Source: Sphingomonas alpina (lineage in GTDB: Bacteria; Pseudomonadota; Alphaproteobacteria; Sphingomonadales; Sphingomonadaceae). Taken from it: a DNA stretch of 64,000 nucleotides. Position 1 is the first letter of the stretch, and every line of letters starts with the position of its first letter. The stretch spans positions 4,796,501 to 4,860,500 of the forward strand of contig NZ_CP061038.1 in NCBI RefSeq assembly GCF_014490665.1, given 5' to 3'. The notes beneath the pieces were generated by a model that was given only the letters and a program-made list of their open reading frames with translations, ran no database searches and had not been told where the DNA came from. Position numbers and translations under genes: made by a program. This document shows positions 1-64,000 of the stretch, one piece after another.

Positions 1-144
1 ATAGCCACGGTCGTCGTTCCGATCGTAACGATCGCTGTAACGGTCATAGCGATCATAGCGCTGAGCCGAAGCAGGGGTCGCGGAAACCAGTGCGGTGGTG
101 CCCATGGCGAGCGCGACGGCGGCGAGGGTGAATTTCTTGAACAT
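1..144 (-). CDS. Secreted RcnB-like protein, 5' part only
   Basis: The gene enters from the left edge and only its first 48 codons are present. The start ATG (complement of 142-144) is preceded by a purine-rich site (GGGAGATC on the minus strand). The product begins MFKKFTLAAVALAMG and continues to a clear Sec signal peptide ending in an AxA motif (PASA), followed by a mature start rich in Arg, Asp and Tyr (QRYDRYDRYSDRYDR). This pattern is typical of small RcnB-like periplasmic proteins of sphingomonads, but the diagnostic C-terminal domain lies outside the window, so the family is an inference. I see no other feature in the gap to position 326. Confidence 0.6.
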   Translation of the reverse strand, partial: MFKKFTLAAVALAMGTTALVSATPASAQRYDRYDRYSDRYDRNDDRGY

Positions 145-326
145 AGTCGATCTCCCGGTCTCGAATGTCGTGACGACGGGATTGTCTGATCGCCGTCGAT
201 GAATTGCTTCTAGGTGATTCGCTTTGAGCCCAGCCTGAATGCGTCCGTTATCGTTGGTTCATGTCGGGCCCGGACCGAATGCGCCAAAGCCACTGGCTGT
301 TGCGCGGTTCGCGGCTATGAGGGCGC

Positions 327-1307
327 GTGCGCATCCTTCAGTCGATCCTGCTTGTACTGTTGCTGGTCCCGACCTGGACCGGGCCGAAACGTCTCGACCT
401 GCTCGGCAGGGACGCGCGAATCGACGTGAAACGCGTGCGGCTCGACGCGGACGACCCTGCGCGGCGACGGGTCGGGCAACTGACCTGGCTTGGCGGTGTG
501 CAATTGAGCAGCCCCGATCCGACCTTTGGCGGATTTTCGTCGATGCGCGTACAGGGCGATCGCTTCACGCTGCTTAGCGATGGCGGCAACATCGTCAGCT
601 TCGCGCTGGACCGCTACGGGCGACTGAGCGACCCGCATTTTGCGGAGCTTCCCGATGGTCCGGGCAATGGCTGGCAGAAGAGAGACCGCGACAGCGAATC
701 GCTGGTCGTGGATCCGGCGAGCGGCGATGTCTGGGTCGGGTTCGAGCGGGCCAATGCGATCTGGCGCTATGATTCGTCGCTGACTCGGGTGCGGGGACAT
801 GCCGCGCCGCCGGTCATGGCGCGGTGGGACGAGAATGGCGGCCCGGAGACGATGGTGCGGATGCCCGATGGCGGAATGATCGTCATCGCCGAAACGACCA
901 AGTGGCGGCACCGTGCAGCCCGCAAGGCAGTCCGATTCGCCGGCGATCCGGTCGCGCACCCGAATCAGGGGTTTCAGTTCGGCTATCTGCCGCCCGCAGG
1001 CTATGATCCGAGCGACGCGACGCTGTTGCCCGACGGGCGCCTGCTGATCCTCAATCGCCGATTCGCCCTGCCCTTCAAATTCTCGGCGAAGCTCACGATT
1101 GTCGATCCGGCCCAGATCCGGCCCCGCGCGGTGGTGCGGGGCCGCGAGATCGCGACGCTCGCAGCGCCGCTGATCCATGACAATTTCGAAGGGATCGTGG
1201 CGACGCGCGAAGGGCGCGACACGATCGTCTGGATTGTCTCGGACGATAACCAGCTCGTGCTGGAACGTACGTTGCTGCTCAAATTCAGGCTGGAGCCGGG
1301 CGGCTGA
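327..1307 (+). CDS. Esterase-like activity of phytase family protein
   Basis: This 326-residue exported protein starts with GTG and has a hydrophobic leader (RILQSILLVLLLV) that could be a signal peptide or N-terminal anchor. The rest looks like the phytase-type beta-propeller family (PF13449). Recognisable segments are FGGFSSMRV near residue 68, LLSDGGNIVSFALD, the SESLVVDPASGDVWVGFE strand and the closing NFEGIVATREG...WIVSDDN motif near residue 290. Members are secreted and predicted to hydrolyse phospho- or carboxy-esters, but the substrate is not known from sequence. An ATG at 317 is in another frame, so GTG 327 is the best start. The gene converges on rpmB across two strong hairpins. 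Confidence 0.75.
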   Translation: MRILQSILLVLLLVPTWTGPKRLDLLGRDARIDVKRVRLDADDPARRRVGQLTWLGGVQLSSPDPTFGGFSSMRVQGDRFTLLSDGGNIVSFALDRYGRLSDPHFAELPDGPGNGWQKRDRDSESLVVDPASGDVWVGFERANAIWRYDSSLTRVRGHAAPPVMARWDENGGPETMVRMPDGGMIVIAETTKWRHRAARKAVRFAGDPVAHPNQGFQFGYLPPAGYDPSDATLLPDGRLLILNRRFALPFKFSAKLTIVDPAQIRPRAVVRGREIATLAAPLIHDNFEGIVATREGRDTIVWIVSDDNQLVLERTLLLKFRLEPGG

Positions 1308-1338
1308 TCGAGCCGCGCTGCAGACGCGTTTAGCGGCA

Positions 1339-1407
1339 CCGGCCCGCTCCCTCATCCGCCGCCAACAGACTTTGCTGTATGGATGGGCGGATGAGGGAGC
1401 GGGCCGG
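1339..1407. repeat. Perfect 22-bp inverted repeat
   Basis: The arms at 1339-1360 and 1386-1407 are exact reverse complements over 22 bases and enclose a 25-base loop. The structure lies between the convergent esterase-like gene and rpmB. There is no T run directly after either arm, so it is not a classical terminator by itself, but it abuts a second hairpin. Confidence 0.85.
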
Positions 1408-1450
1408 CGCCGCTTTGAAAATCGCCTTTTCGCGAATTTTCAAAGCGGCG
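1408..1450. terminator. Perfect 15-bp hairpin, probable bidirectional terminator
   Basis: The arms at 1408-1422 and 1436-1450 are exact complements. The arms contain A4 and T4 next to the loop and the loop itself holds TTTT (1427-1430). It starts immediately after the 22-bp repeat and lies 23 bases from the rpmB stop, so it probably ends transcription from both convergent genes. Confidence 0.55.
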
Positions 1451-1472
1451 CGTCGGCGCCCGGATCAGCAGC

Positions 1473-1769
1473 TCAGGCGGCGACCGCCGTGGAGAGCTTC
1501 TTGCGGACGTCGCGCTTCAGGCGGCGTGCACGCAGCGACAGCTTGTCGTCGGTCGTCTTGACCAGCCAGTTGTCGAGGCCGCCGACATGCTCCACCGAAC
1601 GCAGACCATGGGTCGAGACACGCAGCTTCACGCTGGTGCCCAGTGCTTCCGACATCAAAGTCACATTCTGCAGATTCGGCAGAAAGGTACGCTTGGTCTT
1701 GTTGTTGGCGTGGGAAACATTGTTCCCTACCAGCCGGCCCTTGCCGGTCAGCTCGCAAATCCGCGACAT
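1473..1769 (-). CDS. rpmB: 50S ribosomal protein L28
   Basis: This 98-residue protein is ribosomal protein L28, a component of the large subunit. The family signature is intact: [12 protein letters not shown] at the N-terminus, [14 protein letters not shown] at about residues 15-28, then the basic C-terminus [13 protein letters not shown]. An upstream in-frame extension exists to 1880, but family length and the conserved MSR start place the ATG at 1769. The gene stands alone and converges with the esterase-like gene. Confidence 0.97.
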
Positions 1770-1941
1770 GATCGTATCCTGAAGGTCAGGGCCATGACGG
1801 CCCGGTAATCCCATGAAGGCGGCGCGGATACCCGAGACAGGGCAGTGCGTCAACCGATTCAGACTTTGGCGTGCAACCAACGGTGCGGGTGCGACGTTTG
1901 GTTACGGTAACGATTCGATTGAGTCGATCCAGGAGAATGCC

Positions 1942-2223
1942 ATGCGCGCGCTGTTGATCCTTATTGGCCTTGCCGCCCTTGTCGTCGTCGGCCTGATGTC
2001 GTTTGGCTTGCTGACGTTCAAAGGCACCCCGGGGTCGCTGCCCACGGTCAAGCTCGAAGGCGGTTCCGCGCCGAAGGTCAAGGCCGATATGGCGACGATC
2101 TCGGTTGGAACGGAGAACAAGACGATCGACGTGCCGACGGTCGGCACCACTCAGAAGACGATCACTGTCCCCACGGTGAAGATGGATACGCCGGCGAGCA
2201 ACGCCGCCGCTCCGGCGAAATAA
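1942..2223 (+). CDS. Small membrane-anchored or exported hypothetical protein
   Basis: The 93-residue product starts at ATG 1942 behind a good Shine-Dalgarno sequence (AGGAG at 1931). Residues 1-23 (RALLILIGLAALVVVGLMSFG) form one membrane segment. The rest is a short soluble tail with threonine- and valine-rich repeats of the type TIDVPTVGTTQKTITVPTV, and an Ala/Pro end. The tail probably faces the periplasm. I do not recognise the family. It reads toward tadA, 56 bases away. Confidence 0.7.
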   Translation: MRALLILIGLAALVVVGLMSFGLLTFKGTPGSLPTVKLEGGSAPKVKADMATISVGTENKTIDVPTVGTTQKTITVPTVKMDTPASNAAAPAK

Positions 2224-2279
2224 CGCCACATGGTGCCGGCGGGCTGGTCCGGCCGGCACCGGGCGGGCATAGGGCATTC

Positions 2280-2729
2280 ATGTTCCCGATGCCTGCCCCG
2301 ATGCGCGCCGCGCTCGACGCTGCACTATCCGCCGCCGGCAATGACGAGGTCCCCGTCGGTGCAGCGGTCGTGCGCGCCGGGGAAATCATCGCGATTTCCG
2401 CCAATGCCCCGCGCACGCTTCACGATCCCACCGCCCATGCCGAGATCCGGGCGATTCGCGCGGCCGCCGCGCTGATCGGGTCGGATCGGCTGGAAGACTG
2501 TGATTTGTGGGTGACGCTGGAGCCATGCGCGATGTGCGCCGGGGCGATCGCCCATGCCCGGATCGCCCGGCTCTATTATGGTGCGGAAGATCCGAAGGGC
2601 GGAGCGGTCGCGCATGGCCCGCGCTTCTTCAGCCAGTCCACCTGCCATCACCGGCCCGAAATCTATGCGGGAATCGGCGAGGAAGAGGCAGCCGCACTGC
2701 TGAAGGATTTTTTCGCCGCGCGGCGTTAG
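2280..2729 (+). CDS. tadA: tRNA-specific adenosine deaminase
   Basis: The 149-residue enzyme converts adenosine 34 to inosine in the tRNA wobble position. The zinc-dependent deaminase signature is complete: HAEI with His53 and the proton-shuttling Glu55, then PCAMCAGA with Cys83 and Cys86 as zinc ligands. Length and motif spacing match bacterial TadA rather than a free cytidine deaminase. An alternative ATG lies at 2289 (MPAPMR). Confidence 0.93.
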   Translation: MFPMPAPMRAALDAALSAAGNDEVPVGAAVVRAGEIIAISANAPRTLHDPTAHAEIRAIRAAAALIGSDRLEDCDLWVTLEPCAMCAGAIAHARIARLYYGAEDPKGGAVAHGPRFFSQSTCHHRPEIYAGIGEEEAAALLKDFFAARR

Positions 2730-2741
2730 CCACAAACATGT

Positions 2742-2830
2742 CCGTTCGCCCTGAGCCTGTCGAAGGGCCGCTTCCCGCAGGCGATGGCCTGTTGGGAGCG
2801 GCGGGGCTTCGACAAGCTCAGCTCGAACGG
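2742..2830. repeat. REP-like imperfect inverted repeat
   Basis: Left arm 2742-2765 and right arm 2807-2830 match at 21 of 24 positions when one is reverse complemented (arm core CTGAGC and TGTCGAAG). The sequence resembles the dispersed palindromic repeats common between sphingomonad genes. It sits between convergent tadA and the OmpA-type lipoprotein gene. Confidence 0.8.
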
Positions 2831-2855
2831 TAGTGGGGGAGGAGGCGCGGCTTAC

Positions 2856-3530
2856 TTAGCGCAGATCGCTTTCGGGGATCGGCACGATCTTGATCTCTAC
2901 CCGACGGTTGGCGGCGCGCCCTTCCTCGGTGTCGTTCGAAGCGATCGGCTGCGATTCGCCGAATCCGCGCGTGCCGATGCGTGCCGCCTGGACGCCGCGG
3001 GTGGTGAGATAATCGGCGACCGACACCGCACGCCGTTCCGACAGGCTCTGGTTGTACACGTCGCTACCGGTCGAATCGGTATGCCCGTACACATCGACAT
3101 AGGTGCGATTATACTCGCCGAGTACCTGGCCGACCTGATCGAGCGTTTGCCGGAAGCTGGGCGCGACGGTTGCACTGTCGGTGGCGAAATTGATTCCCGA
3201 AGGAATGTTGAGGATCAGATCGTCGCCCTGGCGGATGACCCGGACATCGGTACCGGCGGTGCGGGCGCGCATCTCGCGCTCCTGCTTGTCCATATAGGCG
3301 CCGATGCCGGCACCGGCGAGGCCGCCGATGCCGGCGCCGAGGATCTTCTCGGTCCGGTCGTTGCGGCCGCCGACCAGGTCACCGAGCAGATACCCGCCCA
3401 GTGCGCCGCCGATGCCGCCGATCGCTGCCTTTGAAAGGCGCCGTTCGCCAGTCTCGGGGTCGGTGGTGCAGGCGCTGGTGGCGACCAGTGCGGCAAGCGT
3501 TGCGCCGAGCAACAACCTGGATTTGATCAC
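2856..3530 (-). CDS. OmpA family lipoprotein with glycine zipper
   Basis: The 224-residue protein has a lipoprotein signal (ATSAC, lipidated Cys21), a glycine-rich zipper segment at about residues 36-85 (IGGIGGALGGYLLG, GAGIGGLAGAGIGAYMD), and a C-terminal OmpA-like peptidoglycan-binding domain (about 105-220). The domain contains NFATDSATV, YGHTDSTGS, SERRAVSVADYL and NRRVEI. This is the YiaD-like architecture: an envelope lipoprotein that tethers the outer membrane to the wall. Translation starts at GTG 3530 behind AAGGGAG on the minus strand. It is divergent from the CNNM-type transporter. Confidence 0.9.
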   Translation of the reverse strand: MIKSRLLLGATLAALVATSACTTDPETGERRLSKAAIGGIGGALGGYLLGDLVGGRNDRTEKILGAGIGGLAGAGIGAYMDKQEREMRARTAGTDVRVIRQGDDLILNIPSGINFATDSATVAPSFRQTLDQVGQVLGEYNRTYVDVYGHTDSTGSDVYNQSLSERRAVSVADYLTTRGVQAARIGTRGFGESQPIASNDTEEGRAANRRVEIKIVPIPESDLR

Positions 3531-3584
3531 GTAAATTCTCCCTTGAGGTCATCCCGAGCCATTAGAGCGAGCCATGGTTTCGAA

Positions 3585-3598
3585 CGACCGAACGGTCG
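3585..3598. promoter_or_regulatory. Palindrome CGACCG-AA-CGGTCG, possible operator
   Basis: A perfect 6+2+6 palindrome lies in the 170-bp divergent gap between the OmpA-type lipoprotein gene and the transporter gene, 55 bases upstream of the lipoprotein start. Its form suits a dimeric repressor, but no regulator is visible nearby, so function is a guess. Confidence 0.3.
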
Positions 3599-3701
3599 CA
3601 ATAACTCGTCCTGTCGCGCGATTGTTCCGCATCCGATTTGAACGAAAGATGATCGCGCTGTTGTGAAGCAGACAGATTCGCGCCAAAGGAACAGGAGCGT
3701 C

Positions 3702-5014
3702 ATGGCACCGCTTCCCCCTTTCCCTGGATCGACGTTGCGATCATCCTCGCGCTGGTCGCGTTGAACGGCGTTTTCGCGATGTCGGAACTGGCGATCGTCT
3801 CGTCGCGCAAGGCGCGGCTCGAGGCGATGGCGCGTACCGGCAAGCGCGGCGCTAGGTCGGCAATTCAGCTCGCCGCCGATCCCGGAAAATTCCTCTCCAC
3901 GGTGCAGATCGGCATTACGCTGATCGGCATTCTCGCCGGCGCCTATTCCGGCGCCAGTCTCGGTGCACCGGTCGCAGCCCGGCTGCACTGGCTCGGCCTG
4001 TCGGACGACACGACCGCAACAATCGGCTTCGCGCTGGTCATCACCATCACCACCTATGCCTCGCTGATCATTGGCGAGCTGGTGCCCAAGCAGATCGCCC
4101 TTCGCGCGCCGGAGCCGATCGCGGCATTCATGGCGGCGCCGATGCGCTGGCTCGCCTGGGGAACCGCGCCGATCGTGTGGTTGCTCGATTCGACCAGCGC
4201 CTTGCTGTTCCGGCTGATGGGGCTGAAGCGCGAGACCGAGGATCATGTCACGGCGGAGGAACTCCATCTGATCGTCGCAGAGGCGTCAAAATCCGGCGTG
4301 ATCGAGGAGCATGAACGCTCGATCATCTCGGGCGTGGTGCGGCTGGCCGATCGTCCGGTGCGCGAAGTGATGACGCCGCGCACCGATATCGACTGGATCG
4401 ATGTCGGGCTCGACGCCGACGGCATCCGTGCTGCGCTGATGGAGGCATCGCACAGCCGTCTGCCGGTTGCCGAAGGGTCGGTCGATGCGGTGATCGGCGT
4501 GGTGCAGGCGCGCGACGTGGCGATCGCGCTGCTCAGCGGGGCGCCGCTCGACCTGCGCGCCTTGATGCGCCAGGCGCCGGTCGTGCTCGATCAGCTCGAC
4601 GCGATGGATGCGCTGATCGCACTGCGCGAAGCCGAAGTACCGATGGCGCTGCTGCATGACGAATATGGCCATTTCGAAGGCATTGTGACGCCCGCCGACC
4701 TGCTCGCGGCGATCGCCGGCGAATTTGCGTCGGATACCGACCCCGACGACAGCCCTTCAGTGGTCGAGCGCGACGATGGATCGCTGCTTGTCGCGGGGCA
4801 GATGGCGGCCGATGCGCTGGCCGAACGGCTCGGCATCGACCTGCCCGAGGACCGCGATTATGCGACCGTCGCCGGCCTGGCGCTGGCGGTGTTCCGCCAT
4901 TTGCCGGGCGAGGGCGAGAGCTTTGTCGAGCAGGGCTGGAAGTTCGAGGTGGTCGATCTCGACGGCCGCCGGATCGACAAGCTGCTGGTCAGCGCGGCGA
5001 AGCGCAGAGGCTGA
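3702..5014 (+). CDS. CNNM/CorC-type hemolysin family transporter (apparent frameshift at start)
   Basis: The uninterrupted frame 3761-5014 encodes 417 residues: a DUF21/CNNM transmembrane domain (about 1-170), a pair of CBS domains (about 200-310, with REVMTPRTDIDWID) and a CorC_HlyC C-terminal domain (about 330-415). Such proteins are linked to magnesium or cobalt efflux. The frame lacks a good start: TTG 3761 falls inside the first membrane helix, and the preceding in-frame codons still encode the expected helix (PFPWIDVAIILALVA). An ATG at 3702 with an ideal site (AGGAG) is one base out of frame. One more C in the C5 run at 3714-3718 would give MAPLPPFPWID and a full-length protein. Product call is firm; whether the gene is intact is not. 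Confidence 0.8.
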
Positions 5015-5016
5015 AA

Positions 5017-5511
5017 ATGGACGATGGTTTCGTCGCGCGTGTTTCGCGCTGGCGTGCCGGCCTGCTGGTGCTGGGCGCGCTCGGCTTCGTCGCCGCCGCC
5101 GTCTTCGTCATGCAGACCAAGGGGCTGACCGATCTCCGGGCGCTGATCACTGGCTGGCTGGGTGCTCTGTTTTTCGGGGCTTGTGCGCTGGTCGGCGCAC
5201 GCCAGCTGTTCCGTACCGGTCCGGTGATGGAAATCGATGCGCGGGGCATTTTATGGCGGCGTTGGTCGGATGAGCGGATTCCCTGGTCTGCGATCGAACG
5301 CGCCGAAGCCATGAGCCTGGGGCGCCAGCGCTTCCTGGCGCTCTGGCTGCAGGATCCGGAACGGTATCGGTCGGCGCATGTGCTGGGCAGAGTCGCGGGG
5401 GCCAACAAGTCGATGGGGTTCGGCGACATTGCGCTCAGTGTTTCGGGGACCGACCGCAGCTTCGCGGATCTCGCCGCGGCTTTCGACCGCTATGCGCCGG
5501 ATCGGCCCTAA
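5017..5511 (+). CDS. Two-helix membrane protein of unknown function (STM3941-like)
   Basis: The 164-residue product starts 2 bases after the transporter stop, so the two genes are probably cotranscribed. Residues about 14-33 and 42-60 are hydrophobic helices. The remainder is soluble with a PH-like pattern (VMEIDARGILWRRWSDERIPWSAI) similar to the STM3941 family. The order of helices then a strand-rich domain suggests a membrane-associated cytoplasmic module. No catalytic residues are evident. Confidence 0.6.
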   Translation: MDDGFVARVSRWRAGLLVLGALGFVAAAVFVMQTKGLTDLRALITGWLGALFFGACALVGARQLFRTGPVMEIDARGILWRRWSDERIPWSAIERAEAMSLGRQRFLALWLQDPERYRSAHVLGRVAGANKSMGFGDIALSVSGTDRSFADLAAAFDRYAPDRP

Positions 5512-5540
5512 AGCCTTGTCGGGTTGAACCGATCCACCTG

Positions 5541-5820
5541 ACGGCGATTCAATGGAATTGCCTGATGCGGCAAGATGACGGTCGGACGAGGCACGGGTCG
5601 CACGCTCTCTTCCCGCTCTTTCACATGGCCGCGAAGCATCGGGCGTTTATCCCCCTGTTTCGATCGAAACGGCCCCTGTTATTGCCCCTGTTCTCTCCTG
5701 TTTTCATAACAGGGGCGAAGTCGGGCAAGGTATTGAATACAAACGCGTAATCCGGCGACCGAATCCAACATAACAGGGGCTGGAATTTAACGCCAAAAAA
5801 ACAGGGGATAACAGGGGCGG
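5541..5820 (+). repeat. 280-bp dispersed intergenic element, copy A
   Basis: This fills most of the 329-bp gap between convergent genes and matches, in opposite orientation, the element at 30356-30636. It holds eight octamers: CCCCTGTT at 5652, 5673, 5685 and (one mismatch) 5695, then AACAGGGG at 5708, 5772, 5800 and 5810. The central pair (5695-5702 and 5708-5715) forms a hairpin with a 5-base loop. Blocks conserved with copy B include 5611-5628, 5742-5757 and 5762-5780, and weaker similarity continues left to 5541. No protein is encoded. Confidence 0.85.
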
Positions 5821-5840
5821 GGGTGAGAGGCCGACGGGTC

Positions 5841-6458
5841 CTAGCCGCCGAGCTTGCCAAACTCCGCTTCATAGGCTGCACGGTCGCCGGCGGTCAGCAG
5901 CTTGGCCTGCTCGACCCAGCGGTCGCGGGCGATTCGGCCCTTGAACGTGCCGAGCTTCGCATCGAGCTCTTCGATTTCCGCCGGGCTCATCGCTGCAATC
6001 TGATCGACGCGAGTCACGCCCAGTTCGGCGAGTTGCGCGGCGAGTTTTGGTCCAAGCCCCTTGAGCTGGGTGATCGCGCCGGCAAGCACCGGTTCGACCG
6101 GCGAGTTCGCGACCATGTCGGCCGCGAGTGCCGCCGGGCTGGCATCGAACGCGGCGGCCGCGACGATCGGTTCGTCCGCGAGCGGCGGCGGGGGAGCAGG
6201 CGGTGCGACGGGAGGCGGCGCAACCGCTTCGGGCGCCACGACCGTCGCGGGAGGGGGCGATGCAACTGCTGCGGGCGATGCGGGCTGCGTGTCTGCCGCC
6301 TGGGCATCGATGGTCTTGCGATGCTCCTCGGTGACGGCCTGCGCCGCCACGCGGTCGCGCTTGCGCTTGATGCCCCACCAGATGCCGATGATCACGATCA
6401 CCGCGAACACGGCGATGAGGATCAGTGGTACGATAGTGATCGTCGACTGGGCGGCCAT
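5841..6458 (-). CDS. Membrane-anchored helix-hairpin-helix protein
   Basis: The 205-residue product has an N-terminal membrane helix (about 8-29, IVPLILIAVFAVIVIIGIWW), a basic stop-transfer KRKRDR, a long Ala/Pro-rich linker (about 55-105), and a C-terminal helix-hairpin-helix domain (about 128-200). The HhH starts LKGLGPKLAAQLAELGVTRV and continues with FKGRIARDRWVEQAKLL. This C-terminal module is the type found after NADH dehydrogenase subunit E-like proteins in alphaproteobacteria. It may bind DNA or a protein; function is unknown. Confidence 0.7.
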   Translation of the reverse strand: MAAQSTITIVPLILIAVFAVIVIIGIWWGIKRKRDRVAAQAVTEEHRKTIDAQAADTQPASPAAVASPPPATVVAPEAVAPPPVAPPAPPPPLADEPIVAAAAFDASPAALAADMVANSPVEPVLAGAITQLKGLGPKLAAQLAELGVTRVDQIAAMSPAEIEELDAKLGTFKGRIARDRWVEQAKLLTAGDRAAYEAEFGKLGG

Positions 6459-6514
6459 GATTGATGCTCCGTTGCTCTTCGAACCGATGCTAACTCAGCC
6501 TTGCCGACAAAGCA

Positions 6515-7780
6515 TCACCCGGCGATGCGCTGGATCTCGCGCCAGCCGATATCGCTGCGGCTGAAGCCGGTCGGAAAGTCGATTGCCGCAACACCGCGAT
6601 AAGCGGCTGCCTTGGCAGACGCAGCGTCGATTCCGGTCCCGGTGACCGCCAGCACCCGTCCGCCCGATGCGACGAGCGTCTTGCCGTCGCGGCGTGTCCC
6701 GGCCTGGAAGACCCGGGCACCGGTCGCTTCCGCCGCCTCGATGCCTGCGATCGCACCGCCGCTCTCGGGCGTACCGGGATAGCCATTGGCGGCCATCACC
6801 ACGGTCAAGGCGGTGTCTTCAGCGAAGGCCGGCGCCGGATGGTCGGCCAGCGTTCCCTGCGCGGTCGCCAGCATCAGGTCGAGCAGATCGCCCTGGAAGC
6901 GCATCATCAGCACCTGGCATTCGGGATCGCCGAAGCGGACATTATATTCGATCAGCTTGGGCCCCGCGTCGGTCAGCATGAGCCCGGCATAGAGCACGCC
7001 CGAAAATGGCGTACCCATCGCCGCCATCGCCGCGATGGTCGGCGCGACGATCTCGTCGAGCGCGCGCTGTTCCAGCTGCGGCGTGAGCACCGGCGCCGGG
7101 CTATAGGCCCCCATGCCGCCGGTATTGGGACCGACATCGCCATCGCCGACGCGCTTGTGATCCTGCGCCGATCCGAACGGCACCATCGTCGTGCCGTCGG
7201 TCAGGACGAACAGGCTGACTTCCTCGCCTTCGAGAAACTCCTCGATCACGGCTTCGGCGCCCGATACCGAAAACAGGTCCGTGATCGCGCCTTCGGCTTC
7301 GTCGCGAGTCATCGCCACCGTCACGCCCTTGCCGGCGGCAAGGCCATCGGCCTTCACCACGACCGGAATGGCGAAATCGTCGAGCGCCGCCATCCCGCCC
7401 TGGCGTGAGGTGACCTTGGCATAGGCCGCGGTCGGGATATTGGCGCGGGAGCACAGATCCTTGGTGAAACCCTTCGATCCCTCCAACTGCGCCGCCGCTT
7501 TGTCCGGTCCGAACACTGGCAGGCCCATGGTACGGATATTGTCGGCAAGCCCGTCGACCAAAGGCGCTTCCGGCCCGATCACGACGAAGCCGATCGAATG
7601 GCGAATGCAGAAATCGATCACCGCGCGATGGTCGGCCGGGTCAAGCGCGACCAGCTCGGCATGCTCGGCGATGCCGGGATTTCCGGGCGCGGCATAGAGT
7701 TTCGTCAGCGTCGACGATTGCGCCAGCCGCCATGCCAGCGCATGTTCGCGGCCACCCGATCCAATCAACAGGACATTCAT
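6515..7780 (-). CDS. purD: Phosphoribosylamine--glycine ligase (GAR synthetase)
   Basis: PurD joins glycine to phosphoribosylamine with ATP in step 2 of purine synthesis. The 421-residue product starts [17 protein letters not shown], with the glycine-rich N-domain, and has the ATP-grasp region with [17 protein letters not shown] near residue 190 and the signature VRFGDPECQ near residue 290. An in-frame extension reaches 7954 but is antisense to xseA; the GGREHA motif fixes the ATG at 7780. This ATG overlaps the xseA ATG on the other strand. Confidence 0.96.
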
Positions 7781-9191
7781 GGCCGACCCCTTTTCCGACT
7801 TACCCAAAACAGACATGGGGCGGCTCGTAGCCGAGGAGGTGGCAGGCGACAACGCCGCGCCGGTCAGCGTCGGTGAGCTGGCGATGAAGCTGAAGCGCGT
7901 GGTCGAGGGCGAGTTCGGCCATGTCCGGCTGCGCGGCGAGATTTCCGGGTACAAGCGCGTCGCCTCGGGCCATGCCTATCTCAGTCTCAAGGACGACAGC
8001 GCGGTCATCGACGGGGTGATCTGGAAGGGGCAGGTGTCGGGCCTCGCCTTTCAGCCGCAAGACGGGGTCGAGGTGATCGCCACCGGCCGGATCACCACCT
8101 ATCCGGGCCGGTCGAAATACCAGATCATCATCGAGCGGATGGAACTGGCCGGCGAGGGCGCGCTGATGGCGCTGCTCGACAAGCTCAAGGCGAAGCTGGC
8201 GGGCGAGGGATTGTTCGACAGCGCGGCGAAAAAGCCGCTTCCGTTCCTGCCGCGCGTCATCGGCGTGATCACGTCGCCGACGGGCGCAGTGATCCGCGAT
8301 ATCCTTCACCGGCTCGAGGATCGTTGTCCGACCCATGTCATCGTCTGGCCGGTGAAGGTGCAGGGCGACGGCGCGGCGGGCGAGGTCGCTGCGGCGCTGC
8401 GTGGATTCGACGCGATCGCGCCGGGCGGCTCGGTACCGCGCCCCGACCTGGTGATCGTGGCGCGCGGTGGCGGGTCGATCGAGGATCTCTGGGCGTTCAA
8501 CGAGGAAGTGGTGGTGCGCGCCATTGCCGCCTGCTCGATCCCGATCATCTCCGCGGTGGGCCATGAAACCGACACGACATTGGCCGATTTCGCGGCCGAT
8601 CTTCGCGCCCCGACACCGACTGCTGCGGCGGAAATGGCGGTGCCGGTGCTTGCCGATCTGCGGCTGACGCTCGACGGTCATGGCCAGCGGATGGAACGGT
8701 GCGCGCGGCGCTATCATGAGCGCGGCCGGGAGCGGCTCGATGCGCTGGTTCGCGTCTTGCCGAAACGCGATGCGCTGCTCGGGCCGCAGCGGCAAAAGGC
8801 CGACGATATGGGTGCGCGGCTCGACCGTGGCCTGGAGCGGCGCGTGACGCTGGCGCGGGGCGCGCTCGACCGTGCCGGTGGGGCGTTGCGGCTGTCGGTA
8901 CTCGAACGCCAGCTCGCCGGCGCGCGCGACCGGCTCGACCGGACCTGGCGGCTGGTCGAATCGCTCAATCCCGACCGGTTGCTCGATCGCGGCTATGTCC
9001 GCGTCTCGGCAAAATTGTCGGGCGCTGTGCTTGCGAGTGCGGCGGCTGCCAGGACGGCGGGGGCCGTCACGCTCCATTTCCGGGACGGAGAAGTCGACGC
9101 GCGGGTTGAGCGCGGCGGCGGCAAGGCATATGACAAGGGAAATGACGGACTGGGTACTCGGCCCAAGCCCGACCAGCCGACCCTGTTGTAA
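7779..9191 (+). CDS. xseA: Exodeoxyribonuclease VII large subunit
   Basis: The 470-residue XseA degrades single-stranded DNA together with XseB, for which I see no gene in the window. An N-terminal OB-fold (about 28-125, [26 protein letters not shown]) precedes the catalytic domain with [58 protein letters not shown] (split here: [20 protein letters not shown]). A coiled-coil region and the C-terminal LLDRGYVRV motif follow. The start ATG 7779 shares two bases with the purD ATG. Confidence 0.96.
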
Positions 9192-9206
9192 CCGGACCCA
9201 CGCACC

Positions 9207-9410
9207 ATGTTGATGTCGAACACTGATCGCCCCGCGCGGCTCCATTATATGGCCAATGGCTTTCGTGTGCTGACCACCGGCGACCATGTCGTCTGTGCGG
9301 TGTCCGGCGCGCGTATCCCGCTCGAGGATCTGCGCTACTGGAGCGTCGCTGCGCAGGAAGCCTATGCGACTGCCGAGATCGCCACCGAAGCGATGAGCCC
9401 GCCCAGATGA
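9207..9410 (+). CDS. DUF2093 domain-containing protein
   Basis: This 67-residue protein belongs to the small alphaproteobacterial family DUF2093, recognisable by the ARLHYMANGFRVLTTGDHVV core, the VSGARIPLEDLRYWS segment and the AQEAYATAEIA helix. Function is unknown. It lies 15 bases after xseA, and its stop overlaps the next ATG (ATGA at 9407), so it is in the xseA transcription unit. A second in-frame ATG is at 9213. Confidence 0.88.
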   Translation: MLMSNTDRPARLHYMANGFRVLTTGDHVVCAVSGARIPLEDLRYWSVAAQEAYATAEIATEAMSPPR

Positions 9411-10318
9411 ACCGCGTGCGGCGCTGGACCATTGGGGCGGCCGCGCTGATGCTACTCGGAAGCTGCACCACGACGCCGGAGCACGTTCAGGCGCCGCCGC
9501 CATCTCCCCGGATGGACAAGCCCACGCCACAGCTGACTCGCGATCCAGGACCGGTGACCTTCAGTTATAGCGGTCCACGCATGCAGGGCGCCGCGGTGAT
9601 CGGTATCGCGCCCGCCGGCACCAGCCTGCTGACCTTCAACGGCGCTCAGGTGCCGGTGACCGCCGATGGCCGGTTCCTGATCGCCTTCGACCGCGACGCC
9701 GGCCCCTCGGCAACGCTCGTCGCGACGCTGGAGGATGGCCGTCAGGTCGGCGATACGCTGGCCGTCGCCCCGCGCGCATGGCTGATCGAACGGCTCAATA
9801 CCCTGCCCAGATTTCCCAAGCCCGAGCCGGAAATGGCGCGGCTGCGGCCGGCCGAGCTCGCGCAGATCGCTGCCGCGCGAAGGATCCGATCCGATTCGTC
9901 GGGGTGGCGCCAGACGTTTCTATGGCCGACGACCGGGCGTATCACCGGCATGTTCGGGTCGCAGCGCGTCTATCGGGGTGAGCCCGGGGCCTATCATTCG
10001 GGTACCGATGTCGCCAAGCCGACCGGCACGCCGGTGCTGGCGCCGGCCGACGGCGTGGTCATTCTTGCCGCCGATCATCCCTTCACCCTGGAGGGCAATC
10101 TGCTGATGATCGATCACGGCATGGAGCTGAACTCGGCGTTCCTCCATCTGTCGCGGATCGACGTTCGGGTCGGCGAACGCGTCCGTCGCGGCCAGGTGGT
10201 CGGCGCGGTCGGGATGAGCGGCCGCGCCACCGGCCCGCATCTCCACTGGGGTTTGAAGTGGCGCGACGCGCGGATCGACCCGCTGCTGCTTGCAGGGCCG
10301 ATGCCGCGTGCTGAGTAG
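9407..10318 (+). CDS. M23 family metallopeptidase, lipoprotein
   Basis: The 303-residue protein carries a lipoprotein signal (LMLLGSC, Cys around residue 21), a linker and a C-terminal LytM/M23 domain (about 185-300). The zinc motif appears complete: HSGTDVAKPTGTPV supplies HxxxD and HLHWGL supplies the distal histidines. M23 enzymes cut peptidoglycan cross-links in the periplasm. It is translationally coupled to the DUF2093 gene by ATGA overlap. Confidence 0.9.
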   Translation: MNRVRRWTIGAAALMLLGSCTTTPEHVQAPPPSPRMDKPTPQLTRDPGPVTFSYSGPRMQGAAVIGIAPAGTSLLTFNGAQVPVTADGRFLIAFDRDAGPSATLVATLEDGRQVGDTLAVAPRAWLIERLNTLPRFPKPEPEMARLRPAELAQIAAARRIRSDSSGWRQTFLWPTTGRITGMFGSQRVYRGEPGAYHSGTDVAKPTGTPVLAPADGVVILAADHPFTLEGNLLMIDHGMELNSAFLHLSRIDVRVGERVRRGQVVGAVGMSGRATGPHLHWGLKWRDARIDPLLLAGPMPRAE

Positions 10319-10338
10319 GGTGAGCTCGTCCTCCGCGT

Positions 10339-10857
10339 TCAGATAACGCGCTTGACCCGAACCCCCGGCGAGCCGCCGACCCGCAACATGTAGCTGCCAA
10401 GCGCTGCGCGCTTCACCACGACATCGAGGCCGGCCTTCGGAAGACGGTAGAACGGCTTGCTGTCGATCTGGCGCCATACCGAGCCATCGACCAGTCGTAT
10501 CGTCCAGCCATTAATGTCTTCACTGGCCGATGCGATCTTGGATTCGATCTGCGCGACGGTGTCGTCTTCGTCATCACCCCCGAACAGCTTGATGCTTGGC
10601 AGGCTCAGTCCGAACAAAGTGCGCTTCGCCTGGCGCACCTGCTCCTTGTCGACGATGACGAGTTCCTTCGCCTTTTCGGCTGCGTCGAGCGCGGCGACTT
10701 CATTGTCGTAACAGGCCAAGCGGCTGGCAGAATCCTTGACTGCGCGGCAATCGACCAGTCGCTGAAAAGCCTGGGCACGGGCGGGGGGCTCCTTCTCTTT
10801 TGCCAGGGCCGGGCTGGCCGCGAGTCCGGTCAGCAGTGCGGCGTAAAACAGCTTCAT
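10339..10857 (-). CDS. Exported hypothetical protein
   Basis: The 172-residue product starts with a Sec signal peptide (MKLFYAALLTGLAASPALA). The mature part begins with an alpha-helical segment containing CRAVKDSASRLACYD, two cysteines spaced to form a disulfide. A strand-rich C-terminus with SVWRQIDSKPFYRLPKAG follows. This pattern recurs in sphingomonad exported proteins; no enzyme signature is visible. It converges with the M23 gene and is divergent from the large receptor gene. Confidence 0.7.
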   Translation of the reverse strand: MKLFYAALLTGLAASPALAKEKEPPARAQAFQRLVDCRAVKDSASRLACYDNEVAALDAAEKAKELVIVDKEQVRQAKRTLFGLSLPSIKLFGGDDEDDTVAQIESKIASASEDINGWTIRLVDGSVWRQIDSKPFYRLPKAGLDVVVKRAALGSYMLRVGGSPGVRVKRVI

Positions 10858-11086
10858 CGTCTTTCTCCCCGGAAGTCATTCGGCCTTATCGTTCAATTCC
10901 CGGCATCCGCGCTATGTGGCAAGGACGCAACACTATTAAGTCAATTTGCTGCGCCGCAGGCAAATCCGTTTACAGCGCATTGCCGGAAAGGCACTCATCG
11001 CACCATCGCCCGATCTGACGAGAAAATCGCTCGCATATCGGGGACAGCCTCGCGGTCAGGGCCGCGGATGCGAAAGGAACAGGGAC

Positions 11087-14000
11087 GTGAATAAATTTAC
11101 AACCATCGCGAAGCTCAGGAACGGCGCCGCGCCGATCGTGCTGGGCCTGGCGTTGATCTCCGGGCCAGCCTTTGCTCAGGCAGCCGATCCGCAGGCCGCT
11201 GAACTTCCGGCGACTGCCACCGACACCAGCGCGCCGACGGACGACATCGTCGTTACCGGTTCGCGCATCCCGCAGCCGAACCTCGAAGGGCTCAGCCCCG
11301 TCACCATCGTCAGCAACCAGGACATCAAGCTCCAGGGCACGACGCGAATCGAGGACATGCTCAATTCGTTGCCGTCGGTCTATGCAAGCCAGTCCTCGAC
11401 CGTTTCGAACGGTGCCGACGGCACGGCGTCGATCGATCTTCGCGGTTTGGGGACGAGCCGCACGCTCAGCCTGGTCAACGGCCGCCGCCTGCTTCCGGGT
11501 GACCCGAGCCCGACCAGCGGCTCTGCCGCCGATATCAACATCATTCCGGCATCGATCCTGAAGCGCGTCGAAGTGCTGACCGGCGGTGCATCCTCCACCT
11601 ATGGCGCGGACGCGGTTGCGGGCGTCGTCAACTTCATTATCGACACCGACTTCACCGGTGTTCGGCTCGATGGCCAGTACAGCCTGTTTCAGCACAATAA
11701 TCGCGACAAGTTCCTGACGCCGCTGCTGAACGATAAAATCAAGGCCGGCGTCGCTGGCTTCGATTATCCTCAAGGTAATGTCGCTGATGGCGGCACGATC
11801 GACGCCACGATTTCGATCGGCAGCAAATTTGCCGATGATCGCGGTCATGCGCTGGTTTATTTCGGCTACCGGAAGGTCAACGCGGTCTTGCAGTCCAGGC
11901 GCGACTATAGCGCCTGCGTCCTGCAGAACAGCCGAGCAGGCGTGCCGACCTGCGGCGGATCCGCCACCTCGGACAACGGCAATGCGGTCGTGTTTGCCGA
12001 TCCTCGTGGGACCGGTATCACGTCGACGATCTACACTTTCGCGCCCGGCGGCGGATTTAATAATGCCACCAGCCTCTACAACTTCGCCCCGACTAATTAT
12101 TATCAGCGGCCGGACGAGCGCTACACCGCTGGTCTGTTCGCCAATTATGAAATCAATGACTCGATCAAGCCTTACGTCGAGTTCATGTTCATGGACGATC
12201 GAACGGTCGCGCAGATCGCTCCTTCGGGCGATTTCGGTAATACCCAGACGATCAATTCGGACAATCCGCTGCTGTCAGCAGCCCAGCGCGCTATTGTCTT
12301 CACGCCTGGGAACATGATTAACGGGCTCTTCCCCGGAACCACCACACCGATACCGGTCGGGGCGTCGTATAACCCGAATCCGGGGCTTCCAGTTCTCAAT
12401 TTCACCGATCCGGTGACTGGCGCGCAATATCAAAAGGCATTCTTTCAGCTGCTGCGCCGCAATGTTGAAGGCGGTCCCCGCCAATCGGACCTGCAGCACA
12501 CCAATTTCCGTGGCGTGATCGGTACTAAGGGCGACCTGGACAAGGTCTGGTCCTACGATGCCTATTATCAATATGGGCGGTCGAACTATTCGCAGGTCTA
12601 TTCGAACGAGTTCTCGGCCGTGCGTCTCGCCCGAGCACTTGATGTCGTATCCGGTCCTGGGGGTACGCCGATTTGTCGTTCCGCTCGCGACGGAACCGAT
12701 CCGAATTGCGTACCCTATAATGTCTTTGGCGGCGCGGGTGCTGCGAGCCAGGCGTCGGTTGACTATTTGTCCGCGACCGGTTTCCAGAAGGGCCAGACGT
12801 CGGAGCAGATTGCGAGCGTTTCGGTCACCGGTTTGCTGGGCGACTATGGCCTCAAGACCCCTTGGACGAACGACGGAGTGGCGGTGAACTTCGGTGCCGA
12901 GTATCGCAAGGAGTCGCTTGAACTTCAGACTGACAACGCCTTCCAGACCGGTGATCTGACTGGTCAAGGTGGCGCGACGTTGCCGATTTCAGGGAATTTC
13001 CGCGTCCTGGAATTCTTTGGTGAGGCGCAGGTGCCGCTCGTCCATGACAGCTTCATCTACGATCTGTCGCTGAACGCGGGTTATCGCCGCTCATCGTACA
13101 AGACGAGCGCGGACCGGAGTTACGACACCGACACTTTCAAGGTCGGTCTGGAATTCGCGCCGATCCGCGGCGTTCGCTTCCGTGGCACCTACAATCGCGC
13201 TGCACGTGCGCCGAACATTCAGGAACTGTTCGCAACGCCGACGGTGGGTCTCAACGGCTCCACCGATCCCTGCTCTGGCCATCAGATCACGGCGGCGGAA
13301 TTTGGCTGCCGTGCGCAGGGCCTCGTTGTCGGCCAGCAGACGGCCGGCAACCCATCAGGTCAGTATAATGGCCTGATCGGCGGCAACCCCGATCTGCGGC
13401 CCGAAATCGCGACCACCAAGACGGTCGGTATCGTGCTTCAGCCCACGTTCCTGCCTGGTTTCTCGCTGACGGTCGACTGGTTTGACATCAAGATCCGGGA
13501 TACGATCGCACCGCCTGCTCAGGACGCTATCCTCAAGGATTGCGTACTCAACGCGACGGCGACCTTCACGCCATTGTCATGCTCCATGGTCAGGCGCGAT
13601 GCAGCCGGGTCGCTCTGGCTGTCGACCAATGGTTATGTCGATAACATCCCGAACAATCTTGGTACCGCCAATACCCGTGGTATCGAAGTCAACTCGGCCT
13701 GGTCGACCGGCCTCGGCAACTTTGGCAATCTCAGCCTCAGCCTGACAGGCACCTATCTCGACAAATATGCGATCGATAATGGTGTCACCCAGCCCTATGA
13801 CTGCGCCGGCCTTTATGGGCCGACCTGCAGCGCTGGCGGTACCGTCAGCAGCGGCGCGCCAATGCCCAAGTGGCGCCATAAGGCACGTGCCACTCTGACG
13901 CTGCCGGACGGCATCGGTCTCTCGCTGCAGTGGCGCTATGTCGGCAAGGTGAAGGCCGAAACGCTAGAGGCGAACCAGTCGCTCCACGGCGACTTCAACT

Positions 14001-14254
14001 TCGACCCGGGCCTGCACGTCAAGGCGGTCAACTATTTCGATCTGGCCACGACGTTCAACGTTGCCGACAAGTTCACCTTCCGCGTGGGTGCGAACAACAT
14101 CTTCGACAAACAGCCGCCATACATCACCAGCGGCAATGGCGGTCGTGATGGTTCGAACCTGTGCCCGAGCGGTCCGTGCAACGGCAATACCTATCCCGCC
14201 ACCTGGGATGCGCTGGGCCGCTACCTCTATGCGGGTGTAACGCTGGACTTCTAA
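11087..14254 (+). CDS. TonB-dependent outer-membrane receptor (1055 residues)
   Basis: This is a very large outer-membrane transporter. Translation starts at GTG 11087 with upstream AAGGAACAGGGA; a frame extension to 10946 lacks a site and a signal. The signal peptide (GLALISGPAFAQA) is followed by a TonB-box-like DDIVVTGSRI at about residues 53-62, a plug domain (about 70-185, with VNGRRLLPGD and GGASSTYGADAVAGVVNFI), and a beta-barrel that ends in the terminal aromatic YAGVTLDF. Barrels of this length and plug type are common in sphingomonads and import large or unusual substrates by TonB energy. The substrate is unknown. It heads the sulfotransferase/hydroxylase cluster. Confidence 0.93.
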   Translation: MNKFTTIAKLRNGAAPIVLGLALISGPAFAQAADPQAAELPATATDTSAPTDDIVVTGSRIPQPNLEGLSPVTIVSNQDIKLQGTTRIEDMLNSLPSVYASQSSTVSNGADGTASIDLRGLGTSRTLSLVNGRRLLPGDPSPTSGSAADINIIPASILKRVEVLTGGASSTYGADAVAGVVNFIIDTDFTGVRLDGQYSLFQHNNRDKFLTPLLNDKIKAGVAGFDYPQGNVADGGTIDATISIGSKFADDRGHALVYFGYRKVNAVLQSRRDYSACVLQNSRAGVPTCGGSATSDNGNAVVFADPRGTGITSTIYTFAPGGGFNNATSLYNFAPTNYYQRPDERYTAGLFANYEINDSIKPYVEFMFMDDRTVAQIAPSGDFGNTQTINSDNPLLSAAQRAIVFTPGNMINGLFPGTTTPIPVGASYNPNPGLPVLNFTDPVTGAQYQKAFFQLLRRNVEGGPRQSDLQHTNFRGVIGTKGDLDKVWSYDAYYQYGRSNYSQVYSNEFSAVRLARALDVVSGPGGTPICRSARDGTDPNCVPYNVFGGAGAASQASVDYLSATGFQKGQTSEQIASVSVTGLLGDYGLKTPWTNDGVAVNFGAEYRKESLELQTDNAFQTGDLTGQGGATLPISGNFRVLEFFGEAQVPLVHDSFIYDLSLNAGYRRSSYKTSADRSYDTDTFKVGLEFAPIRGVRFRGTYNRAARAPNIQELFATPTVGLNGSTDPCSGHQITAAEFGCRAQGLVVGQQTAGNPSGQYNGLIGGNPDLRPEIATTKTVGIVLQPTFLPGFSLTVDWFDIKIRDTIAPPAQDAILKDCVLNATATFTPLSCSMVRRDAAGSLWLSTNGYVDNIPNNLGTANTRGIEVNSAWSTGLGNFGNLSLSLTGTYLDKYAIDNGVTQPYDCAGLYGPTCSAGGTVSSGAPMPKWRHKARATLTLPDGIGLSLQWRYVGKVKAETLEANQSLHGDFNFDPGLHVKAVNYFDLATTFNVADKFTFRVGANNIFDKQPPYITSGNGGRDGSNLCPSGPCNGNTYPATWDALGRYLYAGVTLDF

Positions 14255-14279
14255 TATCGTCGGAAAATTTCGACTCTTC

Positions 14280-14315
14280 GGGCGGCTGGTCTTCGGATCA
14301 GCCGCCCTTTCTTTT
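14280..14315 (+). terminator. Rho-independent terminator with TTCG tetraloop
   Basis: A 12-bp stem (14280-14291 with 14296-14307, one G-T pair) closes a TTCG loop and is followed by TTTCTTTT. It lies 26 bases after the receptor stop, so the receptor transcript largely ends here, with any downstream transcription by read-through or a separate promoter. Confidence 0.88.
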
Positions 14316-14382
14316 CCCCGTTCTGCCCGGTGATGGCCGCTTTGGATTGCATCGAAGGGGCAGAGCGGTTCAAACTGCAAAG

Positions 14383-16395
14383 ATGACGACTGCATCCATG
14401 CTAGACCCGCTCACCGTCGACGTTCTCAGGCGCGCAATGGGTGCCGCCCAGGGCGGAGACATGCCTCGCGCAATTCAACTGGCCGGGGATGCGCTGTTGC
14501 AAGGCGGCGACACGGTGGCCCTCAATGCGTTTCTCGGTATGGCGCGAGCTCGTATCGGCGATCCTGTCGGCGCAATCCGCCATTTGCGGGAAGCTCATCG
14601 CGGCCGGCCTGATGACGCCACGATCGCTTGCAACCTGATCTCCGCTTTGATCGACTCCGGCGAACTGGCTGGCGCACTCGATATCGCGACGCGCGAATTG
14701 TCCTTCTCGGATCCGACGTTGCGGATCGCGCGCTATCGCGGGTTTCTCGCCCAGTCACTTGAGAATTTCGCAGAAGCGGCCGAAGCCTATGAGTATGTGA
14801 TCGCGCGCGCGCCGAATGATTTCGAGAGTTTCAATAACCTGGGCAATGCGAGATCGGCGTTGGGCGATTTCGACGGTAGTGTCGCCGCTCTTCAGCGAGC
14901 GGTTGAGCTCGACCCATCAGCTCCTCCCACACGCCTGAACCTCGCATCCGTACTTCGCGCGGCCGGTCGACCCGCGGAAGTCGAAAGCGTGCTGCGCACT
15001 GCTGCCAAGGATTTCCCGCAGGATGCCCGCTCTCTGCGTGAGCTCTATATCGAACTGAAACGTGACGGGCGGCAGGACGAGGCGTGGTGGGCAATCGAGG
15101 AGGCCGTCACGCGCGATCCCGACGATGCAGACCTGCAGCTCAAATATGGCGTCGAATGTGGATTGATCCAGCGGGTCGACGATGCGGAGCGCGCCTATCG
15201 CAAGGTCGTGGCTCTCGAGCCGCAGCAGATGGATGCCTATGCCGGTCTGGCAATCCAATACGAACACACCAATCGCGAGGAGGAATTCGCGCCGCTGATT
15301 GCGCTCGCCGAGGCGAATGGCGTGGACCGGGGCGCGCTCGAGTTCCTGCGGGCGATGGAGCATCGTCGGGCCGGGCGGTTTGAGGAGGGGCTCAAGAGCC
15401 TGACGATGGTGCCGCCCGAGTTCGAGCCGGAACGCAGCGCACATCTTCGTGGGACGCTATTGGATCGGCTCGGCCGGTCAGATGAGGCCTTCGCCGCGTT
15501 CGCCGAAACCAGTCGGTTGCACCAGGGAAACCCCGTCGATCCCATTTCCCGCGCCGCCGATTTTCGTGCGGAAATTCGTCAGGAGGTTGCCTTGCTCACA
15601 CCGGCGTGGCGGACGAGCTGGTCTCGGGAAACGGTCGTGCCGGAGCGGCCGGATCCGGTTTTCCTCGTTGGCTTTCCGCGATCGGGTACGACGTTGCTCG
15701 ACACGATCCTGATGGGTCATCCCGATACAGTCGTGCTGGAGGAAAAACCTCCATTGAGCCTGACCGATAAGGCGATTGGTGGGCTGGCGGCCATTCCGAC
15801 GCTCGATGCGCTCGGCATCGCCGATGCACGCCGACATTACTTCGATGAGGTGAATAAAATTCAGGAGGTCGAAACATCAAGCCTCCTGATCGATAAATCG
15901 CCGCTCTTCCTGCATAAGGTACCGCTCATTCAGCGCCTTTTCCCGAATGCGCGATTCATTTTGGCGCTACGCCATCCATGCGACGTTCTCCTGAGTTGTT
16001 TCATGAGCAATTTTCGCCTGAATCCGGCGATGTCCAACTTTCTTCGGCTCGATGACGCAGCCGAGTTTTATGACCTGACGTTCCAGCATTGGGAAAGATC
16101 GCGTGCGTTGTTCCCGATCAATGTACATACGATTTTCTATGAGCGATTGATCGACGACGTCGAGGGGGAGGTTCGCCCGCTGTTCGATTTTCTCGGTCTG
16201 GAATGGCATGCCGATGCGCTCGACCATCAGCGTACCGCCAAGAAGCGCGGCTTGATCACGACCGCAAGCTATTCACAGGTAACGGAGCCGATCTACAAAC
16301 GCGCCGCCGGTCGCTGGGAACGCTACCGGCCACATCTGGAGCTGATCCTGCCAGTGCTTGAGCCTTGGATAGCGAAGTTCGGTTATTCGCTTTGA
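14383..16395 (+). CDS. TPR-repeat sulfotransferase
   Basis: The 670-residue protein has about ten tetratricopeptide-like helix pairs (about 10-410, for example FESFNNLGNARSALGDFDGS and DPDDADLQLKYGVECG) followed by a sulfotransferase domain (about 425-665). The PAPS 5'-phosphosulfate loop is VFLVGFPRSGTTLLDTIL near residue 425, and LALRHPCDVLLSCFMSNF is the 3'-phosphate-binding segment. It has no signal peptide and is probably cytoplasmic. The family transfers sulfate to proteins or small molecules; the TPR part suggests a protein target. ATG 14383 is chosen, with ATG 14398 possible. The next gene starts 2 bases after its stop. Confidence 0.9.
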   Translation: MTTASMLDPLTVDVLRRAMGAAQGGDMPRAIQLAGDALLQGGDTVALNAFLGMARARIGDPVGAIRHLREAHRGRPDDATIACNLISALIDSGELAGALDIATRELSFSDPTLRIARYRGFLAQSLENFAEAAEAYEYVIARAPNDFESFNNLGNARSALGDFDGSVAALQRAVELDPSAPPTRLNLASVLRAAGRPAEVESVLRTAAKDFPQDARSLRELYIELKRDGRQDEAWWAIEEAVTRDPDDADLQLKYGVECGLIQRVDDAERAYRKVVALEPQQMDAYAGLAIQYEHTNREEEFAPLIALAEANGVDRGALEFLRAMEHRRAGRFEEGLKSLTMVPPEFEPERSAHLRGTLLDRLGRSDEAFAAFAETSRLHQGNPVDPISRAADFRAEIRQEVALLTPAWRTSWSRETVVPERPDPVFLVGFPRSGTTLLDTILMGHPDTVVLEEKPPLSLTDKAIGGLAAIPTLDALGIADARRHYFDEVNKIQEVETSSLLIDKSPLFLHKVPLIQRLFPNARFILALRHPCDVLLSCFMSNFRLNPAMSNFLRLDDAAEFYDLTFQHWERSRALFPINVHTIFYERLIDDVEGEVRPLFDFLGLEWHADALDHQRTAKKRGLITTASYSQVTEPIYKRAAGRWERYRPHLELILPVLEPWIAKFGYSL

Positions 16396-16397
16396 CC

Positions 16398-17552
16398 ATG
16401 AGCTTGGCATCTCTTCTGGGGGAGGCTGATCGGGCTCTAGCCGCGCAGGACTTTACCCGAGCTCAGAAGCTGTTGCGCGAAGCGGCTCTGGCGCAGCCGG
16501 AGGATCTGTCGATCTTCTTGAAACTAGCCGGGGTCAGCCGTGCTATCGGCCAGTTCGGCGTCGCGCTCGATGCCGTGCATCGCGCACTCTCTCTCTCCCC
16601 ACTGGATTTTACCGCGCTTCTCATGCGAGCCGGGCTATTGGATCGAGCGGGGGATCCAATGGCGGGGGAGGCTTGGGGCCATGCCCTTGCCCAGAAGCCG
16701 GATGGTCAGTTACCGCCGCAGATGGCCGCGGTACTTGCGGAGGGGGAGCGTCGGCACGCTGCCTGGCTCGATGCGCGCGAGCAGCGATTGGAAGCCGCGA
16801 TGGCCGTTGCTGAGCAACAAGCGGATGACGAGGAGCGGAAACGCATCGCGCGTTTCAGGAGCAATGCGCTGCGCCGCACACGACATTTTCACAGTGAGCC
16901 GACCCATTTTCATTTTCCAGGTCTGGTTGAGCGCGAATTCCATCCCCGCACACTGTTCCCATGGCTGGCCGAGCTCGAAGCGGAAACCCGAATCATCGTT
17001 GCCGAGCTGGAAGCAGTCATGTCGGCCGAGCGCGCTGAGCTTGTGCCATACATCCAATACGCGGACCACCTTCCGCTTCAGCAATGGCGGCCCTTGAACC
17101 ACAATGCCGATTGGACGGCCATTCACCTATGGAAGAACGGTCATAAGGTCGAGGCCAACTCCCGCCATTGTCCGCGCACTCTCGAACTGCTCGAACGACT
17201 TCCCCAGCCAGTGATACCGGGTGCCTCGCCCAATGCGATGTTTTCGCTGCTTGCGCCAAGGACCCAGATTCCACCGCATGTCGGCATCAACAATGGACGG
17301 CTGGTCTGCCATCTTCCGCTCGTTGTGCCGGCAGGCTGCTGGTTTCGTGTCGGTGCCGAACGGCGACACTGGCAGCGTGGAGAAGCCTTTATATTCGACG
17401 ACACCATTGAGCATGAAGCGGCGAATCCAACCGATCAGCTTCGCATCGTCTTCATTTGCGATATTTGGCACCCCGATCTCAGCACTATCGAGCGTGAGGC
17501 GATCGCGGCGCTTATCGCTGCCGAAGACGGAGTATCGGCGGTTGGCCTGTGA
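16398..17552 (+). CDS. TPR-containing aspartyl/asparaginyl beta-hydroxylase-like protein
   Basis: The 384-residue protein has a short N-terminal TPR segment (about 4-100, with AAQDFTRAQKLLREAALAQP), a helical linker, and a C-terminal Asp/Asn hydroxylase fold (PF05118, about 190-375). Diagnostic parts are the IPPHVGINNGRLVCHLPL strand pair, GCWFRVG, and FIFDDTIEHEAANPTD. The first and last carry histidines equivalent to the iron ligands, and the first also the RLVCHLPL arginine used for 2-oxoglutarate. The family hydroxylates Asp/Asn in proteins. The last four bases overlap the next gene (GTGA at 17549). Confidence 0.87.
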   Translation: MSLASLLGEADRALAAQDFTRAQKLLREAALAQPEDLSIFLKLAGVSRAIGQFGVALDAVHRALSLSPLDFTALLMRAGLLDRAGDPMAGEAWGHALAQKPDGQLPPQMAAVLAEGERRHAAWLDAREQRLEAAMAVAEQQADDEERKRIARFRSNALRRTRHFHSEPTHFHFPGLVEREFHPRTLFPWLAELEAETRIIVAELEAVMSAERAELVPYIQYADHLPLQQWRPLNHNADWTAIHLWKNGHKVEANSRHCPRTLELLERLPQPVIPGASPNAMFSLLAPRTQIPPHVGINNGRLVCHLPLVVPAGCWFRVGAERRHWQRGEAFIFDDTIEHEAANPTDQLRIVFICDIWHPDLSTIEREAIAALIAAEDGVSAVGL

Positions 17553-19057
17553 CTTTCGAGGTTCGGCTCGCATCGATTCTCAATGGTCGATTCAATAGAG
17601 ACAGTCTCGCCGATCTGGCCGGGCTGGCACTTGATGCAGGTGAGGAAGAGCGCGCATTACCGTTGCTCGAACGGGCAGCGCGGGGTTCGATGGATGCCCG
17701 TTTATGGCAATGGACTGGCCTGTTGCAACGAGCGCTGGACCAGCACGAAGCTGCACTACAATCGTTTGGGCAAGCGGTCAGGCTGGCGCCTTCTGACGTC
17801 AGTATTGCCCGTGGCCATGCTCAGGTAACGTTCGAGGCGGGTCTCGATGCCATCGCTCTCTTTGAACGGGCGTGCCGCCTCGCTCCGATGGCGGGCGATA
17901 TGGTCCTTGGCCTTGCCGCAGCGCGTATGGCCATGGGACGCGGCGAGGAAGCGGCCGCGGCTCTCGATACGATCCTCATTCGATCGCCAATGTGGATTGA
18001 GGGGCATACGCAGCTCGCGCAACTTCGCTCAATGCTGGGTCAGCCCCAGGCTGTGGAAACATCCTTGATGCGAGCGCTGGCGGCGCAGCCCGGCGAAAGC
18101 GCGCTGTGGTATGCTCTCTTTGACCTCCATCTGCGCCGTGAGGATTATGCGACCCTTGCCGACCGGGTGAACGCAGCGGAAAAAGCCGGACAAGCCGACC
18201 CGTTCTGCGCCGAGTACAGAGCAATTGCTGCGGCCGAACTCGGCGACGAAGAGCGTGCGGATACGTTGTTCGACGTCGCCTCTGCCATGGAATCAAAGCT
18301 TGCCATATGGCGAATTCGTCATCTGCTGCGAAGCGGACGGGCTGAATGGGCATCGCGGCTGATCGATAATGAACTGATGACGGAGCGCGCGACTGCCGTC
18401 TGGCCTTATGCCGCTGCAACGTGGCGCCTGACCGGAGACTCCCGGGGCGAATGGCTGGAAAACGACTCTCGGTTTGTGACGGTGATGGATCTTGAGCGGA
18501 ATCTACCTCCGCTTGAACAGCTTGCTGCACTGCTGCGATCGCTGCATGTCGCAAAGGGGGAGTATCTGGATCAGTCAGTTCGTGGCGGGACCCAGACGGA
18601 CGGGCCTTTGCTCAGTCGTATCGAGCCGATAATCCGTACCGCACGCGATGCCATAACGCAGGCTGTGACGCGTTATATTGCCCAACTTCCACCGCCCGAT
18701 CCTTCGCACCCGCTCCTGGCTGGTCGTCGCGATCGCCGCGTGCGCTTTGCTGGCAGCTGGTCGGTTCGGCTCGCGGCAAGCGGGCACCATTCCAATCACG
18801 TCCATCCTCAGGGCTGGATCAGTTCGGCGCTCTATGTCTCGCTTCCCCGGCGCCAGCCGGATGAGTCTGCCCATGCTGGTTGGCTGGTGCTTGGCGAGCC
18901 TCCGGCGGCGCTTGGCCTTGATCTACCGCCGCGACGAATGATCGAACCCCGCGAGGGACAGCTGATATTATTCCCCTCCTGGATGTGGCACGGTACGCGA
19001 CGCTTTGCGCAAGGGGAGAGACTGACCATCGCCTTCGACGTCGCGCCACCGCGTTAG
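17549..19057 (+). CDS. TPR-containing 2OG-Fe(II) oxygenase
   Basis: The 502-residue protein starts GTG 17549, coupled to the previous stop. The N-terminal two thirds are degenerate TPR repeats (for example DQHEAALQSFGQAVRLAPSD, GRGEEAAAALDTILIRSP). The C-terminal 110 residues match the putative 2OG-Fe(II) oxygenase type PF13759: HHSNHVHPQGWISSALYVS, AGWLVLGEPP and LILFPSWMWHGTRRF, with candidate iron ligand histidines in the first and third. Probable role is hydroxylation of a protein or peptide in the cytoplasm. Together with the previous two genes it forms a tight three-gene operon. Confidence 0.85.
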   Translation: MTFEVRLASILNGRFNRDSLADLAGLALDAGEEERALPLLERAARGSMDARLWQWTGLLQRALDQHEAALQSFGQAVRLAPSDVSIARGHAQVTFEAGLDAIALFERACRLAPMAGDMVLGLAAARMAMGRGEEAAAALDTILIRSPMWIEGHTQLAQLRSMLGQPQAVETSLMRALAAQPGESALWYALFDLHLRREDYATLADRVNAAEKAGQADPFCAEYRAIAAAELGDEERADTLFDVASAMESKLAIWRIRHLLRSGRAEWASRLIDNELMTERATAVWPYAAATWRLTGDSRGEWLENDSRFVTVMDLERNLPPLEQLAALLRSLHVAKGEYLDQSVRGGTQTDGPLLSRIEPIIRTARDAITQAVTRYIAQLPPPDPSHPLLAGRRDRRVRFAGSWSVRLAASGHHSNHVHPQGWISSALYVSLPRRQPDESAHAGWLVLGEPPAALGLDLPPRRMIEPREGQLILFPSWMWHGTRRFAQGERLTIAFDVAPPR

Positions 19058-19151
19058 GCCAGGGATCGGGGTTGTCGTTTCGAAAAGTCTGGGTTTTCAC
19101 TTTCGTCTGTTATAGTTTCAAAGCAACTCTTCAGCCTTGAAAGGATAGAAA

Positions 19152-19424
19152 GTGAACCATGTCGCTCGGCGGGCCGTTTTTGGGTTGCTGGTCAGCTTCG
19201 CACTGACCACACCCGCGATGGCGAAGGAGGGCACGCCTTCAGATGCCAGGAAAAAGAATGATCCAAACGAGGTCGTCTGCCAGAAGGAAGAGGTACTCGG
19301 AAGCCGTCTTGCGGTGCGACGGGTCTGCAAGACGCGGAGCGAATGGGCCGCCCAACGTCAAAATGATCGTGCGATGGTCCAGCAAACTCAGGTCGGTTCG
19401 TGCCAGAGGCAAGCGGGCTGTTGA
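19152..19424 (+). CDS. Small exported cysteine-containing protein
   Basis: The 90-residue product has a signal peptide (FGLLVSFALTTPAMA, cut near residue 24) and a mature part of about 66 residues with four cysteines, in DPNEVVCQKEEVLGSRL, RRVCKTRSEWAAQ and the tail GSCQRQAGC. Start GTG 19152 follows AAGGATAGAA. Similar small proteins are frequent in sphingomonads but have no assigned function. It has no tyrosine but does have Asp and Asn residues. Its location after the three modifying enzymes makes it a possible substrate or partner, which is inference. Confidence 0.7.
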   Translation: MNHVARRAVFGLLVSFALTTPAMAKEGTPSDARKKNDPNEVVCQKEEVLGSRLAVRRVCKTRSEWAAQRQNDRAMVQQTQVGSCQRQAGC

Positions 19425-19438
19425 GCCTCTCGGATCAC

Positions 19439-19476
19439 GAGAACTGCCGGGGCGATTTACGATCCCGGCAGTTCTC
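19439..19476. terminator. Hairpin terminator, 13-bp perfect stem
   Basis: Arms 19439-19451 and 19464-19476 are exact complements with a 12-base loop. It lies 15 bases after the small exported protein stop and 37 bases before the clpB stop, so it can serve both convergent units. Only a short T-rich tail (TCGT) follows. Confidence 0.75.
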
Positions 19477-19512
19477 TCGTCCAGCACTCCCTGAGGCGCT
19501 CGCGCGACTGCG

Positions 19513-22092
19513 CTAGCCGATCGTCAACTCAAGTTTGCCATCGCCTTCATCGACCTTCACCGCCGCGCCGTCTTTCACCTCGCCGCGCAGGATCAGGTCG
19601 GCGAGCGGATCCTGCAGGTAACGCTGCACCGCCCGTTTCAATGGCCGCGCGCCATAGACCGGATCATAACCGACCCGGCCCAGCCAGGCGCGTGCCGCCT
19701 CGGTCAGATCCAGCGTCACCTTGCGGTCGGCGAGCAGCTTGCCGATCCGGCCGACCTGAATATCGACGATCGGTGCCATCTCGCTTTGGCCGAGGCGGTG
19801 GAACAAGATGATCTCATCGAGCCGGTTGAGGAATTCGGGGCGGAAATGCCCGCGCACGATTTCCATCACCTGCGGTTCGACATCGCTCACTGGCCGACCA
19901 TCGGCCAGGTTGGTGAGATACTGGCTGCCCAAATTCGAGGTCAGGATGATCAGCGTGTTGGAGAAATCGACCGTACGGCCCTGCCCGTCGGTCAGCCGGC
20001 CATCGTCGAGCACCTGAAGCAGGATGTTGAATACATCGCCATGCGCCTTCTCGACTTCGTCGAACAAAATGACCTGATAAGGCCGACGGCGAACCGATTC
20101 GGTTAGAACGCCCCCTTCTTCATAACCAACATAGCCGGGAGGTGCGCCGATCAGCCGAGCGACTGCGTGCTTCTCCATGAACTCGCTCATGTCGATACGC
20201 ACCATCGCCGAGGGATCGTCGAACAGGAATTCGGCGAGTGCCTTGGTCAGCTCGGTCTTGCCGACGCCGGTCGGGCCGAGGAACAGGAAGGAGCCAAGCG
20301 GACGGTTCGCCTCCTGCAGTCCGGCGCGCGCACGGCGCACTGCGGTCGAGACGGCATGGACCGCCTGTTGCTGGCCGATCACGCGCTTGCTGATCGCCTC
20401 TTCCATGCCGAGCAGTTTCGCCCGTTCGCCTTCGAGCATGCGGTCGACCGGAATGCCGGTCCAGCGGCTGACCACAGCGGCGATGTCGTCGGCGGTCACT
20501 TCCTCGCGCAGCATCGCGCCCTTGGTCGCGCCCGCGGCTTCGTCGAGCTGGCGCTGCAATTGCGGGATCGTGCCGTAGGACAGCTCGCCCGCCCTGGCGA
20601 GGTCGCCAGCGCGCTGTGCCTGTTCAAGTTCGAGCCGCGCCGCGTCGAGCTTTTCCTTGATCTTCGCCTCGGCCGAGATCTTGTCCTTCTCTGCCTGCCA
20701 GCGCGTGGTCAGTTCGGCCGATTGTTGCTCAAGATTGGCGAGTTCGCCTTCGAGCGCGGCAAGCCGGTCGCGCGACGCAGCGTCGCTCTCGCGCTTCAAT
20801 GCCTCGCGTTCGATCTTGAGCTGGATGATGCGCCGGTCGAGCGTCTCGATCTCTTCCGGCTTGGATTCGACCTCCATGCGGATTCGGCTCGCCGCCTCGT
20901 CCATCAGGTCGATCGCCTTGTCGGGGAGGAAACGGTCGGTGATGTAGCGGTTGCCGAGCGTCGCCGAGGCGACGATCGCCGCATCGGTGATGCGCACGCC
21001 GTGATGCAGTTCGTATTTCTCCTTCAGCCCGCGCAGGATCGAGATCGTGTCCTCGACCGTCGGCTCGCCGACGAACACCGGCTGGAAGCGCCGCTGCAGT
21101 GCCGGGTCCTTTTCGACATGCTTGCGATATTCGTCGAGCGTGGTCGCGCCGACACAGTGCAGTTCGCCGCGCGCCAGTGCCGGCTTGATCATGTTCGATG
21201 CGTCCATCGCACCTTCGGATTTGCCCGCGCCTATCAGCGTGTGCATCTCGTCGATGAACAGCACAATGTCGCCCTCGGCCGACTTCACCTCGTCAAGTAC
21301 GCCCTTGAGCCGTTCCTCGAACTCGCCGCGATATTTCGCGCCGGCGATCAGGCTGCCCATGTCGAGCGACATCAGGCGGCGGTCCTTCAGCGTATCGGGC
21401 ACGTCACCATTGGCGATGCGCAGCGCAAGGCCTTCGGCGATTGCGGTCTTGCCGACGCCGGGTTCGCCGATCAGCACCGGGTTGTTCTTGGTGCGGCGTG
21501 CGAGGATCTGAATCGTGCGGCGGATTTCCTCGTCGCGCCCGATCACTGGGTCGAGCTTGCCGTCACGCGCAGCCTGAGTCAGGTCGCGGGCGAACTTCTT
21601 CAGCGCGTCAAAACGGTCCTCGGCGCCCGCGGAATCGGCGGTCCGCCCGCCGCGCACATTGTTGATCGCGGTGTTGAGCGCATCGGCGCGAACGCCCGCC
21701 GCCTGCAGCGCCTTGCCCGCCGCCGTGTTGAGCGACAGGGCCAGTGCGACCAGCAGCCGCTCGACCGTCACGAAGCTATCGCCCGCCTTGGCGGCGATTT
21801 GCTCGGCCTGGTCGAGCACGCGCACCGCGTCATTGTCGAGGCCCGGCGTCTGCTGCGCGCCACCGCCCGACACGGCAGGGATTTTCGACAAAGCGAGGTC
21901 AGTTTCGCTCACCGCGCGCTTCGCATCACCGCCCGCCGCCGTGATCAGCCCGGCGGCCATGCCCTGTTCGTCCTCAAGCAGTGCCTTGAGCAAATGCTCG
22001 GGTGCGATCCGCTGGTGGCTCATGCGGATCGCGACGGTTTGCGCCGATTGGAGGAAGCCTTTGGCGCGGTCGGTGAATTTCTCGAGGTTCAT
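19513..22092 (-). CDS. clpB: ATP-dependent chaperone ClpB
   Basis: The 859-residue ClpB rescues aggregated protein with DnaK. All parts are present: N-terminal Clp repeats ([16 protein letters not shown]), first ATPase with [13 protein letters not shown] near residue 205, the middle coiled-coil domain (about 400-520), second ATPase with [14 protein letters not shown] near residue 605, and a C-terminal small domain. An in-frame extension to 22134 is removed in favour of ATG 22092, which gives the conserved [13 protein letters not shown]. The upstream region carries a possible heat-shock promoter. Confidence 0.97.
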
Positions 22093-22120
22093 GTTGCTCC
22101 CATCTCCACTTGCTCGTGCG

Positions 22121-22148
22121 ATATAGTGTTGCACTTATGCAACACAAC
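22121..22148 (-). promoter_or_regulatory. Candidate clpB heat-shock promoter with spacer palindrome
   Basis: On the minus strand GTTGTG (22143-22148) and CTATAT (22121-22126) are 16 bases apart and 29 bases before the clpB ATG. The -10 part resembles the alphaproteobacterial RpoH type (CYTATNT); the -35 part only weakly. A perfect palindrome GTGTTGCA-CTTA-TGCAACAC (22126-22145) fills the spacer, an ideal place for a repressor. Based on inspection only. Confidence 0.4.
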
Positions 22149-22258
22149 CCGCCCGGCCGCAGCTTTGCCGTGATGATTGGAGCGTAACGCGCCGCGCGCC
22201 GCAAGGTGTCTCGAATACGCCATGAGACTGGCATCGAACTGTCATCACGCCTGCGTAA

Positions 22259-22273
22259 TTGTGCAACGCACAA
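22259..22273. promoter_or_regulatory. Palindrome TTGTGC-AAC-GCACAA
   Basis: A perfect 6+3+6 inverted repeat lies 60 bases upstream of the second TonB-dependent receptor ATG. It shares the GTGCAAC half-site with the palindrome in the clpB promoter 114 bases away, so one factor could bind both sides of this divergent region. Confidence 0.35.
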
Positions 22274-22332
22274 CGCCTAGGCGGCGGGCGACGCGCAGTT
22301 GCGCGCCTCGTTCTGCCTAAGGGGATTTCATA

Positions 22333-24714
22333 ATGCGTGTTCTCACCGCTTGCTTGCTCGCCGGCACTGCGCTCGGCTGGCCGCTTGCTGCTACTGCTGC
22401 CGTCAGTGACGATGTCGCCGCCGCGCCGGCTGCCCCCGCCGTCGACACCACCCTTGCAGAGCCGGACGCAAATGCCGCCGAGGGCGACATCATCGTCATC
22501 GGTCGCGGCGAGACCCGTCAGGTGCAGCGCCTTGGCCAGGATGACATTGCGATCCTGACGCCGGGTACCAGCCCGCTCAAAGCAATCCAGAAGCTGCCCG
22601 GCGTGAACTTCCAGTCCGCTGATCCCTTCGGCGCCTATGAATGGTCGCAGCGCGTGTCGATCCGCGGCTTCAATCAGAATCAGCTCGGCTTCACGCTTGA
22701 CGGCATTCCGCTTGGCGACGGGACCTATGGCAATACCAACGGCCTGCATATCAGCCGCGCGATCAGCTCCGAGAATATCGGCGAGACACGGGTGTCGCAG
22801 GGGTCGGGTTCGATCGGGACTCAGGCGACCAACAATCTTGGCGGTACGATCGAATTCTTCTCGTCCGATCCGAAGCAGGATTTCGGCCTGTCGCTCGACG
22901 GCAGCTATGGCAGCAACAATACGGTCCACGCCTTTGGCCGGCTCGACACTGGCCAGCTCGGTGACAACGGGCCCAGCGCCTATGTGTCGTACAGCCATCT
23001 CGACACCGGCAAGTGGAAGGGCCGCGGCGCACAGCGCCAGAACCAGGTCAACGCCAAGGCTATCGCACCGATCACGCCCGACCTGCGCCTTGTGGGCACG
23101 TTCAACTATTCGGAGCGCCGCGAGGAAGATTATCAGGACATGTCGCTCGATATGATCAAGCGGCTTGGCTATCGCTGGGACAATATCACCGGCCAGTTTC
23201 CGCTCGCCGTGCGGGTCGCCGATGTCGCGAACAATATCGATAATGTGAACAACACGACCGGCGCACCGGGCGGCGACGGCCTGTCGGATATCACCGGGCT
23301 TGCTCCTTCCAACCCCGCCGCAGGGAAAGCTTTCCCTGCTCCATTCGGCTCCATTGACGACGCTTATTACGATGCGGCCGGCCTGCGGAACGACTATGTC
23401 GCCTCGCTTGGCATCGAGACCCGCAAGGACGCGAAGGTCCATGGCCAGTTCAAGGCCTATTATCACGACAATCGCGGCCAGGGCATCTGGTTCACGCCCT
23501 ATGTCCCATCGCCCTCCGGCGTGCCGATTTCGGTGCGGACGACCGAATACAACATGCATCGCAAGGGCGTATTCGGCTCGCTCGGCACCGATCTGGGTGC
23601 GTTTGGCGACATCACCGTCGGCGGCTGGTACGAGCGCAACGACCTGCGTCAGGCACGCCGTTTCTACGGGCTCGACAGCCGGACCGTGCCGACGCGCAAT
23701 GCGCTCGAGTTTCAGAACGGCGCGTTCGCGACGCAATGGGACCTGCGCTACAAGACCGATACCGTACAATATTATGTCGAGGACAAGATCCCGATCGGCG
23801 ATCTGACCATCAATCTGGGCTGGAAGGGCTTCGACGTTCGCGGCAGCTCCGACGCGATCCTCGCCGGTCCGCTTGCGACCGGCAAGGTCAAGACCACCGA
23901 CTGGTTCCAGCCGCATGCCGGCTTCACCTACAAGCTGGGCGAGCGCGCCGAATTGTTCGGCGGCTTCACTCAGGTGACCCGCGCGTTCGTCGCGGCGGCC
24001 ACTAGCGGGCCGCTGGCCACCAGCCAGGCCGGCTTCAACAAGCTCGGCGATCTCAAGCCCGAATCGTCGGACACCTATGAACTCGGTGTGCGTGGACGTT
24101 CGGGCATCTTCACCGGGTCGCTCAGCACCTATTATATCAACTTCCGCAACCGCTTGCTGGCGTTCGCCAATGGCGCGGGGATCCTTGGCAATCCGGCGAT
24201 CCTGCAGAATGTCGGCGGGGTGCGCTCCTATGGCATCGAAGCGACCGGCCAGGTCAAGCTGCCCGGCGGGTTCGGGGCGTTCGCATCCTATGCCTATAAC
24301 AACTCGACCTATCGCAACGATGTCTTCAACGCCGATGGTTCGCTGGTCGGCGGCGTGGGGATCAAAGGCAAGACCGTGGTCGATGCGCCCAAGCACATCG
24401 CATCGGGAGAGCTGACCTATGACAGCAACCTGTTCTTCGGCCGGCTTGGCGCGAACTATATGAGCAAGCGCTATTTCTCCTACAGCAACGATCAGTCCGT
24501 TTCGGCGCGGGTGCTGTTCGACGCGACGGTCGGCGTGCGGCTGAAGGTCGCCGGCGACCGCCAGGTCGAACTGCAGGTCAACGGCGCCAACCTGCTCGAC
24601 AAGGACTATATCGCGACGATCGGCTCGAACGGTTTCGTCCAGAAGGGCGACAGCCAGACGCTGCTGATCGGCGCACCGCGACAGGTGTTCGTGACGCTCA
24701 AGACCGGACTCTAA
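22333..24714 (+). CDS. TonB-dependent outer-membrane receptor (793 residues)
   Basis: The product has a signal peptide (MRVLTACLLAGTALGWPLAATA), a TonB-box-like DIIVIGRGE near residue 55, a plug with LKAIQKLPGVNFQSADPFG, RVSIRGFNQNQLGFTLDGIP and ATNNLGGTIEFFS, and a beta-barrel closing with FVTLKTGL. It ends with Leu rather than Phe or Trp, which is acceptable but less usual. The clean plug without a signalling extension argues against a sigma-factor-regulated siderophore receptor. The substrate is not known; the downstream acylase may process it. Spacing to the acylase gene is 94 bases with a hairpin. Confidence 0.92.
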   Translation: MRVLTACLLAGTALGWPLAATAAVSDDVAAAPAAPAVDTTLAEPDANAAEGDIIVIGRGETRQVQRLGQDDIAILTPGTSPLKAIQKLPGVNFQSADPFGAYEWSQRVSIRGFNQNQLGFTLDGIPLGDGTYGNTNGLHISRAISSENIGETRVSQGSGSIGTQATNNLGGTIEFFSSDPKQDFGLSLDGSYGSNNTVHAFGRLDTGQLGDNGPSAYVSYSHLDTGKWKGRGAQRQNQVNAKAIAPITPDLRLVGTFNYSERREEDYQDMSLDMIKRLGYRWDNITGQFPLAVRVADVANNIDNVNNTTGAPGGDGLSDITGLAPSNPAAGKAFPAPFGSIDDAYYDAAGLRNDYVASLGIETRKDAKVHGQFKAYYHDNRGQGIWFTPYVPSPSGVPISVRTTEYNMHRKGVFGSLGTDLGAFGDITVGGWYERNDLRQARRFYGLDSRTVPTRNALEFQNGAFATQWDLRYKTDTVQYYVEDKIPIGDLTINLGWKGFDVRGSSDAILAGPLATGKVKTTDWFQPHAGFTYKLGERAELFGGFTQVTRAFVAAATSGPLATSQAGFNKLGDLKPESSDTYELGVRGRSGIFTGSLSTYYINFRNRLLAFANGAGILGNPAILQNVGGVRSYGIEATGQVKLPGGFGAFASYAYNNSTYRNDVFNADGSLVGGVGIKGKTVVDAPKHIASGELTYDSNLFFGRLGANYMSKRYFSYSNDQSVSARVLFDATVGVRLKVAGDRQVELQVNGANLLDKDYIATIGSNGFVQKGDSQTLLIGAPRQVFVTLKTGL

Positions 24715-24722
24715 GGTCTGGC

Positions 24723-24759
24723 CTTCTCAACCCCTCCCGCGTCGGGAGGGGTTGAGAAG
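24723..24759. terminator. Perfect 17-bp hairpin between receptor and acylase
   Basis: Arms 24723-24739 and 24743-24759 are exact complements with a 3-base loop (CGT). There is no downstream T run, so it may attenuate, stabilise the receptor mRNA 3' end, or act as a REP-like element rather than fully terminate. Confidence 0.6.
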
Positions 24760-24808
24760 CACCCCGCCTGCTGTACCCTGCCCGCAACAAAAAAGCGGGG
24801 AGGGCGGC

Positions 24809-26965
24809 ATGCGCAAAGTCTTGAAGCTCGGTGCGCTCGGTTTGGCCGCGCTGCTCGGCTTGGTCGCGATCGGGCTTGCCGTGTGGGAGCCGCTCCTTGC
24901 CGGAGCGCCCGCGCCGCCACCGCCGCACCGCTATGACAGCGTCATCGCGCGCGATGATTTCGGTGTCCCGCATATCTTCGGCAGGACCGATGCGGATGTC
25001 GCGTACGGCGTCGCCTATGCCCATGCCGAGGATGATTTCTCGACGCTGCAGGAAGCGGTCGCGATGTCGCGCGGGCGGCTCGGCGCGATGCTCGGCGCGG
25101 ACGGCGCGAAGGTCGATTATGCGCTGCACCTGCTCGGCGCGCGCGCGACCGTGGATCGCGATTATGCGAAGCAGCCCGCTGATATCCGCGCCCTGCTCGA
25201 TGGCTATGCGTCCGGGCTGAACCGCTACGCCGAGCGTCATCCCGACGAAGTGCGCCTGTCCCGGCTCTTCCCGGTCGATGGACGCGATATCGCCACCGGC
25301 TTCGTGCTGAGGACCCCGTTCTTCTTCGGGCTCGATCAGGTGCTGGGCGCCTTGTCGGGCGACATGCCATTGCCGAAGGAAAGCGCCGGGCCGACGCCGG
25401 ATTCACCCGATCCCGCGACGATTCCGGCGGGGGCCTCGAGTGCCGGGGAGGAAAATTCGAATGGCTCGAACGCGTTCATCGTCGCACCCAAACGTTCGTC
25501 CGACGGCTTCACGCGCCTCGTGTCGAACTCGCATCAGCCCTGGCGCGGACCGGTTACCTGGTATGAGCTCGTGGTGCATTCCGGACAGGGCTGGAACTTC
25601 GCCGGAGCGACCTTTCCCGGCGTGCCGTTTCCCGTGCTCGGGCATAACGAGACGCTTGGATGGACCAATACGGTCAACCGGCCCGACCTGACCGATGTCT
25701 ACAAGCTGGTGCTCGATTCGGCCGGCACCCAGTATCGCTTCGACGGGAAATGGCTGCCGCTGCAACGCACGCGGATATGGCTGCATGTGAAGGTCGGGCC
25801 GTTCGTGCTGCCGATCCCGAAGCTGGTGTACCGCGCGGTGCAGGGACCGGTCATCGTCAACAAGAACGGCGCGTTCGCAATGCGTTATGCAGGCGCCGAC
25901 CAGGTGCGGATGATCGAGGAATATTACCGCCTGACCAAGGCGCGCGATTTCTCCGAATGGCAGAAGGCGTTGGCGATCCAGGGCGTGCCGGCGACCAATT
26001 TCCTGTATGGCGATGCCAAGGGGAACATCGCCTATTTCTACAATGCGAGCTTCCCCAACCGGAAGCCGGGCTTTGATTATGCCACCGTCCTGCCGGGCGA
26101 TACGTCGCGCGACCTGATGGCGGGAACGGTGCCCTGGGATAAGGTGCCGCGCAACGTGAACCCGGCGTCGGGCTTTCTGATCAACGCCAACAACACGCCC
26201 TATCAGGCGGCGGGGGCGGGGTCCGAGATCCGCCCGAGCGATTACTCGCCGCTGCTCGGCATCGAAACCGACACGACCAATCGGGGTACGCGGGCGATCG
26301 AATTGATGGGGGCGGATGGATCGATCAGCCGCGCCGATCTGGAACGGATCAAGTTCGACACCGGCGTGAGCCGGCTCGGCTGGGCGGCGAAATGGTATGC
26401 CGACCTGGCGGCGGTCGATCCGAAGGGTGATCGCGCCATTGCCGACGCCAAGGCGCTGATGGTGAAATGGGACTGGAATTTCGACGGCAAGGGCCCGGCC
26501 GATGCGCTGGCCGCGATCCTGCTGCGCGCGGGGCAGAAATGGCATTATCGCCGCGCGCCGCGGCTCGATCCGCGCGTGGAACTGGGTACGGCCGCAGCCT
26601 ATCTGACGACGCATTTCGGCCGGCTTGATCCGCCGCTCGGCACCGTGCTCCGGCTGCGCCAGGGCAAGGTCGATCTGCCGCTCGACGGCGCGCCCGATGT
26701 GCTGCGCGCCGCATCGACCTGGGACGAGGCGCCCGATGGGCGGCTGGTGGTCAACCATGGCGACAGCTTTGTGATGTTCATCGAATGGGACAAGGCAGGG
26801 CGCGTGCGCTCCGACTCGATCCAGCCCTATGGCGCGGCGACCACGCGGCCCAATTCGCCGCATTATGCCGATCAGGCGCCGTTGTTCGTGGCGCACAAGC
26901 TCAAACCGGTCCGCTTCGCGCCGGCATCGCTGCGCGGCCATGTCGAACGGGTCTATCGACCCTAA
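24809..26965 (+). CDS. Penicillin acylase family protein
   Basis: This 718-residue N-terminal nucleophile hydrolase precursor has an N-terminal hydrophobic anchor (about 10-28), an alpha-chain region (about 40-200, FGVPHIFGRTDADVAYGVAYAHAEDD), a linker, and a beta-chain beginning at Ser220 in NGSNAF, the autocatalytic nucleophile. VSNSHQPW and LGHNETLGWTNTVNRPD are the conserved beta-chain segments. It should be exported, self-cleave and hydrolyse amide bonds of acylated compounds. Penicillin G, N-acyl-homoserine lactones and lipopeptides are all known substrates in the family, so none is assigned. ATG 24809 follows GGGGAGGGCGGC. Confidence 0.9.
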   Translation: MRKVLKLGALGLAALLGLVAIGLAVWEPLLAGAPAPPPPHRYDSVIARDDFGVPHIFGRTDADVAYGVAYAHAEDDFSTLQEAVAMSRGRLGAMLGADGAKVDYALHLLGARATVDRDYAKQPADIRALLDGYASGLNRYAERHPDEVRLSRLFPVDGRDIATGFVLRTPFFFGLDQVLGALSGDMPLPKESAGPTPDSPDPATIPAGASSAGEENSNGSNAFIVAPKRSSDGFTRLVSNSHQPWRGPVTWYELVVHSGQGWNFAGATFPGVPFPVLGHNETLGWTNTVNRPDLTDVYKLVLDSAGTQYRFDGKWLPLQRTRIWLHVKVGPFVLPIPKLVYRAVQGPVIVNKNGAFAMRYAGADQVRMIEEYYRLTKARDFSEWQKALAIQGVPATNFLYGDAKGNIAYFYNASFPNRKPGFDYATVLPGDTSRDLMAGTVPWDKVPRNVNPASGFLINANNTPYQAAGAGSEIRPSDYSPLLGIETDTTNRGTRAIELMGADGSISRADLERIKFDTGVSRLGWAAKWYADLAAVDPKGDRAIADAKALMVKWDWNFDGKGPADALAAILLRAGQKWHYRRAPRLDPRVELGTAAAYLTTHFGRLDPPLGTVLRLRQGKVDLPLDGAPDVLRAASTWDEAPDGRLVVNHGDSFVMFIEWDKAGRVRSDSIQPYGAATTRPNSPHYADQAPLFVAHKLKPVRFAPASLRGHVERVYRP

Positions 26966-27062
26966 CCGGATCGGATCGAAACGACGGGCCCTTGCGATTG
27001 CGCCGGATCGTTTGGGTGTTATAGTGTCACACAACGGTCTTAAGCCAAGGATTTTCTCCCCA

Positions 27063-29888
27063 ATGACTGCCAAGATTCTCGCGCTTTCCGGCGTGGCGCT
27101 GTTCGCGCTCGCAACCCCCGCGCTCGCGGCTCCTCAGGCGGCGGCAATCGCCAAGCCCGCGCCGGTGGCGGATCTCGTCAAGCAAGTCGATATTCCGTAC
27201 GAGGAATTCACGCTCAAGAACGGCTTACGCGTCATCATCCATACGGACCGCAAGGCGCCGGTCGTCGCGGTGTCGGTGTGGTATGATGTCGGGTCGAAGC
27301 ACGAGCCCAAGGGCAAGACCGGCTTTGCCCATCTGTTCGAGCATCTGATGTTCAACGGCAGCGAGAATGCACCGGGCGACTTTTTCGAGCCGCTGAAACA
27401 GGTCGGCGCGACCGACTATAACGGCACCACCTGGTACGACCGGACCAATTATTTCGAGACCGTGCCGACCCCGGCGCTGGAACGCGCGCTGTTCCTGGAA
27501 AGCGACCGGATGGGCTATCTGCTCGGCGCGATCACTCAGCGCGTGCTCGATGTGCAGCGCGGTGTGGTGCAGAACGAAAAGCGCCAGGGCGACAACCAGC
27601 CCTATGGCCTGGTCGATTACGCCAAGACCGCGGCTCTGTTCTCCCCCGATCACCCTTACGGTCATGACACGATCGGCTCGATGGCCGATCTCGATGCCGC
27701 CAGCCTGGACGATGTGAAGAACTGGTTCCGCGACCATTATGGCGCGAGCAACGCGATCGTCGTGCTTGCCGGCGATGTCGACGTCGCGACTGCCAGGCCG
27801 CTGATCGAGAAGTATTTCGGCGCAATCCCGGCAGGTCAGAAGACCGTGCGCCCGGTGGCGCCCGTGCCGACCTTGTCCGCGCCCAAGGTCGAGGTGATGA
27901 AGGATCGCGTTGCCACGACGCGCATCATGCGCACCTGGGTCGTGCCCGGCCTCGACAGCAGTGATGCGACCGCGCTCGATGTCGCGGCCAGCGTGCTGGG
28001 CGGGCTTGCCAGCTCGCGGCTCGACAATGCGCTGGTGCGCAAGGAGAAGCTCGCGGTCGCGGTGACGGCGGGCAACCAGACCTTCGCTCAACTCGGCATG
28101 TTCGAAGTCAGTGCCGATGTCCGTCCCGGCGTCGATCCGGCGCTGGTCGCCAAGCGGCTCGACGAGATCATTGCCGATTTCATCAAGAACGGCCCGACCG
28201 CCGACGAGGTGCAGCGGGTCGCGACCGGCGAGGTCAGCGACCGCATCGAAGGGCTGGAATCGGTCGGCGGATTCGGGGGCAAGGCCGTCGCTCTGGCGCA
28301 GGGCGCGCTCTATTCGGACGACCCCGGTTTCTACAAGAAACAGCTTGCGACGCTGGCCGCCGAGACGCCGGCCAATGTGAAGGCCGTGACCGCGAAATGG
28401 CTGTCGCGTCCAGTCTATGCGCTGACGATCGAGCCCGGTGCGCGTGCAGCCTATGACGAAGCCAAGGCGGCCGAGGAAAAGCCTGACGTCGCCGAGGCCG
28501 CGCCGTTCAAGGGCACGCGCGGCGATATGCCGGCGGTCGGCACGATCGCCGATCTCGATTTCCCCAAGGTCGAGCGCGCCAAGCTTCGAAACGGCATCGA
28601 ATTGATCTATGCGCAGCGCAATGCGGTGCCGATCACGCGCGCAGTGATCAGCTTCGACGCCGGCGTCGCGGCCGATCCCGCGACCAAGCTCGGCACCCAG
28701 CAACTGACCCTCGGCATGCTTGATGAGGGTACGACGACCAAGGATTCGATCGCGATCGCCGAAGCGCGCGAGCGGCTCGGTGCGGAGATCGGGACGGGCG
28801 CCAGCCTCGACCGGACCTATTTGTCGCTCTCGACGCCGAGCACCAATCTCGGCCCGTCGCTCGACCTGTTCGCCGATGTGACGCTCAACCCGGCATTTGC
28901 ACCGGCTGAAGTGGCGCGGCTGAAGAACCAGCAGCTTGCCGGAATCGCGTCGGAGCTGACCAATCCCGGCGGCCTGGCCGGCCGCGCGCTGCCCAAGCTC
29001 ATCTATGGTCCGGCCTCGCCCTATGCGAAGTCGGCGGGACGGGGCGATCCGGTCGCGGTCGCGGCGCTGACGCGCGCCGATCTGGTCGCGTTCCAGCATG
29101 CCTGGCTGCGCCCGGAAAAGGCCAAGATCTTCGTCGTCAGCGATCGTCCGCTCGCCGAGGTCAAGGCCGCGCTCGACCAGCGCTTCGGCAGCTGGAAGGG
29201 GGTCGGCGCACCCGGGGTCAAGGATTTCACCGCGGTGTCAGCGCCGTCGGCACCCAAGATACTGCTGATCGACCGCCCCGATTCGCCACAGTCGTTGATT
29301 CTCGGTGCCGCGCCCAACAGCCTCAAGGGCACGGCCGAGCTGTTGCCCGTGATCACCGCCAATGATGCGCTCGGCGGCAGCTTCCTGTCGCGGATCAACA
29401 TGGACCTGCGTGAGGACAAGCATTGGACCTATGGCGCGTCGGGCAATTTCAGCCGTTCGCAAAATGCCGCACCTTATATTGTCTCGGCGCCGGTCCAGGC
29501 CGACAAGACCGGCGCGTCGATCGCGGCGATCCGCCAGCAGGTCGGTGACTTCCTGACCACCAAGGGGCTGACCAAGGCCGAGTTCGACCGCACGATCATC
29601 GGCAAGACTCGGGAGTTGGCCGGCAACTTCGAAACATCGGGCGATGTGCTCGGTGCGATGCAGACCAACGACCTCTACAAGCGCCCGGACGATTATTATG
29701 CGACCATCACGCAAAAATATCGTGCGCTGACTCAGGCCGAACTTGACGCTGCGGCACGCGCGACAATTGACCCCAAGAGCTTCATCTGGGTGGTGGTCGG
29801 CGATGCCAAGACGGTCCGCCCCCAGCTTGACAGCCTCGGGTTGCCGGTTGAGGTGGTGCCCGCCGCGTCCATTGCGGGCGCGAAGTGA
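27063..29888 (+). CDS. M16 family zinc peptidase with two M16 domains
   Basis: The 941-residue protein begins with a signal peptide (ALFALATPALA) and carries two tandem M16 domains. The first (about 45-480) has the inverse zinc motif HLFEH at residues 90-94 and the downstream Glu in NEKRQGDN. The second (about 500-940) lacks that motif and is the usual inactive half. Such periplasmic M16 enzymes degrade peptides up to small-protein size. The frame is open upstream to 26829, but ATG 27063 with a clean signal peptide is the better start. Confidence 0.93.
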   Translation: MTAKILALSGVALFALATPALAAPQAAAIAKPAPVADLVKQVDIPYEEFTLKNGLRVIIHTDRKAPVVAVSVWYDVGSKHEPKGKTGFAHLFEHLMFNGSENAPGDFFEPLKQVGATDYNGTTWYDRTNYFETVPTPALERALFLESDRMGYLLGAITQRVLDVQRGVVQNEKRQGDNQPYGLVDYAKTAALFSPDHPYGHDTIGSMADLDAASLDDVKNWFRDHYGASNAIVVLAGDVDVATARPLIEKYFGAIPAGQKTVRPVAPVPTLSAPKVEVMKDRVATTRIMRTWVVPGLDSSDATALDVAASVLGGLASSRLDNALVRKEKLAVAVTAGNQTFAQLGMFEVSADVRPGVDPALVAKRLDEIIADFIKNGPTADEVQRVATGEVSDRIEGLESVGGFGGKAVALAQGALYSDDPGFYKKQLATLAAETPANVKAVTAKWLSRPVYALTIEPGARAAYDEAKAAEEKPDVAEAAPFKGTRGDMPAVGTIADLDFPKVERAKLRNGIELIYAQRNAVPITRAVISFDAGVAADPATKLGTQQLTLGMLDEGTTTKDSIAIAEARERLGAEIGTGASLDRTYLSLSTPSTNLGPSLDLFADVTLNPAFAPAEVARLKNQQLAGIASELTNPGGLAGRALPKLIYGPASPYAKSAGRGDPVAVAALTRADLVAFQHAWLRPEKAKIFVVSDRPLAEVKAALDQRFGSWKGVGAPGVKDFTAVSAPSAPKILLIDRPDSPQSLILGAAPNSLKGTAELLPVITANDALGGSFLSRINMDLREDKHWTYGASGNFSRSQNAAPYIVSAPVQADKTGASIAAIRQQVGDFLTTKGLTKAEFDRTIIGKTRELAGNFETSGDVLGAMQTNDLYKRPDDYYATITQKYRALTQAELDAAARATIDPKSFIWVVVGDAKTVRPQLDSLGLPVEVVPAASIAGAK

Positions 29889-29926
29889 TCCGATACCAAC
29901 CAGTTTCGAGTTGAGGGAGAGACGTA

Positions 29927-30229
29927 ATGGCCGATGTCGATGGCACCTGGGATACCGTTGTAAAGTCGCCGCTTGGCGATCAGAAAGCCACGCTTGTCGT
30001 GAAGAGCGACGGCAATAGCTGGACCGGCAGCAATACTGGCGCGATGGGTTCGGTCGAAATCACCGATGGCGGTGTCGATGGCAACACCATCACCTGGAAG
30101 ATGAGCATTGTCGTGCCGATGCCGATGACGCTTGATTGCAGCGCCACGGTCGATGGCGACACGATCACCGGCAATGTCGGCGCCGGCGCGTTCGGCAGCT
30201 TCCCGCTGACGGGAACGCGCGCCGCCTGA
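29927..30229 (+). CDS. Small conserved protein of unknown function
   Basis: The 100-residue product starts ATG 29927 behind GGGAGAGACGTA and follows the M16 gene by 38 bases. It is made of repeating Gly/Thr-rich strand segments (DGTWDTVVKSPLGDQKATL, GVDGNTITWKMS, DGDTITGNVGAGAFGSFPL), consistent with a small beta-barrel. There is no signal peptide. Similar proteins occur in sphingomonads without known role. A strong terminator follows. Confidence 0.75.
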   Translation: MADVDGTWDTVVKSPLGDQKATLVVKSDGNSWTGSNTGAMGSVEITDGGVDGNTITWKMSIVVPMPMTLDCSATVDGDTITGNVGAGAFGSFPLTGTRAA

Positions 30230-30267
30230 TCGGGGGGCCTGATCGGCCGCCTGCTGACGTGAATGAA

Positions 30268-30299
30268 GGGCTCGCCACCGATGTGGCGGGCCCTTTTTT
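30268..30299 (+). terminator. Rho-independent terminator
   Basis: Stem 30268-30278 with 30283-30293 (one G-T pair), loop CGAT, followed by six Ts (30294-30299). It lies 38 bases after the small conserved protein stop. Confidence 0.9.
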
Positions 30300-30355
30300 C
30301 ATGGGCGCGTTTTCGATCCGGGCTGATCGACCGCCGTCATCGCTTTCGCGCCTGT

Positions 30356-30636
30356 TCGCCCCTGTTACCCCCTGTTTTCGACAGTGTATTTTCGCGCCCC
30401 TGTTATGTTGGATTTGACCGCCGGATTACGCGTTCATTTTCAGTAGCATGGCTGCGCCGGCCCCTGTTATGAAAACAGGGGCGGAACAGGGGCAATAACA
30501 GGGGCCGTCTCCATCAAAACAGGGGCGATGTCGCCCGACGCTTTGCAGCCATGTGAAAGAGCGGGACAAGAACGCCTGACCAGCGTCGTGTCCGACCGTC
30601 ACAGTGCAGCACCCCGTAGTTTGATTGAATCGCCGT
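30356..30636 (-). repeat. 280-bp dispersed intergenic element, copy B
   Basis: This is the inverted second copy of the element at 5541-5820. Octamers CCCCTGTT occur at 30359, 30369, 30397 and 30461 and AACAGGGG at 30474, 30485, 30497 and 30518, again four plus four. The central pair 30461-30468 and 30474-30481 forms a perfect hairpin with a 5-base loop. Conserved blocks with copy A are 30396-30414, 30419-30434 and 30549-30566, with weaker similarity on to 30636. It also lies between convergent genes (the small protein and purK). The 434-bp gap holds only the terminator and this element. Confidence 0.85.
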
Positions 30637-30663
30637 TGGGCGGAGGGCCCCCGGCCCCGGACT

Positions 30664-31734
30664 CTAATCGCGCAGGAGCCGCGTGACATGGCCCATCTTG
30701 CGGCCGGGGCGGGTTTCCTTGCCGTAGAGATGCAGATGTGCGCCCGGCTCGGCGAGGATTTCGGCCCAGCGATCGGCGTCGTGACCAATCAGATTGTCCA
30801 TCACGACCTTCGGCGCGGTCAGGCCGGTATCGCCGAGCGGCAGGCCGCAGATCGCGCGGATATGATTTTCGAACTGCGAGCAATTGGCGCCTTCGATCGT
30901 CCAGTGCCCCGAATTATGCACGCGTGGCGCCATTTCGTTGAACACCGGGCCGTCCGTACCGGCGAAGAATTCGCAGGCCAGGATGCCGGCATAGCCGAGC
31001 GCCTCGGCGATGCGGCCGGCAAGCTCCGCCGCCTCGTCCCATTGCGCGGCGATCTCGGCCGGGGCGGGCAGGGTCGAGCGGTCGAGGACGCCATCCTTAT
31101 GCTCGTTCCACGGCGGCGGGTAGCTGACGGTCGATCCATCGGGACTGCGAGCGAGCAGGATCGAGAATTCGTGGCTGAAGGTGACGAAGCCTTCGAGGAT
31201 CGCGGGGCGCTGGCCGATCGCCTGCCAGGCCGCCTCGGCATCGCCCGGCGCGGCGATTCGCACCTGGCCCTTGCCGTCATAGCCGAGCCGCAGCGTCTTG
31301 AGGATCGCGGGGCAGCCGATCGTGTCGATCGCCGCCTTCAGCTCGTCGAGCGTCGCGACCGCCGCCCAGGGGGCGGTGCGACCGCCGATCGTCTCGACGA
31401 ACGCCTTCTCGGTCGCGCGATCCTGCGCGATGCCGAGCGCGGCCGGGGCGGGATGGACCGGTACTTTGCCGGCAAGATATTCCACCGGTTCGAGCGCGAT
31501 ATTCTCGAACTCATAGGTCACCACGTCGCAGGCGGCGGCGAATTCGTCGAGCACGATGCGGCTGTGATAATCGGCGCGGGTGAAGCTCGACGCGGTCTGC
31601 GCCGCGACGCTTTCGGCATCGGGCGCGAGCACGCGGGTGTTATAGCCAAGCTGCGCGGCGGCGACCGCGAGCATCCGGCCGAGCTGGCCGCCGCCAAGGA
31701 TGCCGATGGTGGAACCGGGGGGCAGGACGGTCAT
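30664..31734 (-). CDS. purK: 5-(carboxyamino)imidazole ribonucleotide synthase
   Basis: The 356-residue PurK uses ATP and bicarbonate to carboxylate AIR to N5-CAIR. The glycine-rich N-terminal motif [12 protein letters not shown], the ATP-grasp region (about 100-290; [49 protein letters not shown], here split as EFFAGTDG and [13 protein letters not shown]) are intact. ATG 31734 overlaps the purE stop by 4 bases, so the two are translationally coupled; an upstream frame to 31776 is within purE. Confidence 0.96.
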
Positions 31735-32216
31735 GCCGGGTCGGTCGCCACGCCATCGGTCTGCGCCGTACGCCATGCCTGAAGCCGTTCGCTCAGGGCG
31801 AGATCGCCGAGTGCGAGGATCGAGGCGGCGAGCAGGCCGGCATTGATCGCGCCCGCCTTGCCGATCGCCAGCGTGCCGACCGGGATTCCGCCGGGCATCT
31901 GAACGATCGAGTACAGGCTATCCATGCCCTTGAGCGCGGCGCTTTCGACCGGCACGCCGAGCACCGGCAGATGCGTCATCGACGCCGCCATGCCTGGCAG
32001 GTGTGCCGCGCCGCCGGCGCCGGCGATAATGACCTGCAGGCCGCGCCCGGCGGCGCTGGTCGCATAATCGTAGAGGCGTTTCGGAGTGCGGTGCGCGGAC
32101 ACGACCTTGGTTTCATGTGCCACGCCGAGCTGGGTGAGGATGTCGGCGGCATGGCGCATCGTCTCCCAATCGGACGTGCTACCCATGATGATGCCGATAA
32201 GTGGCGTATCCGCCAT
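31731..32216 (-). CDS. purE: N5-carboxyaminoimidazole ribonucleotide mutase
   Basis: The 161-residue PurE converts N5-CAIR to CAIR. Class I signature is [13 protein letters not shown] at the N-terminus, with SAHRTPKRL (active-site His) near residue 45 and the [12 protein letters not shown] loop near 72. Start ATG 32216 is chosen over a TTG at 32234. The purE-purK operon is compact. The gap 32217-32413 upstream shows no gene. Confidence 0.96.
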
Positions 32217-32413
32217 GTCCGTGCCCCGTCCCAAGGAAGGGCCTGACTAGCGGCGCGATCGGGGGAGGGCAACCGGGCAGGATATAGGATGTACCTCGCC
32301 CGTACCTGTTCGGTGCTTATCTCTTCGGTCGAAGGATCGGCATTAGTCGAATGATCGCTCCTTACCTTCGCGGGAACACAACCTCCTTGGTCGAATGGCG
32401 CGGACGGGTGGAG

Positions 32414-33100
32414 CTATCGCTCGCTCAGATAATAGCGGTCGGTTGCGCTCAGATCGGCATCGAGCTCGTACACGATCGGCTGGCCGGTCGGGATTTCCAG
32501 CGAGGTGATCTCGTCGTCGGGAATGTTCGACAGATGCTTCACCAGTGCGCGCAGCGAATTGCCATGCGCGGAGATCAATACGCGCTGCCCGGCCTTGAGC
32601 GCGGGGGCGATACGGCCCTCCCAATAGGGCAGGACGCGCGCGATCGTGTCCTTGAGGCTTTCGGTCGAGGGGATGGCGATGCCGGCATAGCGGCGGTCCT
32701 GCGACAGGTCGTATTCGCTCCCTGCTTCGAGCACCGGGGGCGGGATATCGAAGCTGCGGCGCCAGATATGGACCTGTTCGTCGCCGTGCAGCGCCGCGGT
32801 CTCTGCCTTGTTCAGGCCGGTCAGTCCGCCATAATGCCGCTCGTTGAGGCGCCAGTCCTTCTCGACCGGCAGCCAGAGCCGGCCCATCTCCTCGAGCGCG
32901 AGATTGAGCGTCTTGATCGCGCGGGTCTGCAGGCTGGTGAAGGTCTGGTCGAAATCCAGGCCCTTTTCCGCCATCAGCCGCCCCGCCGCGCGCGCTTCCT
33001 CCGCGCCCTTTTCGGTCACGTCGACGTCCCACCAGCCGGTGAAGCGGTTTTCGAGGTTCCACGACGACTGGCCGTGGCGGATCAGGACGAGAGTGGGCAT
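32414..33100 (-). CDS. gpmA: 2,3-bisphosphoglycerate-dependent phosphoglycerate mutase
   Basis: The 228-residue enzyme interconverts 3- and 2-phosphoglycerate. The phosphohistidine motif [10 protein letters not shown] opens the protein, [16 protein letters not shown] follows, [16 protein letters not shown] sits near residue 85, and the second histidine is in [11 protein letters not shown] near residue 180. Length matches the family. ATG 33100 is chosen over the longer frame to 33121. Confidence 0.96.
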
Positions 33101-33155
33101 GGCATTCCTTACAGACGTCACTCCGAACGCGGTTCAGCGTGACGGCGTCAATGGG

Positions 33156-34301
33156 TCAGAGCGTGTCGATCACCTCAGCGAGCACTTCGAGGCAGCTGTG
33201 CGCGAGCTTCTTGCTGCGCTCGGCCGACCAGCCGAATTCGACATCGGCGTTGGCATCGTGATCCTTGAACGGCATCTCCAGCGTCATGCTGAGCGCACCG
33301 AAGCGTTCAGCGACCTGGTTGGTCGACATGCTCAGATTGGCATGGCCCGGTGCGGCCTTGCCGTAACCGAGCTCGGTCTGGAAGTCCGGCGTGTTGACCG
33401 CGAGGCGGCGGCCGAAATCGTAGAATTTCTCGCCCAGCGCATCGGTCCAGGACGGGATACCTTCGAACCCGGCGATGAAGTTGGCGGCGATCGCTTCGTC
33501 GCCATGGACATCCATCGCGAAATCGACGCCGCTCGCGTCCATCGCATTGCGGACGCACAGCACTTCGGGGCTGCGCTCCAGCGAAGGCTCGTGCCATTCG
33601 CGATTCAGGTTCACGCCCACCGCATTGGTACGAAGATGACCGCGGAACGTCCCATCGGGATTCATGTTGGGCACGACATGGAAGGTCGCCTTGGACAGCA
33701 GCTCGGCGGTGACCGGGTCGGTCGTATCGGTCAACCGTTCCAGCGCGCCTTCCATCCACCATTCGGCCATCGATTCGCCGGGATGCTGGCGGGCATAGAG
33801 CCAGGCCTGTTTCGGCCCGCGCCCGATCGTGAGGCAATCGATCGCGCGGCCATCGATCGTGGTGCCGAGCTGGCGGTGCGTCATGCCCGGCTTGAGCGCC
33901 ATGCGCGCGATCAGCGCATCGTGCTGTTCCATCGTATAGGGCGCGAAATAAGCGAACCAGACGAGATCGGTCTCGCCGGTCCAGTCGAATTCGAGCACGC
34001 CACCGGCATAGCGCGCTGGCGTCTGGCGCCAGGTCTCGCGGTCGGTCGAGACGCGCGCCTTATAGTCGGGCCAACCGAGCGGATATGCCGAATCGCCGGC
34101 ATTGAGGATGCGGAAGCTGAGCTTGCGACCCTTGGCGCCGGCGACCCGGAAATAGAACCATTGGTAGAAATCGGACTGGTGATCGCGCACGATCTCCAGG
34201 TCGATTCGGTCCCCGTCAATGGCGACGATTTTGATGTTGCCGCCGTCAAAGGCGGCGTTGATGGCGATGCTGGCCGGGATCGGCGTTGGGGTCGAGCTCA
34301 T
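33156..34301 (-). CDS. M14 family zinc carboxypeptidase (cytosolic type)
   Basis: The 381-residue protein has the cytosolic carboxypeptidase (Nna1/AGBL-like) layout: an N-terminal beta-sandwich (about 10-130, DFYQWFYFRVAGAKG), then an M14 catalytic domain (about 140-375). Zinc ligands are in ARQHPGESMAEW (HxxE), NREW, and DVHGDE, and the general base Glu is in SMTLEMPFKDH. There is no signal peptide, so it acts in the cytoplasm. ATG 34301 overlaps the upstream lipoprotein stop by 4 bases (ATGA). Confidence 0.88.
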   Translation of the reverse strand: MSSTPTPIPASIAINAAFDGGNIKIVAIDGDRIDLEIVRDHQSDFYQWFYFRVAGAKGRKLSFRILNAGDSAYPLGWPDYKARVSTDRETWRQTPARYAGGVLEFDWTGETDLVWFAYFAPYTMEQHDALIARMALKPGMTHRQLGTTIDGRAIDCLTIGRGPKQAWLYARQHPGESMAEWWMEGALERLTDTTDPVTAELLSKATFHVVPNMNPDGTFRGHLRTNAVGVNLNREWHEPSLERSPEVLCVRNAMDASGVDFAMDVHGDEAIAANFIAGFEGIPSWTDALGEKFYDFGRRLAVNTPDFQTELGYGKAAPGHANLSMSTNQVAERFGALSMTLEMPFKDHDANADVEFGWSAERSKKLAHSCLEVLAEVIDTL

Positions 34302-34915
34302 TTGACCGTGATAGTGCGACCCGATTCTCCCGGAAAGCCCCGGAACAGCGCATTGGCCAATTTACCCGCCGCGACATTGGCCTGAGCATCGACCGCGCGT
34401 ACGTCCGCGCCAGTCTGGGCGCGGCCTTCCCAGATCACGGTGCCGTCGCTGCGCCGGCGAATCTGCACCGACAATTCGGTCAGCACGATTTCGCGCGTCT
34501 TGGGTTTGCCGATCGGGAAGGAGATGCCGCCGCCCAGGCTGACCCCGCCGCCGCGATAGCCGCCGCTGCCGACCCCGCCGCCCAGGCCGATCGAGACCGG
34601 CGAGCGCGCCGGCCCGACATCCTGCGCGGTGCGGGCAAAGCCGACCACCGCGAGATATTGCGCGGTGGCGCCCTGTGGCGGCGTGGTGAAGCCGGCCTGG
34701 AGCAGTTCGGTTTCCACCGCCGCGGCATAGGTCTTGAATTCGATGCTGGCAGCACCGCCGCCGGCAAGCGGCTCGACCGCAAGCGATCCGTGCTCGAGCG
34801 GGGCGCCGAGATGGAAGCGGGTGACCTCAACCGGGCCGCTCGCCGTCGTCGTGGCACAAGCGCCCAGAGAGGATGCCGCCAGCGCGATCGCCAGTCCATA
34901 TGCCACGTTCTTCAT
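34298..34915 (-). CDS. DUF4136 domain-containing lipoprotein
   Basis: The 205-residue protein has a lipoprotein signal (SSLGAC, Cys20), then a DUF4136-like strand/helix pattern with FKTYAAAVETELLQAGF, AQYLAVVGF, a glycine-rich stretch (SIGLGGGVGSGGYRGGG) and the C-terminal SDGTVIWEGRAQTGAD. Function is unknown; the family is thought to be outer-membrane. It is cotranscribed with the M14 gene. Confidence 0.8.
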   Translation of the reverse strand: MKNVAYGLAIALAASSLGACATTTASGPVEVTRFHLGAPLEHGSLAVEPLAGGGAASIEFKTYAAAVETELLQAGFTTPPQGATAQYLAVVGFARTAQDVGPARSPVSIGLGGGVGSGGYRGGGVSLGGGISFPIGKPKTREIVLTELSVQIRRRSDGTVIWEGRAQTGADVRAVDAQANVAAGKLANALFRGFPGESGRTITVK

Positions 34916-35003
34916 GTGCGAGCCTCTTTAAGCCGATTGTTGCATGTGTGTAACGCTTCACCGCCCCCTGCCGGTTCCCCCGGCAGTTTCCCGGCCGGTT
35001 CGC

Positions 35004-35031
35004 CTTGACTTGGGCGGCAGCCGACTATAGG
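35004..35031 (+). promoter_or_regulatory. Candidate sigma-70-type promoter for rpmJ
   Basis: CTTGAC (35004-35009) and TATAGG (35026-35031) are 16 bases apart and the -10 is 45 bases before the rpmJ ATG. It is a good match by eye and matches the need of a strongly expressed ribosomal gene. Confidence 0.5.
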
Positions 35032-35075
35032 CGCTCACGTCTTTCCGGCACCACCAGAATCGAAGAAGTTTCGAC

Positions 35076-35201
35076 ATGAAGATTCGCAATTCCCTGAAGT
35101 CCCTCAAGGACCGTCATCGCGACAACCGCGTGATCCGTCGTCGCGGGCGCACTTACGTCATCAACAAGACGAATCGCCGCTTCAAGGCCCGCCAGGGCTA
35201 A
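35076..35201 (+). CDS. rpmJ: 50S ribosomal protein L36, cysteine-free type
   Basis: A 41-residue basic protein ([20 protein letters not shown]...KARQG) is L36. It has none of the cysteines of the zinc-binding form, so it is the zinc-independent type (YkgO-like), the usual form in alphaproteobacteria. ATG 35076 follows GAAGAAG. The next gene starts immediately after its TAA. Confidence 0.95.
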
Positions 35202-35819
35202 TTGTCGAGCGGACCGGCCGCCGTCGTCTTCGACGTCGGTAACGTCCTTTATGATTGGGATCCGCGGGTCCCTTACGGGCGCCTGATCAAGGATGATCGG
35301 GCGCTCGATGCATTCCTGCGCGATGTCGCGACCAAGGAATGGCATTTCCAGCACGACGCCGGCCGTCCCTTTGCGGAGACATCGGCGGAGTTGAGCGCGC
35401 AACATCCCCATTATGCCGACATGATCGCGCTATGGGGGCCGCATTTTCACGAGCAGATCCCGCACATGCTGCCGGGCATGCAGGCGCTGGTCGAGGAGCT
35501 CGATGCGGTCGGCGTGCCATTGTATGCGATCACCAATTTCTCGGGTGAGTTCTGGCCGCCGTTCCGCGACCGCGAGGCGGCGATCTTCGACCGGTTCCGC
35601 GACATCGTCGTGTCGGGCGACGAGAAGCTGACCAAGCCCGACGCGGCGATCTACCATCTCGCGCTGGAGCGATTCGGGTTACGCCCCGATCACGCCGTGT
35701 TTGTCGATGATCGCGAAGAAAATATCGTCGGCGCGCAGAATGTCGGGATGATCGGCCTGCTGTTCACCGACGCGGTGACCTTGCGGAACGATCTGGTGGG
35801 GCTCGGCCTGCTCGCCTGA
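35202..35819 (+). CDS. HAD-superfamily hydrolase
   Basis: The 205-residue product starts TTG at 35202, directly after the rpmJ stop, and probably uses coupled translation. HAD motifs are present: FDVGNVLYDW (motif I), AITNFS near residue 108 (motif II), KLTKPDAAIYH (Lys, motif III) and VFVDDREENI (motif IV). It resembles HAD-IA phosphatases/haloacid dehalogenase-like proteins with a helical cap. Substrate is unknown. Confidence 0.86.
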   Translation: MSSGPAAVVFDVGNVLYDWDPRVPYGRLIKDDRALDAFLRDVATKEWHFQHDAGRPFAETSAELSAQHPHYADMIALWGPHFHEQIPHMLPGMQALVEELDAVGVPLYAITNFSGEFWPPFRDREAAIFDRFRDIVVSGDEKLTKPDAAIYHLALERFGLRPDHAVFVDDREENIVGAQNVGMIGLLFTDAVTLRNDLVGLGLLA

Positions 35820-35820
35820 C

Positions 35821-35849
35821 CTAATCCTCCCCGAAACGGGAAGGATTAG
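35821..35849. terminator. Hairpin at convergent HAD/pyk ends
   Basis: Arms 35821-35833 and 35837-35849 pair at 12 of 13 positions with an AAA loop. It overlaps the pyk stop codon and can end transcription from both sides, although no T run follows. Confidence 0.65.
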
Positions 35850-37303
35850 TCGGTATAGCCCTTCAGCTCGTCCCCGATGATGCGCACCACGTGCAGCACA
35901 TTGGTCGATCCGGGTGTGCGGAACGGCACGCCGGCGATCACGATCACGCGGTCGCCCGCCTTGGCGATATTGTGACGCAGCGCCATGCGCTTGGCCTTGG
36001 CCACCATGTCCTCGAACGATTCGACGTCGCGGGTGTGCACCGCATGGGTGCCCCATAACAGGCCGAGCCGCCGTGCCGTGTCGATCTTCGGCGTGAGCAC
36101 CATCAGCGGCACCGAAGGCCGCTCGCGCGCGACGCGCCGGGCGGTCGAGCCCGACGTCGTGAAGCAGATGATCGCCGCCACGCCAACCGTCGCGGCGATG
36201 TTCTTTGCTGCCTCGGCCAGCGCATCGGCGGTGGTCGGGTCGGGCCGGGTGACGGTGAAATGGATCCGGTCGCCATGCATCGGATCGCCTTCGACCGCGA
36301 CGCCGATCGAATTCATCATCGCGACCGATTCGACCGGCCAGGCACCGGCGGCGCTTTCCGCCGACAGCATGATCGCATCGGCGCCGTCATAGATTGCGGT
36401 CGCCACATCGGACACTTCGGCGCGGGTCGGCGAGGGCGAGGTGATCATCGATTCGAGCATCTGAGTCGCGACCACCACCGGCCGGCCGAGCCGCCGCGAT
36501 ACTTCGACGATTCGCTTCTGCAGCGGCGGGACCGATTCGGGCGGCAATTCGACGCCGAGATCGCCGCGGGCGACCATCACGCCATCACATTGCTCGACAA
36601 TTTCCTCGAGACGGTCGATCGCCGAGGGCTTCTCGATCTTGGCGAGCAGCGCCGCCCGGCCCTGAATGAGCAGCCGTGCCTCGGCCAGATCCTCGGGCCG
36701 CTGGACGAAGCTGAGCGCGATCCAGTCGACCCCCTGGTCGATCGCAAAGGCCAGGTCGCTGCGGTCCTTCGGGGTCAGCGCCGCCATCGGCACGACCACG
36801 TCCGGCACGTTCAGCCCCTTGTTGTTGGACAGCGTGCCGCCGACCTCGACCCGGGTGATGATCTGGTCGGGATCATGTTCGGTCACGCGCAGCACCAGCT
36901 TGCCATCGTCGAGCAGCAGCCGGGCGCCGGGCTCGATCGCGGCGAAAATTTCCTTGTGCGGCAATTCGACGCGAGTCGCATCGCCCGGCGTCTTGTCGCG
37001 GTCGAGCGTGAACATCGCGCCCTTGACCAGTTCGGTGCGCCCGCCCTCGAACTTGCCGACGCGCAGCTTCGGGCCCTGGAGATCGGCGAGGATCGTGGTC
37101 GGGCGGCCATATTTCTTTTCGAGGCTGCGGATCGACTTGATCACCGCGATCTTCGATTCCTGATCGCCGTGACTCATATTGATGCGAAACGCGTCGGCCC
37201 CGGCCTCGAACAGCTTGCCGATCATCTCGACGCTGTTGCTGGCGGGACCGAGCGTCGCGAGGACGCGCACCTTGCGCGAACGGGGGCTGATGGCCTTGGT
37301 CAT
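35846..37303 (-). CDS. pyk: Pyruvate kinase
   Basis: The 485-residue enzyme makes ATP and pyruvate from PEP. Motifs are RKVRVLATLGPAS, FRINMSHG, LADLQGPKLRVG, the catalytic KIEKPSAID lysine near residue 220, MVARGDLGVELP and the signature SAESAAGAWPVE near residue 340. It has an intact C-terminal domain, so full length. ATG 37303 is in keeping with family N-termini. It is monocistronic and divergent from the DUF1244 gene. Confidence 0.96.
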   Translation of the reverse strand: MTKAISPRSRKVRVLATLGPASNSVEMIGKLFEAGADAFRINMSHGDQESKIAVIKSIRSLEKKYGRPTTILADLQGPKLRVGKFEGGRTELVKGAMFTLDRDKTPGDATRVELPHKEIFAAIEPGARLLLDDGKLVLRVTEHDPDQIITRVEVGGTLSNNKGLNVPDVVVPMAALTPKDRSDLAFAIDQGVDWIALSFVQRPEDLAEARLLIQGRAALLAKIEKPSAIDRLEEIVEQCDGVMVARGDLGVELPPESVPPLQKRIVEVSRRLGRPVVVATQMLESMITSPSPTRAEVSDVATAIYDGADAIMLSAESAAGAWPVESVAMMNSIGVAVEGDPMHGDRIHFTVTRPDPTTADALAEAAKNIAATVGVAAIICFTTSGSTARRVARERPSVPLMVLTPKIDTARRLGLLWGTHAVHTRDVESFEDMVAKAKRMALRHNIAKAGDRVIVIAGVPFRTPGSTNVLHVVRIIGDELKGYTD

Positions 37304-37377
37304 TGCTTCGCGTCCTCGGGGCTTTGCGGGCCTTGGCTCTAAAGCCTATCTCCGCCCGATCAACCGGGAGAATGATA

Positions 37378-37680
37378 ATGTCGCAAACTAAACAGATCGA
37401 CGATGCCGCGGCTGCCGTAGCGTTCCGGCGGCTTGTCGCGCATCTGCGTCACCGCGACGATGCGCAGAATGTCGACCTGATGGGCCTGGCCGGATTCTGC
37501 CGCAACTGCCTGTCCGACTGGGTCGAGGAAGCCAGCGAAGGACGGCTGAGCAAGGACGAGGCACGCGAAGCGATCTACGGCATGCCCTATGCGCAGTGGA
37601 AGGCCGAGCATCAAGCCGAGGCGACGCCCGAGCAGCTTGAACGGATGCGGCTCAGCGTCGCAAAAAATGCCGGCCAGTAG
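37378..37680 (+). CDS. DUF1244 domain-containing protein
   Basis: The 100-residue protein is of the DUF1244 family, recognised by FRRLVAHLRHRDDAQNVDLM, LAGFCRNCLSDW and AIYGMPYAQWKAEH. A CxxC-like pair lies in FCRNC. Function is not established. ATG 37378 has GGGAG 7 bases upstream; ATG 37372 is too close to it. Confidence 0.9.
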   Translation: MSQTKQIDDAAAAVAFRRLVAHLRHRDDAQNVDLMGLAGFCRNCLSDWVEEASEGRLSKDEAREAIYGMPYAQWKAEHQAEATPEQLERMRLSVAKNAGQ

Positions 37681-37759
37681 AGTTGATTGCGCGCCAAACC
37701 CGGTTAGGGCTGACCCTCAGGGCCGATCGATACGGTCCGGACAATCAAGGGGTCAGGGG

Positions 37760-39118
37760 ATGACAATGCACAGGATGCTGGTTTCGACGATCGCCCTCGC
37801 GATGGGCCTGGCGACTATGGCGCAGGCGCAGACCGCACAGCCGGCATCCCCGGCGCCCAGAACGATCTTCATCCATGCCGGTCATGTCATCGACCGTCCC
37901 GGCCAGCCGTCGCGCGGTGCGACCACCATCGTGGTGCGCGACGGCAAGGTGGTCGAGTTGCGCGACGGCTTTGCCGCGCCGGATGCGGACGCCAGCGTGA
38001 TCGACCTCAAGGATCGCTACGTCCTGCCCGGGCTGATCGACATGCACGTACATCTGTGGGGCATTGGCGGCGACCCGATGCGCGCACGGCTCGGCGAACT
38101 CAATCGCGACGACAGCGATGATCTGATCGAGGCCGAGAAGAATATGCGCGTCACGCTGGAAGCCGGCTTCACCACCGTGCGCGACCTGGGCGGCAATCCG
38201 CGTGGCATCCGTGCGCTGCGCGACGGAGTCGAGGCCGGTGCGGTGGCCGGGCCGACGATCGTCAATGCCGGGCAGATGATCTCCGTCACCGGCGGGCATG
38301 GCGATGGCAGCAACGGGCTGGCCGAAGAATTCGCCGACGCGGTCCATGCGCATCAGATCAATACCTGTGACGGCCCCGACGATTGCCGCCGCGCGGTGCG
38401 CGCGCAGATTTCGCTCGGCGCGCAGGTGATCAAGTTCGCCGCGACCGGCGGCGTCCTGTCGAATGTCGCAGGCGGACTCGGGCGGCAGATGACACCCGAG
38501 GAGATGAAGGCGATCGTCGACACGGCACACGCGTTCGGCCGCAAGGCCACCGCGCATTCCCATGCTCGCGAAGGGACCGAGGCCGCGCTTGAGGCGGGAG
38601 TCGATTCGATCGAGCATGGCACTTTCATCGAAGACTCGACGATCCGGCTGTTCAAGCAGCACAATGCCTGGCTGGTCCCGACGATGATCGCGCCGATCTC
38701 GGCATTGGCGCAGGCGCGGGGCGGGCAATTGCCGCCCGCGACGATCGCCAAGGCTGAGGCGGCGGCCGCCGCTGCCGCGGCAAGCCACCGGCGCGCCTTT
38801 GCCGCCGGGGTGAAGGTCGCGTTCGGCACCGATACCGGCGTGTCACGGCACGGCGAGAATGCGAAGGAATTCGCGCTGATGGTCAAGGCCGGTCTGACGC
38901 CCGCCGCGGCGATCCGCGCTGCGACGATCGATGCCGCCGATCTGCTCGGGCGCAAGGACACGCTCGGATCGCTCGAACCGGGCAAGTTCGCCGACATCAT
39001 CGCGGTGACTGAGGATCCACTGGGCGATGTGACCCGGCTGGAACAGGTCGATTTCGTCATGCGGCACGGTGTCGCGGTCAAGGTCGGTGGCGTTCGCCAG
39101 GCTTTTCCACCGAATTGA
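37760..39118 (+). CDS. Exported amidohydrolase family protein
   Basis: The 452-residue protein starts with a signal peptide (TIALAMGLATMAQAQ) and contains an amidohydrolase TIM barrel. Metal-binding and catalytic motifs are DMHVHLWG near residue 95, IKFAATGG (likely carboxylated Lys) near 230, AHSHAREG, IEHGT and FGTDTGV near 342. This order is that of the imidazolonepropionase-like/Xaa-Pro dipeptidase group. It probably hydrolyses a small amide or dipeptide in the periplasm. ATG 37760 follows AAGGGGTCAGGG; ATG 37766 is an alternative. Confidence 0.9.
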   Translation: MTMHRMLVSTIALAMGLATMAQAQTAQPASPAPRTIFIHAGHVIDRPGQPSRGATTIVVRDGKVVELRDGFAAPDADASVIDLKDRYVLPGLIDMHVHLWGIGGDPMRARLGELNRDDSDDLIEAEKNMRVTLEAGFTTVRDLGGNPRGIRALRDGVEAGAVAGPTIVNAGQMISVTGGHGDGSNGLAEEFADAVHAHQINTCDGPDDCRRAVRAQISLGAQVIKFAATGGVLSNVAGGLGRQMTPEEMKAIVDTAHAFGRKATAHSHAREGTEAALEAGVDSIEHGTFIEDSTIRLFKQHNAWLVPTMIAPISALAQARGGQLPPATIAKAEAAAAAAAASHRRAFAAGVKVAFGTDTGVSRHGENAKEFALMVKAGLTPAAAIRAATIDAADLLGRKDTLGSLEPGKFADIIAVTEDPLGDVTRLEQVDFVMRHGVAVKVGGVRQAFPPN

Positions 39119-39201
39119 TCGCAGGGCCGGTTGAGCCGCGCCCGGCGATGGCTTAGAGGCCCCGCCTCAAATCATTTCATCCTACCGGAGCATTCCCACT
39201 C

Positions 39202-39441
39202 ATGAGCGACATTATCGCCGCCGACCAGCTACGCCTTCTGATCGAACGTATCGAGCGCCTCGAAGAAGAGAAAAAGGGCATCGCCGACGACATCAAGGAT
39301 GTTTACGGCGAAGCCAAGTCGACCGGTTACGACACCAAGACGATGCGCCAGATCGTCCGCCTGCGCCGCATGGAGAAGCACCATCGCGACGAGGCCGAGG
39401 CGCTGCTCGAGACCTACAAGGTCGCGCTCGGTCTGGTATAA
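39202..39441 (+). CDS. gapR: GapR family nucleoid-associated protein (DUF2312)
   Basis: The 79-residue protein matches the GapR/DUF2312 family: [40 protein letters not shown] and [20 protein letters not shown]. In Caulobacter, GapR binds overtwisted DNA and aids replication. The coiled-coil helices and basic patches are preserved. ATG 39202 follows CCGGAG. Confidence 0.93.
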
Positions 39442-39483
39442 GGCGGCCCATAGACCGGAACGCAGCATCAGGGAGCGCCGATC

Positions 39484-39810
39484 ATGATCCTTACCACCAC
39501 CAGCCTGCTCGATGGCAAGACCGTGACTCGCTATCACGGCATCGTATCGGCTGAGGTCATTGTCGGCGCCAATGTGTTTCGCGATCTGTTCGCCGGCGTG
39601 CGCGATTTCGTCGGCGGGCGATCGGGCGCCTATGAAAAGCCGTTGCGTTCCTCGCGTGAAACGGCGTTCCAGGAACTGGAAGCGGAGGCGCGCGACAAGG
39701 GCGCCAATGCGATCATCGGCATCGATGTCGATTATCAGGTGATCGGCAAGTCGGGATCGATGCTGATGGTGTCGGTGACCGGCACCGCGGTGACCGTCAG
39801 CGACGCCTGA
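39484..39810 (+). CDS. YbjQ-type heavy-metal-binding domain protein
   Basis: The 108-residue protein is a YbjQ/UPF0145 family member with [54 protein letters not shown] and [15 protein letters not shown]. The family forms pentamers; function is unclear and the metal-binding label is historical. ATG 39484 follows GGGAGCG. Confidence 0.9.
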
Positions 39811-39833
39811 CCCTGTTGCCCGACCAAAGGCCT

Positions 39834-39860
39834 GACTTGTCGAGCCCCGACTTGTCGAGC
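39834..39860 (+). repeat. Two copies of a 12-bp direct repeat
   Basis: GACTTGTCGAGC occurs at 39834-39845 and 39849-39860. It lies in the gap before yebC. No function is apparent. Confidence 0.6.
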
Positions 39861-39940
39861 AAGGCTGTTTTCCACTAGTCCGTGAGGACATTCAGCGCGG
39901 CCGTGACCCGGAAACGGCCCGAACGACGATCAGGACGACC

Positions 39941-40684
39941 ATGGCAGGCCATTCCAAGTTCAAGAACATCATGCACCGCAAGGGTGCGCAGGATAAGAAG
40001 CGCAGCTCGCTTTTCTCCAAGCTGAGCCGCGAAATCACCGTTGCGGCGAAGATGGGTCTGCCCGATCCGGACATGAACCCGCGCCTGCGCATGGCGGTCA
40101 ACGCGGCCAAGGCGGCGTCGCTGCCCAAGGACAATATCCAGCGCTCGATCGACAAGGCGAGCCGCAGCGATGCCGAGACCTATGAAGAGATCCGCTACGA
40201 AGGCTTCGGCCCCGGCGGCGTGTCGCTGATCATCGAGGCGCTGACCGACAATCGCAACCGCACCGCGACCAATGTGCGCACCGCGGTGGCGAAGAATGGC
40301 GGCAATCTCGGTGCTTCGGGATCGGTCAGCCATGGCTTCGACCGCATGGGCCTGATCAATTATCCGGCCGGCGCGGGCGATGCCGACACGGTGTTCGAGG
40401 CGGCGCTCGAAGCGGGCGCCGAGGATGTGTCGTCGACCGAGGACGGCCATGAGATCTGGACCGCCAACGATTCGCTGCACGAGGTGGTGAAAGCGATCAC
40501 TCCGGTGCTCGGCGAACCGGAAGGCGCCAAGCTCGCCTGGCGGCCGCAGACCATGGTCGAGGTCGGGGAGGGCGATGCCGGCCTGCTGTTCAAGCTGATC
40601 GACACGCTCGACGACGACGACGATGTGCAGACGGTGTGGGGCAATTACGAAGTCTCCGACGAGGTGATGGAGAAGCTGGGTTAA
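39941..40684 (+). CDS. yebC: YebC/PmpR family protein
   Basis: The 247-residue protein is YebC-like: [21 protein letters not shown] at the N-terminus (here [15 protein letters not shown]), [25 protein letters not shown], then [19 protein letters not shown]. Members act as regulators or aid translation. Synteny with the ruv genes nearby is a common bacterial arrangement. The start is ATG 39941. Confidence 0.95.
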
Positions 40685-40708
40685 TCAGCCGAAGGAGAAG
40701 GGACGACG

Positions 40709-41260
40709 ATGCGCGCGCTTCATGTGACCCTGCTCCTCGTTCCCTTCCTGCTGTCGGGTGCGGTTGCCCCGCCCCTCCGGTCGCAGAACGCGCCGGTGGC
40801 GAAAGCCAGTGCGCCGCGGCTGAGACGATTCTCTATTCCTGCCGCTTCCCACGAGCAGTCGGCAGTGTTTGCGCATCGAAAACCGCCGTTCATTATCGCT
40901 ACGGACCGGCGAACCGTCCGGCGATCGATCTCGCGACCGACGGGAAATGGAGCAACATCCATCTCGGCACCATCACCGGTGGCGGCGGGGGGGCGCCAGG
41001 ACAGCATCCGCTTCACCGCGGGGCGCTATCATTACATCGTCTTCAAGGGGGTGGGCGGCCAATATACCGAGACGCCGGGCAAGACATGGTCGGGGATTCA
41101 TGTGAGCCTCGACGGCAAGGACGTGTCGACGCTACAATGCCCCGGCACTGCGACGGTCGCCGGTGACTGGGCCGATTCGATCTATGCCGCCGCGCCGGCG
41201 CCAGTGCGCAGCGGGCAGACGCTTGAGGACGAGGATCCGCGATTCCTGATGTGGTTCTGA
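40709..41260 (+). pseudogene. Exported hypothetical protein, two compensating frameshifts
   Basis: The frame 40709-41260 is open for 183 residues, but its middle (about residues 22-95) is not protein-like. The other frame from about 40767 to 40993 encodes a plausible folded segment, including ETILYSCRFPRAVGSVC and DLATDGKWSNIHLGTITGG. The likely protein is a signal peptide (ALHVTLLLVPFLLSGAVA), that segment, then the original frame (RFTAGRYHYIVFKGVGG... to DPRFLMWF). One more C at 40767-40770 and one fewer G in the G7 run at 40987-40993 would restore it. It may be a real decay or a sequence error. Confidence 0.7.
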
Positions 41261-41282
41261 TCGTGCCGGCACGGCGCACGCC

Positions 41283-41780
41283 ATGATCATTCTCGGCCTC
41301 GACCCCGGGCTCGGTACGACCGGCTGGGGCGTGATTCGCGCCGAGGGTAATCGCTTGTCGCATCTCGCCAATGGCAGGCTGAAGACCGACAGCGCCGCGT
41401 CGCTGCCGCGCCGGCTCGCGCATCTCGATGCGCTGATCTCCGCGCTGATCGCGGACCATGCGCCCGACGGCGCTGCGGCCGAGGAAGTGTTCGTCAACGC
41501 CAACCCGCAATCGACCCTGAAGCTCGCCCATGCGCGCGGCGTCGTGTTGTGCGCGGCGGCGCGCGGCGGCATCGAGGTCGGCGAATATGCTCCGCGCCTG
41601 GTCAAGAAGGCGGTGGTCGGCACCGGCACCGCCGAAAAGGCGCAGGTCCATGCGATGGTCGGCCGGTTGCTGCCCGGTGTGAAGATCGATGGCCCCGACG
41701 CCGCCGATGCGCTCGCGGTGGCGATCTGCCACGCGCATCATCTGGCGTCGGCGCGGCGTATTCCTGACCCGTCAAAATAA
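41283..41780 (+). CDS. ruvC: Holliday junction resolvase RuvC
   Basis: The 165-residue nuclease resolves Holliday junctions. Catalytic acidic residues are in [14 protein letters not shown] (Asp7), EEVFVNANP (Glu near residue 68) and [17 protein letters not shown] (two Asp near residues 138-141). It starts ATG 41283, 22 bases after the frameshifted gene. Confidence 0.95.
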
Positions 41781-41784
41781 GCCT

Positions 41785-41871
41785 CGTCACTCCCGCGAAT
41801 GCGGGAGTCCCGCTTCCTTTCCCGCCCGCAAAAGAACAAGAAGCGGAATCCCCGCTTTCGCGGGGATGACG
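41785..41871. repeat. Composite REP element between ruvC and ruvA
   Basis: Two hairpins, 41789-41796 with 41801-41808 (loop GAAT) and 41848-41855 with 41860-41867 (loop TTTC), lie inside outer arms CGTCA (41785-41789) and TGACG (41867-41871). The C/G-rich palindromes are of the dispersed REP type common in proteobacterial intergenic regions. It separates two genes that normally share an operon. Confidence 0.85.
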
Positions 41872-41901
41872 GGGAGCGCAAAATCAACCTATGGTTGAAT
41901 C

Positions 41902-42492
41902 ATGATCGCGCATCTCAAGGGCCGCCTCGACGCAACCGGTATCGACCATGCGGTGATCGATGTCGGCGGTGTCGGCTATCTGGTCGGCGCGTCGGCCCGG
42001 ACGCTGGCCAGTATCGGCCCGGTCGGCGAGGCGGTGATGCTCCACACCGAAATGCTCGTCGCGGAGGATTTCATCCGCCTGGTCGGCTTCGCGACCGCAA
42101 GCGAGCGCGACTGGTTCCGCTTGCTGACCGGCGTTCAGGGCGTCGGTGCGAGGGTCGCGCTGGCGATCCTCTCCGCACTCGATGCGGCTGATCTGAGCCG
42201 CGCCATCGCCGCGCAGGACAAGGCGATGGTCGCGCGCGCCAACGGTGTGGGGCCCAAGCTCGCCGAACGCATCGTGCGCGAATTGAAGGACAAGATCGGC
42301 GGCGTCGCGATCGGCGGCGTCTCCCCGATCGTGCCGAGCGGGGCGGGCGCGGATGCGGTGTCGGCAATGCTCAATCTCGGTTTTCGCCCGGCCGAGGCCA
42401 ATGCCGCGGTCGCCTCGGCGGAAGAGGAACTGGGTGTCGGGGCGACGCTCGACGCGCTGGTTCGCCTGGCGTTGCGCAAGGCAGCGAAGTGA
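41902..42492 (+). CDS. ruvA: Holliday junction branch migration protein RuvA
   Basis: The 196-residue protein has the OB domain ([20 protein letters not shown]), two helix-hairpin-helix motifs ([19 protein letters not shown] and [19 protein letters not shown]) and a C-terminal domain III ([18 protein letters not shown]), all of the usual length. It works with RuvB to move junctions. Its stop region contains the GTG 42489 of a longer reading of the next gene. Confidence 0.95.
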
Positions 42493-42530
42493 GGCGGAAC
42501 CTTGCGATGCCGAATCGATTATGGGGTGTC

Positions 42531-42869
42531 ATGAAAATGCGTTTCATCATTGCCGGGACGATCGCGCTCGCCGCTGCGCCGTGCTTTGCGGATAAACCCG
42601 CATCGACGCCGGTGCCTGCCGCAGCACTTCCCGCGCTTGGCGCCGACTGGATGCCCGACCCGGACCCGAGCGACGCGGTCACCGATCCCGATCTCTGGCC
42701 GCGCGGCAATGCCACTGCTGCCGGCCTCGACGACATGATCCACAATGAACGGCTGTCCGCACGTCTGACAAGCAACGACCGTTCGGGTGGCGGGCGCATC
42801 CTGCGGTCGGTGAGCGGCGGTTATCTGGTCGTCCCGCTTCTCAAGATTCATCTTCCACATCGCCGATAG
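42531..42869 (+). CDS. Small exported hypothetical protein
   Basis: The 112-residue product has a signal peptide (MKMRFIIAGTIALAAAPCFA) and a mature part rich in Pro and Asp (DWMPDPDPSDAVTDPDLWPRGN) with no known motif. Longer starts at GTG 42489 and ATG 42507 exist, but the signal peptide favours ATG 42531. Located between ruvA and the proline-rich gene. Nothing can be said about function. Confidence 0.55.
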   Translation: MKMRFIIAGTIALAAAPCFADKPASTPVPAAALPALGADWMPDPDPSDAVTDPDLWPRGNATAAGLDDMIHNERLSARLTSNDRSGGGRILRSVSGGYLVVPLLKIHLPHRR

Positions 42870-42978
42870 CGGCGGATCCTCGCGCGATGGGCCGGTTGCC
42901 TCGACGATGGTTGCGACGCCGGTTGTCAGCCCGCATCGACCGGCATAGCTTGCTCCGTTCCACAGGCGGAGACGACGC

Positions 42979-43605
42979 ATGAAGCGACTCGTATTGGCGG
43001 CAACCAGCGTGTTGTTGATCCTTCCCGATTTGGCCCTTGCCGTTCAGTCGGCACCCGAACGCCGGCCCGGCCCGCCGCAGACGAGGCCCGCGCCGCCGGG
43101 CAGGCCGCATGTCCAGCCGCCGCGCCCGGGAGCGGGCGGGCCTCAGATTCAGCCGCCGCGTCCAGGCCGCCCCGGCAATGGCGGTCCGCAGATACAGCCT
43201 CCACGTCCCGGCAACGGGGGGCCGCAGATTCAACCGCCACGTCCAGGCCGGCCTGGTCCGGGCAATGGCGGTCCGCAGATTCAGCCGCCGCGTCCCGGTC
43301 GCCCCGGTCAGGTCAGGCCGCCGCGTCCGCCGCATCGCCCCGGCACCGGACGTCCGCCCCATTTCCGGCCGATCCACGGACCCGGATTCCAGTATCCGCG
43401 CGGCTATCGCTATCGCCGCTGGGTAGTCGGGTTGCTGCTGCCGCACCTGTTCCTGTCGAGCCGCTATTATTACAATGACTGGTACGGGCTGGGCGTGGGT
43501 GCGCCGCCGCGCGGCTATCGCTGGGTCCGCTATGGCCCGGACCTGCTGCTGGTGCAGACGCGCACCGGGCGCATCGCCGATGTGATCTACGGCGCCTTCT
43601 ACTGA
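42979..43605 (+). CDS. Proline-rich exported protein with RcnB-like C-terminus
   Basis: The 208-residue protein has a signal peptide (LVLAATSVLLILPDLALA), a proline- and glycine-rich region (about 28-130) with four copies of GGPQIQPPRPG, and a C-terminal part (about 135-208) with PRGYRWVRYGPDLLLVQT and GRIADVIYGAFY, which matches the RcnB type. A hydrophobic stretch (WVVGLLLPHLFLSS) precedes it. RcnB proteins are periplasmic nickel/cobalt regulators in E. coli, but in sphingomonads many such copies have unknown roles. Confidence 0.75.
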   Translation: MKRLVLAATSVLLILPDLALAVQSAPERRPGPPQTRPAPPGRPHVQPPRPGAGGPQIQPPRPGRPGNGGPQIQPPRPGNGGPQIQPPRPGRPGPGNGGPQIQPPRPGRPGQVRPPRPPHRPGTGRPPHFRPIHGPGFQYPRGYRYRRWVVGLLLPHLFLSSRYYYNDWYGLGVGAPPRGYRWVRYGPDLLLVQTRTGRIADVIYGAFY

Positions 43606-43638
43606 GGCAAATGGATCGGCATCGATCGCGATGAAGAA

Positions 43639-43670
43639 GGGCGGCCGGCACGCATGTCGGCCGCCCCTTT
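43639..43670. terminator. Hairpin terminator between convergent genes
   Basis: Stem 43639-43649 with 43656-43666 (one G-T pair), loop ACGCAT, then a short T run (43668-43670). It lies between the proline-rich gene and the oppositely oriented lipoprotein gene. Confidence 0.75.
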
Positions 43671-43672
43671 CG

Positions 43673-44269
43673 TCAGGCGCCGACCTTCTTGGCCAAGGCG
43701 ACCGCAATGTCCTTTGCGTGCGCATTATCCGCGCTCGCCAAGGTGATGATGACGAACCTGTCCTCGCCGATGAAGACGTTCAGCTGATTGATGCCGGGCA
43801 CGAAGAACGCCTTTTTGCCGAGACCGGCAATGTCCTCGACCGGCTTGTCGGAAAATGCCTTGATCGATGCCGCGGTAGCATTTTTGGCGGCATTCATGGC
43901 GCCGTCGCTATTGTCGGCGATCGGCGACCAGCGCGCCATGAAGCTTGCCCGCCCGCCCCCCGCCAGGACATAGGTGCATTCCGAGGTCGCGGCGCTGCTG
44001 CCATCCGCCGCATGGACCAGGCCGAGCTGGGCTTCGGTGACCTGGGTGCCGAGCGCCGCACCGACCGTCGCCTTGTCGAGCAGGGTGCAAGCATCGGTCG
44101 CGTTCCAGTTGCCGGGCGGCTTGGTGCCGCCGCCGGTGCTGCCGCTCGCGCTGGTTTCCGCGGTCGCAGTGCCGTTGGCCGTGCCGCCGCCGGTGGGGGC
44201 GTTGCACGCGGCAAGCAGCAATGTGCCGCCCAGGCCCGCGACCATCATGGTCTTGTTGATCGGTTTCAT
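43673..44269 (-). CDS. Hypothetical lipoprotein
   Basis: The 198-residue protein has a lipoprotein signal (GGTLLLAAC, Cys22), a low-complexity Gly/Thr/Ser linker (about 25-55) and a soluble domain with ACTLLDKATVGAALG, a DUF3558-like lipoprotein pattern, ECTYVLAGGGRASFMARW and a C-terminal FVIITLASADNAHAKDIAV. The frame runs on to 44734 without a site; ATG 44269 with the lipobox is chosen. Function unknown. Confidence 0.75.
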   Translation of the reverse strand: MKPINKTMMVAGLGGTLLLAACNAPTGGGTANGTATAETSASGSTGGGTKPPGNWNATDACTLLDKATVGAALGTQVTEAQLGLVHAADGSSAATSECTYVLAGGGRASFMARWSPIADNSDGAMNAAKNATAASIKAFSDKPVEDIAGLGKKAFFVPGINQLNVFIGEDRFVIITLASADNAHAKDIAVALAKKVGA

Positions 44270-44405
44270 ACCGTCTCTCCCGTTATCCGCTGCGGTGCGC
44301 GCCCAATAGATGCAGCGGGGCGAACCTAGGCCGGGGTCCGTGCGAGCGAAAGCGATTTGCCGTCGCGCTCGACAGCGGGGCGTGCCTCCCGCTACGACCG
44401 CAGTC

Positions 44406-45428
<1,023 letters not shown>

Positions 45429-45459
45429 TCGTTCGGCGGTCGCGCCGCAGTGTCCGGGA

Positions 45460-46305
45460 TCAGGCGGCGTAAGGCCGGAGTGCCTTCATCATCCACGACC
45501 GCAGCGCGGCAATGGCGGGGGAATCGGGTGCGTCGAGCGGGCGGACAAAGTGATATGAATCGCCCGGCAGGACCACCGCGAACGGTTGGACGAGCAACCC
45601 GGCTGCCAGCGCGTCGGCGACGAGGATCAGGCTGACGATGACAATGCCATGGCCGGCAATGGCAGCCTGGATTGCGTGGCCGCCATCGGTGAAGCGGGGG
45701 CCCGTGGCGACATCCAGGCCATCGACCTGCGCCGTCGCGCACCAGCGTGGCCAATCCGGTGTCGCACGTGGCGCGCGTCGGCCATCGATGTGGAGCAGGA
45801 CGGCGCGATGCAGCGCCGATCGGTCCGTCAGGCCGAGCGACGGGCTGCATACAGGCGCAAACACGTCATCGATCAGTTTGACCGAGTTCGCATTCGGATA
45901 GCCACCGGGGCCGTAGCGAATCGCGATGTCCACTTCGCCATGGCGAAGATCGACCAGCTCATCAGAGGCGTGGAGGCGGAGGTCGACCGATGGCAACATC
46001 GCCTGCAGTTCCGTCAACCGGGGTACGAGCCATTGGCTCATAAAGGCGGTGTTTGCGGAAAGCGTCACCTTTGCAGGGCCTGCACCGTGCCGCACGCGCC
46101 GCGTCGCATCGCCGATCGTCTTCAGCGCAGCGGCCGCGGCTTCATAAAGGTCGGCGCCGACCGGTGTCAGCAGCACCTGCCTCGGGTTCCGATCCAGCAG
46201 CCTGGTGCCCAGATTGTCTTCCAGCTGCCGGATCTGATGGCTGACGGCGGTCGGTGTGACCGAGAGCTCGAACGCCGCACGCTTGAAACTCGCATGACGG
46301 GCCAC
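45460..46305 (-). CDS. LysR family transcriptional regulator, start unclear
   Basis: The frame gives 281 residues from GTG 46305: part of the DNA-binding helix-turn-helix (FKRAAFELSVTPTAVSHQIR), then the ligand-binding domain. The first 18-20 residues are missing from this reading, yet the upstream codons in frame encode the expected GcvA-like sequence (IPFTDVPPLAALRTFESVA) back to about 46356. No ATG, GTG or TTG lies between 46306 and the stop at 46369-46371. ATT 46354-46356, with AGGA six bases before it, is a possible start. An ATG at 46372 is out of frame. It is divergent from the phzF-like gene and probably regulates it. Confidence 0.75.
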   Translation of the reverse strand: MARHASFKRAAFELSVTPTAVSHQIRQLEDNLGTRLLDRNPRQVLLTPVGADLYEAAAAALKTIGDATRRVRHGAGPAKVTLSANTAFMSQWLVPRLTELQAMLPSVDLRLHASDELVDLRHGEVDIAIRYGPGGYPNANSVKLIDDVFAPVCSPSLGLTDRSALHRAVLLHIDGRRAPRATPDWPRWCATAQVDGLDVATGPRFTDGGHAIQAAIAGHGIVIVSLILVADALAAGLLVQPFAVVLPGDSYHFVRPLDAPDSPAIAALRSWMMKALRPYAA

Positions 46306-46460
46306 GGACTCGAAGGTCCGCAGGGCAGCGAGCGGTGGAACGTCGGTGAATGGAATGATGATTCCTACTCATCTTAAGCTGAGAATTGATCGATTGCTGA
46401 GACAAACACTCCTCAATAGCAAGTGAGCAGATGAATTTACATCACCATAGGAGGCTCGGA

Positions 46461-47333
46461 ATGAGCAAGCTAGTGTTCGGGATGGTCGATGTTTTCGCCG
46501 ATGCGCCGCTTGAGGGTAATCCGCTCGCCGTAGTCGAAGGCGGCGAGCAACTTTCGGACGATGTGCTCCGCGCGATCGCGCGCGAGTTCAACCAGGCGGA
46601 AACCACCTTCATCATGGAAAGCGACAGGGCCGACCGGAAGCTCCGCTCATTCACCGCGGCTGGATTCGAGGTGGCCGGCGCGGGGCATAATGCGCTCGGC
46701 GCATGGCTCTGGCTGGCGCGCGGCGATGCGCTCGGGCCGCTCGATTCGGCCACCATTTTTCACCAGGAGATTGGGGAGAATATTCTGCCGGTGATTGTCG
46801 AGCGCCGCGGCGAGCGAGTCCATGTCAGGATGCAGCAGGCCCCGTTGCAGCTGTTCCCGATCCTGAGCGATACGAGCGGCCTGGCGCCTGCGCTGGGTCT
46901 CGCGGCGGATGATTTCCTGTCCAATCCGCCGCCGCGTGCTGCCGATACCGGTGCGTCGCATCTGATGGTCCGGGTCCGTGACAAGGCTGCCGTCGATCGT
47001 GCCGAAACGAATGTGCCGGCGCTTTTGAACATTCTCAAGCCGGCCGGGGCGGAGGGTTGTTACGTTTACTCATTCGACGAAGAATCCGGTTCGCAAGCCT
47101 ATGCGCGCTTCTTCAGTCCGGCGGTGGGTATGTCGGAAGATGTCGCAACGGGCACTGCAGCCGGACCATTGGCGGCCTATCTGTTTGAGCAGGGCCTGTT
47201 GCGTGACACCGCGCTGCTGGTTGAACAGGGTACCCGGTTGGGGCGTCGCAGCCTGTTGTCGGTCGACGTCGGGAAGCAGCCGGAACTATCCGGTTCGGGC
47301 ATCGTCGTGATGGAGGGGCATATCCTGATCTAG
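46461..47333 (+). CDS. PhzF family isomerase
   Basis: The 290-residue protein is PhzF-like: DVFADAPLEGNPLAVVE, FNQAETTFIM with the catalytic Glu, EVAGAGHNALGAW and GTAAGPLAAYL. PhzF proteins isomerise small metabolites; despite the name, most members do not make phenazines, and no phenazine genes are present. ATG 46461 follows AGGAGG; an upstream frame starts at 46431. It is divergent from the LysR gene, whose product may control it. Confidence 0.88.
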   Translation: MSKLVFGMVDVFADAPLEGNPLAVVEGGEQLSDDVLRAIAREFNQAETTFIMESDRADRKLRSFTAAGFEVAGAGHNALGAWLWLARGDALGPLDSATIFHQEIGENILPVIVERRGERVHVRMQQAPLQLFPILSDTSGLAPALGLAADDFLSNPPPRAADTGASHLMVRVRDKAAVDRAETNVPALLNILKPAGAEGCYVYSFDEESGSQAYARFFSPAVGMSEDVATGTAAGPLAAYLFEQGLLRDTALLVEQGTRLGRRSLLSVDVGKQPELSGSGIVVMEGHILI

Positions 47334-47454
47334 ATTGGGTTCGGCAAGGGCGACTCCGCAGCTGAGGCCCTGCCGCTACAGTTCGGGGGAACGGAGCAAA
47401 AGTTGCGCAGCTGGATGATAGCTCCCCGCGCAACAATCTGATAGCGCTAGGGGC

Positions 47455-49725
47455 ATGCCGACCGCCGCCAACTCCGCCCGTGAAATCCTCGTTCGATTGC
47501 ACGACGTGATGGCGTCGCGCACCGCGGCACAGGCGAAGCTCAATTCGGTGGTCGGGATCGTCGGCGAGGCGATGACCAGCGAGGTGTGTTCGATCTATCT
47601 GCTGCGCGACGGCGTGCTCGAACTTTATGCCACGCGCGGCCTGGCGCAGGAGGCGGTGCACGTCACCAAGCTCGCGCTCGGCGAGGGGCTCGTCGGCACG
47701 ATCGCCGAACAGGTCGAGACGCTCAACCTCGACGAGGCCGCGAGCCATCCCGACTTCGCCTACAAGCCGGAGACGGGCGAGGAAAAATTCCACAGCTTTG
47801 CCGGCGTGCCGATCATCCGCCGGGAACGCGCCGTCGGCGTGCTCTGCGTCCAGCATGCCGATCCGCATAAATATGACGATGTCGAGATTGAGGCGCTGCA
47901 GACCGTGGCGATGGTGCTGAGCGAACTGATCGCCAATGCCGATCTGGTCGATACCGCCGGTGCCGCGACGCTGCGGCCGCAATCGACCGCGGCGATGCGC
48001 ATCGACGGGCTGAAGCTGGTCGAGGGCATGGGCAGCGGTTATGCCGTGTTCCACCAGCCGCGCATCACCATCGAGCACACCGTCGCCGAGGATATCGATG
48101 CCGAGCGCCACCGCGTCTATGCCGCGTTCGACAAGATGCGCGAGCAGATCGAGCGTATCGCCAGCCAGGCCGAATTCGGCGTCGGCGGCGAGCATGACGA
48201 GGTGCTGCAGACCTACAAGATGTTCGCCTATGACGAAGGCTGGAGCCGCCGCATCAACGAGGCGATCGATTCCGGTCTGACCGCGGAAGCCGCGATCGAG
48301 CGCGTCCAGCAGCGCACCCGCCAGCGCATGCGCCAGATCGACGATCCACTGCTCGCCGACCGGATGCACGATCTGGAGGACCTGTCGAACCGGCTGCTGC
48401 GCATCGTCTCGGGCCAGATGGGCACGGCCGCGCAGGGCGGGCTCCGGCAGGACACGATCCTGATCGCGCGCAATCTCGGACCCGCCGAACTGCTCGAATA
48501 TGATCGCCGCCGGCTGAAGGGTGTGATCCTCGAGGAAGGGTCGCTGACCGCGCACGTCACGATCGTCGCACGAGCGATGGGTGTGCCGGTGCTCGGCCGG
48601 GTCAAGGGCGTGCGCCGCTCGATCGCCGAGGGCGACATGCTGCTGCTCGACGTAACCGCAGCCAATGTCTTTGCCCGCCCGTCGCCGGCGATGGAGGAAG
48701 CGTTCGAGGCGAAGCTGCAGCTACGCCAGAAGCGCCGTGCCGTGTTCGCTGCGCTGAAATCGGAACTGCCGGTCACCACCGACGGGCACCGTGTGACGGT
48801 GATGGTCAATGCCGGCCTGCGCGACGATGTCGCCGCCCTCGATATGACCGGCGCCGATGGCATCGGCCTGTTCCGGACCGAGTTCCAGTTCCTCGTTTCC
48901 GCCACGCTTCCCGCGCGCGAGCGGCAGCAGCGGCTCTACCGCGAAGTGCTCGATGCGGCGGGCGACCGGCCGGTGATTTTCCGCACCGTCGATATCGGCG
49001 GCGACAAGGCGTTGCCCTATCTGACCCAGGAGGATGCCGAGGAAGAGAATCCGGCGATGGGATGGCGCGCTTTGCGGCTCGCGCTCGAACGCGACGGGCT
49101 GATGAAGGTCCAGGCGCGCGCGCTGCTTGAGGCGGCGGCGGGACGGACGCTCAACGTGATGTTCCCGATGGTGTCCGAGCCGTGGGAATATGAAGAGGCG
49201 CGTGCGTTGTTCGAGACACAGCGCGAGTGGTTCGTACAGCGTGGCCGCAAGCTGCCCAATGAGATCAATTACGGCGCGATGCTCGAAGTGCCGGCGCTTG
49301 CCGAGCAGCTCGACATCCTGCTGCCCAAGCTCGATTTCCTGTCGATCGGCACCAATGACCTGACTCAGTTCCTGTTCGCCGCCGACCGCGCCAACCCCAA
49401 GCTGGCCGAGCGCTATGACTGGCTCAGCCCGGCGATCCTGCGTTTCCTTGCCCGGCTTGTCGCGCCGACGAGCGAGGCGGGCGTGCCGCTTGGCGTATGC
49501 GGCGAAATGGGCGGCCGGCCGCTCGAGGCGATGGCGCTGATCGGGCTCGGCATCGACCGGCTGTCGATCACGCCTGCCGCCGTCGGGCCGATCAAGGCGA
49601 TGGTCCGTTCGCTCGATCGCGCGGCGTTGATGGCGCACATGAAAACCCTTTTGGCGGCGCCGCCGCGCGACATGCGCGGCGCGCTGACCGCCTGGGCGGC
49701 GGAAAGCGGCGTCGAACTGGCATGA
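47455..49725 (+). CDS. ptsP: Phosphoenolpyruvate-protein phosphotransferase, PTS-Ntr enzyme I
   Basis: The 756-residue protein has an N-terminal GAF domain (about 20-165), a PEP-utilising N-terminal domain (about 180-300), the phosphohistidine domain with EEGSLTAHVTIVARAMGVP (His near residue 370), and a C-terminal TIM barrel (about 425-700) with GIGLFRTEFQF and SIGTNDLTQF. Together these define EI-Ntr. It passes phosphate from PEP to NPr. No npr or ptsN gene is in the window. An imperfect hairpin (GTTGCGC at 47402, GCGCAAC at 47428) precedes it. Confidence 0.95.
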   Translation: MPTAANSAREILVRLHDVMASRTAAQAKLNSVVGIVGEAMTSEVCSIYLLRDGVLELYATRGLAQEAVHVTKLALGEGLVGTIAEQVETLNLDEAASHPDFAYKPETGEEKFHSFAGVPIIRRERAVGVLCVQHADPHKYDDVEIEALQTVAMVLSELIANADLVDTAGAATLRPQSTAAMRIDGLKLVEGMGSGYAVFHQPRITIEHTVAEDIDAERHRVYAAFDKMREQIERIASQAEFGVGGEHDEVLQTYKMFAYDEGWSRRINEAIDSGLTAEAAIERVQQRTRQRMRQIDDPLLADRMHDLEDLSNRLLRIVSGQMGTAAQGGLRQDTILIARNLGPAELLEYDRRRLKGVILEEGSLTAHVTIVARAMGVPVLGRVKGVRRSIAEGDMLLLDVTAANVFARPSPAMEEAFEAKLQLRQKRRAVFAALKSELPVTTDGHRVTVMVNAGLRDDVAALDMTGADGIGLFRTEFQFLVSATLPARERQQRLYREVLDAAGDRPVIFRTVDIGGDKALPYLTQEDAEEENPAMGWRALRLALERDGLMKVQARALLEAAAGRTLNVMFPMVSEPWEYEEARALFETQREWFVQRGRKLPNEINYGAMLEVPALAEQLDILLPKLDFLSIGTNDLTQFLFAADRANPKLAERYDWLSPAILRFLARLVAPTSEAGVPLGVCGEMGGRPLEAMALIGLGIDRLSITPAAVGPIKAMVRSLDRAALMAHMKTLLAAPPRDMRGALTAWAAESGVELA

Positions 49726-49836
49726 TTGTGTGACGGACCGGGTAGAGGGGGCGTTGACACTGCCGCAACCCTTTGTGAGACACGTCTGCAATCGCAGGAA
49801 AAAACATCGGGCCGCACCTTCCTGCCGGAGACAATC

Positions 49837-50787
49837 ATGACCGACGTCGAACCCGGCGAGGAAGCCACACTTTTTCCCAAGACGGCGGGGGAAAGGTTGC
49901 GTGATGCGCGTGAAGGCCAGGGCCTGTCGCTGGCCGAGATCGCGTCGCGGACCCGCATCCCGATCCGCCAGCTCGAAGCGATCGAGACGAGCAATTTCTC
50001 GGCCCTGCCCTCGGTCACCTATTCGGTCGGTTTCGCCAAGGCTTATGCCCGTGCCGTCGGTCTCGACGAAGTCGCGATCGCACGCGAGGTGCGCGGCCAG
50101 AATGACGAAGGCGTGCGACGCACCGAATATGAGGCCTATGAGATCAGCGATCCGTCGCGCAATCCGACCGGCGGCGTCGTGATCGTCACCGTGGCGCTGA
50201 CAGCATTGCTCATCCTCGCGGCCATATTGTGGTACGGTACGACCCTGTTCCGCGGCGAGGAGTCGGCGCCGCCGGCCTCAATTGTCGAAAACACGGTCGC
50301 ACCGGTACCGGCAGCCGAGCCGACGCGGGTGGCGCCAGCCACGGGTCAGGTCACGCTGGTTGCAACCGGTGAAGTCTGGTTGCGCGTTTACGATGCGACG
50401 AAGAAGACCCTGTTCGAGAATACGATGAAGCCGGGGGATCGCTATGACGTGCCGGCCGATGCCAATGGCCCGATGATCAATATCGGCCGGCCCGACAAAT
50501 TGCAGATATTGCTCAACGGATCGCAGCTGCCGCCGCTCGGCGATGGCCGGGTGGCGATCAAGGATGTCGGGATCAGCGCCGCCGTGCTCAATGCGCGGGT
50601 CAATGGCGTATCGGTCCCGACACCGCCCGTCGCGACTCCGCAAAGTGGCACGACGCCGCCGGCAACCGCTTCGCGGCGGCGTTCGGAGGCAGGCCCGGTG
50701 TCACCGGGTGCGCCCACGCCGGCGGCAACGCTTGCGCCGCTCGTCCCTCCTCCCGCGCCGGCAGCGTCGCCGGCGACCGCTCCTTAA
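49837..50787 (+). CDS. RodZ-like membrane protein with N-terminal helix-turn-helix
   Basis: The 316-residue protein has a cytoplasmic HTH (about 15-75, AGERLRDAREGQGLSLAEIA, RQLEAIETSNFSALPSVTY), a single membrane helix (about 125-150, GVVIVTVALTALLILAAIL), and a periplasmic DUF4115-like domain (about 180-260, VTLVATGEVWLRVYDATKK). A Pro/Ala-rich tail follows. This is the layout of RodZ, which links MreB to the wall. ATG 49837 is preceded by CCGGAG. Confidence 0.85.
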   Translation: MTDVEPGEEATLFPKTAGERLRDAREGQGLSLAEIASRTRIPIRQLEAIETSNFSALPSVTYSVGFAKAYARAVGLDEVAIAREVRGQNDEGVRRTEYEAYEISDPSRNPTGGVVIVTVALTALLILAAILWYGTTLFRGEESAPPASIVENTVAPVPAAEPTRVAPATGQVTLVATGEVWLRVYDATKKTLFENTMKPGDRYDVPADANGPMINIGRPDKLQILLNGSQLPPLGDGRVAIKDVGISAAVLNARVNGVSVPTPPVATPQSGTTPPATASRRRSEAGPVSPGAPTPAATLAPLVPPPAPAASPATAP

Positions 50788-50847
50788 GGCTGGCGACAGG
50801 ATGACGATGTCAGCTATACCGCCCCATTCACTGCACCGGGGGGTGTC

Positions 50848-51819
50848 ATGCGTAACTATCTGAAGACAGCAATATTATTGATCGGGGTGGCGACCATCCC
50901 GGGAAGCGCCGTCGCGCAGTCGGCGGTCGAGAACCGCGTCGAGCGGCTCGAAGGACAGATGCGCGCGGTTCAGCGCAAGGTTTTTCCACCGCAGGGTCAA
51001 GGTGGCAACAACCAGCTGATTCAGCCCGATATCGCGCCGAACGACCTTTCGACCCCTTCGACCGGCGCACCATCGGGTAGCGCGATCAGCGACCTGACCG
51101 CGCGGGTCGATGCGCTCGAATCGCAGCTGAGCGGCCTGACCGGTCAGATCGAGCAGCTTCAGTTCAAGGGCCGGCAGCTGGACGAAGGCTTTGCCGCCTA
51201 TAAGCGGGCGACCGATGCGCGATTGACGGCGCTTGAGGGCACAAGCGCCCCGACCAGCACGGCGGTGATCGACACACCGTCGGTTGCCGCCACGACTCCG
51301 AAACCACCCGCACCCAAGCCGGGCGCCACCCGGCCCGCAACGTCGCCCGCCGCGACTCCTGCAGCGCCGGCGAAGGATCCGGCGCGCGCGCAGCGCGTCG
51401 CGGCGATCGAAAAACCCGCCACCGACGACGCCGGCGAGGATTTGTACAATTATGGCTACCGGCTTTGGGAGGCGAAATTCTATCCCGAGGCCGAGGTGCA
51501 GTTCAAAGCGCTGATCAAGGATTATCCGCAGCATCGCCGTATCAGCCGGGCGCAGAACATGCTCGGCCGCTCGCTGCTCGACGGCGGCAAGCCGAACCTC
51601 GCGATCCTCGCTTTCTACGACAATTACCGCAAGATGCCGAAGGGCGACCGCGCGCATGAGAGCCTGTTCTACCTCGCCCAGGCGCTGGTGAAGCTCAACA
51701 AGCCGGCGGGGGAGGTCTGCAAGGTCTATGATGAGCTCGAGGATGTCTATCCCGACAAATTGTCGCCGCAGATGAAGGCCGATGTCGCGCGCGGTCGTGT
51801 CACTTCCAAATGCAAATGA
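50848..51819 (+). CDS. CpoB/YbgF-like TPR periplasmic protein
   Basis: The 323-residue protein has a signal peptide (ILLIGVATIPGSAVAQ), an N-terminal coiled coil (about 25-45 and 85-130), a Pro/Ala/Thr-rich linker, and C-terminal TPRs (about 195-315, LYNYGYRLWEAKFYPEAEVQF and RAHESLFYLAQALVKLNKP). This is the architecture of CpoB, which coordinates Tol-Pal with wall synthesis, although no tol or pal gene is nearby. It precedes tilS by 30 bases. Confidence 0.87.
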   Translation: MRNYLKTAILLIGVATIPGSAVAQSAVENRVERLEGQMRAVQRKVFPPQGQGGNNQLIQPDIAPNDLSTPSTGAPSGSAISDLTARVDALESQLSGLTGQIEQLQFKGRQLDEGFAAYKRATDARLTALEGTSAPTSTAVIDTPSVAATTPKPPAPKPGATRPATSPAATPAAPAKDPARAQRVAAIEKPATDDAGEDLYNYGYRLWEAKFYPEAEVQFKALIKDYPQHRRISRAQNMLGRSLLDGGKPNLAILAFYDNYRKMPKGDRAHESLFYLAQALVKLNKPAGEVCKVYDELEDVYPDKLSPQMKADVARGRVTSKCK

Positions 51820-51849
51820 TCCTTCCTGCCGTCATCTGACGGTGGTTGG

Positions 51850-52869
51850 ATGAGCATGCCCGGCCCGGCGCTGGTCGAACGCTTCCGGCGCGACCTGGAG
51901 GCGATCACAGGCACTCCGCCGACATCCGAGGCGCGACTCGGTCTGGCGGTGTCGGGCGGCGGCGACAGCCTTGCCTTGCTGCTGCTTGCCGCCACGGCCT
52001 ATCCGGGTGCCGTATGTGCCGCGACGGTCGATCACGGCCTGCGCCCCGATGCCGCTCGCGAGGCAACCCAGGTGCATCATCTGTGCGCGGACATGGGGAT
52101 CGAGCACGCCATTCTCGGCATGCCGCCGCGATATAGTTTTGCGGGCAATATTCAGGATCGCGCGCGCGTGGCGCGCTACGCGGCGCTCGAGCTCTGGGCT
52201 GGATCGCCGCGCCGCGCCGCACCGGGTTTGCGGCATGCCGATTGGGTTGCGGTTGCCCATCAACGCGACGATGTCGCCGAGGCGCTGCTGATGCGTGCGC
52301 GGCGCGGCGCCGGTGTCGGCGGGCTCGCTGAAATGGTGCGACAGCGACCGTTCGGCCAGGGTGGCGAGTGGCCCGTGCTGATTCGACCGCTGCTTGGCTG
52401 GAGCCGATCCGAACTTGCCGCGATCGTTGCGGCCGCCGGGATCGGCCATGCCGAGGATCCATCGAACAGCCATCCACGCTTTGATCGCAGCCGGATGCGC
52501 GCGATCCTCGCGGTCACCCCCGAATTGCCGGCGTCGCGGCTGGCGCTTGCCGCCCGCAATTTGCGGCATGCCGAGGATGCGATCGAGTGGATGGTGCGGC
52601 GCGAGCTGAAGACTCGAGTCGCCGAAGACGAGAATGGCGGCCTCTGGCTCGATGCACGCGAGCTGCCATATGAACTTCGCCGCCGATTCGTGCGTCGTGC
52701 GATTGAGGGCATCCGGCAGGAAAATGGCATGTTCGAGGTGTGGTCAGCAACCGGACTCGATCGGCTTGTCGCGGCGCTGGATAGCGGGAAAGGGGGAACT
52801 TTGGCCGATGTTCAGGCCCGCATTCTGCCCCGGGGATGGCATTTCCGGCTGGCTCCACCCCGGCGATAA
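51850..52869 (+). CDS. tilS: tRNA(Ile)-lysidine synthetase
   Basis: The 339-residue enzyme attaches lysine to C34 of tRNA-Ile(CAU). The PP-loop ATP motif is SGGGDSLALLLL near residue 35, followed by TVDHGLRPDA and RYAALELWA. A conserved ADWVAVAHQRDDVAEALL segment and a degenerate C-terminal domain are present. The start is ATG 51850. Confidence 0.93.
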   Translation: MSMPGPALVERFRRDLEAITGTPPTSEARLGLAVSGGGDSLALLLLAATAYPGAVCAATVDHGLRPDAAREATQVHHLCADMGIEHAILGMPPRYSFAGNIQDRARVARYAALELWAGSPRRAAPGLRHADWVAVAHQRDDVAEALLMRARRGAGVGGLAEMVRQRPFGQGGEWPVLIRPLLGWSRSELAAIVAAAGIGHAEDPSNSHPRFDRSRMRAILAVTPELPASRLALAARNLRHAEDAIEWMVRRELKTRVAEDENGGLWLDARELPYELRRRFVRRAIEGIRQENGMFEVWSATGLDRLVAALDSGKGGTLADVQARILPRGWHFRLAPPRR

Positions 52870-52901
52870 CACTGATAAACCCGAGTCCTGCGCTTGTTCC
52901 A

Positions 52902-52929
52902 TTGCCATTAACCTCGCACCGCCTATCTT
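52902..52929 (+). promoter_or_regulatory. Candidate ftsH promoter
   Basis: TTGCCA (52902-52907) and TATCTT (52924-52929) are 16 bases apart and 26 bases before the ATG. CCTATCT, covering the -10, fits the alphaproteobacterial RpoH -10 (CYTATNT), while the -35 is weak. FtsH is heat-induced in many bacteria. Confidence 0.4.
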
Positions 52930-52954
52930 GTGATCTCGAAAGGTATGCGCAGCG

Positions 52955-54913
<1,959 letters not shown>

Positions 54914-54941
54914 CACGGTTCTGGACGGCGATGCAGAATGA

Positions 54942-54974
54942 CCCCTTTCCGGCCCGGGCTGGAAAGGGGTTTTT
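54942..54974 (+). terminator. Rho-independent terminator after ftsH
   Basis: Stem 54942-54950 with 54961-54969 (perfect 9 bp), loop GGCCCGGGCT, then five Ts (54970-54974). Confidence 0.9.
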
Positions 54975-54980
54975 CGTGGT

Positions 54981-56060
54981 TCAGCCCGAAACGGTGCTGA
55001 CGATCGCCATGAAGAACAGGAGCGCCGCCACATAGGCGGAGATGACCAGCGCGAATGTCCGCCACAGCGCGCCGAAGCGGGTAAGACTGTAAGCCCCCTT
55101 TAGCTGCTTGTACATGTGGAGCGGCGGCCCAATCAGGATCACCAGGGCGATAAGCCCCCTCGGCAGGTAAAGCGCGTTGGCTATGCTCAGCCCAACCACT
55201 CCCAACGTCATTGCCGATAGCGAATAGATCGCGAAGATCGCATGATCGTACGGCCCGACATCGCGGCGGAACGCGAACAATAGCCAGATGAAGGGCAGCG
55301 AGATCGGAATCAGCGCCCAGCTGAACTTATAGGCGCTCGATTGCACCTTGTAGAAGAAGAGCCCCGGTTCCTTGGCTGCCTTCTGGACGCGCTTGTCGAG
55401 CCACCCATTGCCCGTACTGGCCAATTGGACCGTCACCGGCTCGGCCAGTTTGCCCTCGGTGATGCTGTGGGCCATGGCCAGCCCCTTGATGTCGCCGCGC
55501 ACGTCCTCAAGGCGCTCGTCGATCCGTGCGGTATCGCCGCCGCGCGCGACCGCCGCTTCCCGTTGTTTGACCAGCCGCGCTTCGCGCTTCTTTTCCTTGT
55601 CGATTTCTGAGGACAGATCGGCACTGCTGGTAGCTGTGCCATTGTGCACTACCGTCGCGCCATGGCCGAGCGGGCCGCCGATCGTTCCGAAGGTCGCGAC
55701 CATCAGAAAGACCGAGAACAGGAACAGGGCCAGCGGCGAGACGAAGCGCATCCGCTCTCCCGCAATATAGCGGCGGGTGAGGGATCCGGGCCGCCCGAAT
55801 AGCATCGGCAGCGTGCGCCAGATCTTGCCCTCGAAATGGAACACACCGTGCAACAGGTCGTGAAACAGCGAGTGAAGGTTGCGATGAATGTGCGCGGTCT
55901 GGCCGCACTGGTGGCAATGCTCCCCGATCAGCGCGGTGCCGCAATTGAGGCACGGCCCATGCGCGCCGGCACCATGCGCCCCGGCACCTCCCGGTTCGAT
56001 GGCGCGCCCGACCAGTGCCCCGGTGGCGATGTCGCCGACTGCTTCGATTTCCCCCGTCAT
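54981..56060 (-). CDS. DUF3667-like multi-pass membrane protein
   Basis: The 359-residue protein starts at ATG 56060 with a cytoplasmic N-terminus carrying a zinc-ribbon-like [18 protein letters not shown] (four Cys). A DUF3667-like region ([20 protein letters not shown] and [19 protein letters not shown]; here [16 protein letters not shown]) and five or so membrane helices follow, with a charged coiled-coil loop between the first two (about 135-180). Frame is open to 56540; the zinc-ribbon and proA position argue for 56060 (or ATG 56078). It is divergent from proA. Function unknown. Confidence 0.8.
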
Positions 56061-56151
56061 CGCCGCACCGAATAGCATCAGGATCGGGAAAGGCGATAGG
56101 GGTTCGCCCAAGGGATTGGTCCAGCGCGGCTGGCGTGATAGCGGTGCGGTC

Positions 56152-57423
56152 ATGGCTGACAACGCCCCGATATTCGATCCCGTCTCGCTGATCGCCGATA
56201 TGGGCGTTCGCGCCCGCCATGCCGCGCGTACCGTTGCCGCATTGCCGAGCGCGACCAAGGCACGCGCGCTCGATGCGGCGGCGGAGCGATTGCGCGGCGC
56301 GACGGCGGAGATCCTCGCTGCGAATGCACTCGATATGGCGCATGGCCGGGAGATCGGCTTGTCGGGTGCGATGCTTGATCGGCTGATGCTCGACGAAGCG
56401 CGGATCGATGCGATGGCGGCGGGCGTCGCGGCGATCGCGGGCTTGCGCGATCCGGTCGGCGCGCTGATCGATGAAAGCCGGCGGCCCAATGGACTGGTGT
56501 TGCGCCGCGTGCGCGTGCCGATCGGCGTGATCGGCATCATCTATGAAAGCCGCCCCAACGTCACCGCCGATGCGGCGGCGTTGTGCGTCAAGGCGGGCAA
56601 TGCCGTCATCCTGCGCGGCGGATCGGAGGCCGCGCACAGCAATCGCGCGATTCATGCCGCTTTCGTTGCCGGGCTGGCGGGTGCAGGGCTGCCCGCCGAT
56701 ATCGCCCAGCTCGTGCCGACCACGGACCGTGCTGCGGTCGGCGCCATGCTCACCGCCGAAGGGGTGATCGACCTGGTCGTGCCGCGGGGCGGCAAGAGCC
56801 TGGTCGCGCGCGTCCAGGCCGAGGCACGGGTGCCGGTGCTCGCGCATCTCGACGGCATCAATCATGTCTTCGTCCATGCCGCCGCCGATCCCGCTATGGC
56901 GGAAAAGATCGTGGTCGACGCCAAGATGCGCCGCACGGGCATCTGTGGTGCGATGGAAACCTTGCTGATCGACCGCTCTTACCCGCTGGCGACCGGCCTG
57001 ACCGCGGCACTGACGGCGGCGGGATGCGAAGTACGCGGCGATCCGGCGGTGTGCGCGCTCGATGCTTCGATCGGGGCTGCCGAGGCGGTCGACTGGGACA
57101 CCGAATATCTTGATGCGATCGCCTCGGTCGCAATCGTCGATGGGGTCGAGGGCGCGATGGCGCATATCGCGGCGCATGGCTCGCACCACACCGACGCGAT
57201 CGTCACCGCGGACGAAGCCGTGGCCGACCGGTTCGTCGCGGGCGTCGATTCGGCGATCGTGCTGTGGAACGCATCGACTCAGTTCGCCGATGGCGGCGAA
57301 TTCGGCCTAGGCGCGGAAATCGGCATCGCTACTGGCCGCCTGCACGCTCGCGGTCCGGTCGCACTGGAAGGGCTGACGACTTATAAATGGGTCGTGCGAG
57401 GCACGGGGCAGGTGCGGGGTTGA
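56152..57423 (+). CDS. proA: Glutamate-5-semialdehyde dehydrogenase
   Basis: The 423-residue enzyme makes glutamate semialdehyde from glutamyl phosphate in proline synthesis. Motifs are [42 protein letters not shown], and [16 protein letters not shown], which contains the catalytic Cys near residue 265. [18 protein letters not shown] marks the C-terminus. ATG 56152 is preceded by a poor ribosome site. proB is not in the window. Confidence 0.95.
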
Positions 57424-57699
57424 TCATCTGTATCGAATCTTGCGATCGTCGACCTCGAGGCGATCGACGATTACTGGATGACTTATTCCGAAGCCGCGGC
57501 GGGAGAGAGGGCCGACAAGATCGAACGAGCGGCCCGTTTCCTGACGACGATGCCGAGGGCCGGACCAGCGTTGCGGCGAGAAGAGGTCCGGAAATGGCGG
57601 GTCGGCTCGACCCCCTATGTCTTGATCTATCGCGTGCTGGCTGAAAGGATCGACGTTCTGCGCATCCATCATGGTCGCCAGGACTGGAAACGCGATTGA
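57424..57699 (+). pseudogene. Orphan RelE/ParE-type toxin, no canonical start
   Basis: The in-frame ATG at 57478 gives 73 residues with ParE features (AARFLTTMPRAGPALR, RKWRVGSTPYVLIYRV and VLRIHHGRQDW). Yet the codons before it (from about 57433) still encode the typical first strand and helix, NLAIVDLEAIDDYW. No ATG, GTG or TTG occurs between the proA stop at 57421 and 57478. There is no antitoxin gene beside it. A shifted TTG at 57419 (LIICI) suggests a lost or shifted start. Its stop overlaps the nadD start. Confidence 0.6.
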
Positions 57700-58313
57700 C
57701 CCGTATCGGCCTGCTTGGCGGCTCCTTCAATCCGGCGCATCGCGGTCACCGCGCGATCAGCCTGGCCGCGCTCGACGCCCTTGGGCTTGACGAAGTGTGG
57801 TGGCTCGTTTCGCCCGGCAATCCGCTGAAGGACAAGGCGCGCGATATGGCGCCCCTGGCCATCCGCCTCGCTTCGGCCCGGGCGATGGCGCGGCATGCAC
57901 CGATCCGGCCGACCGATATCGAGACCCGGCTCGGCACGCGTTATACCGTTGATACGCTGCGCAAGCTGGTCCGGCTCTACCCGAAAAAGCGCTTCATCTG
58001 GCTGATGGGCGGGGACAATCTCGCGCAATTCGATCAGTGGCGCGACTGGCGCGGCATCGCGCGTGAGGTTCCGATTGCGGTCATTGCCCGTCCGGGGTAT
58101 GAGCATGCTGCCCGCGCGGCTCCCGCGATGGGTTGGTTGCGGCGCTTCATCCGGCCCGCATACCAGGCAAAGAGCTGGACGACGTGGAGAATGCCGGCAC
58201 TCGTGCTGTTGCGATTCCGCCCTGACCCCACCTCGGCGACCGGCCTGCGCAAGACCGATCCCGCCTGGCAACGGCGTTTTCTGCCGCAATCCGGATCAAC
58301 ACGCTCATCATAG
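57696..58313 (+). CDS. nadD: Nicotinate-nucleotide adenylyltransferase
   Basis: The 205-residue enzyme adenylates nicotinate mononucleotide. GLLGGSFNPAHRGH gives the HxGH-type nucleotide motif, GGDNLAQFDQW is next, and TSATGLRKT is the C-terminal family motif. The start is TTG 57696, overlapping the ParE-like stop (TTGA). Confidence 0.94.
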   Translation: MTRIGLLGGSFNPAHRGHRAISLAALDALGLDEVWWLVSPGNPLKDKARDMAPLAIRLASARAMARHAPIRPTDIETRLGTRYTVDTLRKLVRLYPKKRFIWLMGGDNLAQFDQWRDWRGIAREVPIAVIARPGYEHAARAAPAMGWLRRFIRPAYQAKSWTTWRMPALVLLRFRPDPTSATGLRKTDPAWQRRFLPQSGSTRSS

Positions 58314-58321
58314 GAATCGTT

Positions 58322-58747
58322 TTGGCTTCAACTTCACCCGTCATTCGCGCGACCGACCCGGAAGAGGTCGAGGCACTGCACAAGCTGGTCCTGGCTTCGC
58401 TCGACGACGATCAGGCGGTCGACACGATCACCATCCCGCTCGCCGGCAAATCGTCGATCGCCGATCATATGGTGATCGCGAGCGGCCGCTCGACGCGCCA
58501 GGTCGCATCGATGGCCTCAAAGCTCGCCGAGAAGATCAAGGGCGAGCTTGGCCGCACCACGCGGATCGAGGGGCTGCCGACCGCCGATTGGGTGCTGATC
58601 GACGCCGGCGACGTGATCGTCCATCTGTTCCGCCCCGAAGTGCGCAGCTTCTACAATCTGGAGCGGATGTGGGCGTTCGGCGATGCACCGCCGGTGCCTA
58701 CTGCGCCGGTGCTCGACGCCGACGCCGATACCGATTCCGACGATTAG
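58322..58747 (+). CDS. rsfS: Ribosomal silencing factor RsfS
   Basis: The 141-residue protein binds L14 and keeps 50S subunits apart in stationary phase. HMVIASGRSTRQVASMASKL, GLPTADWVLIDAGDVIVHLF (here the LPTADWVLIDAGDVIVHLF part) and YNLERMW are conserved. Start is TTG 58322 after AGGAATCG. It sits in the usual nadD-rsfS-rlmH order. Confidence 0.95.
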   Translation: MASTSPVIRATDPEEVEALHKLVLASLDDDQAVDTITIPLAGKSSIADHMVIASGRSTRQVASMASKLAEKIKGELGRTTRIEGLPTADWVLIDAGDVIVHLFRPEVRSFYNLERMWAFGDAPPVPTAPVLDADADTDSDD

Positions 58748-58750
58748 GCC

Positions 58751-59173
58751 TTGCTGCTCCATATCGTCGCGCGGGGTCGCATCGGGAAAAGCCCCGAGGC
58801 GGAACTGGTTGCGCGCTATCTGAAGCGGCTGTCCTGGCCGACCAAGGTCACCGAGCTACCGGACACAGGCGGCAAGCTGCCGGCGCTTGAGTCGCAGACC
58901 CGGATCGTCATGCTCGATGAGACCGGCGACGTGCTGCCTTCGCGCGTTTTCGCCGAGAAGCTCGGACGCTGGCGCGACGATGGCGTGCGCGAGACGCGCT
59001 TCATGATCGGTGCAGCCGACGGCTTCGATGATGGCGACCGTGCCGGCGCCGACCTGCTGCTCTCGTTCGGCCGGGCGACCTGGCCGCATATGCTGGCCCG
59101 CGCCATGCTCGCCGAGCAATTGTGGCGCGCGACGAGCATCCTTGCCAACCACCCCTATCACCGCGAAGGATAG
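58751..59173 (+). CDS. rlmH: 23S rRNA (pseudouridine1915-N3)-methyltransferase
   Basis: The 140-residue SPOUT enzyme methylates pseudouridine 1915. FMIGAADGFDD is the SAM-binding loop, and LARAMLAEQLWRATSILANH with the C-terminal PYHREG form the knot and active site. Start is TTG 58751, 3 bases after the rsfS stop. Confidence 0.95.
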   Translation: MLLHIVARGRIGKSPEAELVARYLKRLSWPTKVTELPDTGGKLPALESQTRIVMLDETGDVLPSRVFAEKLGRWRDDGVRETRFMIGAADGFDDGDRAGADLLLSFGRATWPHMLARAMLAEQLWRATSILANHPYHREG

Positions 59174-59178
59174 GCGGT

Positions 59179-60366
59179 ATGCGGGGCGGCACGAAGCTGT
59201 GGGGATGGATCGCGGGCGTGGCTGCGCTCGCCCTGGCTGCCCAATCACTTCCCGCTCAGGACCAGCGGCAACGCCTGGCCGAGGCCAAGGCGCAGTCCGA
59301 GGCCGCCGCACAGCGCTCCGCCCGGCTCGAGGCGCAGGCCGCCCATGAACAGGATCAGGCGCGTCAGGCGCAGGCGCAGGAGGCGGCCGTCGCCGCGCGC
59401 ATCCAGCAGGCCGAGGCCGATATCGCGGCCGGGCAGGCGCGGATCGAGATCATCCGCCGCCAGCTCGCCCAGCAGCGTGCGCGGCTCGCGCAGCGTCAGG
59501 GGCCGGTCGTCCGGCTGGTCGCGGCATTGCAATCGCTGGCGCGACGCCCCGCCCTGATCAGCATCGTCCAGCCCGGTTCGGTCGGCGACATCGTCCATGT
59601 CCGTGCGGTCCTGTCGAGCACCCTGCCGGTGATTCACGCCCGCACCGCCGATGTCCGGGCCGATCTGGCGCGCTCGCGCCGGCTTCAGGCCAGTGCCGCG
59701 CTGGCGACTCAGGCACTGGCCGGCAGCCGCGCCAGGCTGGAGGAGCAGCGGCTCGCCTTGACCCGGCTTGAGGCTGAGCACCGGCTGCGTTCGCGTGCGC
59801 TCGGGCGCGATGCGCTGTTCGAATCCGATCGCGCCATCGCGCTCGGCGAACGCGCGCGCGATATCGTCGACCTGATGGGCCAGCTCGGCAATCAGGCCGC
59901 GGTGCGCGAGAGTCTCGAATCGCTTCCCGGTCCGCTGCCGCGCCCGCCGCGCCCGGGTGAGGTCGCGTCGCCGGTCGATACGGTGTCCTGGTCGCACGCA
60001 TCTCCACCTTATCGCTTGCCGGTGGTGGGCAAGATCGTCACCGGCCTGGGCGAATTGTCGGATGCCGGCGTGCGCTCGCGCGGGTTGACCATCGCTGCCG
60101 CCGCCGACGCAACCGTGGTGGCACCCGCCGCGGGACGGGTCGCTTATGCCGGTATTTTTCGTGGTTATGGCACGATCGTCATACTCGATCATGGCGCCGG
60201 CTGGACCTCGCTCGTTTCCGGGCTGGGTTCGGCATCGGTACGGGTCGGCGAGAGTGTCAGCCAGGGCGCACCGATCGGCCGGGCCATACGGGGCGACGAT
60301 CCGCGCGTGACGGTCGAACTGCGCCGCAAGGGGCGTGCGGTCGACATGACGCCATTGATCGGATGA
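59179..60366 (+). CDS. envC: EnvC-like murein hydrolase activator with degenerate M23 domain
   Basis: The 395-residue protein has a signal peptide (VAALALAAQSLPAQ), long coiled coils (about 30-125 and 170-215), and a C-terminal LytM domain (about 270-395). It lacks the M23 zinc ligands: AAAADATVVAPAAG stands where HxxxD would be, and VTVELRRKG where HLH would be. This fits EnvC, a non-catalytic activator of AmiA/B amidases. ATG 59179 is preceded by a GAAGGATAGGCGG site. Confidence 0.88.
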   Translation: MRGGTKLWGWIAGVAALALAAQSLPAQDQRQRLAEAKAQSEAAAQRSARLEAQAAHEQDQARQAQAQEAAVAARIQQAEADIAAGQARIEIIRRQLAQQRARLAQRQGPVVRLVAALQSLARRPALISIVQPGSVGDIVHVRAVLSSTLPVIHARTADVRADLARSRRLQASAALATQALAGSRARLEEQRLALTRLEAEHRLRSRALGRDALFESDRAIALGERARDIVDLMGQLGNQAAVRESLESLPGPLPRPPRPGEVASPVDTVSWSHASPPYRLPVVGKIVTGLGELSDAGVRSRGLTIAAAADATVVAPAAGRVAYAGIFRGYGTIVILDHGAGWTSLVSGLGSASVRVGESVSQGAPIGRAIRGDDPRVTVELRRKGRAVDMTPLIG

Positions 60367-60485
60367 GGCGGGGCCAATCCGGCCGCATGCCGGCTGGCTC
60401 ACCCCAGGTTCATCCTTACTGCGCTTTGATCGCGCCGAATTAACCGCTAGAGTTGCGGCAACTGCTCTCCCGATTTGGAAATTTC

Positions 60486-61808
60486 ATGGCTCGTCCCTTC
60501 ATTCAGGCAACTGCGATCGCCGCCGTTCTGGCGATCGTTCCCGCCACGACCGCCGCCATGGCGCAGGTCGATACCGATGCCTATCGCGAGATCGACCAGT
60601 TCATGGACGTCTTCAACCGGGTGAAGGGCGCCTATGTCGACAAGGTCGATGACAAGACGCTGATCAAGGGCGCGATCGACGGCATGCTCGCCGCGCTCGA
60701 TCCGCACAGTGCCTATGAGACCGGGCTCGACTACGACAATCTGCGCATCCAGACGATGGGCAGCTATGGCGGGCTCGGCCTCACCGTCACGTCGGAGGAC
60801 GGCGCGGTCAAGGTGATCGCGCCGCAGGAAGATACGCCGGGCTTCCGCGCGGGGATCAAGTCGGGCGATTACATCACCCATATCGACGGCAAGCTGATCT
60901 ACGGCCAGACCCTGGACGAAGCGATCACCCAGATGCGCGGCACGCCGGGCAGCAAGATCGCATTGACGCTGGTCCGGCCGGGCCGCGACAAGCCGATCGA
61001 GGTGACTTTGGTGCGCGAGAAGATCGTGCAGAAGCCGGTCAAGTGGGAGGTCAAGAACGGGATCGGCATCCTCAACATCAATACCTTCTCGGAAAATACC
61101 GGCGCTGCGGTGAAGGCGGGCATGCTGGGGATCGAGAAATCGCTCGGCAAACCGCCGCTCGGCTATATCGTCGATCTGCGCGACAATGGAGGGGGCCTGC
61201 GCGACGAAGCGATCAACGTCGCCGACAATTTCCTCAATTATGGCGAGATCGTCTCCGAACGCGGCCGCGAAAAGGGCGATATCGAGCGTTTCTACGCCAA
61301 GAACGGCGACCCGTCGCGCGGTCTGCCGGTGATCGTATTGGTCAATTCGGGATCGGCCTCGGCATCCGAGATCGTCGCCGGTGCATTGCAGGATCATCAC
61401 CGCGCGCTGGTCATGGGCGAACGCTCGTTCGGCAAGGGATCGGTGCAGACCGTGCTCGACCTGGGCAATAATTCGGCGCTGCGCCTGACCACCTCGCGTT
61501 ACTACACGCCGTCGGGACGGTCGGTGCAGGAGGGCGGGATCGAGCCGGACATCAAGGTGCCGCAGATCTCCGACCCCGATTTCAAGACGCGTCCGGTGTT
61601 CCGCGAGGCCGATCTGCGCCGTCACCTGATCAACGAGGTCAAGGCCGACAACGCCGTGCTCGAAGAGGATACCAAGGACGATCCGCGCTACAGCGCGACG
61701 CCCGACCAGCTCAAGGCCAAGGGAGTCACCGACTTCCAGCTCGATTATGCGCTGAAAACGATCGCCCGGCTTGGCGCCGCGTCGAAGATGGCGGCATCGG
61801 CAAAATAA
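60486..61808 (+). CDS. ctpA: S41 family carboxy-terminal processing protease
   Basis: The 440-residue protease has a signal peptide (IAAVLAIVPATTAAMA), a PDZ domain (about 90-170, YGGLGLTVTSEDGAVKVI), and an S41 domain with the catalytic Ser in VNSGSASASEIVAGAL and Lys in GERSFGKGSVQTV. CtpA removes C-terminal tails of periplasmic and outer-membrane proteins. ATG 60486 is chosen; a TTG at 60453 is in frame. The stop overlaps the dsbB start (TAATG). Confidence 0.93.
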   Translation: MARPFIQATAIAAVLAIVPATTAAMAQVDTDAYREIDQFMDVFNRVKGAYVDKVDDKTLIKGAIDGMLAALDPHSAYETGLDYDNLRIQTMGSYGGLGLTVTSEDGAVKVIAPQEDTPGFRAGIKSGDYITHIDGKLIYGQTLDEAITQMRGTPGSKIALTLVRPGRDKPIEVTLVREKIVQKPVKWEVKNGIGILNINTFSENTGAAVKAGMLGIEKSLGKPPLGYIVDLRDNGGGLRDEAINVADNFLNYGEIVSERGREKGDIERFYAKNGDPSRGLPVIVLVNSGSASASEIVAGALQDHHRALVMGERSFGKGSVQTVLDLGNNSALRLTTSRYYTPSGRSVQEGGIEPDIKVPQISDPDFKTRPVFREADLRRHLINEVKADNAVLEEDTKDDPRYSATPDQLKAKGVTDFQLDYALKTIARLGAASKMAASAK

Positions 61809-62296
61809 TGGCGCGCACCCGCTTCCAGCTCGCGCACGAGCTTGCCTTCTTCCTGCCGGTCGCGCTCATGGCGGGGGCCTTGCTGTCGCAATATTGGGGC
61901 GGCCTGTTTCCGTGCGAGATGTGCCATTGGCAGCGCTGGCCGCATTATACCGCGATCGCGCTGGCCGGTTTCGGCTTCCTTGTTCCGCCGCCGGCACGGC
62001 GCCTGCTGGTGGTGCTCGCGGCACTTGCGATCGCGGCGAGCGGTGCGATCGGCGTGTTCCATGCCGGGGTCGAATATCATTGGTGGAACGGCATCACGGC
62101 CTGCGCATCGAACATCACCGGCTCGGGCGGCACGCCGCAGGACATGCTCGCCCGGATCATGGGTGCGCCGCTGATCCGCTGCGACGTGGCGCAATGGAGC
62201 CTGTTCGGAATCTCGCTTGCCGGCTTCAATGCGCTCTTTTCACTTGGCGGTGCCGCCACCATCTTGTGGCTGATGGTACAAGATCGACGCAGATGA
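61808..62296 (+). CDS. dsbB: Disulfide bond formation protein B
   Basis: The 162-residue membrane protein re-oxidises DsbA with quinone. Four helices are visible. Cys pair one is PCEMCHWQRWP, and pair two is ACASN and IRCDVAQWS. The quinone source fits neighbour coq7. Start ATG 61808 overlaps the ctpA stop, and its stop overlaps coq7 ATG (ATGA). Confidence 0.9.
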   Translation: MARTRFQLAHELAFFLPVALMAGALLSQYWGGLFPCEMCHWQRWPHYTAIALAGFGFLVPPPARRLLVVLAALAIAASGAIGVFHAGVEYHWWNGITACASNITGSGGTPQDMLARIMGAPLIRCDVAQWSLFGISLAGFNALFSLGGAATILWLMVQDRRR

Positions 62297-62829
62297 GCGG
62301 CTGGAAACCCGGCGACGCGAAACGTGCGACGCACGCCATGATCCGGGTGGATCAGGCGGGTGAATATGGTGCGACGCGCATCTATGCCGGGCAACTGGCG
62401 GTGATGGGTGATCGATCGCCCGCGGCGCGCGCGATCGCCGGCATGGCCAATCAGGAGGAGCGCCACCGCGCCTTTTTCGACGCGATGATCGTCGAGCGCG
62501 GCGTTCGTCCGACCCTGTTGCAGCCCTTCTGGAACGTTGCCGGCTTCGCGCTCGGCGCGGTGACCGCAGCGATCGGTCCGGCCGCAGCGATGGCCTGCAC
62601 CGTGGCGGTCGAGACCGAGATCGACAAACATTATGCCGATCAACTGATCGAACTGGGCGACAGCGATCCGATCCTGTCGGCGGCGGTGCTGGATTTCCAG
62701 GCCGAGGAGGTCGAGCACAGAGAAGCGGCGCTCGCCGCGGGCGCGGAGACGGCGATCGCCTATCCGCTGTTGAGTGCGGTGATCCGCCTCGGCTGCCGCG
62801 TCGCCATCGCCACGGCGAAGCGGATATGA
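62293..62829 (+). CDS. coq7: Demethoxyubiquinone hydroxylase (Coq7)
   Basis: The 178-residue di-iron enzyme hydroxylates 5-demethoxyubiquinone. Iron ligands lie in DQAGEYGATRIYAGQL, NQEERHRAFFD, ETEIDKHYADQL and EEVEHREAAL. The start is ATG 62293, coupled with dsbB. A longer frame upstream overlaps dsbB and is ignored. Confidence 0.94.
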   Translation: MSGWKPGDAKRATHAMIRVDQAGEYGATRIYAGQLAVMGDRSPAARAIAGMANQEERHRAFFDAMIVERGVRPTLLQPFWNVAGFALGAVTAAIGPAAAMACTVAVETEIDKHYADQLIELGDSDPILSAAVLDFQAEEVEHREAALAAGAETAIAYPLLSAVIRLGCRVAIATAKRI

Positions 62830-62893
62830 TGACAGGAATTTTGGAGACGGAAGCGGCGCTGATGCGTTCGACCGTCGGACGGGAGCAAGGCTG

Positions 62894-63307
62894 ATGACAT
62901 TCGCACTCCGCGCGGCGCTGGCCGCGACGATACTGGCCGGCGGGGGCGTCGCGGCCCCGGCTTTTGCGCAGAATGCGCCGCAGAACGGCGTCCTGGTGAT
63001 CTACGGCACGCAGAAATGCCCGACCGATCCGAACGGCAACGAGATCGTGGTATGCGAACGTCGCAGCGCGCAGGAACAGTTCCGCATTCCCAAGGAACTG
63101 CGCGAACTCGAGATCACGCCCGAGAAGCAAAGCTGGGCGGTGCGTGCCCAGGCCAATGATCAGGCCGGCGCGAGCGGTATCGGCAGCTGCACCAATGTCG
63201 GCCCGGGCGGTGGCAGCGGCTGTTTCGTGCAGCAGGCCAATCAGGCGCGGCGCATCAACAAGGACAAGAAGGCGGCCGACAAGCAGGTCCAGGAATCGCT
63301 GCCCTGA
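62894..63307 (+). CDS. Exported hypothetical protein
   Basis: The 137-residue product has a signal peptide (LAATILAGGGVAAPAFAQ) and a soluble part with CPTDPNGNEIVVCERR, FRIPKELREL, and GIGSCTNVGPGGGSGCF, giving four Cys. Similar small proteins are common in sphingomonads; no function is known. Confidence 0.75.
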   Translation: MTFALRAALAATILAGGGVAAPAFAQNAPQNGVLVIYGTQKCPTDPNGNEIVVCERRSAQEQFRIPKELRELEITPEKQSWAVRAQANDQAGASGIGSCTNVGPGGGSGCFVQQANQARRINKDKKAADKQVQESLP

Positions 63308-63343
63308 TCGGGCGTCCCGGCGCCTGGCAGTTGGGTTGACTGC

Positions 63344-64000
63344 ATGACCGACACACAGGGGGGCGGGGACCGGTTCGCGGGCCCCATGCGGTCGCGGTCG
63401 GTTTGTTCCTGCTCGTCTGGCTGTCGTGCATGTGGTTCGGGTCGTCGGAGTATAATCCCAACAATACGACCCGCCTGTTCGCGGCGATTTCGCTGGTCGA
63501 TCAGGGCGATGCGACGATCGACGAGTTCGAGGCGCTGACGATCGACAAGGCGCAGTTCGGCGGTCATTACTACATGGACAAGACGCCGGGCATGACGCTG
63601 ATGGCGCTCCCGGCGGTATGGGCTGCCGACCGGCTGTCGGGCAATGATACCCGCAAGCCGCCGACCGAATTCAACGATCCACGCTACGAGCCTTTCATGA
63701 AATTGCGTCTGCGCCTGGCGGTGGCGACGACGGCGGCCGTGCTCATCGCCTTTGCTTCGGTCCTGCTGTTCGACCTGGCGACCGGCATCACCGGTAGCCC
63801 GCGGGCGGGGCTGGTTGTCGCGCTCGGCTATGCCATGGCGACGCCCGCCTGGGGCTGGTCGACGACCATGTTCGGCCACGCGCCGGTCGGGGCGCTGTTG
63901 CTGATCGCGACCTGGGCGGTGTGGCGCGGCACGTCCGGCACGCGTGAACTCGGCCGCTGGCGCTATCCGTTGATGTTCGGGGCCGCGCTCGGCTGGGCGA
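63344..64000 (+). CDS. Multi-pass membrane protein (glycosyltransferase-like), incomplete and apparently frameshifted
   Basis: From 63370 to the right edge one frame is open and encodes GLFLLVWLSCMWFGSSEYNP, YYMDKTPGMTLMALPAVW, then two more hydrophobic segments. The YxDK(T/A)PG motif resembles membrane mannosyl/arabinosyl-type transferases, such as family 39-like. No start is in that frame; ATG 63344 (MTDTQGGG) is one base off. One extra G in the G6 run at 63358-63363 would join them. The 3' end lies beyond the window. Confidence 0.65.

Follow-up and report, generated by a model that had tools for sequence, protein, structure and literature searches.

Why a gene for a TonB-dependent receptor (TBDR) should be followed in Sphingomonas alpina by a sulfotransferase and two oxygenases is the question raised by one locus in the window, i.e., the whole stretch of 64,000 nucleotides analyzed from contig NZ_CP061038.1. 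The original prediction listed five genes here, namely the receptor, a sulfotransferase (ST), an aspartyl/asparaginyl beta-hydroxylase (AspH), a 2OG-Fe(II) oxygenase (OG) and a small secreted protein (SMALL), and all five open reading frames are present at the positions it gave (Table 1). The tight packing that it described for the enzyme genes is likewise borne out, with 2 bases separating ST from AspH and an overlap of 4 bases between AspH and OG. An anti-phage defence role was set aside, as ST, AspH, OG and SMALL matched 0 families among the PADLOC defence models at E 0.001.

Table 1. Features of the receptor–enzyme cassette and its flanks, in positions of the window
Feature	Position	Strand	Remarks
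Gene for an M23-type peptidase, marking one flank of the island	9407..10318	+	named by eye
HYP172, 172-aa secreted-looking protein, divergent from the receptor	10339..10857	-	recurrent neighbor; no Pfam match
TonB-dependent receptor (TBDR)	11087..14254	+	1055 aa from a GTG start; Pfam matches to Plug and barrel
Cys-bounded receptor segment, residues 904-914 (YDCAGLYGPTC)	13796..13828	+	typical of cassette receptors
Intrinsic-terminator-like hairpin in the receptor/enzymes interval	14280..14307	+	12 pairs, 9 G-C
TPR-sulfotransferase (ST)	14383..16395	+	TPR matches and PF13469, E 1.2e-32
Aspartyl/asparaginyl beta-hydroxylase (AspH)	16398..17552	+	PF05118, E 7e-45; TPR-like N-terminal part
TPR and 2OG-Fe(II) oxygenase (OG)	17549..19057	+	TPR matches and PF13759, E 1.1e-20
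Small secreted protein (SMALL)	19152..19424	+	predicted beta-hairpin and helix in the conserved part, which has Cys43 and Cys59
clpB, marking the island's far flank; control gene	19513..22134	-	named by eye

The family assignments made for the three enzymes hold, each matching its Pfam model above the cut-off. ST belongs to the Sulfotransfer_3 family (PF13469, 114 bits against a cut-off of 27) and carries the motifs of the PAPS site: R433, S434, G435, T437, E454, R530 and S538 are kept in 117–119 of 119 relatives, and P432, T436 and E453 in 105, 102 and 103 of these, respectively. Among solved structures its catalytic domain is closest to protein-tyrosine sulfotransferase 1 (E 2.5e-14), and the match to TPST1/TPST2 (PDB 9wp1, 5wrj, 3ap1) covers residues 21–264 of the 265-residue domain. 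It shares with them the PRSGTT motif, the glutamate pair and the arginine and serine of the PAPS site, the roles of which we take to be the customary ones. However, ST is bacterial and displays a TPR array in the place of the anchor that holds the TPSTs in the Golgi membrane.

AspH scores 153 bits against PF05118 (cut-off 22.6), with the 2OG/Fe-site residues S283, H294, R301, H305, H339 and R349 kept in 128/128 relatives, their roles presumably being those of their counterparts in human AspH. Its nearest solved relative is AspH itself (E 1.3e-28), and with PDB 5apa and 5jqy, which we take to be the human protein, it shares the PF05118 domain, the layout of TPR and oxygenase, and the residues binding the metal and 2OG. 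In contrast to human AspH, it shows no visible ER targeting, nor was an EGF-like substrate found, with Pfam listing no EGF domain in the two proteins scanned, the receptor and SMALL. The Cys-bounded segment of the receptor also does not match what we take to be the AspH consensus. OG is a member of the 2OG-FeII_Oxy_5 family (PF13759, 74 bits, cut-off 27), with the putative His/His/Arg residues H417, H419, H481 and R491 kept in 104/104 relatives. Its nearest solved relatives are uncharacterized 2OG proteins (PDB 2rg4, 3bvc), followed by prolyl-4-hydroxylases and ALKBH7; the best ten Foldseek matches are the TPR and oxygenase structures of AspH, at a TM of only about 0.3. It differs from other PF13759/TIGR02466 oxygenases in its TPR fusion and in scoring below the TIGR02466 cut-off (39 of 62.5 bits). 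As the solved structures nearest to ST and to AspH are of enzymes that modify proteins, we count them as support for the modification of a protein.

From the shared TPR regions it had been argued that the three catalytic heads see one substrate. TPR matches in Pfam are indeed found in ST and OG, but the sole TPR-type match of AspH (PF23914) lies below the cut-off (20.1 vs 42 bits). The argument is not decisive, as the pairwise likeness is short and weak (best E about 1e-4, 25–33% over 50–110 residues). Profile comparisons, which covered the three enzymes against one another only, gave E-values of 1.7e-12 for ST-AspH, 5e-22 for ST-OG and 3.8e-10 for AspH-OG; at the level of sequence this likeness is probably ordinary TPR-array similarity.

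The linkage of the receptor to the three enzymes is more than chance. The original prediction proposed a search for a conserved neighborhood co-occurring with a TBDR and the small protein; the gene order does recur, and among clusters with two or all three of the enzyme types a TBDR lies within 1.5 kb of 77/78 and a relative of SMALL within 1.5 kb of 56/78. All 43 clusters with the three enzymes together have a TBDR within this distance. At 55 of the 80 named loci at least 6 kb is available on both sides of AspH, and within 6 kb of it these have a TBDR in 51, ST in 48, OG in 44, SMALL in 38, HYP172 in 41 and an M23 label in 19 cases. The order of the genes differs among loci while the set stays. 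The S. alpina genome has five PF13469 matches, of which the three long ones align with the ST of the window (itself included) and all adjoin TBDRs. Of 20 hand-chosen divergent ST relatives, 12 have a TBDR no more than 200 bp away, and 0/20 control regions contained a TBDR. We found no paper on the linkage of TBDR, ST, AspH and OG among the open-access search listings consulted, one of them in part.

The receptor and the enzyme genes also have one common history. Receptor distances correlate with enzyme distances at r 0.71–0.95, as against 0.17–0.55 for the flanking genes (M23 0.25–0.51, HYP172 0.36–0.55, ClpB 0.17–0.21). Over 18 of 20 loci, with near-identical ones left out, the individual values are 0.93 for TBDR-ST, 0.90 for TBDR-AspH and 0.81 for TBDR-OG, with ClpB at 0.2–0.3; as partial correlations on ClpB they become 0.93, 0.90 and 0.79, and 0/2000 permutations reached the receptor–enzyme correlations. 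For SMALL the correlations are 0.65–0.76. HYP172, for its part, tracks the history of the cassette weakly.

The receptor has both the plug and the barrel of a TBDR (PF07715, 78.5 bits; PF00593, 114 bits) and scores below every NCBIfam cut-off listed. Since all but two receptors had an enzyme within 6.5 kb, they were sorted by direct adjacency to enzymes for its Cys-bounded segment: a C-x5-9-C pattern in the aligned stretch 893–930 is present in 100/106 enzyme-followed TBDRs and in 10/12 adjoining SMALL or a further gene, X, as against 6/36 other TBDRs. We infer that residues 904–914 are extracellular and closed by a disulfide. In the receptor alignment no column tracked AspH or OG at the chosen cut-offs, and no tyrosine was tied to ST in a contrast that had only the two receptors lacking a nearby enzyme. 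An earlier list of ten tyrosine columns commoner with ST was set aside, as it mixed receptor clades and included two outgroup receptors.

The terminator predicted after the receptor is real as a hairpin, and a simple scan of the fetched loci found hairpins 3′ of 96/106 enzyme-followed TBDRs as compared to 4.7% of shuffled stretches. However, 53/66 other TBDRs of these loci also carry one, ruling out a terminator special to the cassette; it is therefore a general TBDR feature here.

Accounts that do not make the receptor the target have to be weighed against these patterns. It is unlikely that SMALL is the substrate, i.e., that its precursor is sulfated and hydroxylated in the cytoplasm and, once exported, becomes the receptor's ligand, plug or partner. 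Its recurrence near the clusters, in up to four tandem copies at one locus (L045), and distances that follow the receptor's (r 0.73–0.75) more closely than those of HYP172 do (0.38–0.46) favor this account; yet SMALL is absent within 1.5 kb of 22/78 multi-enzyme clusters, where the receptor is absent near 1/78, and its relatives also occur elsewhere, e.g., near trmJ/rpsD-like genes. Moreover, it has no conserved tyrosine among 53 aligned sequences, and in an alignment of 24 the invariant columns are C, G, C and W alone. Viewed as the precursor of a RiPP gene cluster, SMALL recurs but looks Sec-exported and has no conserved core residue open to modification such as tyrosine. It matched nothing in Pfam or NCBIfam, and its model (pLDDT 76.6) nothing in Foldseek, at E 0.001. 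SMALL is a frequent accessory, and one that might touch the receptor. Distinctly unlikely, too, is that the enzymes complete a ligand encoded elsewhere, peptide or small molecule, such as a ribosomal peptide or a metallophore with beta-hydroxy-Asp and sulfate, which the receptor imports or senses. TBDRs do import ligands of these types, and a second locus of the same genome (L014) brings together a PF05118 hydroxylase, a gene of the asparagine-synthase family and one that weakly matches the sulfotransferase family; among the labelled genes, though, no precursor recurs besides SMALL. A table in PMC10040529 places lasso-peptide B2, a sulfotransferase, an aspartyl beta-hydroxylase, PqqD and an asparagine-synthase-related protein of related genera at near cluster numbers, in line with a ligand of this kind. 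L014 also bears on gene X, a reverse-strand gene of many AspH cassettes with no Pfam match in the three members scanned: one L014 gene matches both X and PF13469 (32 bits, cut-off 27), and together with an FHSAFC.STL motif this suggests that X is sulfotransferase-like.

A shared chromosomal site and transfer as a block might by themselves keep together enzymes with separate, unrelated substrates; each enzyme family is also found alone, and in many islands the site is the same, next to HYP172/M23 and clpB. This is improbable given that the set outlasts changes in gene order and that divergent ST relatives adjoin TBDRs at other places too. Modification of an envelope lipid or glycan would draw on the lipid hydroxylases that the AspH family also includes, and AspH has sub-threshold matches to OlsC (93 bits, cut-off 450) and LpxO (64 bits, cut-off 500). 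Such scores miss the NCBIfam equivalog cut-offs by far, which rejects AspH as an LpxO/OlsC enzyme, the nearest solved relatives are AspH and TPST, and TPR parts point to polypeptide substrates, making this account very improbable.

We hence regard the locus as quite probably a functional receptor-linked modification cassette. That it is a co-inherited protein-modification cassette dedicated to one TBDR clade, with the receptor precursor before export as the most likely substrate, has close to an even chance in our estimate, and the receptor itself as the modified protein is a tentative proposal. Because no signal peptide is visible by eye on ST, AspH or OG, the three would act in the cytoplasm, each TPR solenoid gripping an unfolded polypeptide, most likely the precursor of the neighboring receptor prior to Sec export. 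ST would transfer sulfate from PAPS, most likely to tyrosine, AspH would beta-hydroxylate Asp or Asn, and OG would hydroxylate some further residue. The hairpin behind the receptor might let the receptor be made in large amounts and the enzymes in small ones, the balance expected of a substrate and its catalysts, with SMALL as an accessory. The sulfated and hydroxylated surface of the mature receptor could then tune ligand binding or shield it from phages and bacteriocins.

A parallel is RaxX-RaxSTAB (PMC6637879), a bacterial system for tyrosine sulfation of a secreted peptide with type I secretion and a double-glycine leader. As there, a bacterial sulfotransferase would act on a co-encoded polypeptide before secretion; in contrast to it, the cassette combines two hydroxylases with a TBDR, and its small protein is of the Sec type, rather than relying on type I secretion and a double-glycine leader.

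In its fullest form, which we consider rather unlikely, the proposal is that the receptor is decorated before export by its own co-inherited enzymes with tyrosine sulfation, Asp/Asn beta-hydroxylation and a further 2OG-dependent hydroxylation, akin to the secretory modifications of eukaryotes, and that cassette composition diversifies the receptor surfaces of strains. Were modification of the receptor confirmed, sulfation and hydroxylation in the cytoplasm would influence ligand binding by outer-membrane receptors. TPST and AspH relatives in bacteria would then share one target, and there would be a reason why sulfotransferase genes adjoin those of TBDRs in Sphingomonadales.

All five genes of the original prediction, encoding a TonB-dependent receptor (TBDR), a TPR-sulfotransferase (ST), an Asp/Asn beta-hydroxylase (AspH), a TPR-containing 2OG-Fe(II) oxygenase (OG) and a small secreted protein (SMALL), were found where it had placed them in the window, which belongs to a single-contig genome of 5,197,460 bases, as were the 2-base gap and 4-base overlap between the enzyme genes. 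In an NCBIfam scan of the five proteins none of the matches reached the curated cut-off.

Coordinates of the cassette genes, their flanks and related genes at other loci
Feature	Location	Description
TBDR	window 11087..14254	Pfam Plug and barrel
ST	window 14383..16395	PF13469
AspH	window 16398..17552	PF05118
OG	window 17549..19057	PF13759
SMALL	window 19152..19424	no Pfam match
M23-type peptidase (named by eye)	window 9407..10318	flank/control
HYP172	window 10339..10857	172 aa, secreted-looking, no Pfam match; flank/control
clpB (named by eye)	window 19513..22134	flank/control
Divided TBDR	L011 6039-8982	source genome
Hydroxylase cluster	L014 7779-11604	G000:C1 about 1162.8-1166.6 kb
Sulfotransferase-oxygenase pair	L015 6976-8489	G000:C1 about 425-426.5 kb
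Gene X	L053 7986-8996; L043 8580-9656; others	reverse strand, about 330-450 aa, no Pfam match

Across 296 genomes of the order, ST relatives are present in 222 and OG relatives in 157 (both at E 1e-15), and AspH relatives in 140 (E 1e-10). Their neighbourhoods were studied in two sets, with gene labels from profiles made within this analysis: 80 neighbourhoods around stronger or selected enzyme matches, and 80 named loci, representing 80 of the 128 relatives in the AspH alignment and coming mainly from Sphingomonas, Sphingopyxis, Novosphingobium, Rhizorhabdus, Sphingobium and Erythrobacter/Porphyrobacter records. Among the named loci, the most frequent same-strand order is TBDR>ST>AspH>OG>SMALL (16/80), followed by TBDR>AspH>OG>ST (10/80), and AspH stands by itself in seven. 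Among the 55 with at least 6 kb available on either side of AspH, 51 have a TBDR inside that distance, 48 have ST, 44 OG, 41 HYP172 and 38 SMALL; TBDR, ST, OG and SMALL occur together in 33, and in 4 AspH is a lone gene with none of these four nearby.

Pooling both sets with the source-genome loci, and leaving out four loci whose proteins were identical as well as any cluster less than 4.5 kb from the end of a fetched stretch, yielded 136 enzyme clusters, among which near-identical loci are retained, exact duplicates apart. A TBDR lies within 1.5 kb of all 43 clusters with three enzyme types (SMALL in 36), 34 of the 35 with two (SMALL in 20) and 30 of the 58 with one (SMALL in 13); in the sole multi-enzyme exception, L091, the labelled TBDR is farther off. 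The loci were chosen by their enzymes, not via the receptor or SMALL, and are kin by descent, so that the counts are not independent events. These counts indicate that the receptor is a near-constant partner of multi-enzyme clusters (77/78), while SMALL is frequent (56/78) and dispensable. Both associations that the original prediction had proposed to look for in other genomes are present; its argument from shared TPR regions to a common protein substrate was set aside.

Pairwise distances point to a common history. Those of TBDR, ST, OG and AspH agree over 18 loci at r 0.81-0.93, and still at 0.79-0.93 once the effect of ClpB is removed (0/2000 permutations per pair), whereas the adjacent ClpB tracks them at just 0.2-0.3. 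With M23 or HYP172 as the control (27-70 loci), cassette genes agree at 0.66-0.92 versus 0.25-0.55 for the controls, and with ClpB over 39 loci TBDR-AspH reaches 0.95 versus 0.17-0.21. SMALL agrees with the cassette at 0.65-0.76 (41-59 loci). Hence, the cassette is inherited as a block distinct from its flanks, though shared history alone is no proof of physical interaction. HYP172, recurrent beside cassette receptors, tracks this history weakly.

The ST-receptor link extends further. Three of the five PF13469 matches in the source genome, including the window ST, are long proteins aligning with the latter, and each adjoins one of the TBDRs among 106 plug-domain matches. Among 20 hand-picked divergent ST relatives, 12 (L193, L194, L196-L203, L205, L207) have a TBDR within 200 bp, stretches ending at contig ends being scored as misses; the same search found none in 20 control regions of 16 kb picked by offset, one of which holds an ST-labelled gene. 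At L011 the TBDR beside the ST gene is divided between two ORFs and is possibly a broken gene.

Various related arrangements were also observed. Many cassettes carry a member of the gene X family, which bears a sulfotransferase-like motif, between their TBDR and AspH genes. Tandem expansions include several OG and ST copies (L018), four ST (L087) and four SMALL (L045). In the source genome, a Stf0 sulfotransferase gene (PF09037) overlaps a 2OG-FeII_Oxy_3 gene at L015, forming another sulfotransferase-oxygenase pair. At L014, a PF05118 hydroxylase, a weak PF13469 gene and a GATase/asparagine-synthase gene adjoin, and next to them come repeated genes labelled by eye as tail-collar-like; this is a possible lasso-peptide-like cluster, in which no precursor was found.

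The terminator predicted after the receptor is matched by a hairpin and T-run 25 bases past its stop. In most of the 80 enzyme-followed TBDRs listed, a hairpin starts about 17-31 bases past the stop. Since other TBDRs have such a hairpin too, it does not qualify as a dedicated attenuator of this cassette. It would nevertheless cut enzyme output relative to the receptor, provided that read-through is the sole source of enzyme transcripts. A sigma-70 scan of the TBDR-ST interval listed no promoter-like site, a result of little weight in this group.

As to the substrate, SMALL, a predicted hairpin plus helix, is a candidate by virtue of its frequency at multi-enzyme clusters, its co-inheritance with the cassette and its copies, numbering up to four; against this, no conserved Tyr was found in it. 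Its profile has 60 matches in 30 hand-chosen genomes (27 with a match), of which 35 by hand count from coordinates are at enzyme islands, a share biased upward because island copies had gone into the profile. In the source genome, BLAST with the window SMALL recovers itself alone and the profile three matches. Family members off the enzyme islands (L097-L107) suggest an older general role: three of five closely read loci are near trmJ/rpsD-like genes (named by eye). At L101, one further copy follows a TBDR with no labelled enzymes.

Of the three candidate substrates weighed, we tentatively favour the receptor itself, for which its near-constant presence at multi-enzyme clusters speaks. A Cys-bounded segment, C906-C914 (YDCAGLYGPTC) in the window receptor, is shared by 100 of the 106 receptors that enzyme genes follow, by 10 of the 12 next to X or SMALL and by 6 of the remaining 36. 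Half of these six (L129, L130, L143) sit immediately upstream of a cassette receptor; descent alone may explain this sharing among receptors of one clade. At the cut-offs applied, no D/N column of the receptor alignment tracks AspH and no column tested tracks OG, and Y904 is replaced by Phe in several ST-bearing cassettes. An unknown ligand is likewise a candidate. The interpretation is raised from a candidate system to a conserved receptor-linked cassette, its linkage being stronger than any single window could reveal.
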